Assembly: GCF_900142415.1 (NCBI RefSeq)
Contig: NZ_FRAU01000002.1
Location: 124,001-188,000, forward strand
DNA: 64,000 bases
Direction of reading: 5' to 3'
DNA from: Rhodothermus profundi
GTDB lineage: Bacteria; Bacteroidota; Rhodothermia; Rhodothermales; Rhodothermaceae
A program made the translations under genes and the position numbers. Below are positions 1 to 64,000 of the stretch, piece by piece (position 1 is the first letter of the stretch; the number at the start of each line of letters is the position of its first letter). The notes under the pieces were generated by a model. The model searched no databases. It was given only the letters and a program-made list of their open reading frames with translations, and was not told where the DNA came from.

Positions 1-622
1 TCAGCCAGGCCCCCAGCGTACCTGCCAGAATGCCCAGCAGCAGGGCCCCGGGGATACGGCGTACCAGCAGGAGGCTCATAAGAACCAGTGTGCCCAGCGC
101 CAGCAGCGTAGCAGGGCGCGTCAGGGGGCCCAGCGTAACGAGCGTGGCAGGGCTATCGACAACCAGACCGGCGTTTTGAAAGCCAATAATGGCCAGAAAT
201 AAGCCAATTCCTCCGGAGGTGGCCACCTTCAGGGGATCCGGGATGGCCCGGAGAACGGCGCTGCGCACTCCGCTGATCGCCAGGACGAGGAACAGCACAC
301 CTTCGACGAAGACCGCCGCCAGGGCTACCGGATAGCTCACGCCCATTCCCTGCACGACACCGTAGGTGAAGTAGGCGTTTAGCCCCATGCCGGGTGCCAG
401 GGCAAACGGATAGTTGGCCCAGAGTCCCATGACCAGCGTAGCGATTGCCGAGGCCAGCGCAGTCGCGCGCGCGACGTCGTCGGGAGGCATGCCGGCATCT
501 GCCAGGATCTTGGGGTTGACCAGCAGGATGTAGGCCATGGTCAGAAAGGTGACGACGCCTGCGCGCACCTCGGTCAGCACCGAAGTGCCTCGTTCTGACA
601 GGCGGAAGTACCGGTTCAGCAC
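1..622 (-). CDS. NCS2/AzgA-family purine permease (C-terminus cut off)
   Basis: Inner-membrane nucleobase permease, probably guanine/hypoxanthine uptake. The reading frame on the minus strand begins LNRYFRLSERG and continues through TFLTMAYILLVNP and APGMGLNAYFTY, all characteristic of the AzgA/PbuG branch of NCS2 transporters. About 207 residues are present and several hydrophobic segments are visible; the rest lies beyond base 1. No ATG fits the N-terminus, so I use the GTG at 622-620; there is no clear ribosome-binding site. It lies 74 bases downstream of the LexA-like gene on the same strand and may share its transcript. Family is clear, exact substrate is inference. Confidence 0.85.
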   Translation of the reverse strand, partial: MLNRYFRLSERGTSVLTEVRAGVVTFLTMAYILLVNPKILADAGMPPDDVARATALASAIATLVMGLWANYPFALAPGMGLNAYFTYGVVQGMGVSYPVALAAVFVEGVLFLVLAISGVRSAVLRAIPDPLKVATSGGIGLFLAIIGFQNAGLVVDSPATLVTLGPLTRPATLLALGTLVLMSLLLVRRIPGALLLGILAGTLGAWL

Positions 623-696
623 GGCAAAGCAAGCGCAGCGCGTCAGCGGCTGCTGGAATATGCGAACGGTTGTGGGGGACGGGCAAGTTGATGTGT

Positions 697-1344
697 TTAG
701 AAAAGCCGTCGAAAAACGGCCCGAATGCGGCCGATGATGTAGCATCCTGGATCGTCAGGAGGAAAGACGGCTTCCAGGTATGTACGGTTGGCGGGTAGCA
801 GGTGAATCCGGTTGTTGGCGAAGACGAAGCGACGCGCCAGCAGGAGTTCGCCCACGAGGCAGGCCACCAGCTCTCGATTGGACAGGGCGTCCCGGGGGAC
901 TTCTTCGATCAGGAGCAGGTCGCCTTTGAAGATGCCGTCGCCGCTCATGCCATCATCACCTGCTCGGCCGATCAAGCAGGCGTCGGGATCAAGGCCGCGG
1001 GGGAGGAAAAAGGGATCGACAGAAAGAAAGCCGGCCGGTCGGGCTCGGAGTCGTTCCGGTTCATGGCTGGCGGTGCGACTGATAACCGGGAGGGTTGGGG
1101 CTTCGTCGGTGAGGGCAAAGGGATCTTCGGTATCGAGCAGGTGGAGGCCGCGGGCGGCGCCTGGGTCGCGGCGCAGGTAACCTTTCTTCTCCAGCGCCTG
1201 GAGTAGCTTGAAGACGCCGTTTGTAGAGCGGATGCCCAGAGCTTCGCCGATCTCCTGAAGCGTTGGGGGTTTATGATGGCGGCGCTGGTAGGCGCGGATA
1301 AATTCGTACGCTTCGTTTTGTCGAGCGGTCAGCCGTCCTTTCAT
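697..1344 (-). CDS. LexA-like repressor lacking autocleavage residues
   Basis: A 215-residue LexA-type protein: N-terminal winged helix (residues about 1-65, with QNEAYEFIRAY and PPTLQEIGEALGI) and a C-terminal S24-like fold. It aligns well to LexA, but the self-cleavage parts are altered. Where E. coli LexA has RVAAGEP with the Ala-Gly cleavage bond, this has RTASHEP. Where LexA has the catalytic Ser in SMxxxGI, this has GMSGDGI (Ser to Gly). Where LexA has the Lys in EVTVKRL, this has ELLLARR (Lys to Ala). It should therefore bind DNA but not be cleaved through RecA. Two palindromes directly upstream suggest autoregulation. It could be a paralogue of a true LexA encoded elsewhere, so no symbol is given. 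Confidence 0.85.
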   Translation of the reverse strand: MKGRLTARQNEAYEFIRAYQRRHHKPPTLQEIGEALGIRSTNGVFKLLQALEKKGYLRRDPGAARGLHLLDTEDPFALTDEAPTLPVISRTASHEPERLRARPAGFLSVDPFFLPRGLDPDACLIGRAGDDGMSGDGIFKGDLLLIEEVPRDALSNRELVACLVGELLLARRFVFANNRIHLLPANRTYLEAVFPPDDPGCYIIGRIRAVFRRLF

Positions 1345-1383
1345 GGGAGCGTGCAGGGTAAACAGGCTCCTCTAAGATAATAA

Positions 1384-1401
1384 GGTGAAAATATTTTTAC
1401 C
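1384..1401. promoter_or_regulatory. Operator candidate 1 (proximal to lexA-like gene)
   Basis: GGTGAAAATATTTTTACC, an 18-bp near-perfect palindrome with one mismatch. On the minus strand it sits immediately upstream of a TATTATCTT promoter-like sequence for the LexA-like gene. It repeats the perfect site 32 bp away. Confidence 0.6.
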
Positions 1402-1415
1402 ATATTGTTATCATG

Positions 1416-1433
1416 GGTGAAAATATTTTCACC
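1416..1433. promoter_or_regulatory. Operator candidate 2 (perfect palindrome)
   Basis: GGTGAAAATATTTTCACC is a perfect 18-bp palindrome. Its start is exactly 32 bp from that of the near-identical site at 1384, about three helical turns, so two repressor dimers could sit on the same face of the DNA. The obvious candidate ligand is the adjacent LexA-like protein; this is inference. Confidence 0.65.
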
Positions 1434-1523
1434 TCCATGGCTAAAACCGGCTTTTTGGGCTCCTGGACAGAGGTAAACAGGCTATCTCGTCCAGAAAAAA
1501 TGCTTTTCTTTTGGCCGAATCTC

Positions 1524-1552
1524 TTGACTTTTTGAAAAAATACTGTACCTTG
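1524..1552 (+). promoter_or_regulatory. Promoter of the dcw cluster (mraZ)
   Basis: TTGACT at 1524-1529 and TACCTTG at 1546-1552, with 19 bp between TTG and TA. This matches the Bacteroidota housekeeping promoter form. Predicted transcription start is near 1558, just ahead of the MraZ boxes. Confidence 0.6.
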
Positions 1553-1561
1553 TGAAGGCGG

Positions 1562-1606
1562 TGGGGAAAAGTGGGGAATTTTCCCATGCCCCGTAGTAAT
1601 TTGGGG
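1562..1606 (+). promoter_or_regulatory. MraZ boxes (TGGGG repeats)
   Basis: TGGGG occurs at 1562, 1572 and 1602, that is at offsets 0, +10 and +30, all on the same helical face. Known MraZ operators are TGGGN repeats with 5-bp spacers, a 10-bp period. The position at and after the predicted transcription start fits autorepression of mraZ and the dcw cluster. Confidence 0.6.
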
Positions 1607-1625
1607 AGCGCTCCGCACGAACTAT

Positions 1626-2069
1626 ATGGCGAGCTTCAAGGGACAGGCCGCATACTCCGTAGACGAGAAGGGGCGGGTAGCCATCCCGGCCAAAATGCGG
1701 GCTGTCCTGAAGCCAGAGGCGAAGGGGACCTTCACGGCCACGCGCGGCTTCGAGCGTTGCATTTTTCTCTACCCGCTTGACCGCTGGGAGGAGATCGAAA
1801 TGCAGATGATGAAGCTCAATCTGTACCAGCGGGAAGCGCGCAACTTCGTGCGGCAGATTCTGCGCTGGGCCGAGGAGGTTACGTTAGACAAGCAAGGGCG
1901 TGTGGTGCTGCCCAAAGTTCTGATGGAGTTTGCAGGCATTACGGATCGGGCGCTCATCATCGGTGCGCTCGATCACATAGAGATCTGGAATCCGGCTACG
2001 TTCGAGCAGTTTGTGAACGAGCAACCCTTGGATTACGAGACGCTGGCTGAGAAAGTGATGGGGGTGTGA
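1626..2069 (+). CDS. mraZ: Division/cell wall cluster regulator MraZ
   Basis: A 147-residue protein with two SpoVT/AbrB-like swapped-hairpin domains. Each carries the MraZ DNA-contact motif: DEKGRVAIPAKMR near residues 13-25 and DKQGRVVLPKVL near 88-99. MraZ forms ring-shaped oligomers, binds TGGGN repeats and represses its own operon. It is the first gene of the dcw cluster as in most bacteria, and its likely boxes lie just upstream. The start ATG at 1626 gives the usual MASFKGQ N-terminus; no strong ribosome-binding site is seen. Its stop overlaps the rsmH start by four bases. Confidence 0.96.
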   Translation: MASFKGQAAYSVDEKGRVAIPAKMRAVLKPEAKGTFTATRGFERCIFLYPLDRWEEIEMQMMKLNLYQREARNFVRQILRWAEEVTLDKQGRVVLPKVLMEFAGITDRALIIGALDHIEIWNPATFEQFVNEQPLDYETLAEKVMGV

Positions 2070-3055
2070 GTGCGCAGCAGAAACATCGGGGGGCAGAGGC
2101 GGCGAGACCCTACGGCTCGCCGTATCATGTGCCTGTTCTTTGTCAGGCTGTTGTCGAGGGGTTGGTGACAGACCCGGCGGGGTGCTACGTGGATGCTACG
2201 ATAGGAGGGGGTGGGCACGCAGCCGCCTTGCTTAATGCGCTGGCACCCCAGGGCCGAGTTATCGGCATCGATCGAGACCCGGAGGCGCTGGAGGCTGTGC
2301 GTCATCGGCTGGGCGATGCGATTGCGGCAGGAAGGCTCCTGCTGGTGCAGGGCAACTTTGCAGACTTGGAGACCATCCTGAATCGGCTTGGAGTGGAGCA
2401 GATTGATGGGGTGCTGCTGGACCTGGGCGTCTCGTCGCACCAGCTCGACGAAGCCCTGCGGGGGTTCAGCTTCCAGGCTGCCGGGCCGCTGGACATGCGC
2501 ATGGATCCGACAAGTCCCGGTCCGACGGCTGCGCAGCTTCTGGAGCGATGGAGTGCGCACGAGCTGGCGGAGGTGTTGCGCCGCTATGGCGAAGAGCGAC
2601 GGGCCCACAAGCTGGCTCGGGCTATTTGCCAGGCGCGGCCAATCACGACGACTACGGAACTAGCCGAAGTGGTGCGGCGCGTGGTGCCCGCCCGGGAAGC
2701 GACCAAGACACTGGCGCGCGTCTTTCAGGCGCTGCGCATTGCCGTCAATGACGAGCTGCAGGCATTGGAGCGGGTGTTGGTGGCGGCTACGCGGCGCGTT
2801 CGGCCGGGCGGACGGCTGGTTGTGCTCAGTTACCATTCGCTGGAGGACCGGCGCGTAAAGCGCTTTTTGCGCTATGGCAACCTGGCCGGGGAGCCGGTGC
2901 GTGACTTCTACGGCCGCCTGCTGCGCCCCTGGCGGCCGCTGACCCGCCGGGCAATCCGACCCTCCGATGACGAAGTGGAAGCCAACCCGCGTGCCCGAAG
3001 CGCTCGCCTGCGCATTGCTGAACGCATCGCAGAGGCCGTCTCTGAAACGTCATGA
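2066..3055 (+). CDS. rsmH: 16S rRNA (cytosine(1402)-N(4))-methyltransferase
   Basis: S-adenosylmethionine-dependent methyltransferase acting on C1402 of 16S rRNA in the decoding centre (formerly MraW). The 329-residue length is normal. Visible motifs are HVPVLCQAVVEGL at the N-terminus, the SAM-binding YVDATIGGGGHAAALL, DGVLLDLGVSSHQLD, and the C-terminal VVLSYHSLEDRRVKRF. The start is GTG at 2066, overlapping the mraZ stop (GTGA), and its own stop overlaps the next ATG, so translation is probably coupled along the cluster. Confidence 0.97.
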   Translation: MSAQQKHRGAEAARPYGSPYHVPVLCQAVVEGLVTDPAGCYVDATIGGGGHAAALLNALAPQGRVIGIDRDPEALEAVRHRLGDAIAAGRLLLVQGNFADLETILNRLGVEQIDGVLLDLGVSSHQLDEALRGFSFQAAGPLDMRMDPTSPGPTAAQLLERWSAHELAEVLRRYGEERRAHKLARAICQARPITTTTELAEVVRRVVPAREATKTLARVFQALRIAVNDELQALERVLVAATRRVRPGGRLVVLSYHSLEDRRVKRFLRYGNLAGEPVRDFYGRLLRPWRPLTRRAIRPSDDEVEANPRARSARLRIAERIAEAVSETS

Positions 3056-3474
3056 TTACGTCCCGTTTACGGAAAAACAACCGCAGCCGGCAGCCTGGGC
3101 CGAGACGCCGTCGGACGGCGCGCTCAGCCGTTCGCCTGCCTTCGTGGCGTGAGCTGGCGCGTCGCGAGGCTCTGGCTGCGGCAACCCACCGGTCCGAGAA
3201 GCCGCGCCTGTCGGTGCGGCGGTTGATGGTGTACGTGCTGGCAGCAGCCGCCCTGTTTACGGGCTACGTGTGGCACGTATATGCGACGCGCGAGGCGCTG
3301 CAAGAAGTTCAGCGGTTGCGGCGAGAGCATCTGCAACTCGTACTGGAATACAATCGGTTGCGGGGAGAGCTGGATCGGGCAACGAGTCCTGCGGTCGTTT
3401 ACGAGCGTGCCCGGGCGCTGGGGCTGGAAGAGGGCTTTACCTACGGTCCGGTTGTAATTCGCGTGAAACCTTGA
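3052..3474 (+). CDS. ftsL: FtsL-like cell division protein
   Basis: A 140-residue bitopic protein: a basic cytoplasmic N-terminus (residues 1-57, very Arg-rich), one membrane segment (about 58-77) and a periplasmic coiled coil (about 80-112). This architecture and its place between rsmH and ftsI are diagnostic for FtsL, which joins FtsB and FtsQ to activate FtsWI at the septum. Sequence conservation in this family is always poor, so the assignment rests on topology and context. The cytoplasmic tail is longer than in E. coli. Confidence 0.85.
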   Translation: MITSRLRKNNRSRQPGPRRRRTARSAVRLPSWRELARREALAAATHRSEKPRLSVRRLMVYVLAAAALFTGYVWHVYATREALQEVQRLRREHLQLVLEYNRLRGELDRATSPAVVYERARALGLEEGFTYGPVVIRVKP

Positions 3475-3491
3475 GCTAATGCGCACGCGCT

Positions 3492-5579
3492 GTGGAGCCC
3501 CGCGATCAAATGCTGACGCGCATGTACGTGGTGCTGGTGCTGGTGGCGCTCTGGCCGCTGGCAATTACGGGACGCATGTTCTGGATTTATCTGGGAGAAG
3601 GGACGGTCTTGCGGGCCGAAGGGCAACGGCAGGTGCGGGCGGTTGTAACGATTCCCGCCATGCGGGGCGAAATCCTGGATCGAGCGGGACGGGCGTTGGC
3701 TGTCAATACCGTGCGCTACGACCTGGCGCTCGATCCAGAAGTCGAAGGGTTTGCAGCCCGGGCTTCTGCGTTCTTTGAAAGACTGGCTCGTTTGACCGGC
3801 AAATCGGCTGCGTATTTCCGACGGCGGGTGGCCCGGCGTCAGAGTCCGCGCTACGTTGTGCTCTGGCGAGGCCTGACTGAAGCGCAAAAGACAACGATAG
3901 AACGCTGGAAGGTCCCCGGCGTCATCCTGGAGCCGCACTTCACGCGCTGGTATCCCTACGGGTCGTTGGCCGCGCATGTGCTGGGTTTTGTAGGGGCCGA
4001 TGGGCATGGGCTGGCCGGGCTAGAACTGCAATACGATCGATACTTACAGGGACGGCCCGGGCGGCGTGTGGTGCAGCGCGACCGGCGTGGCGTGCTTAAG
4101 CCGATGGTAGGAGGCGAAGTCGTTGAGCCGGTGCATGGACAGACGCTGGTGCTGACGCTTGATCTGATCCGACAGACCATTCTGGAAGAGGAGTTGGCCC
4201 GTGGCGTAGCAGAAGCCGGTGCTCGCTGGGGTACTGCCATTGCTATGGATCCGCGGACGGGCGCCGTGCTGGCTATGGCCAACGTTCCCACTTATGATCC
4301 CAATCAGCCTACTGCCGCGCCGGAGGAAGCGCGCCGCAACCGGGCTATCACCGACCGCCTGGAGCCCGGGTCTACCTTCAAGCTTGTTGCGGCCATCGCG
4401 GCGCTGGAGCAGGGCGTTGTAGCGCTGGACGACACCATTGATACCGGAGATGGATGGGCGGTCTTCGCCGGGCGCACCATACGGGACGTGCACGCCTACG
4501 GACGTATCTCCTTCGCCGAAGTGCTGGTGCATTCCAGCAACGTAGGTATTGCCAGGGTGGCCACGCAGCTTACTCCCGGCATTCTCTATCAGTATGCTCG
4601 GAATCTAGGCTTCGGCCAGCCTACGTTGATTGATCTGCCCGGCGAGGTGAGCGGTACGCTCAAGCGGCCAGATCAGTGGAGCGGCACCACGCTTACCTCT
4701 ATGAGTATGGGCTATGAAGTCGATGCCACCCCGCTTCAGATTCTGGCCGCCTACTGCGCATTGGCCAATGGAGGACTGCTGGTTCGACCCTACGTCGTGG
4801 CCGAACGCCGCGCAGTCACCGGCGAAGTGATCTGGCGGGCGCGGCCCGACTCTATCCGGCGTGCATTCCGACGCGAGACGGCCCGGCGGTTGCTTCCCGT
4901 CTTTGAACGGGTGGTCAATGAAGGGACGGGACAAGCGGCCCGAATTGAAGGGCTACCGGTAGCGGGCAAGACGGGCACCGCCTCGAAAGTAGTGAAGGGA
5001 CGGTACCAGCCCGGGGCTTATCGGGCATCCTTTGTCGGTCTGTTCCCGGCGGATGATCCGCGCGTAGCATTGATCGTGGTGCTCGACGAGCCCCGGCGCA
5101 GTATCTATGGTGGACAGGTGGCAGCGCCTGTCTTTCGGAGGATTGCAGAACGCTGGATCGGCACCTTCCCCAAAATTGCAGAGCGCATAGCACCCCGCGA
5201 AGCGTTGCCCGAGCACGTCATGCGACCGTTGCCGTCGGTCAGCGGACAGCCGCTGGCGGTGGCGGCTGCGCGGCTCTGGGCGGAGGGACTGGAAGTGAGA
5301 ACCATTGGGCCGGAAGCCGAGCAGGTGTTTGTGGCCACCCAGCGGCCAGCACCGAATGCTCTGGTAGGGCCGGGAACGACCGTGCGTTTGCAGACTGTGC
5401 GTTCGGATACGCTACCGCGCCGCATGCCCGACCTACGGGGATTGAGTGCCCGGCAGGCCCTCTACTGGTTGGCCACCTATCGCGTAGCGGTGCGCGTGAA
5501 AGGCCACGGGCAGGTAGTAGCGCAGTGGCCCAGACCAGGGACACCCTTACCCAAGGAGGTATATCTGCAATGCCAGTAG
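3492..5579 (+). CDS. ftsI: Septal peptidoglycan transpeptidase FtsI/PBP with two PASTA domains
   Basis: Class B penicillin-binding protein that cross-links septal peptidoglycan with its SEDS partner FtsW. One N-terminal membrane segment (about 10-35) is followed by the dimerisation domain. The transpeptidase domain carries S294-T-F-K297, S348-S-N350 and K493-T-G. The C-terminus (about 575-695) holds two PASTA repeats, as in Gram-positive SpoVD/PBP2x and many Bacteroidota FtsI proteins but unlike E. coli FtsI. The start used is GTG 3492; ATG 3510 would remove six residues. The 3' end overlaps the ribosome-binding site and start of murE. Confidence 0.95.
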   Translation: MEPRDQMLTRMYVVLVLVALWPLAITGRMFWIYLGEGTVLRAEGQRQVRAVVTIPAMRGEILDRAGRALAVNTVRYDLALDPEVEGFAARASAFFERLARLTGKSAAYFRRRVARRQSPRYVVLWRGLTEAQKTTIERWKVPGVILEPHFTRWYPYGSLAAHVLGFVGADGHGLAGLELQYDRYLQGRPGRRVVQRDRRGVLKPMVGGEVVEPVHGQTLVLTLDLIRQTILEEELARGVAEAGARWGTAIAMDPRTGAVLAMANVPTYDPNQPTAAPEEARRNRAITDRLEPGSTFKLVAAIAALEQGVVALDDTIDTGDGWAVFAGRTIRDVHAYGRISFAEVLVHSSNVGIARVATQLTPGILYQYARNLGFGQPTLIDLPGEVSGTLKRPDQWSGTTLTSMSMGYEVDATPLQILAAYCALANGGLLVRPYVVAERRAVTGEVIWRARPDSIRRAFRRETARRLLPVFERVVNEGTGQAARIEGLPVAGKTGTASKVVKGRYQPGAYRASFVGLFPADDPRVALIVVLDEPRRSIYGGQVAAPVFRRIAERWIGTFPKIAERIAPREALPEHVMRPLPSVSGQPLAVAAARLWAEGLEVRTIGPEAEQVFVATQRPAPNALVGPGTTVRLQTVRSDTLPRRMPDLRGLSARQALYWLATYRVAVRVKGHGQVVAQWPRPGTPLPKEVYLQCQ
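5554..5560 (+). promoter_or_regulatory. Ribosome-binding site fixing the murE start
   Basis: AGGAGGT lies nine bases before ATG 5570 and inside the 3' end of ftsI. It is one of the few perfect Shine-Dalgarno sequences in the window and rules out the longer murE frame that opens at 5525. Confidence 0.75.
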
Positions 5580-7105
5580 CCATCCCACGTGAACCGATAC
5601 CGCTGACGCAGGTGCTTCAGCGCCTGGAACGGGCAGAACTGCTGCGGACGGTCGTCGGCTCAGCGGCCGAGCGGCAGCTTACGCATTTGACAGATAACAG
5701 TCAGGAGGCGCGAGCGGGCGGGTTGTTTGTGGCCGTTCGGGGAGAGCGCGTCGACAGCCATCAGTTCATTGATCAGGCTATAGCTCAGGGAGCTGTTGCC
5801 GTGGTCGGCGAAGCCATACCAGAAGCGTTTGCCGAGCGATTCCCCGACGCCGTCTTTATTCAGGTGTCAAACAGTCGGCGCGCGCTGGGCCTGCTGGCCA
5901 CCATCTTCCACATGAATCCCGCCCGTCGCCTGCGGCTGATCGGTATTACTGGTACCAATGGCAAAACGACTACAGCGTTTCTGGTCTATCACATGCTGAA
6001 TGAAATTGACGAAGAGACCGGACTGATCGGTACGATCAGCTATCGGTTTGGCCGGCACGAACTCCCTGCGCTGAATACCACGCCGGGCCCCATCGAGCTG
6101 AACCATCTGCTGCGGCGCATGACCGGCGTGCCCTGTAAGAACTGTGTCATGGAGGTCTCTTCCCATGCCCTGGCACAGGAGCGGGTGGCCGGACTGCCGT
6201 TCTCCATTGCTGTTTTTACCAACCTGACGCGCGATCACCTGGACTATCACGGCTCGTTCGAAGCTTACCTGAAAGCCAAAAAGAAGCTCTTTGATGGCCT
6301 GACGTTTCGCGCTACGGCGCTCTATAACATCGACGATCCTAGCGGACCGGCTGTTGTGGCCGACACGCAGGCATGCCGGATCAGCTATGGGCAGCGCGAG
6401 GAAGCCCAGTTGCGCATGCGCATCGTCGGCCACACTCTGGAGGGGCTCATGCTCAACATTGATGGTCGTTTCCAGCGCTTTCCACTGGTAGGGCGGTTCA
6501 ACGCGTACAATCTCCTCGCTGCGTACGGGGTCGGGCGGGCGATGGGGCTGGATCCTGACCTGTTGCTGGAGGCGCTGGCGCACGTGCCCCAGATACCCGG
6601 CCGGTTTGAACGCTTCACCTTTGAGGATAACACCACCGTCATTGTGGACTATGCGCATACGCCTGATGCGCTGGAGAATGTGCTGCGCGCAATCCGGGAG
6701 GTCATGCCAGAAGGCGCGCGACTGTGGTGCATTTTCGGATGTGGGGGCGAGCGCGACCGGGGCAAGCGACCAATGATGGGGGCTGTTGCGGAACGACTGG
6801 CCGACTGCGTGATCGTGACGAGCGACAATCCTCGGGCAGAAGACCCCGAGCAGATTTTTGAAGATATTCGCCAGGGCATGCGGCATCCAGAAGCCGTGCT
6901 ATGGGAGGTGGATCGGGCCCAGGCTATTGAGCAGGCGGCTAAGCTGTGTCGCCCGGGCGACGTGGTGCTGGTGGCCGGAAAAGGGCATGAAGCCTACCAG
7001 ATCATCGGCACCGAGAAGATACCGTTTGATGATCGTCAACTAGTGCAGGAGTTCTTTGAGCATTACCACACGCCAGCGCGTCCGCCCTCGTTCAGGTTTC
7101 TGTAG
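5570..7105 (+). CDS. murE: UDP-MurNAc-tripeptide synthetase MurE (meso-DAP adding)
   Basis: ATP-dependent ligase adding the third stem-peptide residue to UDP-MurNAc-L-Ala-D-Glu in the cytoplasm. The ATP loop GTNGKTT is at residues 128-134. The motif D419-N-P-R422 is the meso-diaminopimelate recognition signature (lysine-adding enzymes differ here), so the peptidoglycan is probably of the DAP type. At 511 residues it has the normal Mur ligase length and three domains. The start is chosen from the strong AGGAGGT upstream, giving MPVAIPREP. It overlaps the ftsI end by ten bases. Confidence 0.97.
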   Translation: MPVAIPREPIPLTQVLQRLERAELLRTVVGSAAERQLTHLTDNSQEARAGGLFVAVRGERVDSHQFIDQAIAQGAVAVVGEAIPEAFAERFPDAVFIQVSNSRRALGLLATIFHMNPARRLRLIGITGTNGKTTTAFLVYHMLNEIDEETGLIGTISYRFGRHELPALNTTPGPIELNHLLRRMTGVPCKNCVMEVSSHALAQERVAGLPFSIAVFTNLTRDHLDYHGSFEAYLKAKKKLFDGLTFRATALYNIDDPSGPAVVADTQACRISYGQREEAQLRMRIVGHTLEGLMLNIDGRFQRFPLVGRFNAYNLLAAYGVGRAMGLDPDLLLEALAHVPQIPGRFERFTFEDNTTVIVDYAHTPDALENVLRAIREVMPEGARLWCIFGCGGERDRGKRPMMGAVAERLADCVIVTSDNPRAEDPEQIFEDIRQGMRHPEAVLWEVDRAQAIEQAAKLCRPGDVVLVAGKGHEAYQIIGTEKIPFDDRQLVQEFFEHYHTPARPPSFRFL

Positions 7106-7107
7106 CG

Positions 7108-8253
7108 ATGCTTTACTACTTGCTCCAGTATCTCGAAGCCACCTACCAGCCGCCCGGTTTTCAGGTTTTTCAGTTTATCACGGTTCGGGCGGTGCTGGCT
7201 GCGCTGACCGCGCTAGCCCTTTCCCTTTTTGTAGGGCGTCGCATCATCCGATGGCTGCAGCGCAAGCAGCTAGGCGAGCATGTGCGGAACGACATGCCGG
7301 TCAGCCATGCGCACAAAGCCGGCACACCAACCATGGGCGGCCTGATCATTTTGCTGTCGCTGCTGACTTCTGTGCTGCTATGGGGAGCAATTGCTGAAGT
7401 GTACGTCTGGCTGGCCCTGCTGGCTACTGCCTGGATGGGTATGTTCGGGCTAGTTGACGACTACATCAAAACCATTCTACGGGACAAGCGAGGCCTGGCC
7501 CCTCGCATTAAGCTGATCGGTCAGGTCAGCCTTGGATTGATTGTGGGCGGCGTGCTTTATTTCCACCCCCAATTTTCAGAGATCCATACCATTACATATG
7601 TGCCCTTTCTTAAAGATCGCGTTTTCGACTACTACTTCTTTGGCAATAGATTGTCGGTGGACATCGGATGGGTCGTGTATCTGCCGGTGGCGGTTTTTGT
7701 GGTGACTGCTGTGTCCAACGCCGTCAATATTACTGACGGGCTGGATGGGCTGGCAGCAGGAACAACGGCGTTTGTAGCGGGAGGGTTGATGGTGTTTGCC
7801 TACATCTCGGGTAATGCGATCCTGGCCGACTTTCTCAATGATCTGTACCTGCCCGGTGCGGGCGAGCTGGCCGTATTTGCAGCCGCCATGGCGGCGGCCT
7901 GTCTGGGTTTTCTCTGGTTTAACGGCTATCCTGCCCAGGTTTTCATGGGTGACACAGGAGCGCTGGCACTGGGCGCGGCTGTAGGAACGCTGGCTTTGAT
8001 GGTTAAAAAGGAGCTGCTCCTGCCATTGCTGGGCGCTGTCTATTTCATTGAGGCGCTCTCTGTGATTATCCAGACGACCTATTTCAAATACACGCGCTGG
8101 CGCACGGGCACCGGACGCCGCGTGTTTCGCGTGGCGCCGCTGCATCATCACTTTGAAGCAAGGGGGCTCCATGAATCGAAAATTGTCATTCGATTCTGGA
8201 TCGTGACAGCCCTGACCGTATTGGCTACGCTGCTGACGTTGCGGATTCGGTGA
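7108..8253 (+). CDS. mraY: Phospho-MurNAc-pentapeptide transferase MraY
   Basis: Integral membrane enzyme that moves phospho-MurNAc-pentapeptide to undecaprenyl phosphate, making lipid I. The 381 residues contain about ten membrane segments. Family signatures are KAGTPTMGGLIIL, the Asp pair in LVDDYIK, NAVNITDGLDGLAAG, and APLHHHFE near the C-terminus. It follows murE after two bases. murF, which usually lies between murE and mraY, is missing. Confidence 0.97.
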   Translation: MLYYLLQYLEATYQPPGFQVFQFITVRAVLAALTALALSLFVGRRIIRWLQRKQLGEHVRNDMPVSHAHKAGTPTMGGLIILLSLLTSVLLWGAIAEVYVWLALLATAWMGMFGLVDDYIKTILRDKRGLAPRIKLIGQVSLGLIVGGVLYFHPQFSEIHTITYVPFLKDRVFDYYFFGNRLSVDIGWVVYLPVAVFVVTAVSNAVNITDGLDGLAAGTTAFVAGGLMVFAYISGNAILADFLNDLYLPGAGELAVFAAAMAAACLGFLWFNGYPAQVFMGDTGALALGAAVGTLALMVKKELLLPLLGAVYFIEALSVIIQTTYFKYTRWRTGTGRRVFRVAPLHHHFEARGLHESKIVIRFWIVTALTVLATLLTLRIR

Positions 8254-8259
8254 GGTGCG

Positions 8260-9624
8260 ATGCGTCCGGAGGAGTTGCGCAAAAAGCGAGTAACGGTGGT
8301 GGGCGGAGGCCGGAGCGGCCTGGCCGTCGCCCGGCTCCTGCGAAAGGCCGGAGCGCGGGTATTTCTGACCGAGCAAAAGCCTGCTGCCCCCGAATTAGCA
8401 ACGACGCTCAAAGCACTGGGCGTGCGCTACGAATTTGGAGGACATACCGCTCGGGCGCTAGAGGCCGATTTGATGGTGGTCAGCCCGGGCGTCCCCTCGA
8501 CAATTCCGCTGGTGCAGCAGGCGCTGCGGATAGGAATGCCGGTATACTCAGAGATTGAAGTAGCTGCGTGGTTCTGCCGGGCACCTATTGTGGCCGTCAC
8601 AGGCACCAACGGCAAAACAACCACCACGAGCCTGATCGGCTACATCTTTCGACAGGCCGGCCGGCGAACTATTGTGGCCGGCAACATTGGCTACCCATTC
8701 TCGGACTACGTGCAGGACACAACGCCCGAGGATGTGGTGGTGCTGGAAGTCTCCAGCTTCCAGCTTGACCACGTAGCTACCTTCCGCCCGCGCGTCAGCG
8801 TGCTGCTCAATATTACGCCGGATCACCTGGACCGGTACAACTACAGCTTCAATGACTATGCGCAAAGCAAATTCCGCATCTTTGCCAACCAGCGAGATGC
8901 GGATGTGCTGGTATACAATCATGACGACGAGCTCATCCGCATGGCGGCCGAGCGAGCGCACCGCAAGCGGGGGCTTCGGGTGCTCGGCTTCAGCCAACGG
9001 AGAGCGTTGCCGGCGGGCGCCTTTGTGCGCGACGGCTATCTGATCCTTCGGATCGAACAGCAGGAGGAAGTCCTTATGCACGCGAATGAGCTGGCTCTAC
9101 GCGGGCGACACAACCTGTACAACTCGCTGGCAGCGGCTGTAGCAGCCCGCGTGATGGAAGTGCGCAACGACGTGGTGCGCGAAAGCCTGGCAAGCTTTGA
9201 GGGCGTGCCGCACCGGCTGGAGTTCGTGCGCGAGTTGGACGGGGTGCGGTATGTCAACGACTCAAAGGCCACCAACGTGAACGCCGTCTGGTACGCCCTG
9301 GAGAGTTTCTCCTGCCCGATTGTACTGATCGCCGGCGGGCGGGATAAGGGGAACGACTACTCGGTGCTCAAGCCCCTGGTGGCCGAAAAAGTGCGCGCGT
9401 TGGTGGCCATCGGCGAAAGCGCTGACAAGTTGCTCCGCGAGCTAGGCGCGCTGGTGCCGATTGCGGTCAAAGCGCAGAGCATGGAAGAGGCGATTCAGCA
9501 TGCGCGCGTGTTTGCTGAGCCGGGCGATGTAGTGCTGCTCAGTCCGGCCTGTGCGTCGTTCGACATGTTCGAGAACTACGAAGAACGCGGCGACACTTTC
9601 CGCCGCCTGGTGATGAGTCTGTGA
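8260..9624 (+). CDS. murD: UDP-MurNAc-L-alanine:D-glutamate ligase MurD
   Basis: Cytoplasmic Mur ligase adding D-glutamate to UDP-MurNAc-L-Ala. The 454 residues comprise an N-terminal Rossmann-like UDP-binding domain (VTVVGGGRSGLAVARLL), the ATPase domain with GTNGKTT near residues 115-121, and the C-terminal domain with YVNDSKATNVNA and IAGGRDKGNDY. ATG 8260 is six bases after mraY. The stop overlaps the ftsW GTG start by four bases. Confidence 0.97.
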   Translation: MRPEELRKKRVTVVGGGRSGLAVARLLRKAGARVFLTEQKPAAPELATTLKALGVRYEFGGHTARALEADLMVVSPGVPSTIPLVQQALRIGMPVYSEIEVAAWFCRAPIVAVTGTNGKTTTTSLIGYIFRQAGRRTIVAGNIGYPFSDYVQDTTPEDVVVLEVSSFQLDHVATFRPRVSVLLNITPDHLDRYNYSFNDYAQSKFRIFANQRDADVLVYNHDDELIRMAAERAHRKRGLRVLGFSQRRALPAGAFVRDGYLILRIEQQEEVLMHANELALRGRHNLYNSLAAAVAARVMEVRNDVVRESLASFEGVPHRLEFVRELDGVRYVNDSKATNVNAVWYALESFSCPIVLIAGGRDKGNDYSVLKPLVAEKVRALVAIGESADKLLRELGALVPIAVKAQSMEEAIQHARVFAEPGDVVLLSPACASFDMFENYEERGDTFRRLVMSL

Positions 9625-10808
9625 ACAACATGACGACGGCTCGAGCGACAACGCGGGGACATCGGCTGTCGCGTCGCTCTGTGACTGGCGGCGCCGATCG
9701 CTACGTGCAGCTTGTAGTGGTAGCGCTGATGGCCTTCGGCGTGGTGGCAGTTTACAGCGCTGTATCGTTTTTGGCCGAGACAAAGGCCGGAGGGGATCCG
9801 GAGCGGTTGCTGCTGCGCCATCTGGTGCGAGTGCTGCTGGCAGCGGGGGCTATTGCTGTGGTGTCGCGAATGGACTACCGGCAACTGGCACGTTGGAGCC
9901 TGCCGTTGCTGGTAGGAGCGCTGGGATTGTTGTTGCTGGTCCAGGTAGCTGGCGTGGCCTTTGGCGGGGCAACGCGCTGGCTGCGCATCGGTCCCCTGGC
10001 TTTCCAGCCGTCGGAGCTGGCCAGTGTCGCCTTGTTGCTGCATCTGTCGGTATTGCTGACGCGCAAGCAGTCATACATCGGCTCATTTGAGCGAGGCTTC
10101 CTGCCGCTGCTGTTCTGGATTCTGGTAACAGCCGTGTTGATTGGGATTGAAAATCTCTCGACCGCCGCGTTGCTGACCGGTAGCATGTTGCTGCTGTGCT
10201 TTGTAGGGCGGGTGCGGCTGGTGCATCTAACGGCTTCGGGTTTACTTGGATTGTTGCTGGCCACGTTGATGCTCCTGGTGTCGCCGCAACGGGCAGCCCG
10301 CGTAGAAGCATTCCTGGGAGCGAAGATCTTTCCGCACACTGAGGCGGAAGCTGTCTTTGATCCGCAGCAGGAAGGCTACCAGGCCCGGCAGGCGCGCATC
10401 GCTTTTGCCATGGGGGGACTGACCGGCGTTGGACCGGGCAAAAGCACGCAACGCGACTTTCTGCCGGCGCCCTACAATGACTTCATCTTTGCGATTGTAG
10501 CGGAAGAGTACGGTATCATCGGGGCCATGCTGTTACTGGCAGCACTGCTGGTGCTGCTGTTTCGGGGATATATGCGTATTGCCCGACACGCGCCCGATCC
10601 ATTAGGCTTCTTCCTGGCCTTCGGGGCGACGACCCTGCTGGTAATGCAGGGCTTTGTGCATGCAGCGGTTACCTGTGGACTGTTGCCGGTGACGGGACTG
10701 CCGTTTCCATTTGTGTCGTACGGCGGCACGTCGCTGCTGACCAGCGGCATCCTTGTAGGACTGCTGCTGAGCGTTTCCCGACAGGCTCAGTTTTCCAAGA
10801 AAGAGTGA
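9621..10808 (+). CDS. ftsW: Septal SEDS glycosyltransferase FtsW
   Basis: Polytopic SEDS-family peptidoglycan polymerase that works with FtsI at the division site. The 395 residues contain about ten membrane segments; the loop AFQPSELA and the C-terminal PFVSYGGTSLL are SEDS signatures. GTG 9621 overlaps the murD stop; ATG 9630 is an alternative start three codons in. It ends in a four-base overlap with murG. Confidence 0.95.
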   Translation: MNNMTTARATTRGHRLSRRSVTGGADRYVQLVVVALMAFGVVAVYSAVSFLAETKAGGDPERLLLRHLVRVLLAAGAIAVVSRMDYRQLARWSLPLLVGALGLLLLVQVAGVAFGGATRWLRIGPLAFQPSELASVALLLHLSVLLTRKQSYIGSFERGFLPLLFWILVTAVLIGIENLSTAALLTGSMLLLCFVGRVRLVHLTASGLLGLLLATLMLLVSPQRAARVEAFLGAKIFPHTEAEAVFDPQQEGYQARQARIAFAMGGLTGVGPGKSTQRDFLPAPYNDFIFAIVAEEYGIIGAMLLLAALLVLLFRGYMRIARHAPDPLGFFLAFGATTLLVMQGFVHAAVTCGLLPVTGLPFPFVSYGGTSLLTSGILVGLLLSVSRQAQFSKKE

Positions 10809-12013
10809 TCCGGATGACTGAAGTGCTTTGGCGAGAACCAGAAGTGCCACGGGCTGTGCTGGCGGCCGCTGGGAAAGCGCCGCGCGTGCTGCTAACGGGT
10901 GGCGGCACCGGTGGCCACGTGTATCCGGCGATTGCTATTGCAGAAGCCATCCAGGCACAATGTCCAGAGGCGGTGATCGCGTTTGCAGGTACTCGGGAGC
11001 GGCTTGAGTGGCGCGCTGTGCCGGCAGCCGGTTTCTCAATCTATCCGATTACCGCTGCGGCCCTGCCGCGTCGGTGGTCGCTCCGCATGGCCCAGGTACC
11101 CTGGAAGCTGATGCGGGGCTTTGCAGAAAGCCTGCAGTTGGTTCGGTCTTTTGATCCGAACGTTGTTATAGGCACCGGTGGGTACGTTTCCGCCCCGGTG
11201 TTGCTGGCTGCCCGGTTGCTGGGGCGTCCTTTTGTGCTGCAGGAGCAAAACGCCTTCCCCGGGCTAACCAACCGATTGCTGGGGCGGTGGGCGGCTCGCG
11301 TCTACATTGCCTTTCCAGAGGCGCAGGACTATTTCCCGGAGGATCGATGCGTGCTCAGTGGTAACCCCGTACGAGCAGCACTTCGGCAAATAGCGCGTCC
11401 GGAAGCGCGTCACCGGTTCGGGCTGCCGGTAGCGTCTCAAGTGCTGTTCGTGTTCGGGGGCTCGCTGGGGAGCATGGTGCTCAATGAAGCACTGCTCCAG
11501 GTGCTCCCCACCCTACTGGATGAACCCCAACTGCATTTGCTCTGGCAAACCGGCCGAAAACATTACGAACACGTACGGCAGCGTCTGGAGACGTTAGCAA
11601 AGCCATTGCGGCATCGGATACGGCTGTTGCCCTATGTCGAGGATATGGCAGCAGCTTATGCGGCCGCCGACCTGGTGCTCTGCCGGGCCGGTGCGTTGAC
11701 CTGCAGCGAACTCATGGTAACGGGAACGCCGGCGATTCTTGTGCCGGCCAGGCAAGTAGCAGCCGACCATCAGACGCATAATGCCGAAAGTATGGAGCGA
11801 GCGGGTGCAGCCCGGCACGTACCAGAGGCAGAGCTGCCGCAGCGCCTGGTGCGTGAGGTGTGGACGCTACTGGCCGATGCGGAGCGCCGGGCAGCAATGG
11901 CTCAGGCGGCGCGACGCATGGCGCGCCCGCAGGCCGCTGCGCAGATTGCGTCGGAGGTGCTGGAGCTGACCACCCACGGACGGGTGCAATCTGAAAAGAA
12001 GTGCTATGGTTAG
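10805..12013 (+). CDS. murG: Lipid II synthase MurG (UDP-GlcNAc transferase)
   Basis: GT28 glycosyltransferase that adds GlcNAc to lipid I at the inner face of the membrane. LLTGGGTGGHVYPAIAIA near the N-terminus is the lipid-binding glycine loop; VIGTGGYVSAPVLLAA and the donor-site region CRAGALTCSELMVTGTPAILVP are also present. The start GTG 10805 overlaps the ftsW stop; ATG 10814 is possible. The N-terminus carries about 27 residues more than E. coli MurG before the first glycine loop. Confidence 0.96.
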   Translation: MIRMTEVLWREPEVPRAVLAAAGKAPRVLLTGGGTGGHVYPAIAIAEAIQAQCPEAVIAFAGTRERLEWRAVPAAGFSIYPITAAALPRRWSLRMAQVPWKLMRGFAESLQLVRSFDPNVVIGTGGYVSAPVLLAARLLGRPFVLQEQNAFPGLTNRLLGRWAARVYIAFPEAQDYFPEDRCVLSGNPVRAALRQIARPEARHRFGLPVASQVLFVFGGSLGSMVLNEALLQVLPTLLDEPQLHLLWQTGRKHYEHVRQRLETLAKPLRHRIRLLPYVEDMAAAYAAADLVLCRAGALTCSELMVTGTPAILVPARQVAADHQTHNAESMERAGAARHVPEAELPQRLVREVWTLLADAERRAAMAQAARRMARPQAAAQIASEVLELTTHGRVQSEKKCYG

Positions 12014-13445
12014 TCGCGGAAGCTGGCGCCGTCCTCCTCTGTTCGGGCGAGTCCGCCATGTGCACATGGTAGGCATTGGCGGCATTGGAATGAGCTCCAT
12101 AGCCGAGGTGCTCTTGCTGCGCGGTTTCCGCGTGACGGGATCTGACCTGAAACGCAGTGAGATTACGGAGCGGCTGGAACGGCTGGGCGCCGTCGTTTAC
12201 GAGGGGCACTGCCCGGAGCATGTGGGCACTGCCGATGTGGTGGTTTATTCGTCGGCTGTGCGCCCCCAGGAAAACCCCGAAACGCTGGAAGCACTGCGTC
12301 GCCGCATTCCACTTATCCCGCGTGCCGAGATGCTGGGCGAACTGATGCGCATGAAGTTCGGCATCGGGGTGGCGGGGACGCACGGCAAGACGACCACGAC
12401 GTCGATGGTGGGGCTGGTGGTCTCTGAAGGAGGATTTGATCCTACCATTATTGTAGGGGGCAAGGTGGCGGCGTTCGAGTCAAATGCAGTAGCCGGAGAG
12501 GGGGACATCATTGTCATTGAAGCGGACGAATATGACCGCACGTTTCTGCGCCTGACCCCAACGCTGGCTGTAGTAACCAGCATTGAACCAGAGCACCTGG
12601 ATATTTACCAGGACCTGGACGACCTGAAGGCGGCTTTTCGCCAGTTTGCCAGCAGCATTCCTTTCTTCGGAGCAGCCATCCTGTGTCTGGACGATCCCAA
12701 TGTGCAGGCGTTGGTCGGAGAACTGGATCGCCGGGTACGCACCTACGGACTGGCCCGACAGGCCGAGATTCGTGCCGAAAACGTTCAGTTTGAAGGGTTC
12801 GGGGCCCAGTTCGAGGTGCTGCTGCAAGGCAAACCGCTGGGTGTCGTTCAGCTTCAGGTGCCCGGAATGCACAACGTGCGCAATGCCCTGGCTGCTGTAG
12901 CGGTGGGGCTGGAGCTGGAGATCCCCTTTGAAAGCATCCAGAGGGGGCTGGCCCGTTTTACAGGCGTTCGCCGACGCTTTGAGCGACTGGGCGAAGTGCA
13001 CGGCATCCTGGTCATTGATGACTACGCGCACCACCCAACAGAAATTCGCGTGACGCTGGAGGCGGCCACCATTGCCATGCCCGAACGACGGCTGGTTGCC
13101 GTCTTCCAGCCACACCTGTACAGCCGCACGCGGGACTTTCAGGAAGACTTTGCGCGATCGTTTGTAGACGCTGATGTGCTGGTGGTGACCGAAGTATATG
13201 GTGCCCGTGAGGAGCCTATTCCGGGGATTACGGGGGAACACATTGCGCGTCTGGCGCAGCGGTTTGGCCATCGCAACGTGCACTACGTCCCTGATCGTCG
13301 CAAAATTCCAGGCTATCTGCTGGAGCATGTGCTGCAACCGGGAGATGCCGTGCTGTTTATGGGCGCAGGAGACATCTGGCGGGCCGCCCGTGAGCTGCTG
13401 GACTATCTACAGTTAACCGAGGTGCTGCCGCATGCCTCGTCGTAG
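12006..13445 (+). CDS. murC: UDP-MurNAc:L-alanine ligase MurC
   Basis: First Mur ligase of the stem-peptide pathway. HMVGIGGIGMSSIAEVL is the MurC N-terminal Rossmann motif, GTHGKTT at residues 124-130 is the ATP loop (His instead of Asn is typical of MurC), and DDYAHHPTEI is the C-terminal signature. 479 residues, normal length. It overlaps murG by eight bases and ftsQ by 14 bases. Confidence 0.97.
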   Translation: MVSRGSWRRPPLFGRVRHVHMVGIGGIGMSSIAEVLLLRGFRVTGSDLKRSEITERLERLGAVVYEGHCPEHVGTADVVVYSSAVRPQENPETLEALRRRIPLIPRAEMLGELMRMKFGIGVAGTHGKTTTTSMVGLVVSEGGFDPTIIVGGKVAAFESNAVAGEGDIIVIEADEYDRTFLRLTPTLAVVTSIEPEHLDIYQDLDDLKAAFRQFASSIPFFGAAILCLDDPNVQALVGELDRRVRTYGLARQAEIRAENVQFEGFGAQFEVLLQGKPLGVVQLQVPGMHNVRNALAAVAVGLELEIPFESIQRGLARFTGVRRRFERLGEVHGILVIDDYAHHPTEIRVTLEAATIAMPERRLVAVFQPHLYSRTRDFQEDFARSFVDADVLVVTEVYGAREEPIPGITGEHIARLAQRFGHRNVHYVPDRRKIPGYLLEHVLQPGDAVLFMGAGDIWRAARELLDYLQLTEVLPHASS

Positions 13446-14253
13446 CACATACATTCCGCGTCGTAGGCAACGGCGGGTGCTGGTAGGACGCCGCCTGCTG
13501 GGTCGGCTGCTGGTTATAGGGCTGCCGACGGTGGCCCTGTGCAGCGCAGCCTGGCTTTGGCTGGAAAACGTGCGCCTGACGCGCATTGAGGTTGTGGGGG
13601 CTCGCCAGGCCGATCCGGAAAGCTTGCGACGCTTAGCGGCTGTTGATTCTGGAGCGGTGCTGTTTGATCTGGATCCCGCGTTGATTGCGGACCGGGTTGC
13701 CCGGCATCCCTGGGTGCGGACAGCGTCTGTGACGCGCTGGCCCACGGGCACCCTGCGCATTGCGGTAGAGGAGCGCATGCCGGTGGTGTTGCAGATGAGC
13801 AAAGACGGACGGCCGGTCGGGTATCTGGATGCGGAGGGGTATGGCCTGCCATTAGGTCAGGGGCCGGCCGCTGACGTGCCGCTGCTCTACGGCGTGCGCG
13901 TTCCAGCGCATCCAATGCGTCCGCTGGAGGACGAACCCGTGCGGATGCTGCTGTTTGCCCTGGCCTCCCTAAAGGAGCCAGAACGCGCTCTGATTTCGGA
14001 AATCGTGCGCCTGCCGAACGGCGAATTCTGGCTGTACACGACGCCCGCCGCCGGGCAGCGTAGCATTCCAGTGCGGCTGGGCACCGAAGATTTTCTGCAG
14101 CGGCTGCATCGGCTGGTGGCCTTCTGGCATCAGGCCGTGCTGACGCAACCGAACAAAACGTTTGCTCTGATTGATCTCCGTTTCGCGAATCAGATCGTGG
14201 TGCGTGAGCAGACGCACCCGTCAACCCAAAAATCTGCGTTGGGCCATGAATGA
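13432..14253 (+). CDS. ftsQ: FtsQ-like cell division protein
   Basis: A 273-residue bitopic protein: basic N-terminus, one membrane segment (about 22-44), then a POTRA domain beginning VRLTRIEVVGARQADPESL and running to about residue 120, with WVRTASVTRWPTGTLRIAVEER, the usual FtsQ/POTRA pattern. It connects FtsBL to the rest of the divisome. Position between murC and ftsA agrees. murB and ddl, present here in Proteobacteria, are absent. Its end overlaps the ftsA ATG. Confidence 0.9.
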   Translation: MPRRSTYIPRRRQRRVLVGRRLLGRLLVIGLPTVALCSAAWLWLENVRLTRIEVVGARQADPESLRRLAAVDSGAVLFDLDPALIADRVARHPWVRTASVTRWPTGTLRIAVEERMPVVLQMSKDGRPVGYLDAEGYGLPLGQGPAADVPLLYGVRVPAHPMRPLEDEPVRMLLFALASLKEPERALISEIVRLPNGEFWLYTTPAAGQRSIPVRLGTEDFLQRLHRLVAFWHQAVLTQPNKTFALIDLRFANQIVVREQTHPSTQKSALGHE

Positions 14254-15514
14254 GCGCATTGTTGTGGGCGTAGACATCGGCACCACGAAGGTGTGTGCCG
14301 TCGTTGCTTCGGCCGACGAGATGAACCGGGTGAACATCCTGGGCGTCGGCGTGGCTGAATCGGATGGTCTAAACCGGGGGGTCGTCGTAAACATCGACAA
14401 AACGGTGGCCTCGCTGCAGGCAGCCCTTGAAGAAGCTGAGCGAGCAGCAGGCGTCCAGGTACGCCAGGTGATCGTAGGCATTGCGGGTGATCATATTCAG
14501 AGTTTTCAAAGTCGCGGAGTCATTACCATTTCGAATCGAGACGGAGAGATCACGCGGCGCGACGTTGAGCGGCTGCTGGAAGACACCACCCACGTGGCCC
14601 TGCCAGCCGATCGGGAGATCCTGCACGTCATTCCGCAGGAGTTCATCGTGGACGGGCAGGATGGCGTGGCCGATCCGGTGGGGATGAGCGGCGTGCGCCT
14701 GGAGGCCAATGTGCACATTATCACCGGACTGGTTTCAGCCGCTAAGAACGTGTACCGGTGCGTTGAAAAAGCAGGGTATGAAGTGGCCGATCTGGTGCTG
14801 GAACCGCTGGCCTCGTCATTTGCCGTCCTGCATCCAGACGAAAAGGAAATCGGGGTAGCGCTGATTGACATTGGAGGCGGAACGACAGACATCGCGGTTT
14901 TTGAGGACAATACGATTCGGCATACCGGGGTCATTGCTGTAGCCGGCAACAAGGTAACTGACGACCTCCGTAAGGGGCTAGGGATCATGCGCGACCAGGC
15001 CGAGCGGCTCAAGTGCCGCTTCGGGGTGGCCATGGTCGACCTGATCGAGGAGGATGAAGAGATCACCATTCCTGGGATTGGAGGCCGGCCCGAGAAGCGC
15101 ATCAGCCGGAGCACGCTAGCGCAAATCATTCAGCCACGAATGGAAGAAATTCTGGAAATTGCGGCGATTGAGATCAAGCGAAGCGGATATGCGCGACATC
15201 TGGCTGCAGGGGTAGTGCTCACAGGGGGAGGGGCGCTCATCCCGGGCACGGCTGAGCTGGCGGCTGATGTGCTGGGCATGGAAGCCCGCATCGGGTCGCC
15301 CATGGGACTTTCCGGTGGGATGGTGGCCGAGGTAAGTGATCCCAAGTTTGCCACGGCCGTCGGGCTGGTGCTCTACGGACTCCGGCCTGAACTGATTGGC
15401 ACGCCCGGGCTGAGCCAAGAAGTGCACGCTCGCAGCGCTGGCGAGTCGATTCCGGGCCAGATGCTGTTTCGCAAGATTGCCAGCCGTATGAAGGCCTGGT
15501 TCAATGAACTGTAG
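14246..15514 (+). CDS. ftsA: Cell division protein FtsA
   Basis: Actin-like ATPase that anchors FtsZ to the membrane. VVGVDIGTTKVCAVV is phosphate loop 1, ALIDIGGGTTDIAVFEDN is phosphate 2, and VVLTGGGALIPGTAELA is the adenosine motif; the SHS2 insertion 1C lies between. The C-terminus ending MLFRKIASRMKAWFNEL can form the amphipathic membrane-targeting helix. ATG 14246 (MNERIVVGVDIG) is chosen over an upstream in-frame ATG at 14171 because it gives the standard N-terminus and overlaps the ftsQ stop. 422 residues. Confidence 0.97.
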   Translation: MNERIVVGVDIGTTKVCAVVASADEMNRVNILGVGVAESDGLNRGVVVNIDKTVASLQAALEEAERAAGVQVRQVIVGIAGDHIQSFQSRGVITISNRDGEITRRDVERLLEDTTHVALPADREILHVIPQEFIVDGQDGVADPVGMSGVRLEANVHIITGLVSAAKNVYRCVEKAGYEVADLVLEPLASSFAVLHPDEKEIGVALIDIGGGTTDIAVFEDNTIRHTGVIAVAGNKVTDDLRKGLGIMRDQAERLKCRFGVAMVDLIEEDEEITIPGIGGRPEKRISRSTLAQIIQPRMEEILEIAAIEIKRSGYARHLAAGVVLTGGGALIPGTAELAADVLGMEARIGSPMGLSGGMVAEVSDPKFATAVGLVLYGLRPELIGTPGLSQEVHARSAGESIPGQMLFRKIASRMKAWFNEL

Positions 15515-15594
15515 GCATAAAGCTGCGGTCGGGTAGGCTCGACCCGGCCCTCCAACCATAAACAGGCTGAACCACAACCAAAACGAGGGGAGTC

Positions 15595-16836
15595 ATGGAA
15601 CAGTCCATTAGTTCGCGTTTCGCCTTCGACGACTCCGCGCATCCGGAAGCAAAGATCTGTGTCGTCGGCATTGGCGGAGGTGGTGGCAATGCCATCAATA
15701 ACATGCTGGAGCGAGGCATCCAGGGCGTCGATTTTATCGCCATCAACACGGATGCGCAGGCGCTGGCTGCCAACCGGGCCCCGGTTAAAATTCAGGTCGG
15801 GCGTAACCTGACCAAGGGATTAGGGGCCGGCGCGCGGCCTGCCATCGGAGCCCAGGCCGTCGAAGAGAGCCGGGAGGAAATTGAGCAGGCGCTGAAAGGC
15901 TATGATATGGTCTTTATTACGGCCGGGATGGGCGGAGGCACGGGGACCGGTGGAGCCCCTGTGGTAGCGGCTATCGCGCGGAAGCTGGGCATTCTGACAG
16001 TTGCTATCGTTACCAAACCGTTTGAGTGTGAAGGGCCCAAGCGCATGAAGGCCGCTCTTGATGGCATTGCCCTGCTCAAAGAGAATGTGGACACCCTCAT
16101 TGTGATTCCAAACGAGCGCCTGCTTGACATCGCGGATGAAAACACCACGTTGCTTGAGGCTTTTGCCAAGGCGGATGAGGTGCTCTATAATGCCACGCGC
16201 GGCATCAGCGATCTGATTACGGTGCACGGCCTGATCAACCTGGACTTCGCCGATGTGAAGACAACCATGCAAAATGGCGGAACGGCCATTATGGGGTCGG
16301 CCGTGGCCTCGGGCGAAAACCGGGCGGAGAAGGCCGCCATTGCAGCAATTTCCAGTCCGCTTCTGGATGGTCTCTCCATTGCAGGGGCTCGGAACGTGCT
16401 GGTTAACATCACAGCGGGCCGGTCCCTGGGTATTCGGGAAGCCACCACAGCCGTCCGTATTATTCAGCAGGAAGCCGGGGAGGATGTTGAGGTCATCTTT
16501 GGTACGGTGATCGACGACAATATGGGAGATGATCTGCGCGTTACCGTCATCGCAACGGGATTTGATCGGGAGCAGCGGCCGGAAATACTGGGCCGTCGCC
16601 GGACGGTCCCGCTTGAGCCCGAAGAGCCGTACCTGAACTACAAAGGAGAGGAGAACCTGAAACGGCTGGATACACCGGCTTTCGAGCGGCGCACGCTTCC
16701 GGGCATGACGCCCGTAGAAGGAGAACGCCTGGGAAACATCCGCCGCCTGCACGCGGAGGATCTGCGGGAGCGGGGCGAGCGCATTCGCAAGGACAACCCG
16801 GATACGCCGGCTTTTTTACGGAAAATGCTGGACTGA
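15595..16836 (+). CDS. ftsZ: Cell division GTPase FtsZ
   Basis: Tubulin homologue that forms the Z ring. The GTP-binding signature GGGTGTG is at residues 113-119, after GIGGGGGNAINNM near the N-terminus. The C-terminal peptide DNPDTPAFLRKMLD is the conserved tail that binds FtsA. At 413 residues it is of usual length. An 80-base gap separates it from ftsA, with a GAGGGGAG ribosome-binding site ending four bases before the start, so separate translation at a higher level is likely. It is the last gene of the cluster. Confidence 0.98.
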   Translation: MEQSISSRFAFDDSAHPEAKICVVGIGGGGGNAINNMLERGIQGVDFIAINTDAQALAANRAPVKIQVGRNLTKGLGAGARPAIGAQAVEESREEIEQALKGYDMVFITAGMGGGTGTGGAPVVAAIARKLGILTVAIVTKPFECEGPKRMKAALDGIALLKENVDTLIVIPNERLLDIADENTTLLEAFAKADEVLYNATRGISDLITVHGLINLDFADVKTTMQNGGTAIMGSAVASGENRAEKAAIAAISSPLLDGLSIAGARNVLVNITAGRSLGIREATTAVRIIQQEAGEDVEVIFGTVIDDNMGDDLRVTVIATGFDREQRPEILGRRRTVPLEPEEPYLNYKGEENLKRLDTPAFERRTLPGMTPVEGERLGNIRRLHAEDLRERGERIRKDNPDTPAFLRKMLD

Positions 16837-16949
16837 CACGGCCGCGCGACCGGGCGCCACGCTCACGACACCCGTGACATACAGATGACACCAGGCGTTA
16901 GCAAATTAGATGGTACAGGCCCCTTCTGGGGTGCATCCGGAGGGCTATG

Positions 16950-17030
16950 CTGCAGGGGAGGAGTGATGCCCTGCCCTGCAGGTGGGCCGACGAGCACGGT
17001 CCAGACGCTGCAGGTTACCCCGGCCTGCAG
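16950..17030. other. Structured region with four CTGCAG motifs
   Basis: After ftsZ, two inverted-repeat pairs built on CTGCAG follow each other: CTGCAGGG (16950-16957) with CCCTGCAG (16974-16981), and CTGCAGG (17008-17014) with CCTGCAG (17024-17030). A possible 33-codon frame with Cys-rich end starts at ATG 16966 inside the first hairpin loop, preceded by AGGGGAGGAG, and ends at TAA 17067 just before the terminator. It could be a small RNA, an mRNA tail structure, or a tiny gene. Confidence 0.4.
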
Positions 17031-17068
17031 AGGTTGTGGTTCAGCGGGCGGCCAGTGCGGCTGCTAAC

Positions 17069-17104
17069 AGCAAGGGCCGCGCCCGGTCGGGCGCGGCCCT
17101 TGCT
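17069..17104. terminator. Strong bidirectional hairpin after ftsZ
   Basis: A perfect 17-bp stem (arms 17069-17085 and 17088-17104, starting AGCAAGGGCC and ending GGCCCTTGCT) with a 2-base loop. It lies between convergent ftsZ and the outer-membrane protein gene. There is no long U-tract, so it may act with other factors, but its size and place mark it as the boundary of both transcripts. Confidence 0.7.
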
Positions 17105-17123
17105 GCTGAATCTGGTCAGGTTC

Positions 17124-17621
17124 TTATGGCCCAAATTTGAACAGCAAGCCGCCCGCAAGGGTCACAAGGTCTGCATCGCCTCCTACCGTTATCTGAGCCT
17201 GCACGAACGGACGAACCGGTCCAATTCCGAAACGAGCGCCGCCAATCAGATTCACAGCAGTGTCGGTGTCGCTCACGTTGAGCTCGCCTATGCTGACCGA
17301 GGTGCGCGCAATGCCCAGGCCACCACCCACATAGGGAGTGAACGCAACGCCTGGACCAAAGCTAAGCAACGCATGCAGGCCTAGCTGCCAGAATGTCATA
17401 TTTTCTTCCGTAAAATAGTAATCAAAAGTTGCCTGGAAGTCGATAGGCAGCATCATGATTGCCAGGCGGGCATCTACGCCCAGAAAGGCTTCTTGAATAT
17501 CATCTCCCACGTCATAACCAACGCGTGGACCAATTTCTAAAGTGACGGGAGAAGGCACCTGCGCCTGGGCAGAAGAATACCAGAACATCAGGAAGACAAC
17601 AAGGATACCTGCGCGTTTCAT
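17124..17621 (-). CDS. Predicted outer-membrane beta-barrel protein
   Basis: A 165-residue protein with a signal peptide (MKRAGILVVFLMFWYSSAQAQ) followed by alternating amphipathic strands rich in Gly and aromatic residues: LEIGPRVGYDVGDD, FTPYVGGGLGIARTS, LIGGARFGIGPVRPFVQAQI, ending LAGGLLFKFGP with the terminal aromatic region typical of barrels. It resembles the small 8-strand OmpA/OmpW-like group; no ligand can be named. The frame is open upstream of the start, but the ATG at 17621 gives the clear signal peptide. It is divergent from the gene at 17785. Confidence 0.7.
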   Translation of the reverse strand: MKRAGILVVFLMFWYSSAQAQVPSPVTLEIGPRVGYDVGDDIQEAFLGVDARLAIMMLPIDFQATFDYYFTEENMTFWQLGLHALLSFGPGVAFTPYVGGGLGIARTSVSIGELNVSDTDTAVNLIGGARFGIGPVRPFVQAQITVGGDADLVTLAGGLLFKFGP

Positions 17622-17784
17622 GACCGTCTGAGTTTGGTTGGTGGATAGGTAACTTGAACCTACAAAAATCGTGTCGTTTATATCTTTTCTCGTAGGAAAA
17701 AGGTGAAAAGGCGATGAGAAACGCTGATCAATTATAAGATAAATCACTAAGTCCCAAAAAATAAAGCTAAAAACTTTTAGAAAC

Positions 17785-19437
17785 GTGCTATTAACAAAAA
17801 GAAAACAAAGAAGATTATGGAGTTTGCTGGTGACCGGGTTGTTGCTGGGAGGCAGCTCTTCAGTGGCAGCCCAACAATGGGGGCTGGTGTGGCGTCCACC
17901 GGAAGATAGCTTGCAGGTCTTGCAGGCGTGGCAGCGCCTGCAGCAAACCGGGGTGCAGGCACTGCGGCTGGAATCCACGGACGTACCGACCTTTCTGCTG
18001 GAAGCAGCCGATACGTCAGGACTTGCGCTTTTCGTGGAGCTTCCAATGGTGGAGGTGCCCGCCCGTCAGCTTCGGCGTCGACTCCCAGAGATGCAGGCTG
18101 TGCTCCGCACATTGCTGCAGCAGGTAGCTGCTCATCCATCCGTGCGGGCCATCGGACTGGCCCGCCTGGTAGATACAGCCGATCCGAGCGCCTGCGTCTA
18201 CTTTGAGGTGCTGCGGGCCGACGTGCAGCGGGTGCGGCCGGAGTTGCAGGTATATTATGAGACCCGCTTTATCGAAGCTGATCGGTGTGGGCAGACCGTG
18301 GACTTTGTGCTGGTGGATGCGCGCGATGTGAGCGATCCGCTTCGTCTGTTACAACGCTGGCAACAGGCACATCCAACGGTTCCGGTTGGAATAGGCCGGC
18401 TGGGCACCTGGGTTCGCAGCGATACGTTACGGGGACGGCGCGTGCCGCACGCGCCGGAATGGCAGGCCCGCTATCTTGAGCAGCACCTGAGACGGTTGCA
18501 GGGCACCTTTACCGGACCCGTGTTTGTATATCGCTGGCGTGACGTCAGGCGCACTTCTCCAGCGCTCCATCTGGACCGCCCCTTTGTAGAATCCTATGGG
18601 CTACACGACCTGCAGGGGCAAGCACGACCGGCCTTTGAGGTGGTGCGCGGGTTTTTTACCGGGACGCAGACGATTTTTGCCTTTCCGGCTGGAATACCGC
18701 CAGCCAGGCCCTGGCCGTGGGCGGTGCTGATGGGATGGGGGCCTATCGTGCTGCTCGTGCTGAGCTATCGCTTTTCGCCCCTGTTCCGTTTGCTAGGAAT
18801 GCGATACTTTCGGGCGCACGGGTTCTACACGGAAGCTGTGCAGCATGGACGCGATCTTCCGGTAGGCGCGTTATGGGGGCTGGGGGTAGCCGGGGGGGGA
18901 GCACTGGGAGTAACGCTGGCCGTTGTGGTCCAAATGCTGCGAGAAAGTGCGGCTGTCGCCTGGGGAGTCCAGCTCCTTTCGCCGGAAGTTGGTAAGCTGA
19001 TTGTTGTGGCTGTCCGAACCCCGGTCGGGCTGTCGCTATTTGTGCTGCTGGGAAGTATCGGTCTGCTGGGCCTCTGGGCACTGGGGCTTGCGCTGCTTAG
19101 CCGCTGGGGGTATCGCATAGGATTCATGCAGGCCTGGACGCTGGCACACATGCCCCGGTGGCCCTTGTTCGCGCTTATGATCGCTGCCCTGAGTCTGCGG
19201 CCAGCCGCCGAAGTAGGGCATAGCCTGCTGGCGCTATGGTTGTTTGTGGAAGGATGGGGAATGGTGCGGACGCTTCGGGATGTAGCACAGGTAGTAAAGG
19301 GGGCGGGTTGGATGTCTTTGTTGATAACCCTCCTGCATCCCGGCTGGTGGCTATTGCTGGTTGTGCTGGGTAGCCTGGGATGGGGACTCTACACGGGCCA
19401 CACCATCTTTTTCTGGCACTTGCTTACCATCCCATAA
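17785..19437 (+). CDS. Unrecognised protein: secreted N-terminal domain plus multi-pass membrane C-terminus
   Basis: 550 residues. A signal peptide (about 1-29, ending SSSVAAQQ) leads to a roughly 280-residue extracytoplasmic region containing LRLESTDVPTFLLEAADTSGLALFVELPM and ending FVESYGLHDLQGQARPAFEVVRGFF. This is reminiscent of TIM-barrel glycoside-hydrolase-like domains, where a final 'shoulder to partner' strand precedes the end, but I see no certain catalytic residues. From about 305 on there are five to six membrane segments separated by short loops, resembling a Yip1-like bundle. The start is GTG 17785. The last 87 bases overlap the opposing glycosyltransferase gene. Function unknown. 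Confidence 0.75.
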   Translation: MLLTKRKQRRLWSLLVTGLLLGGSSSVAAQQWGLVWRPPEDSLQVLQAWQRLQQTGVQALRLESTDVPTFLLEAADTSGLALFVELPMVEVPARQLRRRLPEMQAVLRTLLQQVAAHPSVRAIGLARLVDTADPSACVYFEVLRADVQRVRPELQVYYETRFIEADRCGQTVDFVLVDARDVSDPLRLLQRWQQAHPTVPVGIGRLGTWVRSDTLRGRRVPHAPEWQARYLEQHLRRLQGTFTGPVFVYRWRDVRRTSPALHLDRPFVESYGLHDLQGQARPAFEVVRGFFTGTQTIFAFPAGIPPARPWPWAVLMGWGPIVLLVLSYRFSPLFRLLGMRYFRAHGFYTEAVQHGRDLPVGALWGLGVAGGGALGVTLAVVVQMLRESAAVAWGVQLLSPEVGKLIVVAVRTPVGLSLFVLLGSIGLLGLWALGLALLSRWGYRIGFMQAWTLAHMPRWPLFALMIAALSLRPAAEVGHSLLALWLFVEGWGMVRTLRDVAQVVKGAGWMSLLITLLHPGWWLLLVVLGSLGWGLYTGHTIFFWHLLTIP

Positions 19438-20403
19438 CGAAGCAGCGTCAGGCTCCTGAGTTAGAGCTCTCCAGATTCTCTCGGCGAACGCATGGAAAGG
19501 TTGTTTCTGATGAAGCCAGCCGAAATGTAACGCGAAGGGCGTTACGTCCATATAGTCGCCACGTCCGGGCAGTTGGGTGAAAATGCGCAGGAGGAGCCGA
19601 CGCAGGAAAGGAGAGGGGATCCCGCGCAGCGAATATACAAAGCGGTCGGTGTAGTACCGGCAGATGACCTGCTTGAAATCGGGATCATGAACGGTTAAGT
19701 CGTCGATGTAGTCCAGTTGGGGGCTATTCTGGCCAGCAAACCAGGGGAAGACGGGCAGATTGAGCTGGCTCATAGCCATCGCCAGGCTCCATTCGCAGGA
19801 TTCTTCGCTTCGGCCTTCATGGAGGCGGCTTCGAAAGTGCGTTTCGGAGCGCCGGGCCAGGAATTCCGAGGCCAGTTCGCAGACCGTACGGGTCAGTGCG
19901 GCGTCACGGGCGTAGATCATGCCGGCCTGCACGCGGGGCAGGTAAGTTAAGCCGAAGCGGCGCAGCGTGCGGCGGCGGCGGTCCAGCAGCACGTCGAGCA
20001 CAACGCCAATACCTTTGGGACCGCCAAAAAAGAAGTCGGCGCGCTCCAGACCAGTTGCGGTGAACGGAAAGGCCGCCAACTGCTGCCAGAGTGGATCAGG
20101 ATTGCGGCACCAGATCATATCGACGTCGACAAACAGGCACCGCTCGAAGGGCATAAACCGGTGCAGATGGTGTTTGAACCCGACAATGGACCGGTGGGCT
20201 TCAGGAAGGGGTGCAATTACCTGAAAGAGCCGGTCCAGCCCGTACCGTTCCAGCAGGGCCTGGTGCTCCGGAGGACAGAATAGGGCTACGGGTCGTGAGG
20301 TGTCGTGCCGTCGAAGGGTTACGACCGAAGCTACGGCATGGCGAACGTACCGTTCGGCGCCGTAGGTATGGAGCACGTATCCTTCGGGGTGGGAGCTGGC
20401 CAT
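19351..20403 (-). CDS. GT8-like glycosyltransferase
   Basis: 350 residues. It begins GYVLHTYGAERYVRHAVASVVTLRR and carries the metal-binding DVD at residues 93-95 (CLFVDVDMIW), with a later segment YLPRVQAGMIYARD that fits the acceptor region of nucleotide-sugar-dependent GT-A enzymes. No signal peptide, so it is cytoplasmic. ATG 20403 is preferred over a start ten codons upstream. The final 25 or so residues are hydrophilic and low in complexity, and lie antisense to the end of the neighbouring gene. It follows mlaC on the same strand. Confidence 0.65.
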   Translation of the reverse strand: MASSHPEGYVLHTYGAERYVRHAVASVVTLRRHDTSRPVALFCPPEHQALLERYGLDRLFQVIAPLPEAHRSIVGFKHHLHRFMPFERCLFVDVDMIWCRNPDPLWQQLAAFPFTATGLERADFFFGGPKGIGVVLDVLLDRRRRTLRRFGLTYLPRVQAGMIYARDAALTRTVCELASEFLARRSETHFRSRLHEGRSEESCEWSLAMAMSQLNLPVFPWFAGQNSPQLDYIDDLTVHDPDFKQVICRYYTDRFVYSLRGIPSPFLRRLLLRIFTQLPGRGDYMDVTPFALHFGWLHQKQPFHAFAERIWRALTQEPDAASLWDGKQVPEKDGVARVESPSQATQHNQQ

Positions 20404-20485
20404 TACCGTATGGTTAAGACCTCGGGGTCTCAACCCAACGATACGAAAGGCTGCGGGTTTTCGGCAAAGTTTTGAAATTTTTGTG

Positions 20486-21112
20486 TCATGAAGTGCCGGA
20501 GCGGGCTAGCTTGGCCTGCTTTTTACGCAGGCTATTCATGAGCGCCTCAAAGCCACGCTTTCGGATGACGCTCTGAAAGGAGCGGGCGTATCCTTTGACC
20601 GTGCTTACTTCATCAATGATGATGTCATAGGCTTTCCACTGGCCGTCGCGTCGCGTGAACAGATAGACGACCTGGGTGGGCGTTTCTTTGTAGGTAACGG
20701 TGGTAGTTACCCGGGCGCTGTCGCCCTGCACTTCAACGTGGTCATAGCGGACGCGCGCGCGGTAAATATCCAGGTCTGAGAGCGATTGCTCGCGCACGAT
20801 GTCGCTAAAGACCTCGACAAATTCCCGGCGCTGTTCAGGGGTCAGGGTGCTCCAGAAGGGTCCGAGTGCCAGCCGCCCCATTGTTTCAAAATCGACGACT
20901 CCATTGATCAGGTCTTTGAGTTGTTCGCGGCGTTCGGGAGTCAGGGGACCGGCATTGAGCAGCGCTTTAATCTGGCGGTCCCGTGCTTCCAGCAGTTGTT
21001 GCAGCGTCTGGGCTTCAGCGTTGGACTGCGCCTGCACGGGCAGGCTGCTCCCAAGCAGGAGCCCTGTCAGTAGGAAGAGGCAGGCGAGCAGATGGCGTTT
21101 CCGGAAGTTCAT
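20486..21112 (-). CDS. MlaC/Ttg2D-family phospholipid-binding protein
   Basis: 208 residues with a signal peptide ending VQAQ. The rest matches the MlaC (toluene tolerance) fold: VVDFETMGRLALGPFWSTLTPEQRREFVEVFSDIV, then VTYKETPTQVVYLFTRRDGQWKAYDIIIDEVSTVKGYARSF. MlaC carries phospholipids across the periplasm between the outer membrane and the MlaFEDB complex. The mla ABC genes are not adjacent; instead this lies 30 bases after a TolC-family gene, suggesting a shared transcript and an envelope lipid role. Confidence 0.88.
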   Translation of the reverse strand: MNFRKRHLLACLFLLTGLLLGSSLPVQAQSNAEAQTLQQLLEARDRQIKALLNAGPLTPERREQLKDLINGVVDFETMGRLALGPFWSTLTPEQRREFVEVFSDIVREQSLSDLDIYRARVRYDHVEVQGDSARVTTTVTYKETPTQVVYLFTRRDGQWKAYDIIIDEVSTVKGYARSFQSVIRKRGFEALMNSLRKKQAKLARSGTS

Positions 21113-21142
21113 CGGTGCAGCAGAGGTTAGCTTAATCCGTTT

Positions 21143-22561
21143 TCACTCAACAAGCGTGCCGCGCCGCACGTTCAGATCGAGCACGCCGACGGCGCGTTGC
21201 AGCCGCAGCACGGCGCGATTATAGTTGTAGACGGCTTCGTAATACCGCGCCTGGAGTTCCAGGTTTTCGCGGACAGCTCGTACCAGGTTTTCGGTGTCCC
21301 CAAGATCAAGGTCAAAGTTGATCTGTTCGGTGCGAAGCCATTCTTTACTGATGGTTAGCGCGCGGTCGCGGGCTTCAAGTGCCGCCTGAGCGATTCGGAC
21401 GTTGCGGTACGCTTCCTCCACTTCGAAGCGGACAAGCTGGCGAGCGGCCTCCAACTGGTGCGCTACTTCGTTGCGTTGGGCTCGGGCCTGGGCGACGCGG
21501 GCGCGCGTCTGGCCGAAGTTCAGGTTCAGGCGCAAGCCCAGGCCGGCGCGGAGGCTTTCGCCAAAATAGGGGTCACTGATGTAGGGATTGGGCTGGCGAT
21601 AGCGACCGGCCGTATAGGTCCATCGGCCGAAGATGCCCAGAAACAATTTGGGATAATAGTCGGAGCGCGCCACCTCAACCAGCGCCTCGCGGGCAGCCAG
21701 ACCGGCCCGGGCCTGCTGAATTTCGGGGCGGTAGGTCTCGGCTCGCTCCAGGTACGTTTCGAGGGCGTCCAGGGTAAAGGCAAGAGGAGCAAGTCCGCCT
21801 TCTGCTGGCTCAATTACGGTTCCTTCCGGGAGTAGAAGCTGGCGGGCCAGGGCTGAGCGAGCAATCTGATGCTGCTCTTCAGCTTCGACCACGCGCTGCA
21901 GGTACTCCTGTTCTGTGATGCGGAGTTGAAACAGATCGGCGTCGTCTACCGTGGGGTCGCCTTCCTGTAGCAAACGGTTTACTTCTGCCTTGGCGCGCTC
22001 CAGAATTTCGCCGGTTTCGCGAGCCAGGCGGAGCAGGGCTTCGGTGAGCTGAAGGCTAAAGTATAGCTCTCCAGTGCGCGCGGCAACTTCCAGCGCTTTC
22101 TGGCGAGTGCTGGCAGTAGCCACCTCAACGCCATAGCGGGCGGCTCGGACCTGGCCGCTGAGTTCGCCCCAGGTCCACAGGGGTTGGATAAGCTGCACTT
22201 CAAGCTGGTTCAGCGGGCGCACGTTGCGCCAGTCGTTGCGCACGTTCGGGTTCAGGTACAGGGCATCAGAAGGAAACGCATTATTTTCCGGAATTTTAAG
22301 CCCGGGACCAATAGCATGGGCCGTTTGCAGTTGAAACTGCGTGAGCAGGCGGCTGGCGCGGGCCTGCTCGTAACGAGCCTGGGCGAAGTGCTGGCGGGCT
22401 TCAATGGCCTGCAGGTCAGGACTGACCTCCAGCGCTCGTTGCAGGGTTTGAATCAGCGTCAAATGTAACGTGTCGGTTGGCTGCGCGTAGCCTCTACTGC
22501 CTCCGAAGAGACCTACGCCCAGAATCAGCAGCCAGGCACGCATGGACGCAAAAGACAACAT
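21143..22561 (-). CDS. TolC-family outer-membrane efflux protein
   Basis: About 472 residues with a signal peptide (MRAWLLILGVGLFGGSRGYAQ) and the two long alpha-helical OEP repeats, e.g. QTLQRALEVSPDLQAIEARQHFAQARYEQA and ARAGLAAREALVEVARSDYYPKLFLGIFGRW. It would form a trimeric outer-membrane channel. The start is ATG 22561 or 22543; upstream in-frame codons back to 22699 do not look like a signal sequence. No inner-membrane pump gene is adjacent; mlaC follows, so this may be an unusual lipid-linked TolC. Confidence 0.88.
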   Translation of the reverse strand: MLSFASMRAWLLILGVGLFGGSRGYAQPTDTLHLTLIQTLQRALEVSPDLQAIEARQHFAQARYEQARASRLLTQFQLQTAHAIGPGLKIPENNAFPSDALYLNPNVRNDWRNVRPLNQLEVQLIQPLWTWGELSGQVRAARYGVEVATASTRQKALEVAARTGELYFSLQLTEALLRLARETGEILERAKAEVNRLLQEGDPTVDDADLFQLRITEQEYLQRVVEAEEQHQIARSALARQLLLPEGTVIEPAEGGLAPLAFTLDALETYLERAETYRPEIQQARAGLAAREALVEVARSDYYPKLFLGIFGRWTYTAGRYRQPNPYISDPYFGESLRAGLGLRLNLNFGQTRARVAQARAQRNEVAHQLEAARQLVRFEVEEAYRNVRIAQAALEARDRALTISKEWLRTEQINFDLDLGDTENLVRAVRENLELQARYYEAVYNYNRAVLRLQRAVGVLDLNVRRGTLVE

Positions 22562-22646
22562 AAGGCGACATCTCGCTTTTTTTGCCGGGTACGACTGGAC
22601 AGAAAACCCGAGTGCTTCTACTTTACTACAAAAATTTTTCCCGCCC

Positions 22647-22940
22647 ATGGCTATGGGATCCGAACCGCAGCCACTAGGCCAAATTTTAAAAGAGATCATC
22701 AGACGATGGGGGCTTCAGCCACGTGTCGATGCGATGCGTATTGTCGAAACATGGGCAGCACTGGCTGGCCCCCAGATTAACCGGGTGACAGACTCAGCAT
22801 GGGTGCGTGATCGCAAGCTCTACGTGCGGCTGACCTCGGCGGCCTGGCGGCATACGTTGCATTTGCAACGGGCCCAGTGGTGTGCTCGCCTGAACGAAGC
22901 GCTGGGCGCCTCCTTGATTGACGACATTGTGTTCAAGTAG
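22647..22940 (+). CDS. DciA-like protein (DUF721)
   Basis: 97 residues: LGQILKEIIRRWGLQPRVDAMRIVETWAALAGPQINRVTDS, then LYVRLTSAAWRHTLHLQRAQWCARLNEALG. This is the DUF721 pattern of DciA, the ancestral loader of the replicative helicase DnaB. The start is ATG 22647 (or 22653); the frame is open further upstream, but that sequence overlaps the opposing tolC start and looks non-coding. It ends four bases before the convergent fabF. Confidence 0.8.
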   Translation: MAMGSEPQPLGQILKEIIRRWGLQPRVDAMRIVETWAALAGPQINRVTDSAWVRDRKLYVRLTSAAWRHTLHLQRAQWCARLNEALGASLIDDIVFK

Positions 22941-22944
22941 CTGG

Positions 22945-24201
22945 TTATGCTTCGTAGCGCCCAAAAGCTACGGCCGTGTTATGGCCGCCAAAGCCGAAGG
23001 CGTTGCTGATCGCTACGCGCACCGGACGCTGCTGAGGCTGGTTGAACGTGTAGTTCAAGTCGCACGCCGGATCTGGATGTTCAAAATTAATGGTCGGTGG
23101 AATCGTCTGGTGCACAATAGCCAGGATCGTCGCGATGGCTTCGACCGCACCGGCAGCGCCCAGTAAGTGGCCCGTCATACTCTTGGTTGAGGACAGGTTC
23201 ATGCGGTAGGCATGCGGGCCGAAGACCCGCTTGATAGCTTTGGTTTCGGCTACATCGCCCAGTGGGGTGGACGTGCCGTGCATATTGATGTAGTCAACGT
23301 CTTCGGGGCGGAGGTTGGCATCGCGAAGCACGGCCTGCATGGCCAGGGCGGCACCTTCCCCTTCCGGATCGGGGGCCGTGATGTGGTGCGCGTCGGCTGA
23401 CATGCCGATGCCCAGCACTTCGGCATAGATGCGTGCGCCGCGGGCTTGCGCGTGCTCCAGCGCTTCGAGCACCAGTGCGCCGGCTCCTTCGCCCATGACG
23501 AATCCGTCTCGGGTTGCATCAAATGGACGGCTGGCTCGAGCGGGATCCTCGTTGCGTGTGGAGAGCGCCTTCATGGCATTGAATCCACCCAGGGCCATCT
23601 CCGTGATGGGCGCCTCGCTGCCGCCGCAGAGCACGACGTCGGCCAGGCCGCGCTGAATGAGCAGAAAGGCATCGCCCAGGTTATGGTTAGCCGTGGCGCA
23701 GGCGGACACGACCGCATAGTTGGGGCCACGGAAGCCGTAGCGGATGGCCAGATGTCCGGCGGAGATGTCCGGAATAAGCATGGGAATAAACAGCGGTGAG
23801 ATAAAACGCGCGCCTCGTTGCAGGTATTGCGTGGTTTGCTGTTGGAAGACCTGCATGCCACCGATTCCGCTGCCAAAGACCACGCCAATGCGGTCTTTTT
23901 CGGCGGAAGACAGCGTCTCCGGGCGCAGTCCTGCGTCTCGAAGCGCCTCGTCAGCAGCCGCCAGCGCATACTGCGCAAAGGGGTCCAGCCGGCGCGCTGT
24001 CTTGCGGTCCATGTAGTCCAGCGGATCGAACCCCTTCAGCTCGCAGGCAAAGTGCGTATCGAAAGGCGTGGGGTCAAAGCGCGTGATAGGAGCGGCCCCA
24101 CTTTTTCCCTGAAGTAAGGCTTCCCAGAAGGCTGGGACGCCCAGTCCGATAGGCGTGAGTGCACCCAGACCCGTTACGACGACACGCCGTCGCTGTGCCA
24201 T
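22945..24201 (-). CDS. fabF: Beta-ketoacyl-ACP synthase II
   Basis: Condensing enzyme of type II fatty-acid synthesis extending acyl-ACP with malonyl-ACP. The active-site Cys is C168 in [11 protein letters not shown]; the two catalytic His are in [11 protein letters not shown] and [14 protein letters not shown]. 418 residues. The start ATG 24201 ([13 protein letters not shown]) has AGAGAGGG just upstream; an in-frame ATG at 24243 lies in the hairpin region after acpP. It is downstream of acpP, the usual order. Confidence 0.97.
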
Positions 24202-24230
24202 AGCCCTCTCTGGTTCGGATGGACACAGAA

Positions 24231-24269
24231 AAGCCCGGCGCAATCAGATAGGGAAGTGCAGCCGGGCTT
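24231..24269 (-). terminator. Hairpin between acpP and fabF
   Basis: On the minus strand, AAGCCCGGC (24269-24261) pairs with GCCGGGCTT (24239-24231) and is followed by TTCTGTG. The loop is 21 bases and the T-tract short, so partial termination or mRNA 3'-end protection is more likely than a full stop. It would let acpP be made in excess over fabF, which suits the need for abundant ACP. Confidence 0.55.
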
Positions 24270-24284
24270 GCGGCAAACCTTTCG

Positions 24285-24527
24285 TCAGGCGCCGATTTTT
24301 TCTTTCAGATACTTGATCGCGTCGCCCACCGTCACAATCTTTTCCGCCTCTTCATCCGGAATGGTAATGTCGAATTCTTTCTCAAACTCCATAATGAGTT
24401 CGACCGTGTCGAGCGAGTCGGCCCCGAGATCATTTGTAAAGGAAGCTTCCGGGGTGATGTCAGCTTCGTCGACGCCGAGTTTTTCCACAATGATGGCTTT
24501 GACCTTGGCTTCGATGTCGTTGGCCAT
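24285..24527 (-). CDS. acpP: Acyl carrier protein
   Basis: 80-residue acidic ACP that carries fatty acyl chains on a phosphopantetheine attached to Ser38 in [15 protein letters not shown]. Start ATG 24527 is preceded by AAGGAGG about nine bases upstream, one of the better ribosome-binding sites of the window. It is transcribed toward fabF and divergent from metK. Confidence 0.98.
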
Positions 24528-24611
24528 AGTGCTACGCCTCCTTGGTTGATCCGCGGTTTCGTTTATGTGGACGAGCCGGTGCCCGTCGCTTGCCCGTTCG
24601 CGTTTAAATCA

Positions 24612-24641
24612 CTCCAAAATACAACACCCCGCATTTTGGAG
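24612..24641. promoter_or_regulatory. Inverted repeat over the acpP promoter
   Basis: CTCCAAAAT (24612-24620) and ATTTTGGAG (24633-24641) form a 9+12+9 inverted repeat. The left arm contains the minus-strand promoter element TATTTTG of acpP and the right arm fills the spacer up to the TTG element. A bound regulator would block the acpP promoter. The same repeat could instead fold in RNA. Confidence 0.5.
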
Positions 24642-24644
24642 CAA
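24615..24644 (-). promoter_or_regulatory. acpP promoter
   Basis: Read on the minus strand: TTG (24644-24642), 20 bases, TATTTTG (24621-24615). It matches the Bacteroidota consensus and lies about 90 bases before the acpP start. Confidence 0.5.
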
Positions 24645-24651
24645 TGCAGGA

Positions 24652-24683
24652 TTGCAATCGAAGCGCGCCAACGTGTAACCTTG
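24652..24683 (+). promoter_or_regulatory. metK promoter
   Basis: TTG (24652-24654), 21 bases, then TAACCTTG (24676-24683). This leaves a leader of about 110 bases before the metK ATG. I see no SAM-riboswitch motif in the leader, only a short CTGGGA/TCCCAG pairing. Confidence 0.45.
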
Positions 24684-24801
24684 GCAGGGGGTTCCTGGGA
24701 ATTGTTCTTCACATAACGCGTTGAATCCCAGAAACTGGCCGTGCGTTAACGAGGCGTTTACACAGAAACCAACCGCTTCCCACGCAACCGCAGGAGCTTC
24801 G

Positions 24802-25968
24802 ATGGCCTACCTGTTTACCTCCGAGTCGGTCTCCGAAGGGCATCCAGACAAGATTGCCGATCAGATTTCGGATGCCATCCTGGATGCCATGCTGGCGCAG
24901 GATCCACACAGCCGGGTGGCTGTGGAGACACTGGTCACAACGGGCCTGGTGGTGCTCTCGGGAGAAGTCTATACGCGGGCGCATGTTGACGTGCAGCAGC
25001 TTGCGCGCGACGTCATTCGGGAGATCGGCTACACGGATCCGCGGCTTCGGTTTGACGCCGACAGTTGTGGCGTGCTCTCCAGCATTCACGAGCAGAGTCC
25101 GGATATTCGTCAGGGCGTAGATGGCGTCCCTACAGGCGAGCAGGGGGCGGGCGACCAGGGAATGATGTTCGGATACGCCTGTCGCGAGACGCCGGAATTG
25201 ATGCCGCTGCCCATTATGCTGGCGCACCGACTCGTGCGTGAGCTGGCGCGTATTCGCAAAGAAGAATCTCATCTGATGCCCTACCTGCGCCCGGATGCTA
25301 AAAGCCAGGTTACCGTGGAATATGAAGATGATCGGCGCACGCCCCGGCGCATTCATACGGTCGTTGTTTCGACGCAGCACACCGAAGACGTTTCGCAAGA
25401 ACGCATTCGTGAGGATATTCGAGAAATCTTGCTGCCCCGCGTGCTTCCGTCTGAACTGGTAGATGACCGGCTCATTCTGCATGTGAATCCCACCGGCCGC
25501 TTTGTCATCGGCGGACCGCATGGGGACACGGGGCTGACCGGCCGCAAGATCATTGTGGACACCTACGGGGGCAAAGGGGCCCATGGGGGAGGCGCGTTCA
25601 GTGGCAAGGATCCCTCCAAGGTGGATCGTTCGGGCGCCTACGCCGCTCGCTATGTTGCCAAAAACATTGTGGGGGCCGGCCTTGCTGAAGAAGCGGAAGT
25701 GCAGATTGCCTACGCCATTGGGCTGGCCGAGCCTGTTTCCATTGACGTGAACACGTTCGGAACAGGGGTGGTCCCGGATGCGGTGCTGGTGGAAGCAGTA
25801 CGCGCCGTTTTTGATCTGCGGCCTGCTTCAATTATTCGGGATCTGGACCTGTTGAAGCCGCGCTATCGCGCCACGGCTGCATATGGCCATTTCGGCCGAC
25901 CGGAGTTTCCCTGGGAAGCGCTAAATCGCGTCGAAGATCTCAAACAGGCCGTGGCGCGTTACGCCTGA
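24802..25968 (+). CDS. metK: S-adenosylmethionine synthetase
   Basis: Makes SAM from methionine and ATP. The 388-residue protein starts [28 protein letters not shown] and has the ATP loop [12 protein letters not shown] and the P-loop-like [21 protein letters not shown] region. ATG 24802 is chosen for the standard N-terminus and a GGAG upstream; the frame is open back to 24721. It is divergent from acpP, and ahcY of the same methyl cycle lies 3 kb downstream. Confidence 0.98.
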
Positions 25969-25990
25969 AGCTACAGACCCCGTGCACGGA

Positions 25991-26017
25991 GGGCTGCTGC
26001 AGGGCAGCCCTTTTTTT
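25991..26017 (+). terminator. Intrinsic terminator after metK
   Basis: GGGCTGC (25991-25997), loop of six bases, GCAGCCC (26004-26010), then seven T. A textbook Rho-independent terminator. Confidence 0.9.
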
Positions 26018-26054
26018 GTTACTTTCGCCCTGAACGAAGTGTATAAGCTTGCCC

Positions 26055-28850
26055 ATGAATGGCCGGTATCGAACGGTTGGGCTGCTGGGATTCGTGGTGG
26101 TCGTCGGGGTTGCGGGTCTGCATGCGCAGCCTCGGCAAAATGTGCAGCAGGCACCGGCCACGCAGGCTACCCCGGAAGGGCGCAGAGATCCGGTTTCAGG
26201 ACGCTGGCAGGCGCGCTATCATGTGCGCGTGCCTGTCGCCTGGCAGGGAAGTGCAGAGGCTACTGCGCGGGCCTATCTCCGCATGGAAGCGGTTCGCTTT
26301 GGCTGGCAACAACCTGACCGCACGCTGGCCCCAGACCAGGTGCGCATCACCCCGTTCGCAATGCACGTGCGCTTTCAGCAGACGCTGGCCGGCGTGCCGG
26401 TCTACGGACGCTATGTGCAGGTAAACCTGAATCGCCAGGGCCAGCCTACGATGGTGCTCAGCGGCTATGCGCCGCACCTGGAAGCCTATGCCGACCGCTT
26501 CGATCCGACGCCTCGCCTTACGGCGGCCGCAGCGCAGGCCGAGGCGCGCCGTCAGTTGGCCCAGCCTCGCGCGCCGACGAGCACCCCGGAGCTGGTCGTG
26601 TGGCCCTCCGACCCCCCGCGACTGGCCTGGCACCTGGTGCTCTGGCCCCAGGACCGACCCGACGAATGGGCGGTTGTGGTGGATGCGCAAAACGGCGCGT
26701 TGCTCCACGTGCAAAGCCAGGCAGTGCACGCCCACACTGTAAAACCTGCCTCCTCCGGGCAACCCGCGTGGTGGGAAATGGCAGCACCGCTGCCAGTGGG
26801 CCTGGTCCCAGGAGAGGGAATGGTTTTTGATCCCGACCCGCTGGCTACCGCGGGGGCCTCCTATGGAGGGGCTTACGCCGACAACAATGACGCCGACACG
26901 CCCGAGCTGAACGCCGAGCGCCGGATGGTTCCGCTCCCCGACATCACGCAGGACGCAGAGGGCCGCTACCGGCTCGAAGGACCCTACGTACGCATCACGG
27001 GGGATATCCCGGCTGTTGCGGATAGTCCTTACGATCCTCCGGCCGAAACGACACCCGACGCCTTCCAGTATCCCCGCTCCCATGATCACTTCGAGGCCGT
27101 TATGGCCTACTATCACATCGACCGCAGCCAGCGCTACGTGCAGCAGCTTGAGCTGGGAACAGCGCTGCGGGCGACTCCGATCTGGGTAAACCCCCATGGC
27201 TTTGGGAATCAGGACAACTCCCAGTACTATCCGTCCCAGAATGCCATCGTCTTTGGGGATGGCGGCGTGGACGATGCCGAGGATGCTACGGTAATCTGGC
27301 ACGAGTACATGCATGCGCTGCTGGAAGATGCGGCTTCAGGTCTGCTGAGAACCAACGAAGGACGCGCCTTGCACGAAGGGTGGGCCGACTACTGGGCGGC
27401 TTCCTACGTGCGGGGGCTGGCCGAGGCTGGGCTGCTGCTCCGAACGGACTGGGACTTTGTCTTTCGCTGGGACAGCGGCGACGGCACGATCTGGCCAGGA
27501 CGGCGCATCGCGTTTGCCGGACGTTATCCGGAAGACACCCACTGTGATGGTGAAGACACACCCCGTCAACCCTGCGATATTTACGAAGACGGGCTGCTCT
27601 GGGCCACTGTGCTCATGGAGATTCAGGACGTGCTGGGAAAAGCGGTTACAGACCGGCTGGCGTTGGCGGCAGCGTTGTACCTGATCCCGCCAGCTACATT
27701 TCGGGATGCCGCCCAGGCGCTGATCCAGGCGGATATGGACTATTATGACGGGGCGCACGTAGGGGTGCTACTTGACCGGTTGGGCGCGCGGGGGCTGGTT
27801 GATCCCGGTTCGATCCGGCTGGTCGTACGCCATGATCCGGCACAGGATGTGCGCGTCGAAACCGACCACCTGACGCTTCAGGTAGTGGCCATTGCACAGG
27901 GCGATACGGTGGTGCGGGTGCAGGCATTTTACGAGCAGGCCGGACAGTTCGTCCCTTCGGCTCTGTTCCAGGCCGTTGATGACACGCTCTTTGAAGGGCA
28001 AATTCCCTGGGATGGCGTGCCCGGGCGCATTCGATATTACCTGGAAGCAGAAACAGCCGGAGGCTGGGTGCTGCGCCAGCCGCTGCAGGCGCCTGCTCAA
28101 ACCTATGAGGTCAAGGTAGGCCGGGTGCTGACCGCCGATGTGCTCCAGGTAGCGCGGGCCGGAGCTGGATGGCGGTGGGGAAATGCCGCCTGGGTTGTAG
28201 ACGGCGGAAAGGCTGGCTTCACAAGCCTGGTGCTGCTGCCTGTGTCGCTGGCTGCAAACGCCGACCGGTTGCGGCTGCATCTCACGCACCGGTTTAACTT
28301 TGGCCTGACCTGCGAGGGGTATCTGGAAAGCTCGGCCGATGGAGGACGCACCTGGCAGGTGCTGTTGCCCGAAAGCGGGGGAACTCCAAAACGGCCCTTT
28401 GGTGCGGCCAGTCCACCGGAAGGAATGCGGCACACGTTCGATCTGTCAAAGGAGGCGGGTCGTCAGCTATGGCTGCGGTTTTCTTTTGGTTGTGCTGCAG
28501 CCGATCCAGATGCGTTCTGGACTATTCGACAACTGGAATTAGAGCAGGCTACGCGCGATGCCGAGCTGCATGCATCGTATGCCACGCAACTGCTGCCGCC
28601 TTTTCCCAATCCATTCCGCGAATTGCTCACGATTCCCTATACGCTGGACGCCACCCGCCGCGTGCGGCTAAGCGTCTATGATTTGCTGGGACGTGAGGTC
28701 GCGCGTCTGGTAGAAGCAACGCTTCCGGAAGGCAGCCACGTGGCGACTTTTCAACCAGACGGACTGGCCGCCGGGGTGTATCTGGTTCGTCTGGAAGTAG
28801 AAGACCGAGTGCAAACCCGCAAGGTACTTTTCCTGCCAGATCGTCCGTGA
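26055..28850 (+). CDS. Secreted zinc metalloprotease (fungalysin/thermolysin-like) with T9SS sorting domain
   Basis: 931 residues. A signal peptide (ending LHAQ) is followed by an FTP-type propeptide (VRFQQTLAGVPVYGRYVQVNLNR), a PepSY-like stretch, and a metalloprotease domain with H416-E-Y-M-H420 and the downstream EGWADYWA glutamate, like the gluzincin M36/M4 group. A beta-rich middle region follows. The last 75 residues (FPNPFRELLTIPY, VYDLLGREVARLV, GLAAGVYLVRLE, then a Lys-containing end) are a type IX secretion C-terminal sorting domain, so the enzyme is probably exported and held on the cell surface. ATG 26055 is preferred over TTG 26049. Confidence 0.88.
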   Translation: MNGRYRTVGLLGFVVVVGVAGLHAQPRQNVQQAPATQATPEGRRDPVSGRWQARYHVRVPVAWQGSAEATARAYLRMEAVRFGWQQPDRTLAPDQVRITPFAMHVRFQQTLAGVPVYGRYVQVNLNRQGQPTMVLSGYAPHLEAYADRFDPTPRLTAAAAQAEARRQLAQPRAPTSTPELVVWPSDPPRLAWHLVLWPQDRPDEWAVVVDAQNGALLHVQSQAVHAHTVKPASSGQPAWWEMAAPLPVGLVPGEGMVFDPDPLATAGASYGGAYADNNDADTPELNAERRMVPLPDITQDAEGRYRLEGPYVRITGDIPAVADSPYDPPAETTPDAFQYPRSHDHFEAVMAYYHIDRSQRYVQQLELGTALRATPIWVNPHGFGNQDNSQYYPSQNAIVFGDGGVDDAEDATVIWHEYMHALLEDAASGLLRTNEGRALHEGWADYWAASYVRGLAEAGLLLRTDWDFVFRWDSGDGTIWPGRRIAFAGRYPEDTHCDGEDTPRQPCDIYEDGLLWATVLMEIQDVLGKAVTDRLALAAALYLIPPATFRDAAQALIQADMDYYDGAHVGVLLDRLGARGLVDPGSIRLVVRHDPAQDVRVETDHLTLQVVAIAQGDTVVRVQAFYEQAGQFVPSALFQAVDDTLFEGQIPWDGVPGRIRYYLEAETAGGWVLRQPLQAPAQTYEVKVGRVLTADVLQVARAGAGWRWGNAAWVVDGGKAGFTSLVLLPVSLAANADRLRLHLTHRFNFGLTCEGYLESSADGGRTWQVLLPESGGTPKRPFGAASPPEGMRHTFDLSKEAGRQLWLRFSFGCAAADPDAFWTIRQLELEQATRDAELHASYATQLLPPFPNPFRELLTIPYTLDATRRVRLSVYDLLGREVARLVEATLPEGSHVATFQPDGLAAGVYLVRLEVEDRVQTRKVLFLPDRP

Positions 28851-28931
28851 AGTTCCAGTAAATTGCGACCGAAACCTCTGATAAAACGTAAGAGGCGACC
28901 CTAAAACAAACCACGTGTCAGCATCGGAACA

Positions 28932-30209
28932 ATGGATTACAAGGAAGGAGCCTATAAGGTACGGGATCTGAGCCTGGCGGAAGCCGGCCGCAAGCGCATT
29001 GCATGGGCCGAAAGCCGCATGCCCGTGCTCATGCATCTGCGCGCGCGCTACAGCAAGACGCAGCCGTTTAAGGGCTATAAGATTGCCGGCTGCCTGCACG
29101 TAACCAAAGAGACGGCAGTTCTGATCGAAACCTTCAAGGCCTGTGGTGCGGAGGTGGCCTGGAGCGGTTGCAATCCGCTTTCGACGCAGGACGATATTGC
29201 TGCGGCGTTGGCCGCTGCCGGCGTTGAAATTTACGCCTGGCATGGGCAGAGCGTTGAGGAATTCTACTGGAGCATTGAGCGTACGCTGGACAGGCCGCCG
29301 CATCTGACCCTTGACGACGGCGCAGACCTGATCTTTACGGTCCACCACAAACGCCCGGAGCTGGCCCAGCATATCATCGGCGGTTCGGAGGAGACAACCA
29401 CCGGTGTCAAGCGGCTGCGGGCCATGGCAGCCGATGGGAAGCTGCTGTATCCGGTTTTTGCCGTTAACGATGCTGAGACGAAGTGGGACTTTGACAATAT
29501 TTACGGCACCGGACAGTCCACCATCGATGGGATCCTGCGCGCCACCAGCGTCTTGCTGGCAGGCAAAAACTTTGTCGTGGCCGGCTACGGGCACTGCGGG
29601 CGGGGCGTCGCCATGCGGGCGCGTGGCATGGGCGCCAACGTCATTGTTACCGAAGTGAAGCCAACGGCTGCTCTGAAGGCTGTGCTGGATGGTTTTCGGG
29701 TAATGCCTATGGACGAAGCGGCTGAAATTGGCGACATCTTCGTGACTGCCACCGGTATGAAGGACGTGATCCGGGGGCGCCATTTTCGAAAAATGAAGGA
29801 TGGAGCCATCGTATGTAACACCGGCCACTACGATGTGGAGCTAAACCTGAAGGAGCTGGCTGAGCTGGCGGTGCAGGTGCGCGAAGTGCGGCCCAACAAC
29901 AAGGAATACCTGCTCGAAAATGGTCGGCGTATCTACGTGCTGGCCGACGGCCGCCTGGTTAACCTGGCCGCCGCAGAGGGCCATCCCTCGGAAGTAATGG
30001 ACATGAGCTTTGCCAACCAGTTCATGGCGCACCTCATGCTTGTCGAAAAGCATAAAGCTGGTGAGAAACTCCCGCCGCAGGTGATTGATCTGCCCGAGGA
30101 GCTGGATCAGGAGATCGCCCGCATCAAGCTGGAAACGATGGGTATTCAAATTGACACCCTCACCGAAGAGCAGCAGGCTTACGCTACCGATTATACCGCC
30201 GGCACCTAG
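28932..30209 (+). CDS. ahcY: Adenosylhomocysteinase
   Basis: NAD-dependent hydrolase that splits S-adenosylhomocysteine to adenosine and homocysteine, clearing the product of SAM-dependent methylation. The 425 residues include KIAGCLHVTKETAVLIETF, the substrate loop HHKRPELAQ, NAD-binding VVAGYGHCGRGVAMRARGMGA and NTGHYDVE. It is of the short type, lacking the roughly 40-residue insert of most eukaryotic and proteobacterial enzymes; the GYGxCGRG dinucleotide motif resembles thermophile and archaeal forms. The C-terminus is DYTAGT rather than the usual Lys-Tyr-Arg-Tyr ending. Confidence 0.95.
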   Translation: MDYKEGAYKVRDLSLAEAGRKRIAWAESRMPVLMHLRARYSKTQPFKGYKIAGCLHVTKETAVLIETFKACGAEVAWSGCNPLSTQDDIAAALAAAGVEIYAWHGQSVEEFYWSIERTLDRPPHLTLDDGADLIFTVHHKRPELAQHIIGGSEETTTGVKRLRAMAADGKLLYPVFAVNDAETKWDFDNIYGTGQSTIDGILRATSVLLAGKNFVVAGYGHCGRGVAMRARGMGANVIVTEVKPTAALKAVLDGFRVMPMDEAAEIGDIFVTATGMKDVIRGRHFRKMKDGAIVCNTGHYDVELNLKELAELAVQVREVRPNNKEYLLENGRRIYVLADGRLVNLAAAEGHPSEVMDMSFANQFMAHLMLVEKHKAGEKLPPQVIDLPEELDQEIARIKLETMGIQIDTLTEEQQAYATDYTAGT

Positions 30210-30246
30210 CTCAGAAAGGCTATCAGAAAGGCAATAAGTTATTCCG

Positions 30247-30274
30247 GGGCCATCCGGCAGGATGGCCCTTTTTT
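30247..30274 (+). terminator. Intrinsic terminator after ahcY
   Basis: GGGCCATCC (30247-30255), loop GGCA, GGATGGCCC (30260-30268), then six T. Nine-base-pair stem, clear Rho-independent form. Confidence 0.92.
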
Positions 30275-30275
30275 A

Positions 30276-30707
30276 TCACGGCATGCGATGGAATCGATGG
30301 GAGAAGCAGTCTGCACACCGGTCGTTCAGCAGCAACGTGTCGGATGCAATAAACGTGATGCGCTGCTCGGGCATAAAGCGTCCGTCGGAGGGACGGTAGC
30401 GGATATACCATGCTTTGTTGCGCTGAAAGAGCTGGTAATAGCCCGTAAGGGGAGGCTGATCACTTCGATGCCAGATAAAGGTACGGTTTGCATGGAAAGT
30501 GAGTTGAACGGTATATCCGGCGTCTTCCGGGGTTAAACGTATCCCGGCTATTCCTCCGACGGACACTTCCCATTCCCAGGAGCCGATCAGGGCGGGCAGG
30601 GGCGTATCGGTGGGGCCTACCAGGTTGCAGCCGGCTACCAGTAAGACGCCCGCGAGTAACATGCCAGCGCGCCACATAGGAGGGAGGCGTTCGATGCTCA
30701 GGCTCAT
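30276..30707 (-). CDS. Small predicted lipoprotein
   Basis: About 143 residues. A hydrophobic N-terminus ends in the lipobox LVAGC, so the mature protein should be lipid-anchored. The rest contains GSWEWEVSVGGIAGIRLTPEDAGYTVQLTFHANRTFIWHR and ends with a CADC pair; it has the strand pattern of small lipocalin-like or META-like beta proteins but I cannot name a family. The start may be ATG 30707 or ATG 30677; the latter gives a shorter, more typical signal peptide. It is downstream of the pseudouridine synthase gene on the same strand. Confidence 0.65.
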   Translation of the reverse strand: MSLSIERLPPMWRAGMLLAGVLLVAGCNLVGPTDTPLPALIGSWEWEVSVGGIAGIRLTPEDAGYTVQLTFHANRTFIWHRSDQPPLTGYYQLFQRNKAWYIRYRPSDGRFMPEQRITFIASDTLLLNDRCADCFSHRFHRMP

Positions 30708-30723
30708 CAAGGAAAATGTTGTA

Positions 30724-31326
30724 TCACCGGCCAGGTTTCCTCAAACGACAGAGACGGTAGAGGGCTGCTTCTTCGTCCGGCGTCAGTGGACGCCACTGGC
30801 CGGGCGCCAGTCCATCAAGGCGTAAAGGCCCCAGGGCGACGCGAACTAGCCGGAGCGTAGGGTGGCCTACGGCCGCCGTCATGCGGCGCACCTGCCGATT
30901 TTTTCCTTCCCGGATAGAAATTTCAAGCCAGCAGGTAGGAACGGTTTTTCGGTAGCGGATCGGGACGGGGCGCGGCGGCAGCGTCGGCGGCTCAATCCGG
31001 CGCACTCGGGCGGGACGGGTTCGATAGCCGCCCGCAATCACGACGCCTTCGGCCAGGCGTCGCAGGGCTTCGTCGTCAGGAATGCGCTCAACCTGAACCC
31101 AGTACGTACGCCAGTGTCCATAGCGTGGGTGTAGCAGCCGATATTTGAGTCGTCCGTCGCTGGTGAGCAGCAACAGACCCTCGCTGTCCATGTCCAGCCG
31201 TCCTACTGGATAGACATCGGGCACGTCAATGTAACGCTTCAGGGTTGGACGTCCAGCCGGGTCCGTAAACTGACTCAGCACCCCGTAGGGCTTCCAGAAC
31301 AGAAGGTGTCGAATAGGCTTGCGCAT
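30724..31326 (-). CDS. RsuA/RluE-family rRNA pseudouridine synthase
   Basis: 200 residues with [13 protein letters not shown] at the start, the catalytic Asp45 in [14 protein letters not shown], and the C-terminal [26 protein letters not shown]. The absence of an N-terminal S4 domain and the size are like RluE, which modifies U2457 of 23S rRNA. Exact target position is inferred from family only. Confidence 0.88.
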
Positions 31327-31454
31327 GGCATTGTCGGGCCCGCTAAATTCTCCGGCACTTTAACGGCAGGATATGTTCCAGGTTGAACTCAGGGCAGGCT
31401 GACTCGTATCAGCCGCCTGGGTCCGACCAGATCCAACGTTCAGCTAAGCTTGCC

Positions 31455-32624
31455 ATGCGACGCGTCCTGCCGCTTCTGGGGTTGTTGTTGCTGCCACTGG
31501 TGGGAGGGGGGTGCTCTCAAAACGCCCGCTCTGAAGAGCCTGCTCCGGACACGCCGGGGGTGATGGCGGACACCGTAGATCTGCAAACCCAACTCTACCG
31601 CTCCCGGGAAACAGCGATCACGCGGGCGGTGCGTGAAGTCTCGCCTGCCGTGGTGAGCATCAACGTGTTGGAAGTGCAGCGCATCCGCTACCGGGATCCA
31701 TTCGCCGACTTTTTCAACGATCCAATCTGGGAGTTTTTCTTTGGCGGACCCCGCTCCCGTATCATTGAGCGCCAGATTCATGCCATTGGCTCGGGATTTA
31801 TCATTTCGCCGGATGGCTACATTGTTACAAATGACCATGTGGTAGGAAACGCTACCAGAATTACCGTTTCTTTCCCTGACGGTCGGGCCATGGATGCCGA
31901 ACTGGTGGGGACAGATCCGGTTACGGACATTGCGCTGTTAAAGGTAAACCCGGATCGGCCGCTGCCTTACCTGCGCTTCAGTCGAAGCAAGCCCATTGTG
32001 GGCGAATGGGTGATCGCGCTGGGCAATCCATACGGTCTGTTTGAGGCGGCGCCGCCTACGGTGACGGTCGGCGTGGTGAGCGCCGTTGGACGTAACCTGC
32101 CGCCTCAGAATGGCCGACTCTACCGCGATATGATCCAGACCGATGCAGCCATCAATCAGGGCAATTCGGGCGGACCGCTGGTGAATGCGCTGGGTGAAGT
32201 GATTGGAATGAATGCGGCTATCTACTCGGAGACGGGTGGCTCGGTAGGGATTGGCTTTGCCATTCCGGCGGATAAAATCCAGCGCATCGTTGCGGAGCTA
32301 AAGGCGAAGGGTTATGTGGACCGGTCCTACTACACGGGGCTGTACGTGCGGGATCTGACGCCTCGGATTGCGCAGGCGCTGGGCGTAGCAGATACCCGCG
32401 GTGTGTTCGTGACCGATGTGGACCCTGGCTCGCCCGCTGATGAAGCTGGCCTCCGACCGTATGATGTGATCGTGTCGTTTGGCGGCACCCCGGTCGCGAA
32501 CAGTGACGAGCTGCGGGCCCGGTTGTTTGACTTTCGGCCGGGCGACCGCGTGCAGGTCGGCGTGCTGCGTGAAGGACGACGGCTTACGCTGGAAATGCGC
32601 ATCGGACGGCAGGAGTCACGGTAA
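31455..32624 (+). CDS. HtrA/Deg-family serine protease, predicted lipoprotein
   Basis: 389 residues: signal sequence with lipobox VGGGC, chymotrypsin-like domain with catalytic H128 (TNDHVV), D158 (TDIALL) and S238 (GNSGGP), then a single PDZ domain (about 290-385, GVFVTDVDPGSPADEAGLRPYDVI). Periplasmic quality-control protease. DegS/DegQ-like with only one PDZ; lipid anchoring is uncommon in the family. ATG 31455 is chosen because it starts the signal peptide; the frame is open upstream to 31383. It overlaps the next gene by one base. Confidence 0.9.
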   Translation: MRRVLPLLGLLLLPLVGGGCSQNARSEEPAPDTPGVMADTVDLQTQLYRSRETAITRAVREVSPAVVSINVLEVQRIRYRDPFADFFNDPIWEFFFGGPRSRIIERQIHAIGSGFIISPDGYIVTNDHVVGNATRITVSFPDGRAMDAELVGTDPVTDIALLKVNPDRPLPYLRFSRSKPIVGEWVIALGNPYGLFEAAPPTVTVGVVSAVGRNLPPQNGRLYRDMIQTDAAINQGNSGGPLVNALGEVIGMNAAIYSETGGSVGIGFAIPADKIQRIVAELKAKGYVDRSYYTGLYVRDLTPRIAQALGVADTRGVFVTDVDPGSPADEAGLRPYDVIVSFGGTPVANSDELRARLFDFRPGDRVQVGVLREGRRLTLEMRIGRQESR

Positions 32625-33661
32625 TGAAGCCCACCCTTCTTCTGACTGGACTGGCGCTGTTGCTGGCGGGGTGTTTCCCGGGATCGTGCCGGCGCGAGGA
32701 GCCCCGCGCGCTGTTGCCTTCCGACTCGCTTTCGCGCCAGATAGCGGCTACGGTTCCCTTCGATACACTCCAACCGTACTGGACTGTCTCCGCCTCGGAA
32801 GCTCTTCCGCTCAAACGACCCCGCACGGTTCAGTTTGGTCCCGACGGTCTGCTGTACCTGAGCGATGCCGAGCGCCACTTGCTGGCCGTGCTTGACGCAG
32901 CCGGTACGTTGCGCGATACGCTGCAACCCTCTGGCGTGCGCTATCCCTATCTCGCGGGGTTTCGACACGATACGCTGGTGGTGCTGGCTCCCGAGGCCCG
33001 GCAGCTTGTGCTTGTGGCCCGACGGCAGGTGGTGCAGCGACTTCCTTTGCCCTCGTTGCTGCCCGACCGTGCATTGCTCTACGCAGCAGCCACGCCCCAG
33101 GGCTACTTTGTCAAGGCCGTGCGTGAAGGACAGGGCGGCATTCTGGTGCAGCTCGACCGCCAGGGACGCGTGCTGCGCCAGCAGCCCCTCCCTGAACCGT
33201 ACTGGCGCTACGCCGGGTTTGTGCGCCCCTGGGGCGACACGTTGCTGAGCCTGGCTGGCTTTCGGCCGGTGATCGATCGCTGGTGGCCTGATGGACGACT
33301 CGATACGCTGGCGCTCGTAGGATTTGATTCGCCCATGCTGGCGCGAAGCCGCGCCTTCCTGGTTGGAGAGGTGCATGAAGCGCCGCTGCTCACCTCTTCG
33401 GCTGTGCCCGTTGACTCGCTGCTCTTTGTGCTGAACCTGCGGCCTGGCTGGGTGCAGATTGACGTATACGGCCTGCGCGACGGCCACCTGCGCCACCGGC
33501 TCGTCCCCCCAGCGCAGCCCCTGAATCGCCGGTTTTATCCACATGATCTGGCGGTGCGGTGCCAGCCCTCTTCATGTTTGCTGGTCGTAGTGCTAAACGA
33601 TCCGGAACCCCGCATCGTGGCCTATCGCTGGCCCCCTCCGGGGAACAGCGCTCCATCGTGA
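32624..33661 (+). CDS. Predicted beta-propeller lipoprotein
   Basis: 345 residues with lipobox LLAGC near residue 17. The mature part contains repeated short blades such as RTVQFGPDGLLYLSDAERHLLAVLDAAG and GGILVQLDRQGRVLRQQPL, the NHL/6-bladed propeller style. No catalytic signature is seen. The ATG overlaps the protease stop (TAATG), so the two are co-translated and may act together in the envelope. Substrate unknown. Confidence 0.7.
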   Translation: MKPTLLLTGLALLLAGCFPGSCRREEPRALLPSDSLSRQIAATVPFDTLQPYWTVSASEALPLKRPRTVQFGPDGLLYLSDAERHLLAVLDAAGTLRDTLQPSGVRYPYLAGFRHDTLVVLAPEARQLVLVARRQVVQRLPLPSLLPDRALLYAAATPQGYFVKAVREGQGGILVQLDRQGRVLRQQPLPEPYWRYAGFVRPWGDTLLSLAGFRPVIDRWWPDGRLDTLALVGFDSPMLARSRAFLVGEVHEAPLLTSSAVPVDSLLFVLNLRPGWVQIDVYGLRDGHLRHRLVPPAQPLNRRFYPHDLAVRCQPSSCLLVVVLNDPEPRIVAYRWPPPGNSAPS

Positions 33662-33704
33662 CCGTGCTACCTAACCTGACTGCTCGAACCGATCTTCTGA
33701 GGCC

Positions 33705-35222
33705 ATGGGACGTGTGTTGACCGAGTTGAAGACGCTGGGTGACCTGAAGGAGGCAGGCTATCAGCCGCTTTCGGTCAAAGATGAACTGCGTAAAAACCTG
33801 ATCGCCAAGTTGCGGCGTGGCGAAGAAATCTTTCCTGGCATTATTGGCTACGAACGCACGGTCATTCCGCAAATCCAGCATGCCATTTTAGGCCGGCACG
33901 ACATGATTCTGCTCGGGCTGCGCGGACAGGCCAAAACGCGTCTCATCCGAATGCTTCCTGCGCTGCTCGACGAATACATCCCCATCATCAGGGGCAGCGA
34001 AGTCAACGACAACCCGTTTGCTCCCATTTCAAAATACGGCCGGGAAATCGTCGCCGACATGGGCGACGACACCCCCATCGAATGGTTGCATCGAAGCCAG
34101 CGGTATGCGGAAAAACTGGCCACGCCCGATACGACCATTGCCGACCTGATCGGCGACATCGACCCTATCAAGGCCGCTAACCGAAGGCTGACCTATGCCG
34201 ACGAGGAAGTCATCCATTTTGGGCTTATCCCGCGCACAAACCGGGGCATTTTTGCCATCAACGAACTGCCCGACCTGCAGCCTCGCATCCAGGTAGGATT
34301 GCTCAACATCTTGGAAGAACAGGATATCCAGATTCGCGGCTTTAACATTCGTTTTCCCCTCGACATTCTTCTGGTCTTTACCGCCAATCCGGAAGACTAT
34401 ACGAACCGAGGCAACATCATTACGCCCTTGAAGGATCGCATCGATAGCCAGATCATTACGCACTATCCGAAAACAATTGAAATTGGCATTGCAATCACGC
34501 AGCAGGAGGCCTGGCAGAAGCGCGACGGACAGGTACGTGTCCATCTACCCTACTTTTTCCGGGAAATCATTGAGCAAATTGCTTTTGAGGCGCGCCAGAG
34601 CGAATACGTTGACCAGCGGTCGGGCGTTTCAGTACGTATGACGCGGGCTGCGCTTGAGTGCCTGATCTCGGCCGCCGAACGCCGGGCTCTGCTGAATGGT
34701 GAGGCAGAAACCACGGTGCGGATCAGTGATCTGCTTTTTGTGGAGCCGGCCATTACCGGAAAAATTGAGCTGGTATACGAAGGGGAGCAGGAAGGCGTGC
34801 AGAACGTCGCCCGCCTGCTGATTGGCCGTGCGGTCAAGGCTATTTTCCCACGGTATTTTCCGGACCCTGCGAATCGAAAGGAGGGACGAGCGGTCTATCA
34901 GCCGATCCTGGACTGGTTTGCTCGGGGCGGGCGGGTGGAGCTGACGCCGGAGCTGCCGTTTGACGAATATGTCCGTCGGTTGGACGCCGTGGAAGGGCTC
35001 TGCGGGCTGGTGCAGCGCTACACGCGGCCAGCCACTCCGGCTGAAACAGCGTCCATGATGGAGTTCGTACTGGAGGCGCTTCACCAGCATTCCCTGGTGG
35101 GCAAGGAGCTGATTGACCAGGAAACCCGCTACAGCGACATCATGGGAGCGATGCTCTCGTCGCTGGGCCGGGATGACGACGAAGAAGACGAAGATGATGA
35201 ACTGCTCCGCGGCTACCGATGA
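33705..35222 (+). CDS. ChlI/MoxR-like AAA+ ATPase
   Basis: 505 residues. Walker A is GLRGQAKT (residues 71-78, Lys77) and the Walker B region reads GIFAINELPDL, followed by LLNILEEQDIQIRGF and FTANPEDYTNRG, all features of magnesium-chelatase-I/MoxR ATPases. Such ATPases usually work with a VWA-domain partner as metal-insertion or chaperone machines, but the next gene here is a GNAT, so the partner must be elsewhere. The C-terminus is strongly acidic (DDDEEDEDDE). No bacteriochlorophyll genes are nearby; the substrate is unknown. Confidence 0.85.
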   Translation: MGRVLTELKTLGDLKEAGYQPLSVKDELRKNLIAKLRRGEEIFPGIIGYERTVIPQIQHAILGRHDMILLGLRGQAKTRLIRMLPALLDEYIPIIRGSEVNDNPFAPISKYGREIVADMGDDTPIEWLHRSQRYAEKLATPDTTIADLIGDIDPIKAANRRLTYADEEVIHFGLIPRTNRGIFAINELPDLQPRIQVGLLNILEEQDIQIRGFNIRFPLDILLVFTANPEDYTNRGNIITPLKDRIDSQIITHYPKTIEIGIAITQQEAWQKRDGQVRVHLPYFFREIIEQIAFEARQSEYVDQRSGVSVRMTRAALECLISAAERRALLNGEAETTVRISDLLFVEPAITGKIELVYEGEQEGVQNVARLLIGRAVKAIFPRYFPDPANRKEGRAVYQPILDWFARGGRVELTPELPFDEYVRRLDAVEGLCGLVQRYTRPATPAETASMMEFVLEALHQHSLVGKELIDQETRYSDIMGAMLSSLGRDDDEEDEDDELLRGYR

Positions 35223-35740
35223 GCACGCATGCCACAGAAACCACTTTTCGGATCCGGATGGCCGAGCCGGATGATGCGGAGACGCTTGTGCAGCTCATTT
35301 TAGAGCTGGCCGACTATGAGCGGCTTCGTCAGGAAGCGCGACCGAACCCGGAAGCGTTGCGTGCCCATTTGCACCCTGAGGCTTCGCCGCGCTGCGAAGC
35401 GCTGTTGGCCGAAGATTCAGCTACCGGCGAAGTGGTGGGCTTTGCGCTCTTCTTTGCGAACTATTCAACCTTTCTGACGCGCTGGGGCATTCATCTGGAG
35501 GATATTTACGTGCGTCCTGCCTATCGGGGGCGGGGCATTGGATTTGCGTTGCTCAAGCGCGTGGCCGAAATTGCCGTCGCCCGCGGCGCTCAACGGCTGG
35601 AATGGCAGGTGCTCGACTGGAATGAGCCGGCGCTCCGGTTCTACCACAGACTGGGCGCTCGCCCTATGCGACAATGGATCACCATGCGTTTGAGCGGTGA
35701 AGCGTTGGAACGGTTGGGGCGTAGGGAAGAAGCGCCATGA
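35219..35740 (+). CDS. GNAT-family N-acetyltransferase
   Basis: 173 residues with the acetyl-CoA pyrophosphate loop in VRPAYRGRGIGFALLKRV and the C-terminal LEWQVLDWNEPALRFYHRLGA. Resembles the spermidine/amine acetyltransferase subgroup, substrate not determinable. ATG overlaps the ATPase stop by four bases. Confidence 0.9.
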   Translation: MSTHATETTFRIRMAEPDDAETLVQLILELADYERLRQEARPNPEALRAHLHPEASPRCEALLAEDSATGEVVGFALFFANYSTFLTRWGIHLEDIYVRPAYRGRGIGFALLKRVAEIAVARGAQRLEWQVLDWNEPALRFYHRLGARPMRQWITMRLSGEALERLGRREEAP

Positions 35741-35742
35741 GC

Positions 35743-35988
35743 CTACGGGCAATCTTCGATCGGGACCAACCGACCATCGGGTGCGATGCGCTCGCACCGC
35801 TCCGGCGGTCGGGTGGGGAAACGCTCAATAGGGACGTCAGGGTCTCGGTCGCGGGGGACGTAGTGGGTATGATTACCGTGCGGGACTTCATAGTAAGGAC
35901 GCCGGCCGAACAGGTCGAGCGCGTCAGCCACGGCCAACAACACGAATGCCAGCATAACCAGCCCGAGTATCAGGCGACCCCAGCGCAT
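35743..35988 (-). CDS. Small membrane-anchored protein of unknown function
   Basis: 81 residues: one N-terminal membrane segment (RLILGLVMLAFVLLAVADAL) then a short polar tail with PYYEVPHGNHTHYVPRDRDPDVPIERFP. The HGNHTHYVP block is His-rich and could bind metal, but this is speculative. The frame extends upstream to 36165 over the start of ilvE; ATG 35988 is the sensible start. It is convergent with the GNAT gene, two bases apart. Confidence 0.6.
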   Translation of the reverse strand: MRWGRLILGLVMLAFVLLAVADALDLFGRRPYYEVPHGNHTHYVPRDRDPDVPIERFPTRPPERCERIAPDGRLVPIEDCP

Positions 35989-36109
35989 TGGTGCGTGTGG
36001 TGGATGATGCGTGTTTGAGGCTCCTATGGCGCAAAAGGCTGCAGGTTTCCAGATACTGCCATAAGTTTTCGCCAGAAGTATTCGAAGAACCAAGACCCGA
36101 ACGATCACA

Positions 36110-37048
36110 ATGGACAGACACCCGATCTGGTTTAATGGCAAGCTGGTGCCGTTTGAGGAGGCCAAGATTCATGTGCTCTCGCACGTGGTGCATTATGGAT
36201 CGTCGGTCTTTGAAGGGATTCGCTGTTACCATACCGCTCGTGGACCGGCGGTTTTTCGGTTGCGGGAGCACCTGCGGCGGCTGATTGATTCGGCCCGGAT
36301 TTACCGCATGGAGATTCCCTATACGCTGGAAGAACTGGAGGCCGCCGCGCTTGAGACCGTGCGCGCCAGTGGGTTGAAAGCCTGCTACATTCGTCCGGTG
36401 GCCTTCCGCGGCATGGGATCGCTGGGGGTCAATCCGTTGAAGGCACCGGTCGAAGTGTTTATTGCCGTCTGGGAATGGGGAGCCTACCTGGGAGATGAGG
36501 CACTGGAGCAGGGGGTCGATGTGCAGGTGAGCACCTGGAATCGCATGGCGCCTAACACGCTGCCGGCAATGGCCAAGGCAGGCGCCAACTATGCCAATGC
36601 AGGGCTGGTGAAGATGGAAGCCGTGCTCAACGGCTATAGCGAGGGCATTATGCTGTCGGTAGATGGCTATGTGGCGGAAGGAAGCGGAGAAAACCTGTTT
36701 CTGGTGCGAGACGGTGTCATCTATACGGCACCGCTGACGTTATCCATTCTGCCAGGCATTACGCGGGATGCCGTGATTACGCTGGCCCGGGATCTGGGGT
36801 ATACGGTCATTGAGCAGCCGATTCCGCGCGAGGCGCTCTACATTGCCGATGAGCTTTTCTTCACGGGAACGGCTGCCGAGATCACGCCCATCCGGTCCGT
36901 TGACCGCTATACCATTGGACAGGGACGGCGGGGGCCGGTAACCGAAGCGCTGCAACGGGCGTTTTTTGAGATTGTCCGCGAGGGTAAAGACCCGTACGGC
37001 TGGTTAACGTTTGTCGAAGTGCCTCGGGAGGCAAGCGTGTCGTCCTGA
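36110..37048 (+). CDS. ilvE: Branched-chain amino acid aminotransferase
   Basis: Class IV PLP aminotransferase for the last step of Leu, Ile and Val synthesis. 312 residues. PLP Lys is K156 in [11 protein letters not shown]; other motifs are [28 protein letters not shown] and [10 protein letters not shown]. Starts [25 protein letters not shown], the normal N-terminus. Followed after three bases by a DUF2905 gene. Confidence 0.95.
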
Positions 37049-37051
37049 GCG

Positions 37052-37294
37052 ATGGCGCAGAGTCCGCTGACCGAACTGGGCCGCTGGTTGCTCCTGATCG
37101 GCGTGGTGCTGGTGGTGGTGGGAGGCGTATTGCTTTTACTTGGACGATTGCCGCAGCTCCCCCTGGGCCGCCTTCCAGGCGATTTTAGCTGGGAAAAGGG
37201 GAACGTGCGCATTTACTTCCCCCTGGGGACCATGCTGCTTCTTAGCCTTGTGCTCACGATCCTGCTGAACCTGCTGCTTCGGCTCTTTCGCTGA
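37052..37294 (+). CDS. DUF2905 small membrane protein
   Basis: 80 residues with two membrane segments separated by GRLPQLPLGRLPGDFSWEKGNVRIYFPLGT, the conserved DUF2905 loop. Function unknown. Three bases after ilvE, so probably on the same mRNA. Confidence 0.85.
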   Translation: MAQSPLTELGRWLLLIGVVLVVVGGVLLLLGRLPQLPLGRLPGDFSWEKGNVRIYFPLGTMLLLSLVLTILLNLLLRLFR

Positions 37295-37810
37295 GTGCGA
37301 CAGGGCTTTGCAGCCGACCGCCTGGGCGATGCGTCTGAAACGTGCAGATACGCTCAGAGCAGAAAGGGATCGTATTGAGCGGGCGTGAAGGGCGGCCCAG
37401 ACAAGGCGTAGCGTTCTCCCTCGTGTCAAAACAAGGCGCCTTACCTGCCACTGACGCAACGGTTGTACGCTGGCTGAACAAAAGAGCAGCCTGCCATCGG
37501 GTGGAACGCTCTTCAGGTGCGTCTGGCCAGACAACCCCCTTGCCGGGTCTGCCCGGCCTTCCTCGATACCCGTAAGCCTATTCTGAACAGACGACGCAGA
37601 TGGCTTCAACGGAGCGGCTGGTGACCCTGTTCGGTTTTGCTCTGGGCAAAGCAGAACGTGGCTCGGTGGAGATTACAGAGATCGAACGCCCGCACTCTCT
37701 TTCTGGCAACAGGAACCCCCAGGCAGTGCAGGGACACGTAATCTACCCACCTTCCTGTAGCCACAGCCTCCAATTCCTCTGACCTGTAAGCAGTGCAGCC
37801 CCAGCGCGAC
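37295..37810. other. 516-bp gap without recognisable gene
   Basis: No frame here has family motifs or a plausible start. A short GC hairpin GCCGGG-TCTG-CCCGGC at 37542-37557 and the palindrome GTCTGGCCAGAC at 37520-37531 are present; the hairpin might end the ilvE transcript but has no T-tract. The gap is unusually long for this window and may hold a decayed gene or a non-coding RNA. Confidence 0.5.
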
Positions 37811-38311
37811 TTATGAGCCTGTTGCGCTTCTTGCTGTTTCTGCCTCTTTTTCTTCCTCGTCAACCCGCAGGCGGTCCAGCAATTCACTGAGCAGGCGTAA
37901 TTCTTCCGCGGAAAGACGACTCATCAGGCGTTCCTGGGCTTCGTCTACTACGGGCTGCATGCGCGCCAGTAGCTCCAGGCCTTTTTCCGTAATGCCCACT
38001 TCGACGACGCGTTTGTCGTGCGTTGAGCGGCTGCGGGAGACCAGGCCAGCCCGTTCCAGCCGGTTAAGCAGCCGGGTGACATCGGGCATACGGTCGAGCA
38101 TACGCCGTCCAATTTCTGTGCACGTCAATTTTCCCGGGTGGCTTCCCCGAAGGATGCGCAGCACGTTATACTGCGTGGGCGTGACCCCGAAAGGCGCCAT
38201 GAGTGCGGTCAGCTCGTTTAGCACCCAGGAGCTGGTCACCAGAATGTTGAGCAGCGCTTCCTGTGCTGGCGAAACGAAGTGGCTCTGTTTGATGCGCTCG
38301 GCAAGCTTCAT
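37811..38311 (-). CDS. MarR-family transcriptional regulator
   Basis: 166 residues with the MarR winged helix: VTPTQYNVLRILRGSHPGKLTCTEIGRRMLDRMPDVTRLLNRLERAGLVSRSRSTHDKRVVEVGITEKGLELL. Dimeric DNA-binding regulator whose ligand is unknown. It is divergent from the B12 uptake operon, with tandem TGCGT repeats directly ahead of its start codon, so it probably controls itself and could affect the neighbouring operon. The C-terminal tail is highly charged. Confidence 0.92.
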   Translation of the reverse strand: MKLAERIKQSHFVSPAQEALLNILVTSSWVLNELTALMAPFGVTPTQYNVLRILRGSHPGKLTCTEIGRRMLDRMPDVTRLLNRLERAGLVSRSRSTHDKRVVEVGITEKGLELLARMQPVVDEAQERLMSRLSAEELRLLSELLDRLRVDEEEKEAETARSATGS

Positions 38312-38318
38312 GGGAAAA

Positions 38319-38344
38319 TGCGTAGTTTTGCGTAATGCTGCGTG
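38319..38344. promoter_or_regulatory. Three TGCGT repeats, 10-bp period
   Basis: TGCGTA at 38319 and 38329 and TGCGTG at 38339, each starting ten bases after the last. They lie between the predicted transcription start and the start codon of the MarR gene. Same-face tandem sites suggest a cooperative operator. Confidence 0.5.
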
Positions 38345-38349
38345 TTGCT

Positions 38350-38379
38350 TAACCTACAAATTGCAGGGCCTGTGGGCAA
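38350..38379 (-). promoter_or_regulatory. MarR gene promoter
   Basis: On the minus strand TTG (38379-38377), 20 bases, TAGGTTA (38356-38350). Transcription would start at the TGCGT repeats. Confidence 0.45.
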
Positions 38380-38427
38380 GTCTTTGCTGCGTCCCAAAAT
38401 GCTTCAACAGGGAGTTTCATTGAAAAG

Positions 38428-38459
38428 TTTGCGTGGCAGTTTGCCCGTGCATAAATTCG
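38428..38459 (+). promoter_or_regulatory. Promoter of the B12 uptake operon
   Basis: TTTG (38428-38431), 20 bases, TAAATTCG (38452-38459). This places the transcript start about 15-20 bases before the riboswitch P1 stem. Confidence 0.5.
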
Positions 38460-38478
38460 GACCGTGTTCTTCGACATG

Positions 38479-38711
38479 CGCCGCTGGTTCCGCCTCAGGC
38501 GGATGAAAAGGGAATCCAGTGGCCCGGTCGGCTGGCCGGGGAATCTGGAGCTGTACCCGCAACTGTGAGCCGTGGCAGCGGCCGGCAGGCGAAGAAGCTG
38601 GCGGTCACTGTCTGCTTCGGGCAGATGGGAAGGCCGTTGGTGGAGCCTGTGACGGGTCCGTTCCGTCGCGCTGACGGAACCCACGGTGAGCCAGGAGACC
38701 TGCCAGCGGCG
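38479..38711 (+). ncRNA. Cobalamin (B12) riboswitch
   Basis: P1 is a perfect 9-bp pairing of CGCCGCTGG (38479-38487) with CCAGCGGCG (38703-38711). In between come the conserved core GGGAAT, CTGTACCCGCAACTGTGAGCC, GGGAAGGC, and the B12 box GAGCCAGGAGACCTGCC (38688-38704). Binding of adenosylcobalamin would switch off the downstream uptake genes. It is followed by two terminators, so control is mainly transcriptional. Confidence 0.95.
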
Positions 38712-38770
38712 TCAGGCCGAAGCCTCCGGGAACTGAGGTCCGCGCCTGATGCACCGCCTGTTCGACTTTT

Positions 38771-38792
38771 CCGACCGTGCGGTCGGCTTTTT
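38771..38792 (+). terminator. First terminator after the riboswitch
   Basis: CCGACCG (38771-38777), loop TG, CGGTCGG (38780-38786), then C and five T. A short, strong hairpin 60 bases after the B12 box. Confidence 0.75.
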
Positions 38793-38816
38793 CGTCGTTC
38801 TGGCTTGGCTGCGCTG

Positions 38817-38850
38817 GCCCGGACCTCGCATTGAGGTAACGGGCTTTTTT
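38817..38850 (+). terminator. Second terminator, touching the btuB start codon
   Basis: GCCCG-g-ACCTC, loop GCATT, GAGGT-aa-CGGGC, then six T, directly followed by ATG 38851. A bulged 10-bp stem. Because the T-tract abuts the start codon there is no room for a Shine-Dalgarno sequence, so folding may also hinder translation. Confidence 0.7.
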
Positions 38851-40752
38851 ATGAACTTTCCTGCGGTTCTGCATGCGTTGCTGTTGCTGGGACTCGGGTG
38901 CGTGCTGGGTTCCCGGGCCCAGGATCGCGTAGATACTACCCTGACGCTTCCCTCCGTCCTCGTAGAGGAGCAACGCGTTGAGATTGCTGCAGCGACGGGG
39001 CAACGTCGGTGGCGGCTGGAAACGACCGATCTGGAGAGTGCAGAAGCCATTACGGTCGCGGAGCTCCTGGAGGCGCGAACCGGACTGTTTGTCAAACGCT
39101 ACGGCAGCAGTGGACTGGCTACGTTTTCTCTGCGAGGTAGTAGCGCTACTCAGACCCTCCTGCTGATCGATGGGCACCGCGTGGCCGATCCCCAGTCTGG
39201 CCTGATTGATCTGACGCTGCTGCCCACGGCGTTGCTGGAGTCGGTGGAGGTAGTGCACGGGCCGGCAGCGGCGGCGTACGGCTCAGGGGCTATCGGGGGC
39301 GTGGTGCGATTGCACACCCTGCGACCGTCGGCGCAGCTGGGGGGGCGCGGAACGTTGCGTCTGGGCGCTTATGGCGAGCGCAGCATAGGCACTGTCGTTC
39401 ACGGCGGAGCAGGAAAGGTCGCCCTGCTGGGAGCTGTGGAGCGCAGCCGCACAGGCGGCGCCTACCCGTATCCCAATCCGTTCCCCCCACCCCGCATGCG
39501 TCGTCGGGAAGGGGCCGACCGGCAGATGACCACGGTGTTTGGCAAAGTGCGCTTCGAGGGAAGCTGGCGGCTTGAAGGAACGCTGTGGCTGACAACGGCC
39601 CGGCGAAGCCTGCCTAGCCCGGGCAATGCGCCGCCGGTTGATGCGCGCCAGACCGACCGCCAGCAGCGCCTGTTGCTTCGGGCCGAACGACCTCTTTCCT
39701 CTGGACGGCTCTCGCTACGAGGCAGCTATCAGCGTACATGGCTGGCATACATCAACCGTTTTGCCCGTGAATCCGACACCACGCGCACGCGCGGGGTGGC
39801 CCTGGCGGTAGCGCTGGACCAGGTGCTGAACGCAAGCTGGGCGTTGCGCGTGCAGGCCGAGGCTCAGTGGGAACAGGCGGCACTGCGCGGCCGCGTTGAT
39901 CAGCGCTTGGCGGCCCTGGCGGCGCATCTAACCGGGCGGCGGGGGCGGCTGGGGCTTGATCCGGCCCTGCGGCTGGATCTGTATGCGACAGCCGGACGCT
40001 CTTTCCTCGCGCTCAGCCCGCAGCTCGGACTGAACCTGACGCTTCGGGCCAATCAGCTCTATCTGAAAGGGTTCATTGGCCGCGCTTTCCGGGCGCCCAC
40101 CCTGGGAGAACGGTTCTACCGCCCCGGAGGCAACCCCGATCTTCGCCCCGAGCAGGGATGGACGACGGAGTTTGGGCTGTACGCTCGCGTGCGTCTGATG
40201 GAGCTGGAGCTGACGGCCTTCCAGACCATGCTGACCAATCAAATCGTCTGGTATCCCGGCCTGGTGGCGCCGGGGTTGCAACTCTGGCGGCCGGTTAACG
40301 TGGGGCGCGTGCGCACGCGTGGTCTGGAAGCTTCGCTTCGGACTCGCCTGTCGCTTACGCCGCATGTTCATCTCCAGGGAGGACTTTTCTATACCCTCAC
40401 CCGGGCAGAAGACCGTTCTCATCCCGGCACGCGGGCTTATGGACGTCAGCTCCGGTACGTTCCGCTGCATCAGCTTAAAGCCTTTCTGGACGGACAGCTT
40501 GGCCCGATCTGGCTGGGGATCCAGGTGCGCCGCACGGGCCAGCGCTATCTCACTACCGACGAAACGCAGGCGCTGACGCCTTTTACCGTGCTCGATGCGC
40601 GGCTGGGCGTTCAGCAGCGAGTGGCGTCCGTCCGGTTGGCCCTTAGCCTGACTGTTGAAAACCTGACCGACACGGCCTACGAGGTCGTGCGCTTCTATCC
40701 AATGCCGCCGCGTCACCTGCGCGTGCAGCTTCGTCTGGATCTACTTCCGTAA
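38851..40752 (+). CDS. btuB: BtuB-like TonB-dependent outer-membrane receptor
   Basis: 633 residues: signal peptide (MNFPAVLHALLLLGLGCVLGSRAQ), plug domain (ITVAELLEARTGLFVKRYGSSGLATFSLRGSSATQTLLLIDGHRVADPQSG and VVHGPAAAAYGSGAIGGVV) and a beta-barrel ending in VENLTDTAYEVVRFYPMPPRHLRVQLRLDL. The cobalamin riboswitch upstream and the BtuG-like gene downstream identify the cargo as a corrinoid. The start is placed at ATG 38851, after both terminators; an upstream in-frame ATG at 38749 lies within the leader. Confidence 0.9.
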   Translation: MNFPAVLHALLLLGLGCVLGSRAQDRVDTTLTLPSVLVEEQRVEIAAATGQRRWRLETTDLESAEAITVAELLEARTGLFVKRYGSSGLATFSLRGSSATQTLLLIDGHRVADPQSGLIDLTLLPTALLESVEVVHGPAAAAYGSGAIGGVVRLHTLRPSAQLGGRGTLRLGAYGERSIGTVVHGGAGKVALLGAVERSRTGGAYPYPNPFPPPRMRRREGADRQMTTVFGKVRFEGSWRLEGTLWLTTARRSLPSPGNAPPVDARQTDRQQRLLLRAERPLSSGRLSLRGSYQRTWLAYINRFARESDTTRTRGVALAVALDQVLNASWALRVQAEAQWEQAALRGRVDQRLAALAAHLTGRRGRLGLDPALRLDLYATAGRSFLALSPQLGLNLTLRANQLYLKGFIGRAFRAPTLGERFYRPGGNPDLRPEQGWTTEFGLYARVRLMELELTAFQTMLTNQIVWYPGLVAPGLQLWRPVNVGRVRTRGLEASLRTRLSLTPHVHLQGGLFYTLTRAEDRSHPGTRAYGRQLRYVPLHQLKAFLDGQLGPIWLGIQVRRTGQRYLTTDETQALTPFTVLDARLGVQQRVASVRLALSLTVENLTDTAYEVVRFYPMPPRHLRVQLRLDLLP

Positions 40753-40778
40753 ACCCTCAAACCTGAACAGAACGAACG

Positions 40779-41900
40779 ATGCGACGCTGGCTCCTACTAA
40801 CAATGCTTTCGCTGCTCGTATGGAGCGGCTGCGACCTGTTAGGGTCCGACGAAGAAGATGCCGACCGGCTGGTTACAGTCGGGGTCGTTGTAGGCAATGG
40901 AGGTAACTTCAGCGACCAGAACGGGTCGCTCACTTTCTACAATCCGGTTACGGGCCAGACTTCAACGCTGGCGCTGAACGCCTTTGTGCAGAGTCTGACG
41001 CTGCATAAAGGGCGGGTGTACGTTGCGCTGAACACGTTCAGCGTCGGGCAGGTTGCCGTGGTGGATGTGGCCGCTCAGCAGCTTGCCGGGCGCATTGAAG
41101 GGCTGCCTATCCCGCGTTATGTGGCTTTTGCCAGCGACCAGAAGGCCTACGTGACCAACATGGTGTTTGGTGGGAATGGTCTTGTGTTTGCAGTCGATCC
41201 GTCCAACCGGACCATCGTGGCAGATTCGATCGAAGTCGGGCCGTTTCCGGAGGGAATTGTCGTCCATGAGGGGCGTGTGTACGTGGCCAACTATGGCTCG
41301 CTGGGTGCTGGACGGACCATCTCGGTGCTTGACGCGGCAACTGACCGGGTGATCGGGACGCTTGAACCCGGGTGCGACGGCCCCAAAGCGGTGTTTGTGG
41401 ACGACGAGGACGAGCTGGTGGTTGTCTGCCAGGGCAAGACCGTTTATAACGAAGATTATAGTGCCGTCATTGAGCGAACCAACGGCCAGGTGGTCTTTAT
41501 GAATCCACAGACCGGGGCGGTCGTCGCCCGGCTGACGTTCGAGGTGCAGCTGGGTTCGGTAAACGGCACCCAGGTGGCCTACTATGCGCCGACGGCGGAG
41601 GAGCTGTACGTGATCAGTGGCAGCAATCGGCAGATCTTCCGCATCGACACCGACGCCAACGCCCTAGCGGCCACGTTTACGCTGCCGGAAGTGAGCGATC
41701 TGGCCGGCCTGTCGGCCATCGCCTACGACGCCGCGCAGCGGCGCATTTACGTGGCCCGACTGGCCGCCGGACCAAACGGCGCACCCGACTACACAGCCGC
41801 CGGAGCGGTGATCATTCTGGACCGCGACGGCCGGCAGCTGGGCCGCTTTACGGTCGGTCCGGCTCCCTCGCACATTGAACTGGTGCAGGAAACCCGCTGA
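40779..41900 (+). CDS. BtuG-like surface lipoprotein (YncE-type beta-propeller)
   Basis: 373 residues with lipobox VWSGC and an acidic stretch after the Cys (DLLGSDEEDAD), which may act as a surface-export signal like that of Bacteroides lipoproteins. The mature part is a seven-bladed YncE/DUF5074-like propeller (SLTFYNPVTGQTSTL, GRVYVANYGSLGAGRTISVLDAATDRVIG). In gut Bacteroides such a protein, BtuG, caps BtuB and captures B12 with very high affinity. Position just after btuB under the riboswitch supports the same role; direct homology needs alignment. Confidence 0.75.
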   Translation: MRRWLLLTMLSLLVWSGCDLLGSDEEDADRLVTVGVVVGNGGNFSDQNGSLTFYNPVTGQTSTLALNAFVQSLTLHKGRVYVALNTFSVGQVAVVDVAAQQLAGRIEGLPIPRYVAFASDQKAYVTNMVFGGNGLVFAVDPSNRTIVADSIEVGPFPEGIVVHEGRVYVANYGSLGAGRTISVLDAATDRVIGTLEPGCDGPKAVFVDDEDELVVVCQGKTVYNEDYSAVIERTNGQVVFMNPQTGAVVARLTFEVQLGSVNGTQVAYYAPTAEELYVISGSNRQIFRIDTDANALAATFTLPEVSDLAGLSAIAYDAAQRRIYVARLAAGPNGAPDYTAAGAVIILDRDGRQLGRFTVGPAPSHIELVQETR

Positions 41901-42109
41901 TGCGCATCGACCGCTGCTATTGCTTCCAGCGGACTTTTGCAGAGCTGCTATCCGTAGCGGCGCAGACAGGAGCCGGCAGCGTTGAGGACCTGCAGCGCCA
42001 CGTGCGCTTTGGCCTCCGCTGCCGGCTCTGCCTGCCCTACGTACGCCGCATGCTTCAGACCGGCCAGACGGTTTTCTCCGAAATAATACGCGAAGACTCA
42101 GCTTCATAA
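41900..42109 (+). CDS. BFD-like [2Fe-2S] small protein
   Basis: 69 residues with C6-x-C8 and C41-x2-C44, 32 residues apart, which is the C-x-C-x(31-34)-C-x2-C arrangement of bacterioferritin-associated-ferredoxin domains. The middle contains the helix-turn pattern TGAGSVEDLQRHVRFGLRC. The ATG overlaps the propeller gene stop by one base, so it belongs to the B12 uptake operon. A role in corrinoid reduction or as an iron-sulfur sensor is speculation. Confidence 0.75.
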   Translation: MRIDRCYCFQRTFAELLSVAAQTGAGSVEDLQRHVRFGLRCRLCLPYVRRMLQTGQTVFSEIIREDSAS

Positions 42110-42168
42110 TCTGTTGCAACAAATTTTGTTAAAACTCAGTTAGGCATTCAAAGGCTTGTTGCTTTCTG

Positions 42169-42909
42169 GTGGCCACGCTGCTGTACATCTTTCCCCATCC
42201 GGACGACGAGTGTTTTGGGCCGGCGCCGGCGATTGCCCGGCAGCGGCGTGAGGGGCATGCCGTGCATCTGCTAACCTTGACGCGTGGCGAGGCTACCCGT
42301 CAGCGGCATCACCATGGCTATACCAAGGCCGAGATGGGTCAGGTCCGCTTTGAAGAGATGCAGTGTGTGGCGGAGGTGCTCGGGCTTTCCAGCCTGGAAG
42401 TGCTGGATTTTCCGGATGGTGGGTTGGCCGAGCTGGATCCCCGGATGCTAGAGGAGGTGGTGGCGCAGGCCATTGAGCGTCATCGGCCAGAGGTGGTGGT
42501 GACCTATCCAGTGCATGGCATCAGTGGGCATCCTGATCATCTGGTGACGCATGCAGCGGTCAAGCGCGTGTTCTGCGCGCTTCGTGAGCGTCTGCCCTTC
42601 CTGCGGCGGCTGGCTTTTTTCACGTTGCCGGAGGGACTGATAGAAAAGCCGCCCCATCTGCGCACTTCGCCGCGCGCGCAGATTGACGCCTGCGTTTCGT
42701 TTGCGCCAGAGGATCTGGAGAAGGCAGCGGCTGCACTGGCCTGTTACCGGACCTATCAACAAGTGATTGAACAGAACCGGCCGCTGGCATCTGTTACGGA
42801 GGGCGTGTGCTTCGAGCTGTTTCAGGAAGCCTTCGATCCGCCGCTGGAAGATCTGACGGCGCAGTTGCCCGTCCTTGAAAATACGGCACATAATGCTCCG
42901 ATAATATAA
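42169..42909 (+). CDS. PIG-L/LmbE-family deacetylase
   Basis: 246 residues. The zinc motif HPDDE is at residues 10-14 (FPHPDDECFG) and the second part HGISGHPDHLVTH follows. The family includes GlcNAc-PI deacetylases and the bacillithiol enzyme BshB (GlcNAc-malate deacetylase), a plausible role in this phylum but not proven by the sequence. The start is GTG 42169, giving MATLLYIFPHPDDE. Confidence 0.9.
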   Translation: MATLLYIFPHPDDECFGPAPAIARQRREGHAVHLLTLTRGEATRQRHHHGYTKAEMGQVRFEEMQCVAEVLGLSSLEVLDFPDGGLAELDPRMLEEVVAQAIERHRPEVVVTYPVHGISGHPDHLVTHAAVKRVFCALRERLPFLRRLAFFTLPEGLIEKPPHLRTSPRAQIDACVSFAPEDLEKAAAALACYRTYQQVIEQNRPLASVTEGVCFELFQEAFDPPLEDLTAQLPVLENTAHNAPII

Positions 42910-42930
42910 ACCGGGCAGGAAACGTGTATC

Positions 42931-42948
42931 TTGCAGCATATGCTGCAA
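42931..42948. promoter_or_regulatory. Perfect 18-bp palindrome ahead of the response regulator
   Basis: TTGCAGCATATGCTGCAA is its own reverse complement. It overlaps the end of a TATCTTG promoter element (42927-42933) and lies 33 bases before the response regulator ATG, a good place for a repressor site. Confidence 0.55.
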
Positions 42949-42981
42949 CCTGGATCCTGCCCAGCAACCCCTTCAGACGCC

Positions 42982-43692
42982 ATGTCGCCTACCGCCTTTA
43001 ACGAGCGGCCGCCGCGCGTTCTGATTGTTGACGATGAGGAGGATATTCTGACGCTGCTGGCGTACAATTTTCAGCGGGAAGGGTTTGAAGTCGTGCTGGC
43101 CCGGGATGGAGAGGAAGCATTAGCAAAAGCCGCTCAGGTGCAGCCGGACGTTATCATTCTGGACATTATGATGCCCAATCTGGACGGGATAGAAGTATGC
43201 CGCCGCATTCGGCGGGATGCCCGGTTGCGCACGACACCGGTTCTGATGCTTACGGCGCGGACGGAAGAAGAGGATCAGATCCAGGGGCTGGATGTTGGCG
43301 CCGACATGTATGTGGGAAAGCCCGTGTCCGTTCCGGTGCTGTTGAGCCAGACGCGAGCGCTTTTGCGGGGTGCTCGTCGCTACGAGCGGCCGCCGGATCT
43401 GCTGCGCATTCATGATTTAGAGATAGATCGAGACCGCTACCTGGTTTATCGTCTTACGCCGAACGGACGCGAAGCGCTTCGTTTGCCGCGCAAGGAATTT
43501 GAGCTGCTTTACTTTCTGGCCGCACATCCTGGCAAAGTATTCACGCGTCAGCAGTTGCTGGACGAGGTGTGGGGACGCGACGTCTATGTGGTGGATCGAA
43601 CCGTAGACGTACACATCCGCAAAATTCGGGAAAAGCTGGGCAGCCACTATATTGAAACGGTTAAGGGCGTGGGCTACAAGTTTCGTGAATAG
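42982..43692 (+). CDS. OmpR/PhoB-family response regulator
   Basis: 236 residues: receiver domain with phospho-acceptor D61 (VIILDIMMPNLDG), acidic pair in LIVDDEED and Lys in VGKPV, then a winged-helix output domain (LPRKEFELLYFLAAHPGKVFTRQQLLDEVWG, VDVHIRKIREKLG). Most like PhoB. ATG 42982 is chosen; the frame is open to 42931 over the palindrome. The kinase gene follows after six bases. Confidence 0.95.
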   Translation: MSPTAFNERPPRVLIVDDEEDILTLLAYNFQREGFEVVLARDGEEALAKAAQVQPDVIILDIMMPNLDGIEVCRRIRRDARLRTTPVLMLTARTEEEDQIQGLDVGADMYVGKPVSVPVLLSQTRALLRGARRYERPPDLLRIHDLEIDRDRYLVYRLTPNGREALRLPRKEFELLYFLAAHPGKVFTRQQLLDEVWGRDVYVVDRTVDVHIRKIREKLGSHYIETVKGVGYKFRE

Positions 43693-43698
43693 TGCATT

Positions 43699-44745
43699 AT
43701 GCCCGGGCAACCGCTTCGTGGTTTTCGTCCGGGGCGGCTGGCATGGAAGCTGGCCGTCTACAGCGTGCTGCTAGCGCTGCTACCGACGGTAGGGATAGGG
43801 CTGCACGTCGATTCGCCCGGGGTGCGGCTGGGACTGTTGCTGCTGGTTTTCGGGGCAAGTGTGCTGGTGGTGGCTGCGCATCTGCTGACCCCTCGGTTGG
43901 CGCAAGCCCGCGCGCTACTCCGGCAGCTTCAGCAGCGTTCCTTTGAAGGGCTGGACCGGCCGCCTGCACCTCAGGGGGACGAGCTAAGCCGCCTTGTCTG
44001 GCAGATCTATCGCACGGGGCGCGTGCTCGAACAGGAGATCGAAGAACTTAGACGCATGGAAAGCTACCGCCGCGAGTTCCTGGGCAACGTCTCGCACGAG
44101 CTCAAGACGCCCATTTTTTCAATCCGCGGATTTGCTGAGACGCTGCTTGAAGCAGATCCTGGCGATGAGGCTACGCGCCGCGCCTTTCTGGAAAAAATCC
44201 TGCGCAATGCCGATCGGTTGGCTAATCTGGTGCGCGATCTCTCTGAGATTGCTCGATTGGAGACGGGTGCGTTGCAGATGGAGCCGGCCGCCTTCGATCT
44301 GCCGGTGCTGGTGCGTGACGTGCTTGAATCGATGGAGCCGCTGGCCGTTACCCGCCAGGTATCCCTGCGGTGTAGCATGCCCGCCGACGTGCCTCCTGTG
44401 CTGGGCGATCGGGAGCGGTTGCGGCAGGTGCTGGTCAACCTGGTGGACAATGCCATCAAGTACAACCGCCCGGGCGGTTTTGTGGAAGTGCGGCTGCAAC
44501 CGCAGAATGATTGCGTGCGCATTGCCGTGGTGGACAATGGAATCGGCATTGCGCCGCAGCATATTCCCCGGCTGACCGAGCGTTTTTATCGCGTGGACCG
44601 TTCGCGTTCGCGAGAGCAGGGGGGGACCGGGCTGGGACTGGCTATTGTGAAGCACATCCTGAACGCCCATCGAACGCAGCTGGAAATCGAAAGCACACCC
44701 GGCCAGGGGGCTACGTTTGCCTTTTGTCTGCCGGTTGCGCGGTAA
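43699..44745 (+). CDS. PhoR-like sensor histidine kinase
   Basis: 348 residues. Two membrane segments near the N-terminus (about 16-36 and 43-63) with only a very short periplasmic loop, so it may sense through the membrane or a partner. Phosphorylated H133 is in NVSHELKTPIFSIRG; ATP-binding N box LVNLVDNAIKYN, G1 VVDNGIGIAP and G2 GGTGLGLAIVKHI follow. Forms a pair with the regulator just upstream; phosphate as signal is a guess from similarity. Confidence 0.93.
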   Translation: MPGQPLRGFRPGRLAWKLAVYSVLLALLPTVGIGLHVDSPGVRLGLLLLVFGASVLVVAAHLLTPRLAQARALLRQLQQRSFEGLDRPPAPQGDELSRLVWQIYRTGRVLEQEIEELRRMESYRREFLGNVSHELKTPIFSIRGFAETLLEADPGDEATRRAFLEKILRNADRLANLVRDLSEIARLETGALQMEPAAFDLPVLVRDVLESMEPLAVTRQVSLRCSMPADVPPVLGDRERLRQVLVNLVDNAIKYNRPGGFVEVRLQPQNDCVRIAVVDNGIGIAPQHIPRLTERFYRVDRSRSREQGGTGLGLAIVKHILNAHRTQLEIESTPGQGATFAFCLPVAR

Positions 44746-44909
44746 AGGCTTGCCTTTTATGGAGCGGCTTCGTATCGTCTAAAAAGGCCTTTGCAGCATG
44801 CTTTATCGGAAGGCATATCGTTTTCGTCCTCCCTCGGCACTGCCGGCGCGGCGCTGCCTGGTGCGGCGATGGCTTGGTCGCTGCAAGCCGCAAGAATGAC
44901 CGCCTTTCG

Positions 44910-44937
44910 TTGAACGTCGGCAGGTAGTTGCTAGACT
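44910..44937 (+). promoter_or_regulatory. Possible promoter of the ion/bicarbonate module
   Basis: TTGAAC (44910-44915) and TAGACT (44932-44937), 19 bases between TTG and TA, in the 250-bp gap before the antiporter gene. The -7 element is a weak match. Nothing else is recognisable in the gap. Confidence 0.3.
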
Positions 44938-44995
44938 CCGTGCTTTGGAAAAGCCTTCCAGAACAGGGGTATTCCATCACGAATAAACGCTGCCT

Positions 44996-47299
44996 ATGGA
45001 ACTCTCGCTACTGAATTTGCTCCTGGTGCTGGTGGCCGCGTGGCTGGGGGGATTGCTGGCTACGCGGTTGGGGTACCCGTCGGTGCTGGGGGAATTGCTG
45101 GCGGGCATGCTGCTGGGGCCACCGCTGCTGGGCGTCCTGCATGGAAGCGAGGCGCTGGCTGTGGTGGGGGAGCTGGGCGTTCTGCTTATGCTCCTCTACA
45201 TCGGGATGGAAATCGATCCCCAGGAGCTGGGGCGCGCTTCTAAAGGGGGGGTGTTGGCCGCGCTGGGCGGTTTTATTACACCCTTTGTTGCCTGTTATTT
45301 GCTGATTTACAGCGTAACGGGCAGCGCCTATGCGGCGATGTTTGTGGGGGTTGCTGCCGGGGTAACCTCGCTGGCCACCAAGTCGCGCATCCTGGTTGAT
45401 CTGCAACTGCTGGACACGCGGATTGCGCATGTGATGATGGCCGGGGCGTTGATAACCGACACCCTGTCGCTGTTGATTTTTGCCGGCGTGATTGGTGTAG
45501 CGCAGTTTGGCAGCGTGTCGATGGTCCAGCTAAGCGTTGTAGGCCTGAAAGCGCTGGCGTTTTTCTCGGTGGCGGCGCTGGCGGGACTGAAGCTTATCCC
45601 TCGTTTTGGAGCCTGGCTGCAACGCTATGCGCCGGGGCGAACGGTTAGCTTCCTGCTGATTGTGGTGTTGGCCTTGCTTTACGCTGAGGGAGCTGAGCTA
45701 GCGGGACTGCATGGTATTCTGGGGGCTTTTCTGGCGGGTCTGTTTCTGCGCGAGCGCACGCTGGGCCGGACGCTCTCCAGGGATCTGATGGATCTTGTGC
45801 GGGACGTGTCGCTGGGGTTTCTGGCGCCGGTCTTTTTTGTGATGGCTGGCTTTGAGGTCACCTTTGAAGTGTTCTGGGAGCATCCCGTATTGCTGGCCAG
45901 TGTCATTGTGCTGGCCACGCTGGCTAAGATTATAGGGACGGCTCTCTTTTATTTGCCCACCGGGTATGGATGGCGTGAAGGGCTGGTGCTGGGGGCCGGC
46001 ATGAACGGTCGGGGCGCGGTTGAGATAATCATTGCCCAGATTGGCCTTTCGCTGGGCATCATCGACACCACGATCTTTTCTATTCTGGTCTTTATGGCCA
46101 TCTTTACAACGGCTACCGTTCCGGTTTTGCTCAAGCTGGGCGTGGACTGGCTCAAGCGTCGGGGTGAGCTGGTGCGCTCCGACCATGAGCGGCGGGGGGT
46201 GCTGATCATTGGGGCGGGAACGACGGCACGGGCGCTGGGACGGGTGCTGGCGCGCTCGCAACCGGTATGGGTCGTCGATCGCAATCCACAGCTCTGCGCG
46301 TTGGCAGAAAAGGATGGGCTGCAAGCGCGCTGTGGAGATGCGCTGGATGAGCAGGTGCTCAGTGAAGCCCAGGCCGCCCATGTCCGCACCTTCATTGCGA
46401 TGACAGGGAATGCCGAGGTGAACGCGCTGGCGGCACAACTAGCGCGCACGGTTTTCTACGTGCCCGAAATCCATGTGCTTTTCAGCGGAGGGGATGAGGC
46501 CGAGCATCAGAGCTTGCTGACGCATCTGCACGCCACGACCCTGTTTGCCGGGTCTGTTTCGCTGGCTGCGTGGGACTATCGAATTGAGCAGGAGCGTATT
46601 GTGCGCAGCAAGGTGCGTGTGGAGCAGGCTGGGTCGGCTGCGCGATTTTTCCGAGCGTTGCAGGGGCCGCGCCCGACGCTTCCGCTGGCTGTGCTCCGAG
46701 AAGATCAGTATTGGGCTGTGCATAGTGGACTTACGCTGCAGCCTGGCGACGAGGTCATTGTGCTTCAGGCGGTCGATGTGGTGGCGGTTCCGCGTGACCG
46801 CTTCGATCGGCTGGTAGCGGAGGCGTCTGTGCTGGATCTGGCTCGTCAGCTTTCGCTTGAAGAGTTCTTCCGGAAGGCGTCGGAGGCGCTGGCGGCTCGC
46901 CTGGAGCTTGATGCGGAAACCCTGCAGCAGCGCTTTCTGGATCGGGAAGCGCTCAGCAGTACGGTTGTGTTTCCGGGCGTTGCCATTCCCCATGTGATTG
47001 TTGAAGGGCAGGGTCGCTTTGAACTGCTGGTGGCCCGTTGCCGGGAAGGCTTGCAGTTTCCCGGTCAGCCCGAGCGCGTTCATGCTGTGTTTGTGCTGGC
47101 GCGCTCTGAAGATGAGCGGACGTTTCATCTGCAGGCGCTTTCGGCCATTGCACAAATTCTGCAGCGTGAAGATTTTGAGCAGGCATGGCTGGCAGCTGCA
47201 GGACCGGAGGCGTTGCGTCGGTTGCTGCTTGAGAGCGAGCGGCGTCGGCTACCGCTTCCGGCAGGCTCGGAGCCGGGTGAAGCGCTGCCAGAAGCCTGA
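44996..47299 (+). CDS. CPA2 cation/proton antiporter with TrkA and PTS EIIA domains
   Basis: 767 residues in three parts. Residues 1-385: about 12 membrane segments of a Kef/Nha-like CPA2 antiporter (VLGELLAGMLLGPPLLG, GMNGRGAVEIIIAQIGLSLGII). Residues about 398-570: RCK/TrkA-N nucleotide-binding domain (VLIIGAGTTARALGRVLA) with a TrkA-C-like domain. Residues about 610-750: an EIIA-Ntr/fructose-type PTS domain with H666 in GVAIPHVIV, the phosphorylatable His. The fusion suggests transport is set by both nucleotide and phosphotransfer state. First gene of a five-gene run ending at 52018. Confidence 0.88.
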   Translation: MELSLLNLLLVLVAAWLGGLLATRLGYPSVLGELLAGMLLGPPLLGVLHGSEALAVVGELGVLLMLLYIGMEIDPQELGRASKGGVLAALGGFITPFVACYLLIYSVTGSAYAAMFVGVAAGVTSLATKSRILVDLQLLDTRIAHVMMAGALITDTLSLLIFAGVIGVAQFGSVSMVQLSVVGLKALAFFSVAALAGLKLIPRFGAWLQRYAPGRTVSFLLIVVLALLYAEGAELAGLHGILGAFLAGLFLRERTLGRTLSRDLMDLVRDVSLGFLAPVFFVMAGFEVTFEVFWEHPVLLASVIVLATLAKIIGTALFYLPTGYGWREGLVLGAGMNGRGAVEIIIAQIGLSLGIIDTTIFSILVFMAIFTTATVPVLLKLGVDWLKRRGELVRSDHERRGVLIIGAGTTARALGRVLARSQPVWVVDRNPQLCALAEKDGLQARCGDALDEQVLSEAQAAHVRTFIAMTGNAEVNALAAQLARTVFYVPEIHVLFSGGDEAEHQSLLTHLHATTLFAGSVSLAAWDYRIEQERIVRSKVRVEQAGSAARFFRALQGPRPTLPLAVLREDQYWAVHSGLTLQPGDEVIVLQAVDVVAVPRDRFDRLVAEASVLDLARQLSLEEFFRKASEALAARLELDAETLQQRFLDREALSSTVVFPGVAIPHVIVEGQGRFELLVARCREGLQFPGQPERVHAVFVLARSEDERTFHLQALSAIAQILQREDFEQAWLAAAGPEALRRLLLESERRRLPLPAGSEPGEALPEA

Positions 47300-47338
47300 A
47301 TCTGAAATCCAATCCCTTGCAAACCAAGACCAGGAAAC

Positions 47339-48676
47339 ATGCGGCATCGTAGTTCCAGCATCACCGATCGCCTGATTCGGCCGTTTCAGGAATTTTTTCA
47401 CACAGAAGCGGCCAGTGGCATGTTGTTGCTGCTGTGCGCTGTTGTGGCGCTGGCCTGGGCCAACTCTCCCTGGGGCGCGACCTACCAGGCGCTCTGGGAG
47501 ACCAAGCTGACGATTGGTCCAGAAGGGGCGGCGCTCTCCAAATCCCTGTTGCACTGGATTAATGATGGCCTGATGGTGCTGTTTTTCCTGCTGGTGGGGT
47601 TGGAGATCAAGCGGGAGCTGCTGGTCGGGGAGTTGTCGTCGCCCCGAAAGGCCGGGCTGGCCATTGCCGGAGCAATTGGAGGGATGGTGGTGCCGGCTCT
47701 GCTATACCTGACGCTGAACGCAGGCGGTGTAGGGGAGCGGGGATGGGGGATTCCCATGGCAACCGACATTGCCTTTGCGCTGGGCGTGCTGGCGCTTCTG
47801 GGCCGGGGGTTGCCGGTAGGATTGCGGGTGTTTCTGGCAGCGCTCGCCATCGTGGATGATCTGGGGGCCGTGCTGGTCATTGCTGTGTTTTATACGGCGG
47901 AGCTATCCATGGGAGCACTGCTGGCTGCCGCCGTTGTCTGGGGATTGCTCTGGGCGTGCAACCTGCTGGGCGTGCGGCAGCTCTGGATCTATGGCGTGCT
48001 GGGCGTTGTGCTCTGGCTGGCGGTGCTCAAGTCGGGCGTGCATGCTACGGTGGCTGGCGTGCTGCTGGCGCTGACGATTCCCGCGCGCCGCAAGATTGAT
48101 GGCGAAGCTTTTCTGACCCAGGCGCAGACGCTACTGGAGGTGTTCCGAAAAAGTCCAGGCACCGGGCGCCTGCTCAGCGAAGATCAGCGGGATGCGGTTT
48201 ACTCGTTGCAGCAGGCCTGTGAGCACGTCGAAGCCCCCCTGACCCGCATGGAGCATGGATTGCATGGGCTGGTGGCGTATTTCGTTATGCCGGTATTTGC
48301 GCTGGCCAATGCAGGCGTGGCGCTGGGCGGCGACAGTGGGCTCAGCCTGACGCACTCTGTTACGCTGGGCGTTGTACTGGGCCTGTTGGTGGGCAAGCCC
48401 ATCGGCGTGCTGCTGACTGCCTGGCTGGCGGTGCGGTTACGGCTGGCTGAGCTGCCGGCAGGAGTTACCTGGGGGCAGTTGCTGGGTGTGGGATGCCTGT
48501 GTGGGATTGGGTTTACCATGGCCCTGTTTATTGCCGGGTTGGCTTTCCCCGATCCCTTGTTGCTGGATCAAGCCAAGGTAGGCATCCTGAGCGCCTCGTT
48601 GTTGGCCGGGCTATTAGGCTGGGTCTTTCTGGCGCGGGCACGAAAAATTCATCAGGCAAAAGCTCTTTCCGCATGA
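47339..48676 (+). CDS. nhaA: Na+/H+ antiporter NhaA
   Basis: 445 residues with about 12 membrane segments. NhaA signatures: [37 protein letters not shown] and the ion-binding Asp pair in [16 protein letters not shown]. Exports Na+ in exchange for H+. Follows the CPA2 gene after 39 bases and precedes the Na+-dependent bicarbonate carrier, which would use the Na+ gradient NhaA helps to set. Confidence 0.96.
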
Positions 48677-48740
48677 AACATGAGCAAGGCGCCCCCCGTT
48701 GGCCGGCCGGCTTTTTTTGCAGACCAGCCGGAGCCGTGCC

Positions 48741-49700
48741 ATGCTGGACGTGCTGCTGACCAACCTGCTTTCGCCTATTGTACTGGCGTTTGTGCTGGGC
48801 ATTGTAGCGCAGCTCATTCGCAGCGATCTTTCGTTTCCCGAACCCCTGTACCAGGCGCTGTCGATTTATCTGCTGCTGGCCATTGGGCTCAAAGGAGGGG
48901 CCGAGCTGAGCCATACGCCGTGGTCAGCCGTAGTAGGGCCGGCGCTGGTAACGTTGCTGCTGGGCGTTGTGACGCCGATCACCTCGTATGTGGTGCTGCG
49001 CAAGCTGGGGCGTATGGACCGCGTCAACGCGGCGGCTATTGCAGCCCACTACGGCTCGGTGTCGGCAGTAACGTTTATTGCGGCGCAGGCGTTTGGACAG
49101 GTGCAGGGGCATTCAATTGAAGGATTTATGCCGGCGCTGGTAGCCATGCTTGAGGTGCCGGCTATTGTGGTTGCGCTTATGATCGCCTTCATGCGCAGCA
49201 ACCATCACGGATCCTGGCGTGAAGGACTGCACGAAGTGCTGGCCGGGCGCAGCATCGTGCTACTGGTAGGGGGCTTGATCATCGGGTATCTTTCAGGCAT
49301 GGAAGGGCTCCAGCAGGTGGCACCGTTCTTTGTGAGTGGCTTCAAAGGAGCGCTCACGCTCTTTCTGCTTGAAATGGGACTGGTGGCTGCGCGACGGCTG
49401 CGCGATCTCAAGAAGGCGGGAGCGTTTCTGGTCGGGTTTGGCATTGTGATGCCGCTGCTGCACGGCTCGCTGGCGGTTGTGCTGGGATCCTGGGCTGGGC
49501 TGTCGGTAGGCGGCCGCGCTGTACTGGGGGCGATGGTAGCCAGTGCGTCCTACATTGCAGCGCCGGCAGCCGTGCGCATCTCCCTGCCCGAAGCCAACCC
49601 ATCGTATTACCTGACGGCCTCGCTGGGCATTACCTTCCCGTTTAACCTGACGCTGGGAATTCCACTGTATTTTGCCTTAGCCCAATGGATAGAAGGATAG
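48741..49700 (+). CDS. sbtA: SbtA-family sodium/bicarbonate symporter
   Basis: 319 residues in about ten membrane segments arranged as two repeats. The N-terminus NLLSPIVLAFVLGIVAQLIRSDLSFPEPLYQALSIYLLLAIGLKGG and the loop AAHYGSVSAVTFIAA are the SbtA (DUF897) signatures known from cyanobacteria, where the protein imports HCO3- with Na+. ATG 48741 is chosen over the frame start at 48699. The SbtB gene follows after four bases, which strongly supports the call. Confidence 0.93.
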   Translation: MLDVLLTNLLSPIVLAFVLGIVAQLIRSDLSFPEPLYQALSIYLLLAIGLKGGAELSHTPWSAVVGPALVTLLLGVVTPITSYVVLRKLGRMDRVNAAAIAAHYGSVSAVTFIAAQAFGQVQGHSIEGFMPALVAMLEVPAIVVALMIAFMRSNHHGSWREGLHEVLAGRSIVLLVGGLIIGYLSGMEGLQQVAPFFVSGFKGALTLFLLEMGLVAARRLRDLKKAGAFLVGFGIVMPLLHGSLAVVLGSWAGLSVGGRAVLGAMVASASYIAAPAAVRISLPEANPSYYLTASLGITFPFNLTLGIPLYFALAQWIEG

Positions 49701-49704
49701 TTCC

Positions 49705-50007
49705 ATGCCAACCGTAACGCTCAAGCTCGTGACGATAGTAGCCGAGCGCGTGCTGCAGGAACGGCTGCTGCGCACGTTGAAAGAGCTGGGGGCTCGGGGC
49801 TATACGCTGACCGATGTGTCAGGTGAGGGCTCACGCGGCGTGCGGGCCAGCGAATGGGAAGGACACAACGTAAAGATTGAAACCATTGTCAGTCCGGAGG
49901 TAGCGGAGCGAATTATTGAGCATGTGGCCGAACATTATTTTCAACATTATGCCGTGATTGTTTACGCGCAGCCCGTCGAGGTGGTGCGGGGCGACAAATA
50001 CGTCTGA
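49705..50007 (+). CDS. sbtB: SbtB PII-like regulator of SbtA
   Basis: 100 residues with a PII fold. LKLVTIVAERVLQERLLRTLKELGARGYTLTDVSGEGSRGVRAS covers the first half and the T-loop, and HYAVIVYAQPVEVV the last strand. Cyanobacterial SbtB binds SbtA and senses cAMP and other adenyl nucleotides. This one ends VRGDKYV and lacks the C-terminal CGPxGC loop that gives the cyanobacterial form redox control. Between sbtA and a Kef-type gene, each spaced by four bases. Confidence 0.9.
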   Translation: MPTVTLKLVTIVAERVLQERLLRTLKELGARGYTLTDVSGEGSRGVRASEWEGHNVKIETIVSPEVAERIIEHVAEHYFQHYAVIVYAQPVEVVRGDKYV

Positions 50008-50011
50008 GTGC

Positions 50012-52018
50012 ATGCTGCTGGCCGGGATTGGATTGCCTTTTCTGGGAGAGCTGGTGGCGCTCGTGGTGACGAGCGTCCTTATCGCTTACCTGTGCTATCA
50101 GATCCGGTTGGTTCCGATTGTGGGGTTTCTCCTGGCCGGTGTGCTGATTGGTCCGGGGGTGCTTGGACTGGTGCGTAACGAAACGCTCATTCAGAGCACG
50201 GCTGAAATCGGAGTCATTCTGCTGCTCTTCACAATTGGCATTGAGTTCAGGCTGGATCAGCTTCGGCGCATCTGGCGCGAATTGTTGCTGGGAGGCGGGT
50301 TGCAGGTAGGGCTCACGACGCTTATTGTGCTGGGCCTGGCTCTGGCGGTGGGGGTTGAGGTGCGGCTGGCCCTCTTTACAGGCTTTCTGGTGGCGCTCAG
50401 CAGCACGGCTATTGTGCTGAGCGTGCTCAGCGACCGGCAGGAGACGGATACGGTGGTAGGACGGTTAGCGGTGGCGATGCTCATCTTTCAGGATCTGGCG
50501 ATTGTGGCCATGGTGTTGCTGGTGCCCGTGCTGGGAGGGGAATATGGCTCTGCGTCTGGTACGCTGCGTGCGCTGGGGGAGGCGTTGCTGGTGGTAGGCG
50601 GCGTGCTGGTGCTGGCGCGTCGGATTGTTCCCGGGCTGCTGGAACGCATTGCCCGCACGCGACGCCACGAGCTGTTCTTACTGACCGTCGTCGCTATTTG
50701 CTTTGGCACGGCCTGGGTAACCAGCCTGTTCGGGGTCAGCCTGGCGCTGGGGGCTTTTCTGGCCGGGTTGGTGGTCAGCGAAAGTGCGTACAGCGAGTAT
50801 GCCTTGAGTGAAATTCTGCCGCTGAAGGCGCTGTTTAATGCGGTGTTCTTTGTGTCGGTGGGGTTGCTGCTGGACGTGTCGTTTGTGCTGGCGCAGCCCG
50901 GGCTGGTAGCCGGCATTGTGCTCGGTGTCCTGCTGATTAAGGTAGCCGCCACTGCCGCTGCCGCCCGGTTGCTGGGGTATCCGATCCGTGTAGCCCTGGC
51001 GCTTGGACTGATGCTGGCGCAGATTGGAGAGTTTTCGTTCGTGCTGGCGCAGGCCGGACGCGACGTAGGCCTGACGCCGGCCGGCATGGGCGAAGCAGGC
51101 ACGCAGGGGTTGCTGGCCGCAACCGTACTGCTTATGGCTATCACCCCGTTGCTGATAGCGCTTGGACGGCACCTGAACGCGCGTCTGCTTCAGCGAGATG
51201 CGGCAGCGCCTGCAGCCTCGCATGCAACGACGGCGCTGGAAGACCATGTCGTTGTGGTAGGGTACGGACCAGCCGGGCAGCGCCTGGTACGGGTGCTTCG
51301 CGAGACAGGCATTCCATTTATTGTGATTGAGTTGAATCCCCACACGGTCCGAACAGCCCGCCAGGAAGGTCTTCCTATCCTGTACGGAGATGCCAGTCGC
51401 CGGCATATTCTGGAGCATGCCGCTATTGAGCAGGCCAAGGTGTGCGTCGTAGCGATCAACGATGAGGCCGCCACGCGGCGCATCGTGGAACTTGCACGGT
51501 TTCTGAATCCAACGCTGCAGATCATTGTGCGCACGCGCTTTTTGCGGGATGTAGAAGCGTTGCAACAGGCAGGCGCTGACATCGTGGTGCCTGAGGAGCT
51601 GGAGACATCGGTGCGCATTTTTACGCAGGTATTGCAGGCTTACTTTGTCCCGGAAGATGAGATTGAACGGCAGGTCGCCGCCATTCGCTCGGGAGACTAT
51701 CGGATCTTTCGGGGCAGTATTCAAGAAGCCCATTTAATGGTGCTGCAAGGGCTTGACGAAGAAGGATTGCATACGCGCGCTGTGGTGGTGCGTGAAGGAG
51801 CGCCAGTGGCGGGCAAAACGTTGGCCGAGTTAAATCTGCGCCAGCGCTACGGACTGACCGTGCTGGCAGTGCGGCGGGGCAGCCGCACCATCGGCAGTCC
51901 GGCCGGCGACTTCCGCATTGAACCCGGTGATCGGCTTGTGCTGATCGGTCTGGCCGATCAGTTTGCTCGCTGTGCCGAGCTGTTTCGTCCGCCCCGTCCG
52001 GCGCCTGAGACGGCCTGA
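50012..52018 (+). CDS. CPA2/Kef-type cation:proton antiporter with TrkA-N and TrkA-C
   Basis: 668 residues: about 12 membrane segments (LVPIVGFLLAGVLIGPGVLG, TAEIGVILLLFTIGIEF, FQDLAIVAMVLLVPV), then an RCK domain from about 420 (VVVVGYGPAGQRLVRVL, ILYGDASRRHILEHA) and a TrkA-C domain from about 575 (AELNLRQRYGLTVLAVRRG). Resembles KefB/YbaL potassium:proton antiporters. ATG 50012 is preferred over an earlier frame start at 49958 inside sbtB. Last gene of the module. Confidence 0.9.
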   Translation: MLLAGIGLPFLGELVALVVTSVLIAYLCYQIRLVPIVGFLLAGVLIGPGVLGLVRNETLIQSTAEIGVILLLFTIGIEFRLDQLRRIWRELLLGGGLQVGLTTLIVLGLALAVGVEVRLALFTGFLVALSSTAIVLSVLSDRQETDTVVGRLAVAMLIFQDLAIVAMVLLVPVLGGEYGSASGTLRALGEALLVVGGVLVLARRIVPGLLERIARTRRHELFLLTVVAICFGTAWVTSLFGVSLALGAFLAGLVVSESAYSEYALSEILPLKALFNAVFFVSVGLLLDVSFVLAQPGLVAGIVLGVLLIKVAATAAAARLLGYPIRVALALGLMLAQIGEFSFVLAQAGRDVGLTPAGMGEAGTQGLLAATVLLMAITPLLIALGRHLNARLLQRDAAAPAASHATTALEDHVVVVGYGPAGQRLVRVLRETGIPFIVIELNPHTVRTARQEGLPILYGDASRRHILEHAAIEQAKVCVVAINDEAATRRIVELARFLNPTLQIIVRTRFLRDVEALQQAGADIVVPEELETSVRIFTQVLQAYFVPEDEIERQVAAIRSGDYRIFRGSIQEAHLMVLQGLDEEGLHTRAVVVREGAPVAGKTLAELNLRQRYGLTVLAVRRGSRTIGSPAGDFRIEPGDRLVLIGLADQFARCAELFRPPRPAPETA

Positions 52019-52101
52019 GCGGACCGCTCGGTGGCGCCGCGTTCGGGTTTGTCAGGCCGGTGGTTTTGCAGAGGGCGCCGGCGATCGTGCCGGTACGTGG
52101 G

Positions 52102-54597
52102 CTATTCCCCGAAGAATACGGCGTTTGCAAACAGTACCTGGCCAGCATGCCAGAATCCCCGGAAGAGCGGGTCGTCCACGAAAAAGACGAGCGTGCCGCG
52201 GCCCAGGCGCTGCGTTCCTACAACCAGCGTTTCTCGGAGGCGGTCAAAGGTTCGGTAGCCCGCAAACCCGCTGCGCGGCCGGCCCTCGTCGAGCCAGGCA
52301 ACGTTCCACCCGTCTTTCAATAGCTCGTAGGCTCGCGTGCTGCGTTTCAGCGTAAAGTAGCGCGGTAGGCCAAAGGCCAGGGGATGCGTGGGGTCAAGCT
52401 GCACGCGATAGATGGCTCCTGGTACGCGGTCGCTGATCGCTTCCCGTTCGCGGTCTCCGTAGCGGCGCGGTCCGGTACGCTCCTGCTGATCCCCTTTGGC
52501 CTGTCGTTGTTTGAGATGTACTCCTTGCTGGCCAGTTAGCAGGTTAAGCGCTCCTTCCAGGGCAATCAGCCGGGCACCGCGCCGCACGCCTTCCAGAAGG
52601 GCTTCGATAGGCCATTCGCTGCTGCGGTAAACGCCGTGCGGTAGAATCAGCACATCGCCAGCTTCAAGCAGCAGTTCATTCAGTTCATCGCGCTCGATCA
52701 GCGTAACCGGATAGTGCAGCACCTGATCGAAAAAGTGCCAGATGGCTCCGGTGGCATAGGCAGAGGTAGGTGGCCCGGCCAGCAGATAAACATGGGGTTT
52801 GCGAAGAAACCGCACGCGGGATGAACCCAGATCAGGGCCTTCCTCAACGAAACCAGTGGAGGTGGAGTAGAGTGGTTGGTGCCACCGGCGTGCTGCTCGG
52901 CGTACAATCGGATCGAAGCGTGCGCCCAGGTGCTCGTTGTCGGCACGGGTAAGGATCAACGTGCCGGCTTCAAAGCGCTGGCCATTCAGGCGCAGTGGTT
53001 CTTCGGCCATTCGGACGCGGACGCCTCGTTGAAGCACCTCTGCCAGGAAGCGAGCCGCATCAAGCCCTCCCCAGCGTACCAGGTAAGCGTAGGGGCGGGA
53101 GGAGGGTGGCGAGAGAGCCGGTCGTTGCCATCCTTCCTGGTCCGGTTCCAGGCGTTCGGTCAGGGCATAGGCTTCCAGTCCGAACGCGTAAGGAAGTGCC
53201 CAGCTTGTAATATCATAGGTGAGCGAATCAGGGAGCACCGGAGTGGGGTCGAACAGCACCTGCGCCAGTACGCCGGCTGGCTGATAGGCGCTCACCACCA
53301 GGTCGCCAGGGCGCGCTTCGATGCGTCGGCGGGTGCCGGTTGAATAGTCGATGCCTTCGACCGTGCGCGCGCGCGTGAGCGTGCCGTAGCGGATGCCCTG
53401 TTGCTCGAGCAGGGCAGTCAGGGCAGCCAGGCGATCAGGATACGTGCTGTTTCGAATGAGGAAGGCCTGGTAGCGTCCGGCGGGTTGCGTTTGCGCGCGG
53501 GCAAAGTAGCGTGCAAACTGGGTCAGCAACGTGCGGCGGTGTCGGACGGCTGCTTCGATGGTTGAAAGGCCTGTAGTGTAATGATTTCGGATGCGCTGGG
53601 CTAGGGTGAGCGTATCGCCTTCGCCAGTCTGGATGGCCAGACCGGCGCGGCCTCCTCCCCCTTGCTCGTAGGTCATGCCAATGGCACCGTTGAAGGTGGG
53701 CCAGGTATCGCCGTATCCGGGATAGAACAGGTCAAACACCTCGCGTGTGAAGTACAGTCGGCCATCGGCGTCGAAATAGCGAGCATGGTTGCGGCCGATA
53801 GAGTCCTGAAGCGCGCGTTGCCAGTCGGTGATCAGGGGATGAATGGGGCGGGCAGCGGGGGCAAAGTAGTAAGGTTCATCCACGCTTTGCTCGTGGAAGT
53901 CCACATGAATCTGCGGCATCCACTGCTGGTAGATGGCCAGGCGGGCTCGGGTTTCCTGCTGCGTGCCCCAGGCCCAGTCGCGGTTCAGGTCGAAGTAGTA
54001 GTGGTTGGTGCGGCCGCCGGGCCAGGGTTCGTGGTGTTCTCGGGCCAGCGGATCGGGGTTAGGCCGTGCTCCGAGCATGCGATGGTACCACTGCACGTAG
54101 CGTTCGCGTCCGTCGGGATTCAGGCAGGGATCGAGGAGCACGACCGCTTGCTCGAGCCAGGCGCCGGTGCGCTGACTATCGGGGTGGGCCAGCGTGTAAA
54201 GAGTCAACAAGGCAGCTTCGGTGCTGACGGCCTCGTTGCCATGCACATTGTAGCTGAGCCATACGAACACCGGTCCGTCGGGGGAGGGCGTGCCGGGCAG
54301 ACGACCCGCTCGGCGAAGATTGTCGGTGCGAAGCGCTTCGATACGCGCCAGGTTTTCGGGCGACGAGATAATGGCAAGGAGCAACGGCCGGCCTTCGTAC
54401 GTTTCGCCATACTGAACCAGTTGCACGCGGGGAGAGGTGCGCGCTACGTATTCAAAATAGGCGACTACGCGGTGATGCGGCGTAAAACGCGTGCCCAGCG
54501 GATAGCCCAGGAAGGCCTCAGGCGACAGCAACGGCTGCGCAGTCAGGGGAGCGGCCAGTAGCAGGCCGGTCCAGCAAGCAAGACGAAACCTGCCCAT
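52102..54597 (-). CDS. Secreted M14-family zinc carboxypeptidase-like protein
   Basis: 831 residues with a signal peptide (MGRFRLACWTGLLLAAPLTAQ). Zinc ligands H119 and E122 (YNVHGNEAV) and H235 (VDFHEQS) and the substrate-binding NPDGRERY fit the M14 family; TYEQGGGGRAG provides a candidate catalytic Glu. The catalytic domain takes about the first 330 residues; the remaining 500, including a glutamine-amidotransferase-like segment (VYLLAGPPTSAYATGAIWHFFDQ), are typical of the large Bacteroidota members. No T9SS domain is seen. Convergent with the Kef gene. Confidence 0.88.
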   Translation of the reverse strand: MGRFRLACWTGLLLAAPLTAQPLLSPEAFLGYPLGTRFTPHHRVVAYFEYVARTSPRVQLVQYGETYEGRPLLLAIISSPENLARIEALRTDNLRRAGRLPGTPSPDGPVFVWLSYNVHGNEAVSTEAALLTLYTLAHPDSQRTGAWLEQAVVLLDPCLNPDGRERYVQWYHRMLGARPNPDPLAREHHEPWPGGRTNHYYFDLNRDWAWGTQQETRARLAIYQQWMPQIHVDFHEQSVDEPYYFAPAARPIHPLITDWQRALQDSIGRNHARYFDADGRLYFTREVFDLFYPGYGDTWPTFNGAIGMTYEQGGGGRAGLAIQTGEGDTLTLAQRIRNHYTTGLSTIEAAVRHRRTLLTQFARYFARAQTQPAGRYQAFLIRNSTYPDRLAALTALLEQQGIRYGTLTRARTVEGIDYSTGTRRRIEARPGDLVVSAYQPAGVLAQVLFDPTPVLPDSLTYDITSWALPYAFGLEAYALTERLEPDQEGWQRPALSPPSSRPYAYLVRWGGLDAARFLAEVLQRGVRVRMAEEPLRLNGQRFEAGTLILTRADNEHLGARFDPIVRRAARRWHQPLYSTSTGFVEEGPDLGSSRVRFLRKPHVYLLAGPPTSAYATGAIWHFFDQVLHYPVTLIERDELNELLLEAGDVLILPHGVYRSSEWPIEALLEGVRRGARLIALEGALNLLTGQQGVHLKQRQAKGDQQERTGPRRYGDREREAISDRVPGAIYRVQLDPTHPLAFGLPRYFTLKRSTRAYELLKDGWNVAWLDEGRPRSGFAGYRTFDRLRETLVVGTQRLGRGTLVFFVDDPLFRGFWHAGQVLFANAVFFGE

Positions 54598-54630
54598 ATT
54601 TTTTCAGACGACTGTTGGGTTGCCACGCGG

Positions 54631-54661
54631 CAAGGTAAAAAAACGGCATCTTTGTGTGCAA
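54631..54661 (-). promoter_or_regulatory. Promoter of the M14 peptidase gene
   Basis: On the minus strand TTG (54661-54659), 21 bases, TACCTTG (54637-54631), about 35 bases before the start codon. The direct repeat GTGCAAC at 54656 and 54669 overlaps it. Confidence 0.45.
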
Positions 54662-54739
54662 CGTCGTTGTGCAACAGCCGTGAACAGGGTAACCGCCTTG
54701 TTCTTGCCAAATTTCCCGGATTCTTTGAGATCAATCCAG

Positions 54740-54789
54740 TAGTTTTGACCGTTGCACGGCTACATGCGTTGCAGAAAGCATTATCTTTG
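54740..54789 (+). promoter_or_regulatory. Candidate promoter elements for atpD
   Basis: Two good matches to TAnnTTTG, TAGTTTTG (54740-54747) and TATCTTTG (54782-54789), lie 70-120 bases before atpD. Neither has a TTG at the expected distance, so confidence is limited. Confidence 0.35.
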
Positions 54790-54803
54790 CAGGGTGTCTA
54801 TAG

Positions 54804-56366
<1,563 letters not shown>

Positions 56367-56368
56367 TT

Positions 56369-56797
56369 ATGGCACGGACGCTCTTTGTAGAAATTGTGGC
56401 GCCCGACCGGCGCGTCTTTCGCGGTGAGGCGCTCAGCGTGCGCGCGCCCGGCGTGGAGGGGTCATTTGAGGTGCGTTACAATCACGCACCGATGGTGGCT
56501 GCCATTACGGTGGGCCCCCTTTTTGTGACAACGCCGGCAGGTGAGCGGATCACATTCGCAACAAGCGGCGGCTTTGTGGAAGTGCTGGGCAACACAGTAA
56601 CGATCCTGGCCGAGACCGCTGAACCTGCTTCTGAAATTGACGTAGAGCGGGCGCGGGCAGCGGAGCAACGAGCGCTGGAGCGCCTCCAGAAGGCCCAGAC
56701 CCCGGAAGAACGCGCCGAGGCGGAAGCGGCGCTGGAGCGGGCCCGCAACCGACTGCGCGTGGCGATGGGGCAGGTGGGCCAGCGCATTCGCCCCTGA
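56369..56797 (+). CDS. atpC: F-type ATP synthase subunit epsilon
   Basis: 142 residues: N-terminal beta-sandwich (LFVEIVAPDRRVFRGEALSVRAPGVEGSFEVRYNHAPMVAAI) and C-terminal helical hairpin (DVERARAAEQRALERLQKAQTPEERAEAEAALERARNRLRVA). Couples F1 rotation to Fo and can inhibit ATP hydrolysis. Two bases after atpD. Confidence 0.95.
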   Translation: MARTLFVEIVAPDRRVFRGEALSVRAPGVEGSFEVRYNHAPMVAAITVGPLFVTTPAGERITFATSGGFVEVLGNTVTILAETAEPASEIDVERARAAEQRALERLQKAQTPEERAEAEAALERARNRLRVAMGQVGQRIRP

Positions 56798-56851
56798 ATC
56801 TGGCTGACGCGTCTGAAGTGGGTTGAAAAGGGTGGCAGCTCAGGCGTAGGG

Positions 56852-56882
56852 TTGTGCCTGTCGGTGGATTGCTGCTATCTTG
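56852..56882 (+). promoter_or_regulatory. Promoter of the PLP-enzyme gene
   Basis: TTG (56852-56854), 21 bases, TATCTTG (56876-56882), about 70 bases before ATG 56954. Confidence 0.45.
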
Positions 56883-56953
56883 TCGACAGAAAGCCCCTGG
56901 TGGCGGCACCTGTTTGGATCTGTCAGCACTCCCCGAAAAGCCGCAGCCAAAGC

Positions 56954-58150
56954 ATGGGAAGCCGTTTTTTAGAACAATTACCTACGCCGGCTGCCCTGAT
57001 CGACCGGACGCGTCTGCTAAAGAACCTGCGCGCCATGCAACAGCGGGCTGCGCAGGAAGGGGTGGCGCTGCGCCCCCATGTTAAAACGCACAAATCGCCA
57101 GATCTGGCGCGTCTGCAGCAGGAAGTAGGGGCGGTCGGCATCACCGTGGCCACCGTTGATGAAGCGGAGGCTTTTGTGGCGGCCGGTTTTACGGAGGTGC
57201 GGCTGGCCTATCCCACCGTTGGCGCCGATCGCTACGAGCGCCTGCTCCCGCTAATGGAGCGCGCCCGTCTTTCTTTCTGTCTCGACACGCCGGAAGCGAT
57301 CCGAGAAGCTTCGGCTTTTTTTGCGGAACGTGGCCGCCAGGCCAGGGTGTTGCTGGAAGTGGATACCGGTTTTGGACGCACAGGGGTGCGCTGGGATGAC
57401 GCTCGGCATCTGGTAGCGTGCGCTCGGCTGATTCAGGAAAGTCCAGGGCTGCGGCTGATCGGCCTGCTCACCCATGCGGGCCAGGCGTATCATGGGCCTC
57501 AATCTGGAGAGTCTCCGATAGACGCATTGCGCCGGGTGGCTGCTGAAGAGCGCGACCGGCTTCTGGCCGCAGCGGTCGTGCTGCATCAGGCCGGTCTGGC
57601 TACGCCTGGTCAGCTTGAACTCAGCGTGGGATCTACGCCCACCGCTCACTACTTTACGAATCGGACGGAGCAGGGATTTCGGATTACCGAAATGCGGCCC
57701 GGCAACTACGTTTTTCACGATGCCATGCAGGTGGCGCTGGGCAGTTGCACGCTGGACGACTGCGCGCTGACCGTGCTGGCCCGGGTCGTCAGTCGCAAAC
57801 CAGACGGTCGCGGAGGCTGGTGGGTCTTTCTGGATGCCGGTAAGAAGGCCCTTTCCACCGATCAGGGATACGGCACGCAGGGCTACGGGCTACCGCTTTA
57901 CCGTCCGGCCAGCCGGACGCCGCTGCCGCACGCGCGCATAGCGCGTCTTTCGGAGGAGCATGGCTGGATGCACGTGCGGGGCGGCACCACGTTGCAAATT
58001 GGAGATCGCGTCCAGATCGTGCCCAATCATGCCTGTCTGGTAGCGCCGCTCTTGCGTCGATTTTATGTGGTGGAGGGCGACGAAGTGGTCGCCGAGTGGG
58101 CGGTGGCGGAAGCGTCTTCGGTGGCTCGGAGCGTTGCAAGCACCTGCTGA
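56954..58150 (+). CDS. D-threonine aldolase/D-serine dehydratase-like PLP enzyme
   Basis: 398 residues, fold-type III. It begins LEQLPTPAALIDRTRLLKNLRAMQ; PLP Lys is K44 in LRPHVKTHKSPD. The C-terminal PNHACLVAPL provides the His and Cys that bind the metal in D-threonine aldolases and eukaryotic-type D-serine dehydratases. A role in D-amino-acid breakdown is likely; substrate not certain. The frame opens at 56852, but ATG 56954 gives the family N-terminus. The last 88 bases overlap the opposing RluA-type gene. Confidence 0.88.
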   Translation: MGSRFLEQLPTPAALIDRTRLLKNLRAMQQRAAQEGVALRPHVKTHKSPDLARLQQEVGAVGITVATVDEAEAFVAAGFTEVRLAYPTVGADRYERLLPLMERARLSFCLDTPEAIREASAFFAERGRQARVLLEVDTGFGRTGVRWDDARHLVACARLIQESPGLRLIGLLTHAGQAYHGPQSGESPIDALRRVAAEERDRLLAAAVVLHQAGLATPGQLELSVGSTPTAHYFTNRTEQGFRITEMRPGNYVFHDAMQVALGSCTLDDCALTVLARVVSRKPDGRGGWWVFLDAGKKALSTDQGYGTQGYGLPLYRPASRTPLPHARIARLSEEHGWMHVRGGTTLQIGDRVQIVPNHACLVAPLLRRFYVVEGDEVVAEWAVAEASSVARSVASTC

Positions 58151-58770
58151 AAACTTTCGGGCACAGGCGCCACGATTTCCAGTTCCTGTCCAGCCGGATG
58201 GCGAAAGCGGAGGCTGAGCGCGTGCAGCATGAGGCGGGGGTAGTGTTGCTGCATCGACCGGTCGCCATAGCGAAGATCTCCGACGATAGGATGGCCGATG
58301 TGGTAGAGATGCACCCGGATCTGATGCCGGCGGCCTGTCAGCGGTAGGGCTTCGAGCAGCGTATAGGCATCTCCCAGGTGTTCCAGCACTCGATAGCGCG
58401 TCTCGCTGGGTTTGCCGCGCTCCGGATCGACCCCCATGCGGCCCGAGCCGTACAGTCGGATTGGCGCCTGAATCTGTCCCTGCGCCGGCGAGACCTGTCC
58501 ATGCACCAGTGCCCGGTACCGCTTGGTCACCTGTCGGCGCTCAAAAAGCGTGTTCAAGTAGCGATGGGCTTCGGCGTTACGGGCGAACAGCAACACGCCC
58601 GAGGCCTCTTTGTCCAGTCGATGGACCACCCAGAGGCGTTCGCCGCGCGCTTCTTCGAGCAGCCGCCGCGCCGAAGGGCGAGACGGATCGCGTTCGGGAA
58701 TAGCAGCCAGCCCTTCGGGTTTGTGGATGGCGAGCAGGTCCGTGTCTTCGTAGAGAATGGGTAATTCCAT
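58063..58770 (-). CDS. RluA-family pseudouridine synthase
   Basis: 235 residues. Catalytic Asp53 lies in VVHRLDKEASGVLLFARN, preceded by the start LYEDTDLLAIHKPEGL; RRHQIRVHLYHIGHPIVGDLRYG follows. No S4 domain. RNA target unknown. The last 29 codons, antisense to the PLP-enzyme gene, encode a Ser/Thr/Ala-rich tail that looks like a read-through extension. Confidence 0.9.
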   Translation of the reverse strand: MELPILYEDTDLLAIHKPEGLAAIPERDPSRPSARRLLEEARGERLWVVHRLDKEASGVLLFARNAEAHRYLNTLFERRQVTKRYRALVHGQVSPAQGQIQAPIRLYGSGRMGVDPERGKPSETRYRVLEHLGDAYTLLEALPLTGRRHQIRVHLYHIGHPIVGDLRYGDRSMQQHYPRLMLHALSLRFRHPAGQELEIVAPVPESFQQVLATLRATEDASATAHSATTSSPSTT

Positions 58771-58773
58771 TGG

Positions 58774-59520
58774 TCAGACGGTTGCGTTCAGGTCTAGATC
58801 CGCCAGGAGCGGTTGGGCTACCGGCTCGTCGCGTTCAATTCGGCCATCGCGCAAATGGATGATGCGGCGGGCGTGGTGGGCAATGTCATGTTCATGCGTG
58901 ACCACCAGCAGCGTGTGGCCCTGGCGGTAGAGCAGCTCGAAGAGCCGCATGATTTCCTCACCGGTTTTTGTGTCCAGATTGCCGGTGGGTTCGTCGGCCA
59001 GAATTATGGAAGGATTATTGACCAGCGCCCGAGCGATAGCCACGCGTTGGCGTTGGCCGCCAGAGAGCTCGTTGGGTTTGTGATGCATGCGGTCGCCCAG
59101 CCCGACGCTTCGCAACGCGGCCTCGGCCAGGGCGCGCCGCTGGCTTTTGCGCACGCCGGCGTAAATAAGCGGTAGCTCGACGTTCTGCAGGCAATTGACG
59201 CGGGGAAGCAGGTTGAACGTTTGAAAGACGAAGCCCACTTCTTTGTTGCGAATGCGGGCCAGCTCGTCGTCCGAAAGCCGGCTCACATCGCGGCCGTTCA
59301 GGTAGTAGGTGCCGCTGGTGGGCGTATCGAGACAGCCGATGATGTTCATCAGCGTGGATTTTCCGGAGCCGGAAGGTCCCATGATGGCCACGTACTCGTT
59401 CGGGTACACGTCCAGCGACACGCCGTCAAGCGCCCGCACCTGCTGGGTGCCCATTTGATAGATCTTGGTCACGTCGCGCAGTTGAATGAGCGGGCGCCGG
59501 TTATCGGTTATTGCCGCCAT
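58774..59520 (-). CDS. ABC transporter ATP-binding protein (LolD/MacB type)
   Basis: 248 residues with Walker [10 protein letters not shown], signature [32 protein letters not shown] and the switch His in VVTHEHD. The N-terminal [27 protein letters not shown] is typical of MacB/LolD/FtsE ATPases. Downstream of a MacA-like adaptor and a TolC gene, so it should power a tripartite exporter, but the permease gene is not next to it: an RluA gene follows after three bases. Confidence 0.92.
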
Positions 59521-59540
59521 GGTTCACCGTTCGGGTTGGC

Positions 59541-60902
59541 TTATTGTACTGTTGCCATGATGCGCCGGCCGAGTCGGGGCTGCTGGATGCGCACCGGCAT
59601 GCCAGGCCGCAGGGTCTGGCTGACGGCCCGATAAGGACCGATGATTACCGTTTCGCCGCCCTGCAGGCCTGAGACGATTTCAATATGCGTATCATCGGAG
59701 ATGCCCGTCTGCACTTCGACCATGCGGGCTTTACCGTCTTCCACAATAAAGACAACCTTGCGCAGGTCTTCCTGGAGGGCCAGCGGATTGCTGGCCGTAT
59801 CGGCGGGGGCTGTTTCGCCCTCGGGACGCACGCGATTGAAATCGCGTACCGTAACGGCCTGAATGGGGACGGCAACGGCATTGAAAACGGTTTTTGTGTA
59901 GATGTCTACAGTACCGCTCATGCCGGGACGCAGCGGCGGGAGCAGCTCGGCAGGGGCTGGCACTTCTTCAGCCCGCGCAACGACCGAGGGACCTGCCTCG
60001 GGCAGGGCAACCGTACCCAGAATGCGGACTTTCACCGGGAAGTTGGTGACCTGCTCCTGCGTGCCCATGTTGGCTATGCGGGCCGAATTGGCAATTTCGG
60101 TGACCACGCCGCGGAAGGTGCGCTCCGGATAGGCATCGATATGGATGGTAGCCGTGTCGCCGACCGAAACGTTCACCACATCGTTTTCATTCACCTCCAC
60201 CTCCAGCTCCATCTGGTCCAGCCGCGCAATACGCATCATTTCGGTGCCGGCCATCTGGCTGGTGCCGACTACGCGTTCGCCCAGCTCTACGTCCAGCTTA
60301 CTGACGATGCCGCTCATGGGCGCGTAGATCATGGTTTTGGCCAGTTGTTCGCGAGCTTCCCGGAGCCGGGCTTCTGCGCTTTCCACAGCGTAGCGGGCTG
60401 CTTCCAGGGCTGCCTTGGCCACCTCATACTGCGTGCGGGCTGCTTCGAAGTCGCTGGCGGAAATGGCCTGTTTTTCATAAAGGGCCTGCTGTCGCTTAAA
60501 CTCAGCTTCGGCGCGGATCAGATCGGCCTCGCGCTGCTTGAGCGTAGCACGCGCCTGCGCTACGCCAGCTTCGGCTTGCTGCACCTGCGCTTCGTAGAAG
60601 TCGGGTCGAATTCGAGCCAGCAGTTGGCCGCGCTCTACCCGGTCTCCTTCGCGCACCAGCAATTCAACAATCTCGCCTGAAACATCGGGACTGATGGTTA
60701 CCTCCACTTCAGGCTGCACGCGTCCGGAGGCCGTAACGACCTGCGTAATGGTACGACGCGTGGCTTTTGCCACTTCGACTTCGATACCAGTTTCCTGTTT
60801 AAACAGTCCCAGGGCACGTCCTCCCACGCCGATTACTACCAGGAGGCCGAGCATAACGGCCAGCATAATCAACAATCGGCGGGTTGCTTTTGAGAGCGCC
60901 AT
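59541..60902 (-). CDS. MacA/HlyD-type periplasmic adaptor
   Basis: 453 residues: N-terminal membrane anchor (about 8-27), biotinyl-lipoyl half-motifs (SPDVSGEIVELLVREGDRVERGQLLARI and IYAPMSGIVSKLDVELGERV), a long coiled-coil hairpin between them (residues about 90-175), and a beta-barrel and membrane-proximal domain. Bridges an inner-membrane ABC exporter and TolC. ATG 60902 is preferred over TTG 60911. In an operon with the TolC and ATPase genes. Confidence 0.92.
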   Translation of the reverse strand: MALSKATRRLLIMLAVMLGLLVVIGVGGRALGLFKQETGIEVEVAKATRRTITQVVTASGRVQPEVEVTISPDVSGEIVELLVREGDRVERGQLLARIRPDFYEAQVQQAEAGVAQARATLKQREADLIRAEAEFKRQQALYEKQAISASDFEAARTQYEVAKAALEAARYAVESAEARLREAREQLAKTMIYAPMSGIVSKLDVELGERVVGTSQMAGTEMMRIARLDQMELEVEVNENDVVNVSVGDTATIHIDAYPERTFRGVVTEIANSARIANMGTQEQVTNFPVKVRILGTVALPEAGPSVVARAEEVPAPAELLPPLRPGMSGTVDIYTKTVFNAVAVPIQAVTVRDFNRVRPEGETAPADTASNPLALQEDLRKVVFIVEDGKARMVEVQTGISDDTHIEIVSGLQGGETVIIGPYRAVSQTLRPGMPVRIQQPRLGRRIMATVQ

Positions 60903-60925
60903 CGGTTTCAACTTTCAGTTTTGCC

Positions 60926-62281
60926 TTATCGCAACGCGTCCAGTTCAGGCACCAGCGTGCCCACGTAGTAGTCGATGAGTTTCTGCCGGAACACCAGGGT
61001 ATAGCGGGCGCGCACCAGGTCCGATTCGGCCTGCACATAGGTAGCCCGGGCCTGGGTCAGTTCGACCAGGGTAGCCGAGCCCACGTTGTAACGCTCCTGC
61101 GCTGCTTCCAGCGCCTGACGCGCCGCCTGGAGTTGCACCTGGGCTGTTTTGTATTGCTGGCGCGCCGTTTCATAGTCCAGGTACGCCTGGCGCACTTGCG
61201 TGGCGATCTCTTGCCGGAGCTGCTGGAGCCGCAACCGGGTATTTTCCAGCTCAATCCGTGCCCGCTGGACGTTGTGGCGTGTTGTGAACCGGTCAAAGAT
61301 GGGGAAAGATAAGCTCAGGCCAATTGAGCCGCGCCGGTTCCGATCAAAGAACTGGTCGCGGAAGGCTACAGGAGCCAGATCGGTGTAGCTGGAACCATAA
61401 CTGGCCCGGAGTGAAATCGTGGGCCAGTAGGTAGCCCGGGCAATACGCACGCCGTACGCTGCCGCCTGAATCTGCTCCTCAAGTGCCTGCAGGTCGGACC
61501 GGCGCTCCAGGGCTGCCTGCAACAGCACCTGCACGTCATATTCCCGAAGCCCCAACGCCTGCGTATCAACTTCCGGGATCACAAACTCATAGGCGCCGAA
61601 CGGATCGAGCTGCAATAGCTGAATCAGATTCGCTTCCTGAAGCTGCTGGTTGCGTCGGGCGTTGATCAAGTTCAGCTCGGCGGCTGCTACCTGTGCCTGC
61701 TGCTGGTACAGATCGGCAACAGGTCGGCTGCCTACCTGCACGAAGGCTTCAATCTGCTCCAGCAGGGCGCGCTGGGCAGCCAGGTTCTCTTCCTGAATGC
61801 GCACCTGTTCCTGCGCCTCGATCAACGCCAGGAAGGTCGAAATCACATTGAACAGCACGGTTTCGCGCTGCCGGACAAAGTTCAACTCACTGGCAGCTAC
61901 CTGGTAGCGCGCCTGGGCGACGGCGTTCAGATCCCGGAATCCGTTGAAGAGATTCAGGTTGGCTGCAATGCTGGAGCTAAAGTAGTGGGTAATTTGATTG
62001 ACCAGCCGGCCTTCTTCCAGCACAAAGTTTCGTCCGTAGTCCCGACTGGCACCAATCGAAAGGCTCAGGTCTGGCAAAAAGTTGCTGCGGGCACTGGCCA
62101 GGCCGATCTCGCTACGTTTGCGTTCGTTGGCGGCTTGTTGAATCGCCGGGTTGCGTTGCAGGGCCAGTCGAAGCGCTTCTTCAAAAGTAATTCGCTGGAC
62201 CTGCTGGGCGAGGGTGGGGGTGACCAACATTACCCAGAGCGCGCCCAGAGCGCAGATGCGTGTAAGCATACCTGATCGCAT
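60926..62281 (-). CDS. TolC-family outer-membrane channel
   Basis: 451 residues with signal peptide (ending PTLAQQ) and two OEP repeats, e.g. RITFEEALRLALQRNPAIQQAANERKRSEIGLASARSNFLPDLSLSIG and RQAYLDYETARQQYKTAQVQLQAARQALEAAQERYNVGSATLVELTQARATYVQA. First gene of the export operon; the MacA-like adaptor follows after about 23 bases. Distinct from the TolC at 21143. Confidence 0.93.
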   Translation of the reverse strand: MRSGMLTRICALGALWVMLVTPTLAQQVQRITFEEALRLALQRNPAIQQAANERKRSEIGLASARSNFLPDLSLSIGASRDYGRNFVLEEGRLVNQITHYFSSSIAANLNLFNGFRDLNAVAQARYQVAASELNFVRQRETVLFNVISTFLALIEAQEQVRIQEENLAAQRALLEQIEAFVQVGSRPVADLYQQQAQVAAAELNLINARRNQQLQEANLIQLLQLDPFGAYEFVIPEVDTQALGLREYDVQVLLQAALERRSDLQALEEQIQAAAYGVRIARATYWPTISLRASYGSSYTDLAPVAFRDQFFDRNRRGSIGLSLSFPIFDRFTTRHNVQRARIELENTRLRLQQLRQEIATQVRQAYLDYETARQQYKTAQVQLQAARQALEAAQERYNVGSATLVELTQARATYVQAESDLVRARYTLVFRQKLIDYYVGTLVPELDALR

Positions 62282-62469
62282 GGCTATCCGTCGTTAATTG
62301 CGCCGGATGACTCTGTAGACGAATTCGAGGGCTGTTTGTTACACTTTGCTAAAGATCTGTTCTGGATGCTGTTTTCCGGAGAAAACAAAGAGCCGTTCAG
62401 GGGGAAGGCGCGGCGCAGAACGCTTACTGCGCCGGCGTACTACCTTGACGCCATAGAGCCGGGAACCCC

Positions 62470-62508
62470 AAAAAAGCGAATTTCCGTGGATGTATTTAAC
62501 AAATTCGC
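62470..62508 (-). terminator. Intrinsic terminator after hypE
   Basis: On the minus strand GCGAATTT (62508-62501), a 17-base loop, AAATTCGC (62483-62476), then six T (62475-62470). The 5' arm lies within the last hypE codons and the stop codon is in the loop, so the hairpin can form only after the ribosome leaves. Confidence 0.7.
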
Positions 62509-63551
62509 GGTAGCTGTTCGCCGCTAAACAGGTCGAGTACGCGTGTGGTACCCAGGGAAGTGCGGAGCGTAACGAACCCGACCGGACCGTTCTGGATTAC
62601 GCGGCCGACCAGACAGGCGCCTGCGCTGACTGGCTCTGTCTGTAACACGGCCAGGGCACGTGCTGCCTCTGCCTCGGGCACGATGGCTACAAAGCGTCCT
62701 TCGTTCGCCACATAAAGCGGATCGAGCCCCAGCAGCTCGCAGGCGCTCTGCACCTCCGGTCGGATCGGGATGGCGGTCTCATCAAGCTCGATGGTAAGGC
62801 CGCTTGCCTGGGCAATTTCAATCAGCGCTGCCGCCAGGCCGCCGCGCGTCAGATCTCGCAGGCAGTGCAGCTCGACGCCAGCCTTGAGCAGCTTCAGTAC
62901 CGGTGTAGTTAGCGGGGCACAGTCGCTTTCAATTGTAGTCTCAAAGGACAGGCCTTCGCGCACGGCCATAATTGCAATGCCGTGCCGGCCGATGTCGCCG
63001 CTAAGCAACACCACATCGCCCGGACGCACCGCCTCCGGACCAATCGGCTGGCTGTGCTCAATAAGCCCCAGGCCCGCCATACTGATAAAGATTCCGTCCC
63101 CCTTGCCCCGGTCAACCACCTTGGTGTCGCCAGTAACGATCTGAACGCTGGCCTCTCGGGCCGTTGCCTGCAGCGACTGGACCACGCGGCCAAGCGTTTC
63201 CATGGGCAATCCTTCTTCTAAAATGAAGCTGACGCTCAGATAGAGCGGGCGGGCCCCGCACATGGCCAGATCGTTTACCGTACCGCAGACAGCTAACCTG
63301 CCAATATCTCCGCCGGGAAAGAAGAGCGGCTGCACCACAAAGGCATCGGTGGTGAATGCCAGCCGCTCGCGGCCTATGCGCAGGGTAGCTCCGTCGTGCC
63401 GGCGATTCAGCTCCGCACTGGCAAAGGTAGCGGCAAAGGCATCAATGAGCTGGTGCATCAGGCGACCGCCGCCTCCGTGTGCCAGTAGCACCTGTGGGTA
63501 TTGCTGAAGGGGCAGCGGACACGTGGGCATAAAGTCGGTTTCCCCGCTCAT
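62496..63551 (-). CDS. hypE: Hydrogenase maturation protein HypE
   Basis: 351-residue PurM-like enzyme that dehydrates the carbamoyl group on its own C-terminal Cys to a thiocyanate, supplying CN- for the [NiFe] cofactor. [13 protein letters not shown] at the N-terminus, [36 protein letters not shown], and the essential C-terminal PRIC are all present. The ATG overlaps the hypD stop by four bases. Confidence 0.97.
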
Positions 63552-64000
63552 GGTGTTTCGGCATGTTTTTGCGTGAACCGACGATATCGATAATAGGCGG
63601 CGCAGGCTCCCTCGGAGGATACCATCGGGGCGCCCAGCGGCTGCTCAGGCGTGCAGCGCGTGCCAAAGGCCGGGCAGTCGGTCGGCTTTCGGGCGCCCTG
63701 CAGCACTTCGCCGGCAATGCATTCTGAATGCACTTCGACCGTCCGGGCAACGACGCCAAACTTGCGCATTGCATCATAGGCCTGGTAGGGAGCGCGAAGG
63801 CCCAGGCCACTCCGGGGCAGTTCGCCAATTCCTCGCCATTTGCGCGGCACAACCTCAAACACCTCCTGAATGTGCTGCTGGGCTGCTCTGTTGCCCTGAC
63901 GGCGTACAGAACGAGTGTACTGGTTTTCGACTTCGCAGCGTCCTTCTTCAAGCTGGCGAATGCACATGTAGAGTCCCTGCAACAGATCCAGCGGCTCAAA
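63548..64000 (-). CDS. hypD: Hydrogenase maturation protein HypD (C-terminal part)
   Basis: The last 150 residues of HypD, the iron-sulfur scaffold on which the Fe(CN)2CO unit is built with HypC. The fragment includes [44 protein letters not shown], the Cys motif [30 protein letters not shown]. The 5' part lies beyond base 64000. With hypE it shows a hyp operon and thus a [NiFe] hydrogenase in this organism. Confidence 0.95.

Follow-up and report, generated by a model that had tools for sequence, protein, structure and literature searches.

The window, a stretch of 64,000 nucleotides from Rhodothermus profundi, carries beside its division cluster a LexA paralog that has lost the residues for self-cleavage (Table 1). 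We put at roughly two in three the probability that this catalytically dead LexA is autorepressed via tandem operators and dedicated to the control region of mraZ and the division cluster. LexA is usually seen as a self-destructing SOS switch, and the departures from this described so far are individual ones, for instance in Synechocystis. In the old clade described here, loss of cleavage has become fixed; the clade coexists with true LexA, has a dedicated operator and stays by the division cluster.

Table 1 Features of the LexA-like gene, mraZ and the region between them (positions in the window).
Feature	Position	Strand	Basis and remarks
Catalytically dead LexA paralog, 215 aa	697..1344	-	ORF list, Pfam, alignments, AlphaFold model
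Candidate promoter of the LexA-like gene	1374..1402	-	Visual inspection of bases conserved within the genus; inferred
Operator 1, proximal, GGTGAAAATATTTTTACC, GTG-N10-TAC/CAC palindrome	1384..1401	.	Pattern search, genus alignment
Operator 2, distal, perfect palindrome GGTGAAAATATTTTCACC, GTG-N10-CAC	1416..1433	.	Pattern search, genus alignment
Candidate mraZ promoter, TTGACT...TACCTT	1524..1552	+	Near-invariant in seven Rhodothermus genomes; inferred
MraZ-box-like perfect repeat GTGGGGAAAAGTGGGGAA	1561..1578	+	Genus alignment; follows the mraZ promoter closely
mraZ, opening the divergent division/cell-wall cluster	1626..2069	+	ORF list, neighbour identification
rsmH/mraW	2066-3055		After mraZ, followed by further dcw genes

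The LexA-like gene starts with ATG. Its product has an N-terminal LexA winged helix-turn-helix (HTH; residues 4–66) and a C-terminal domain of the S24 fold (~84–215). Both domains were recognized by Pfam, as LexA_DNA_bind (PF01726; 3.8e-19, 68.7 bits, cut-off 23.7) and Peptidase_S24 (PF00717; 1.8e-8, 34.5 bits, cut-off 23.3). With the NCBIfam equivalog model for lexA, TIGR00498, the protein remained under the threshold (93.9 bits, cut-off 110.95). By phmmer, E. coli LexA paired with residues 4–192. The AlphaFold model had a pLDDT of 89 and was low only at the linker (residues 74–79). Compared by VIA-align, it gave Z scores of 15–17 to LexA structures, the best matches being LexA itself (3k2z, Z 17.4; 3jsp, Z 15.7); its C-terminal domain matched 1jhc with a Z of 15.2 and 2.9 Å over 125 residues. 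The LexA fold and HTH are thus kept, in agreement with what had been read from the sequence before. Annotation pipelines likely give such genes the plain name "lexA".

In the C-terminal domain, the residues needed for self-cleavage have been replaced. The A84-G85 cleavage bond of E. coli LexA corresponds to Ser-His in both pairwise and multiple alignments, and Ser119 corresponds to Gly132; both substitutions had been proposed in the earlier note. The same note took the catalytic Lys to be replaced by Ala, which was off by one residue. In pairwise, multiple and family alignments Lys156 pairs with Arg171, with ELLLA-R-RF standing opposite EVTV-K-RL. The substitutions are shared by the orthologs from the same order. 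Arg takes the place of Lys in all 48 full-length proteins, and Gly the place of Ser in 47, the remaining one having Ala. Ala-Gly is lost in 47 of the 48, and the sole protein that has it (L100) is likewise without Ser and Lys. Many orthologs carry Asp at the position of Gly85, the same exchange as in the engineered LexA G85D of 1jhf.

A Ser-Lys dyad relocated within the C-terminal domain is unlikely, because no Ser or Lys in this domain is conserved across the orthologs. With site, nucleophile and general base all replaced, and the changes conserved over an ancient clade, the idea of a regulator not built for SOS cleavage stands. The alignments strongly support the prediction that the protein is non-cleavable, and it may have been selected for stability.

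Canonical LexA (E. coli 1jhf/3jso; T. maritima 3k2z) likewise combines a winged HTH with an S24-fold C-terminal domain, is autoregulated, and has a palindromic operator with 10 bp between trinucleotide half-sites. The Rhodothermus protein differs from it by the absence of Ala-Gly, Ser and Lys, by its GTG-N10-CAC operator and by its placement in a separate clade. It also appears to have a single genomic target region, linked to mraZ, instead of an SOS regulon. The parallel drawn earlier with cyanobacterial LexA is apt: the LexA of Synechocystis PCC 6803 (sll1626) also has neither an Ala-Gly site nor a catalytic Ser, and the genes under its control lie outside the SOS response (PMC7567884). These genes are described as many and diverse, whereas the Rhodothermus protein has a single predicted locus, has Arg for Lys and is fixed beside mraZ. 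IrvR of Streptococcus mutans is LexA-like and freed from RecA control (PMC7101444), but, unlike the protein studied here, it self-cleaves through its Ser-Lys dyad. The non-canonical LexA proteins of Bacteroidetes are also S24-fold repressors, from the same broad phylum. They have a CI-type HTH, an intact Ala-Gly and Ser-Lys dyad, and a true SOS response (Sanchez-Osuna 2021, PMC8565304), whereas here we found a LexA-type winged HTH and no cleavage determinants. The main text of PMC8565304 makes no mention of Rhodothermus, Salinibacter or Ignavibacteria.

Clear orthologs were present in 49 of the 114 genomes of the order (49 distinct proteins, 48 of them full length), including all seven Rhodothermus genomes, where the other six were 88–93% identical. 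Most genomes of the order encode, as a separate paralog, an intact LexA that retains Ala-Gly and the Ser-Lys dyad. In a tree sampling Rhodothermales and other classes of the phylum, canonical LexA and the dead proteins lay on either side of a branch supported at 100/99, whether or not the dead members from the other classes were included. The dead members outside the order also lacked the cleavage determinants. At the seven mraZ-linked loci of other classes, the Lys position was always Arg and the Ser position was Ala, Thr or Gly. The Rhodothermus protein has the marks of the dead clade: DD[GATS] instead of GDS, Arg for Lys, a position in the separate clade, tandem palindromes and a divergent mraZ. 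Three proteins from genus g38 of the same order (L138–L140) had kept Ser119, with Arg for Lys156 and no Ala-Gly, and are possibly an intermediate or a reversal. Genomes G105 and G107 (genus g48) encoded, besides the dead paralog, a tandem pair of canonical lexA-like genes, both intact (L114, L115).

Broken copies occur in single genomes, one with an in-frame TGA (G053) and one frame-broken (G015), as would be expected from a decaying LexA remnant without function. For the Rhodothermus gene this is scarcely credible. Within the genus its dN/dS is ~0.03–0.07, on which we rejected a pseudogene, and the HTH, the operators and the replacement residues are all conserved. Chance or decay is ruled out by this dN/dS together with changes common to the whole clade; by these measures, the dead LexA lineage is old and constrained. 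In G053 (L092/L173), two operators persist upstream of mraZ, and the copy in G015 (L137) adjoins mraZ.

The 281-bp gap between the LexA-like gene and mraZ contains two palindromes of the type GGTGAAAATATTTT(C/T)ACC, 32 bp apart, which the earlier note does not mention. In the alignment of the seven Rhodothermus genomes, the conserved intergenic blocks were these two palindromes, the mraZ promoter and the MraZ-box-like repeat. The LexA box of E. coli is CTG-N10-CAG, and the Rhodothermus operator, GTG-N10-CAC, fits the NTG-N10-CAN architecture. Searching with the Rhodothermus consensus and allowing up to four mismatches, we found at least one site upstream of 41 of the 49 orthologs and at least two upstream of 33, compared with 0.12 and 0.0 expected from dinucleotide shuffles; the consensus site was absent in eight. 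By the same test, none of the 34 examined mraZ upstream regions without an adjacent paralog had sites. Operator spacings clustered at 22, 31–33, 41–43 and 54 bp, that is, ~2, 3, 4 and 5 DNA turns, which would suit a pair of dimers bound to the same side of the helix.

At several loci a diverged recognition helix is accompanied by an altered operator, with the tandem layout kept. In L020/L021, with N42 replaced by S, the sites are of the GGAGAAAA type at a spacing of 33 bp. The operators of L102/L105 read GGTGTAAA..., with GGTGTAAATATATAC lying 31 bp from another, similar sequence. The pairs at the remaining loci were AGTGTATATAAGTACACC and AGTGTATATATTTACACC for L138 of genus g38 (spacing 31 bp), CCTGAAAATATTTTCAGT and ACTGAATATATTTTCAGT for L182 (41 bp), and ACTGGACAGGTGTTCAGT and ACTGAACAAGTGTTCAGT for L193 (34 bp). 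When the seven loci from other classes were put through a simple scan, five (L184, L187, L189, L192, L216) gave no convincing tandem palindromes. The co-variation of helix and operator, although qualitative, is the best evidence that the dead LexA itself binds these sites, and its predicted recognition of its own upstream sites is strongly supported. Upstream of the canonical Rhodothermales lexA genes, a simple scan found no clear shared palindrome; several of these regions carry a TACTGTGTGG-like sequence, unlike the operator of the dead LexA.

In its own genome, a pattern search with up to two mismatches placed the site only at the two palindromes of the gap, and a looser half-site search added one further place, with a single, isolated site. 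Across the order, operator matches were mostly at the mraZ locus, and the few others were about as many as with a reversed control pattern. The earlier note had suggested looking for a second, intact lexA. We found none, nor any other S24 or LexA-type HTH protein, in the own genome (99.7% complete); sister families do have one. Canonical LexA was not found in any of the seven Rhodothermus genomes. Only one of them, G038, had a further S24 match, a UmuD-sized ORF of 182 codons.

As the only LexA-family protein of its genome, in a genus where canonical LexA was not found, the dead LexA could be thought to repress the DNA-repair genes of Rhodothermus and to be removed by Clp/Lon-type turnover instead of self-cleavage. 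We consider this quite improbable. The operator matches are confined to one locus, apart from the isolated loose match, most other genera have an intact canonical LexA alongside the ortholog, and the upstream regions of canonical lexA show a different sequence. On the operator distribution in the own genome, an SOS-regulon role was rejected. How Rhodothermus responds to DNA damage deserves re-examination, given that no SOS repressor is recognisable in its genomes.

With respect to promoters, the LexA-like gene has a candidate -10 element (TATCTT, 1379–1374 on the minus strand) and a weak -35 element ~17 bp upstream, and operator 1 would fill the spacer between them. Autorepression would follow from this position in the gene's own likely promoter. 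The likely -35 element of mraZ lies ~90 bp beyond operator 2, and therefore simple occlusion would not be the mode at mraZ; any effect there would go via looping, bending or activation, or be absent. As predicted here, the operator geometry directly supports autoregulation only. The repeat GTGGGGAAAAGTGGGGAA is presumably the autoregulatory site of MraZ (MraZ box).

The neighbours are, as described before, a Xan_ur_permease-family protein downstream and, divergently, MraZ and RsmH. The permease is kept only within the genus, and the conserved partner is the divergent division cluster. mraZ is the divergent neighbour of 47 of the 49 orthologs, and the same arrangement was found at the three g38 loci and in seven sampled genomes from other classes (L182, L184, L187, L189, L192, L193, L216). 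Other dead members of the phylum, including L038, L042, L049 and L051, are without mraZ linkage. In the tree, mraZ-linked members account for most deep branches and members without the linkage are nested; the linkage therefore looks ancestral, with moderate deep support. The orthologs are patchy within the order, so the cluster can run without the dead LexA.

In most orthologs the operators are nearer to the start of the LexA-like gene than to that of mraZ, from which they are 180–325 bp away. They could thus serve the gene's own promoter only, with mraZ being a neighbour by chance or through shared upstream architecture and not a target. The place of operator 1 between the candidate -10 and -35 elements, and the presence of a separate promoter and MraZ boxes for mraZ, would also fit a purely local autoregulator. 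We regard it as unlikely, for the divergent linkage persists across the order and appears again in other classes, and a regulator of itself alone would hardly be kept at a dN/dS of ~0.05. In addition, operators persist by mraZ without the gene in genome G051. There, the dead LexA gene (L023) is on a contig without operators (C283), and contig C308 (L171, ~2173–2222) retains a pair of sites at a 32-bp spacing, ~500 bp upstream of its mraZ gene. This separation may be a relic of relocation or a binning or assembly artefact. The phylum-wide linkage and the operators remaining upstream of mraZ in G051 lead us to favour an effect on mraZ. The dead LexA very probably binds and represses its own gene through the tandem operators, and probably regulates the divergent division cluster.

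In the proposed mechanism, the LexA paralog, unable to self-cleave, would dimerise via its S24-fold domain and bind the two tandem palindromes in the gap shared with mraZ. The spacing by integral helical turns would put both dimers on the same face of the DNA. Bound dimers would block the gene's own promoter and also set the expression of the mraZ-led division and cell-wall cluster. What releases them would not be RecA-induced cleavage but another signal, such as a ligand, the redox state, a modification or turnover.

The only directly relevant paper on LexA and mraZ together that we found in the open-licence literature reports in vitro binding of B. subtilis LexA upstream of a mraZ homolog from a gut metagenome (Firmicutes; PMC3998124). 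In that case a cleavable SOS LexA acts, whereas in Rhodothermus a dedicated, dead paralog is encoded beside mraZ. Neither a description of a family of mraZ-linked dead LexA proteins, nor anything relevant on an S24/LexA paralog without catalysis, was found in the open-licence literature. The family is apparently old, widespread and unreported. Its members are candidates for a second regulator acting on mraZ and the dcw cluster, and, with their co-varying operators, provide a natural series for specificity studies.

More tentatively, the dead LexA proteins might form an ancient, phylum-wide class of dedicated non-SOS regulators of mraZ and the division/cell-wall cluster. They could sense a signal through the former protease cleft and couple the state of growth or envelope to the division genes, opposite the autoregulation by MraZ. 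In this cleft D130-D131-G132-M133 and R171 are invariant; together with C123, they are candidates only for sensing the release signal. Cys123 is kept in 46 of the 48 Rhodothermales orthologs, and not in the other classes, and is possibly a redox or ligand site.
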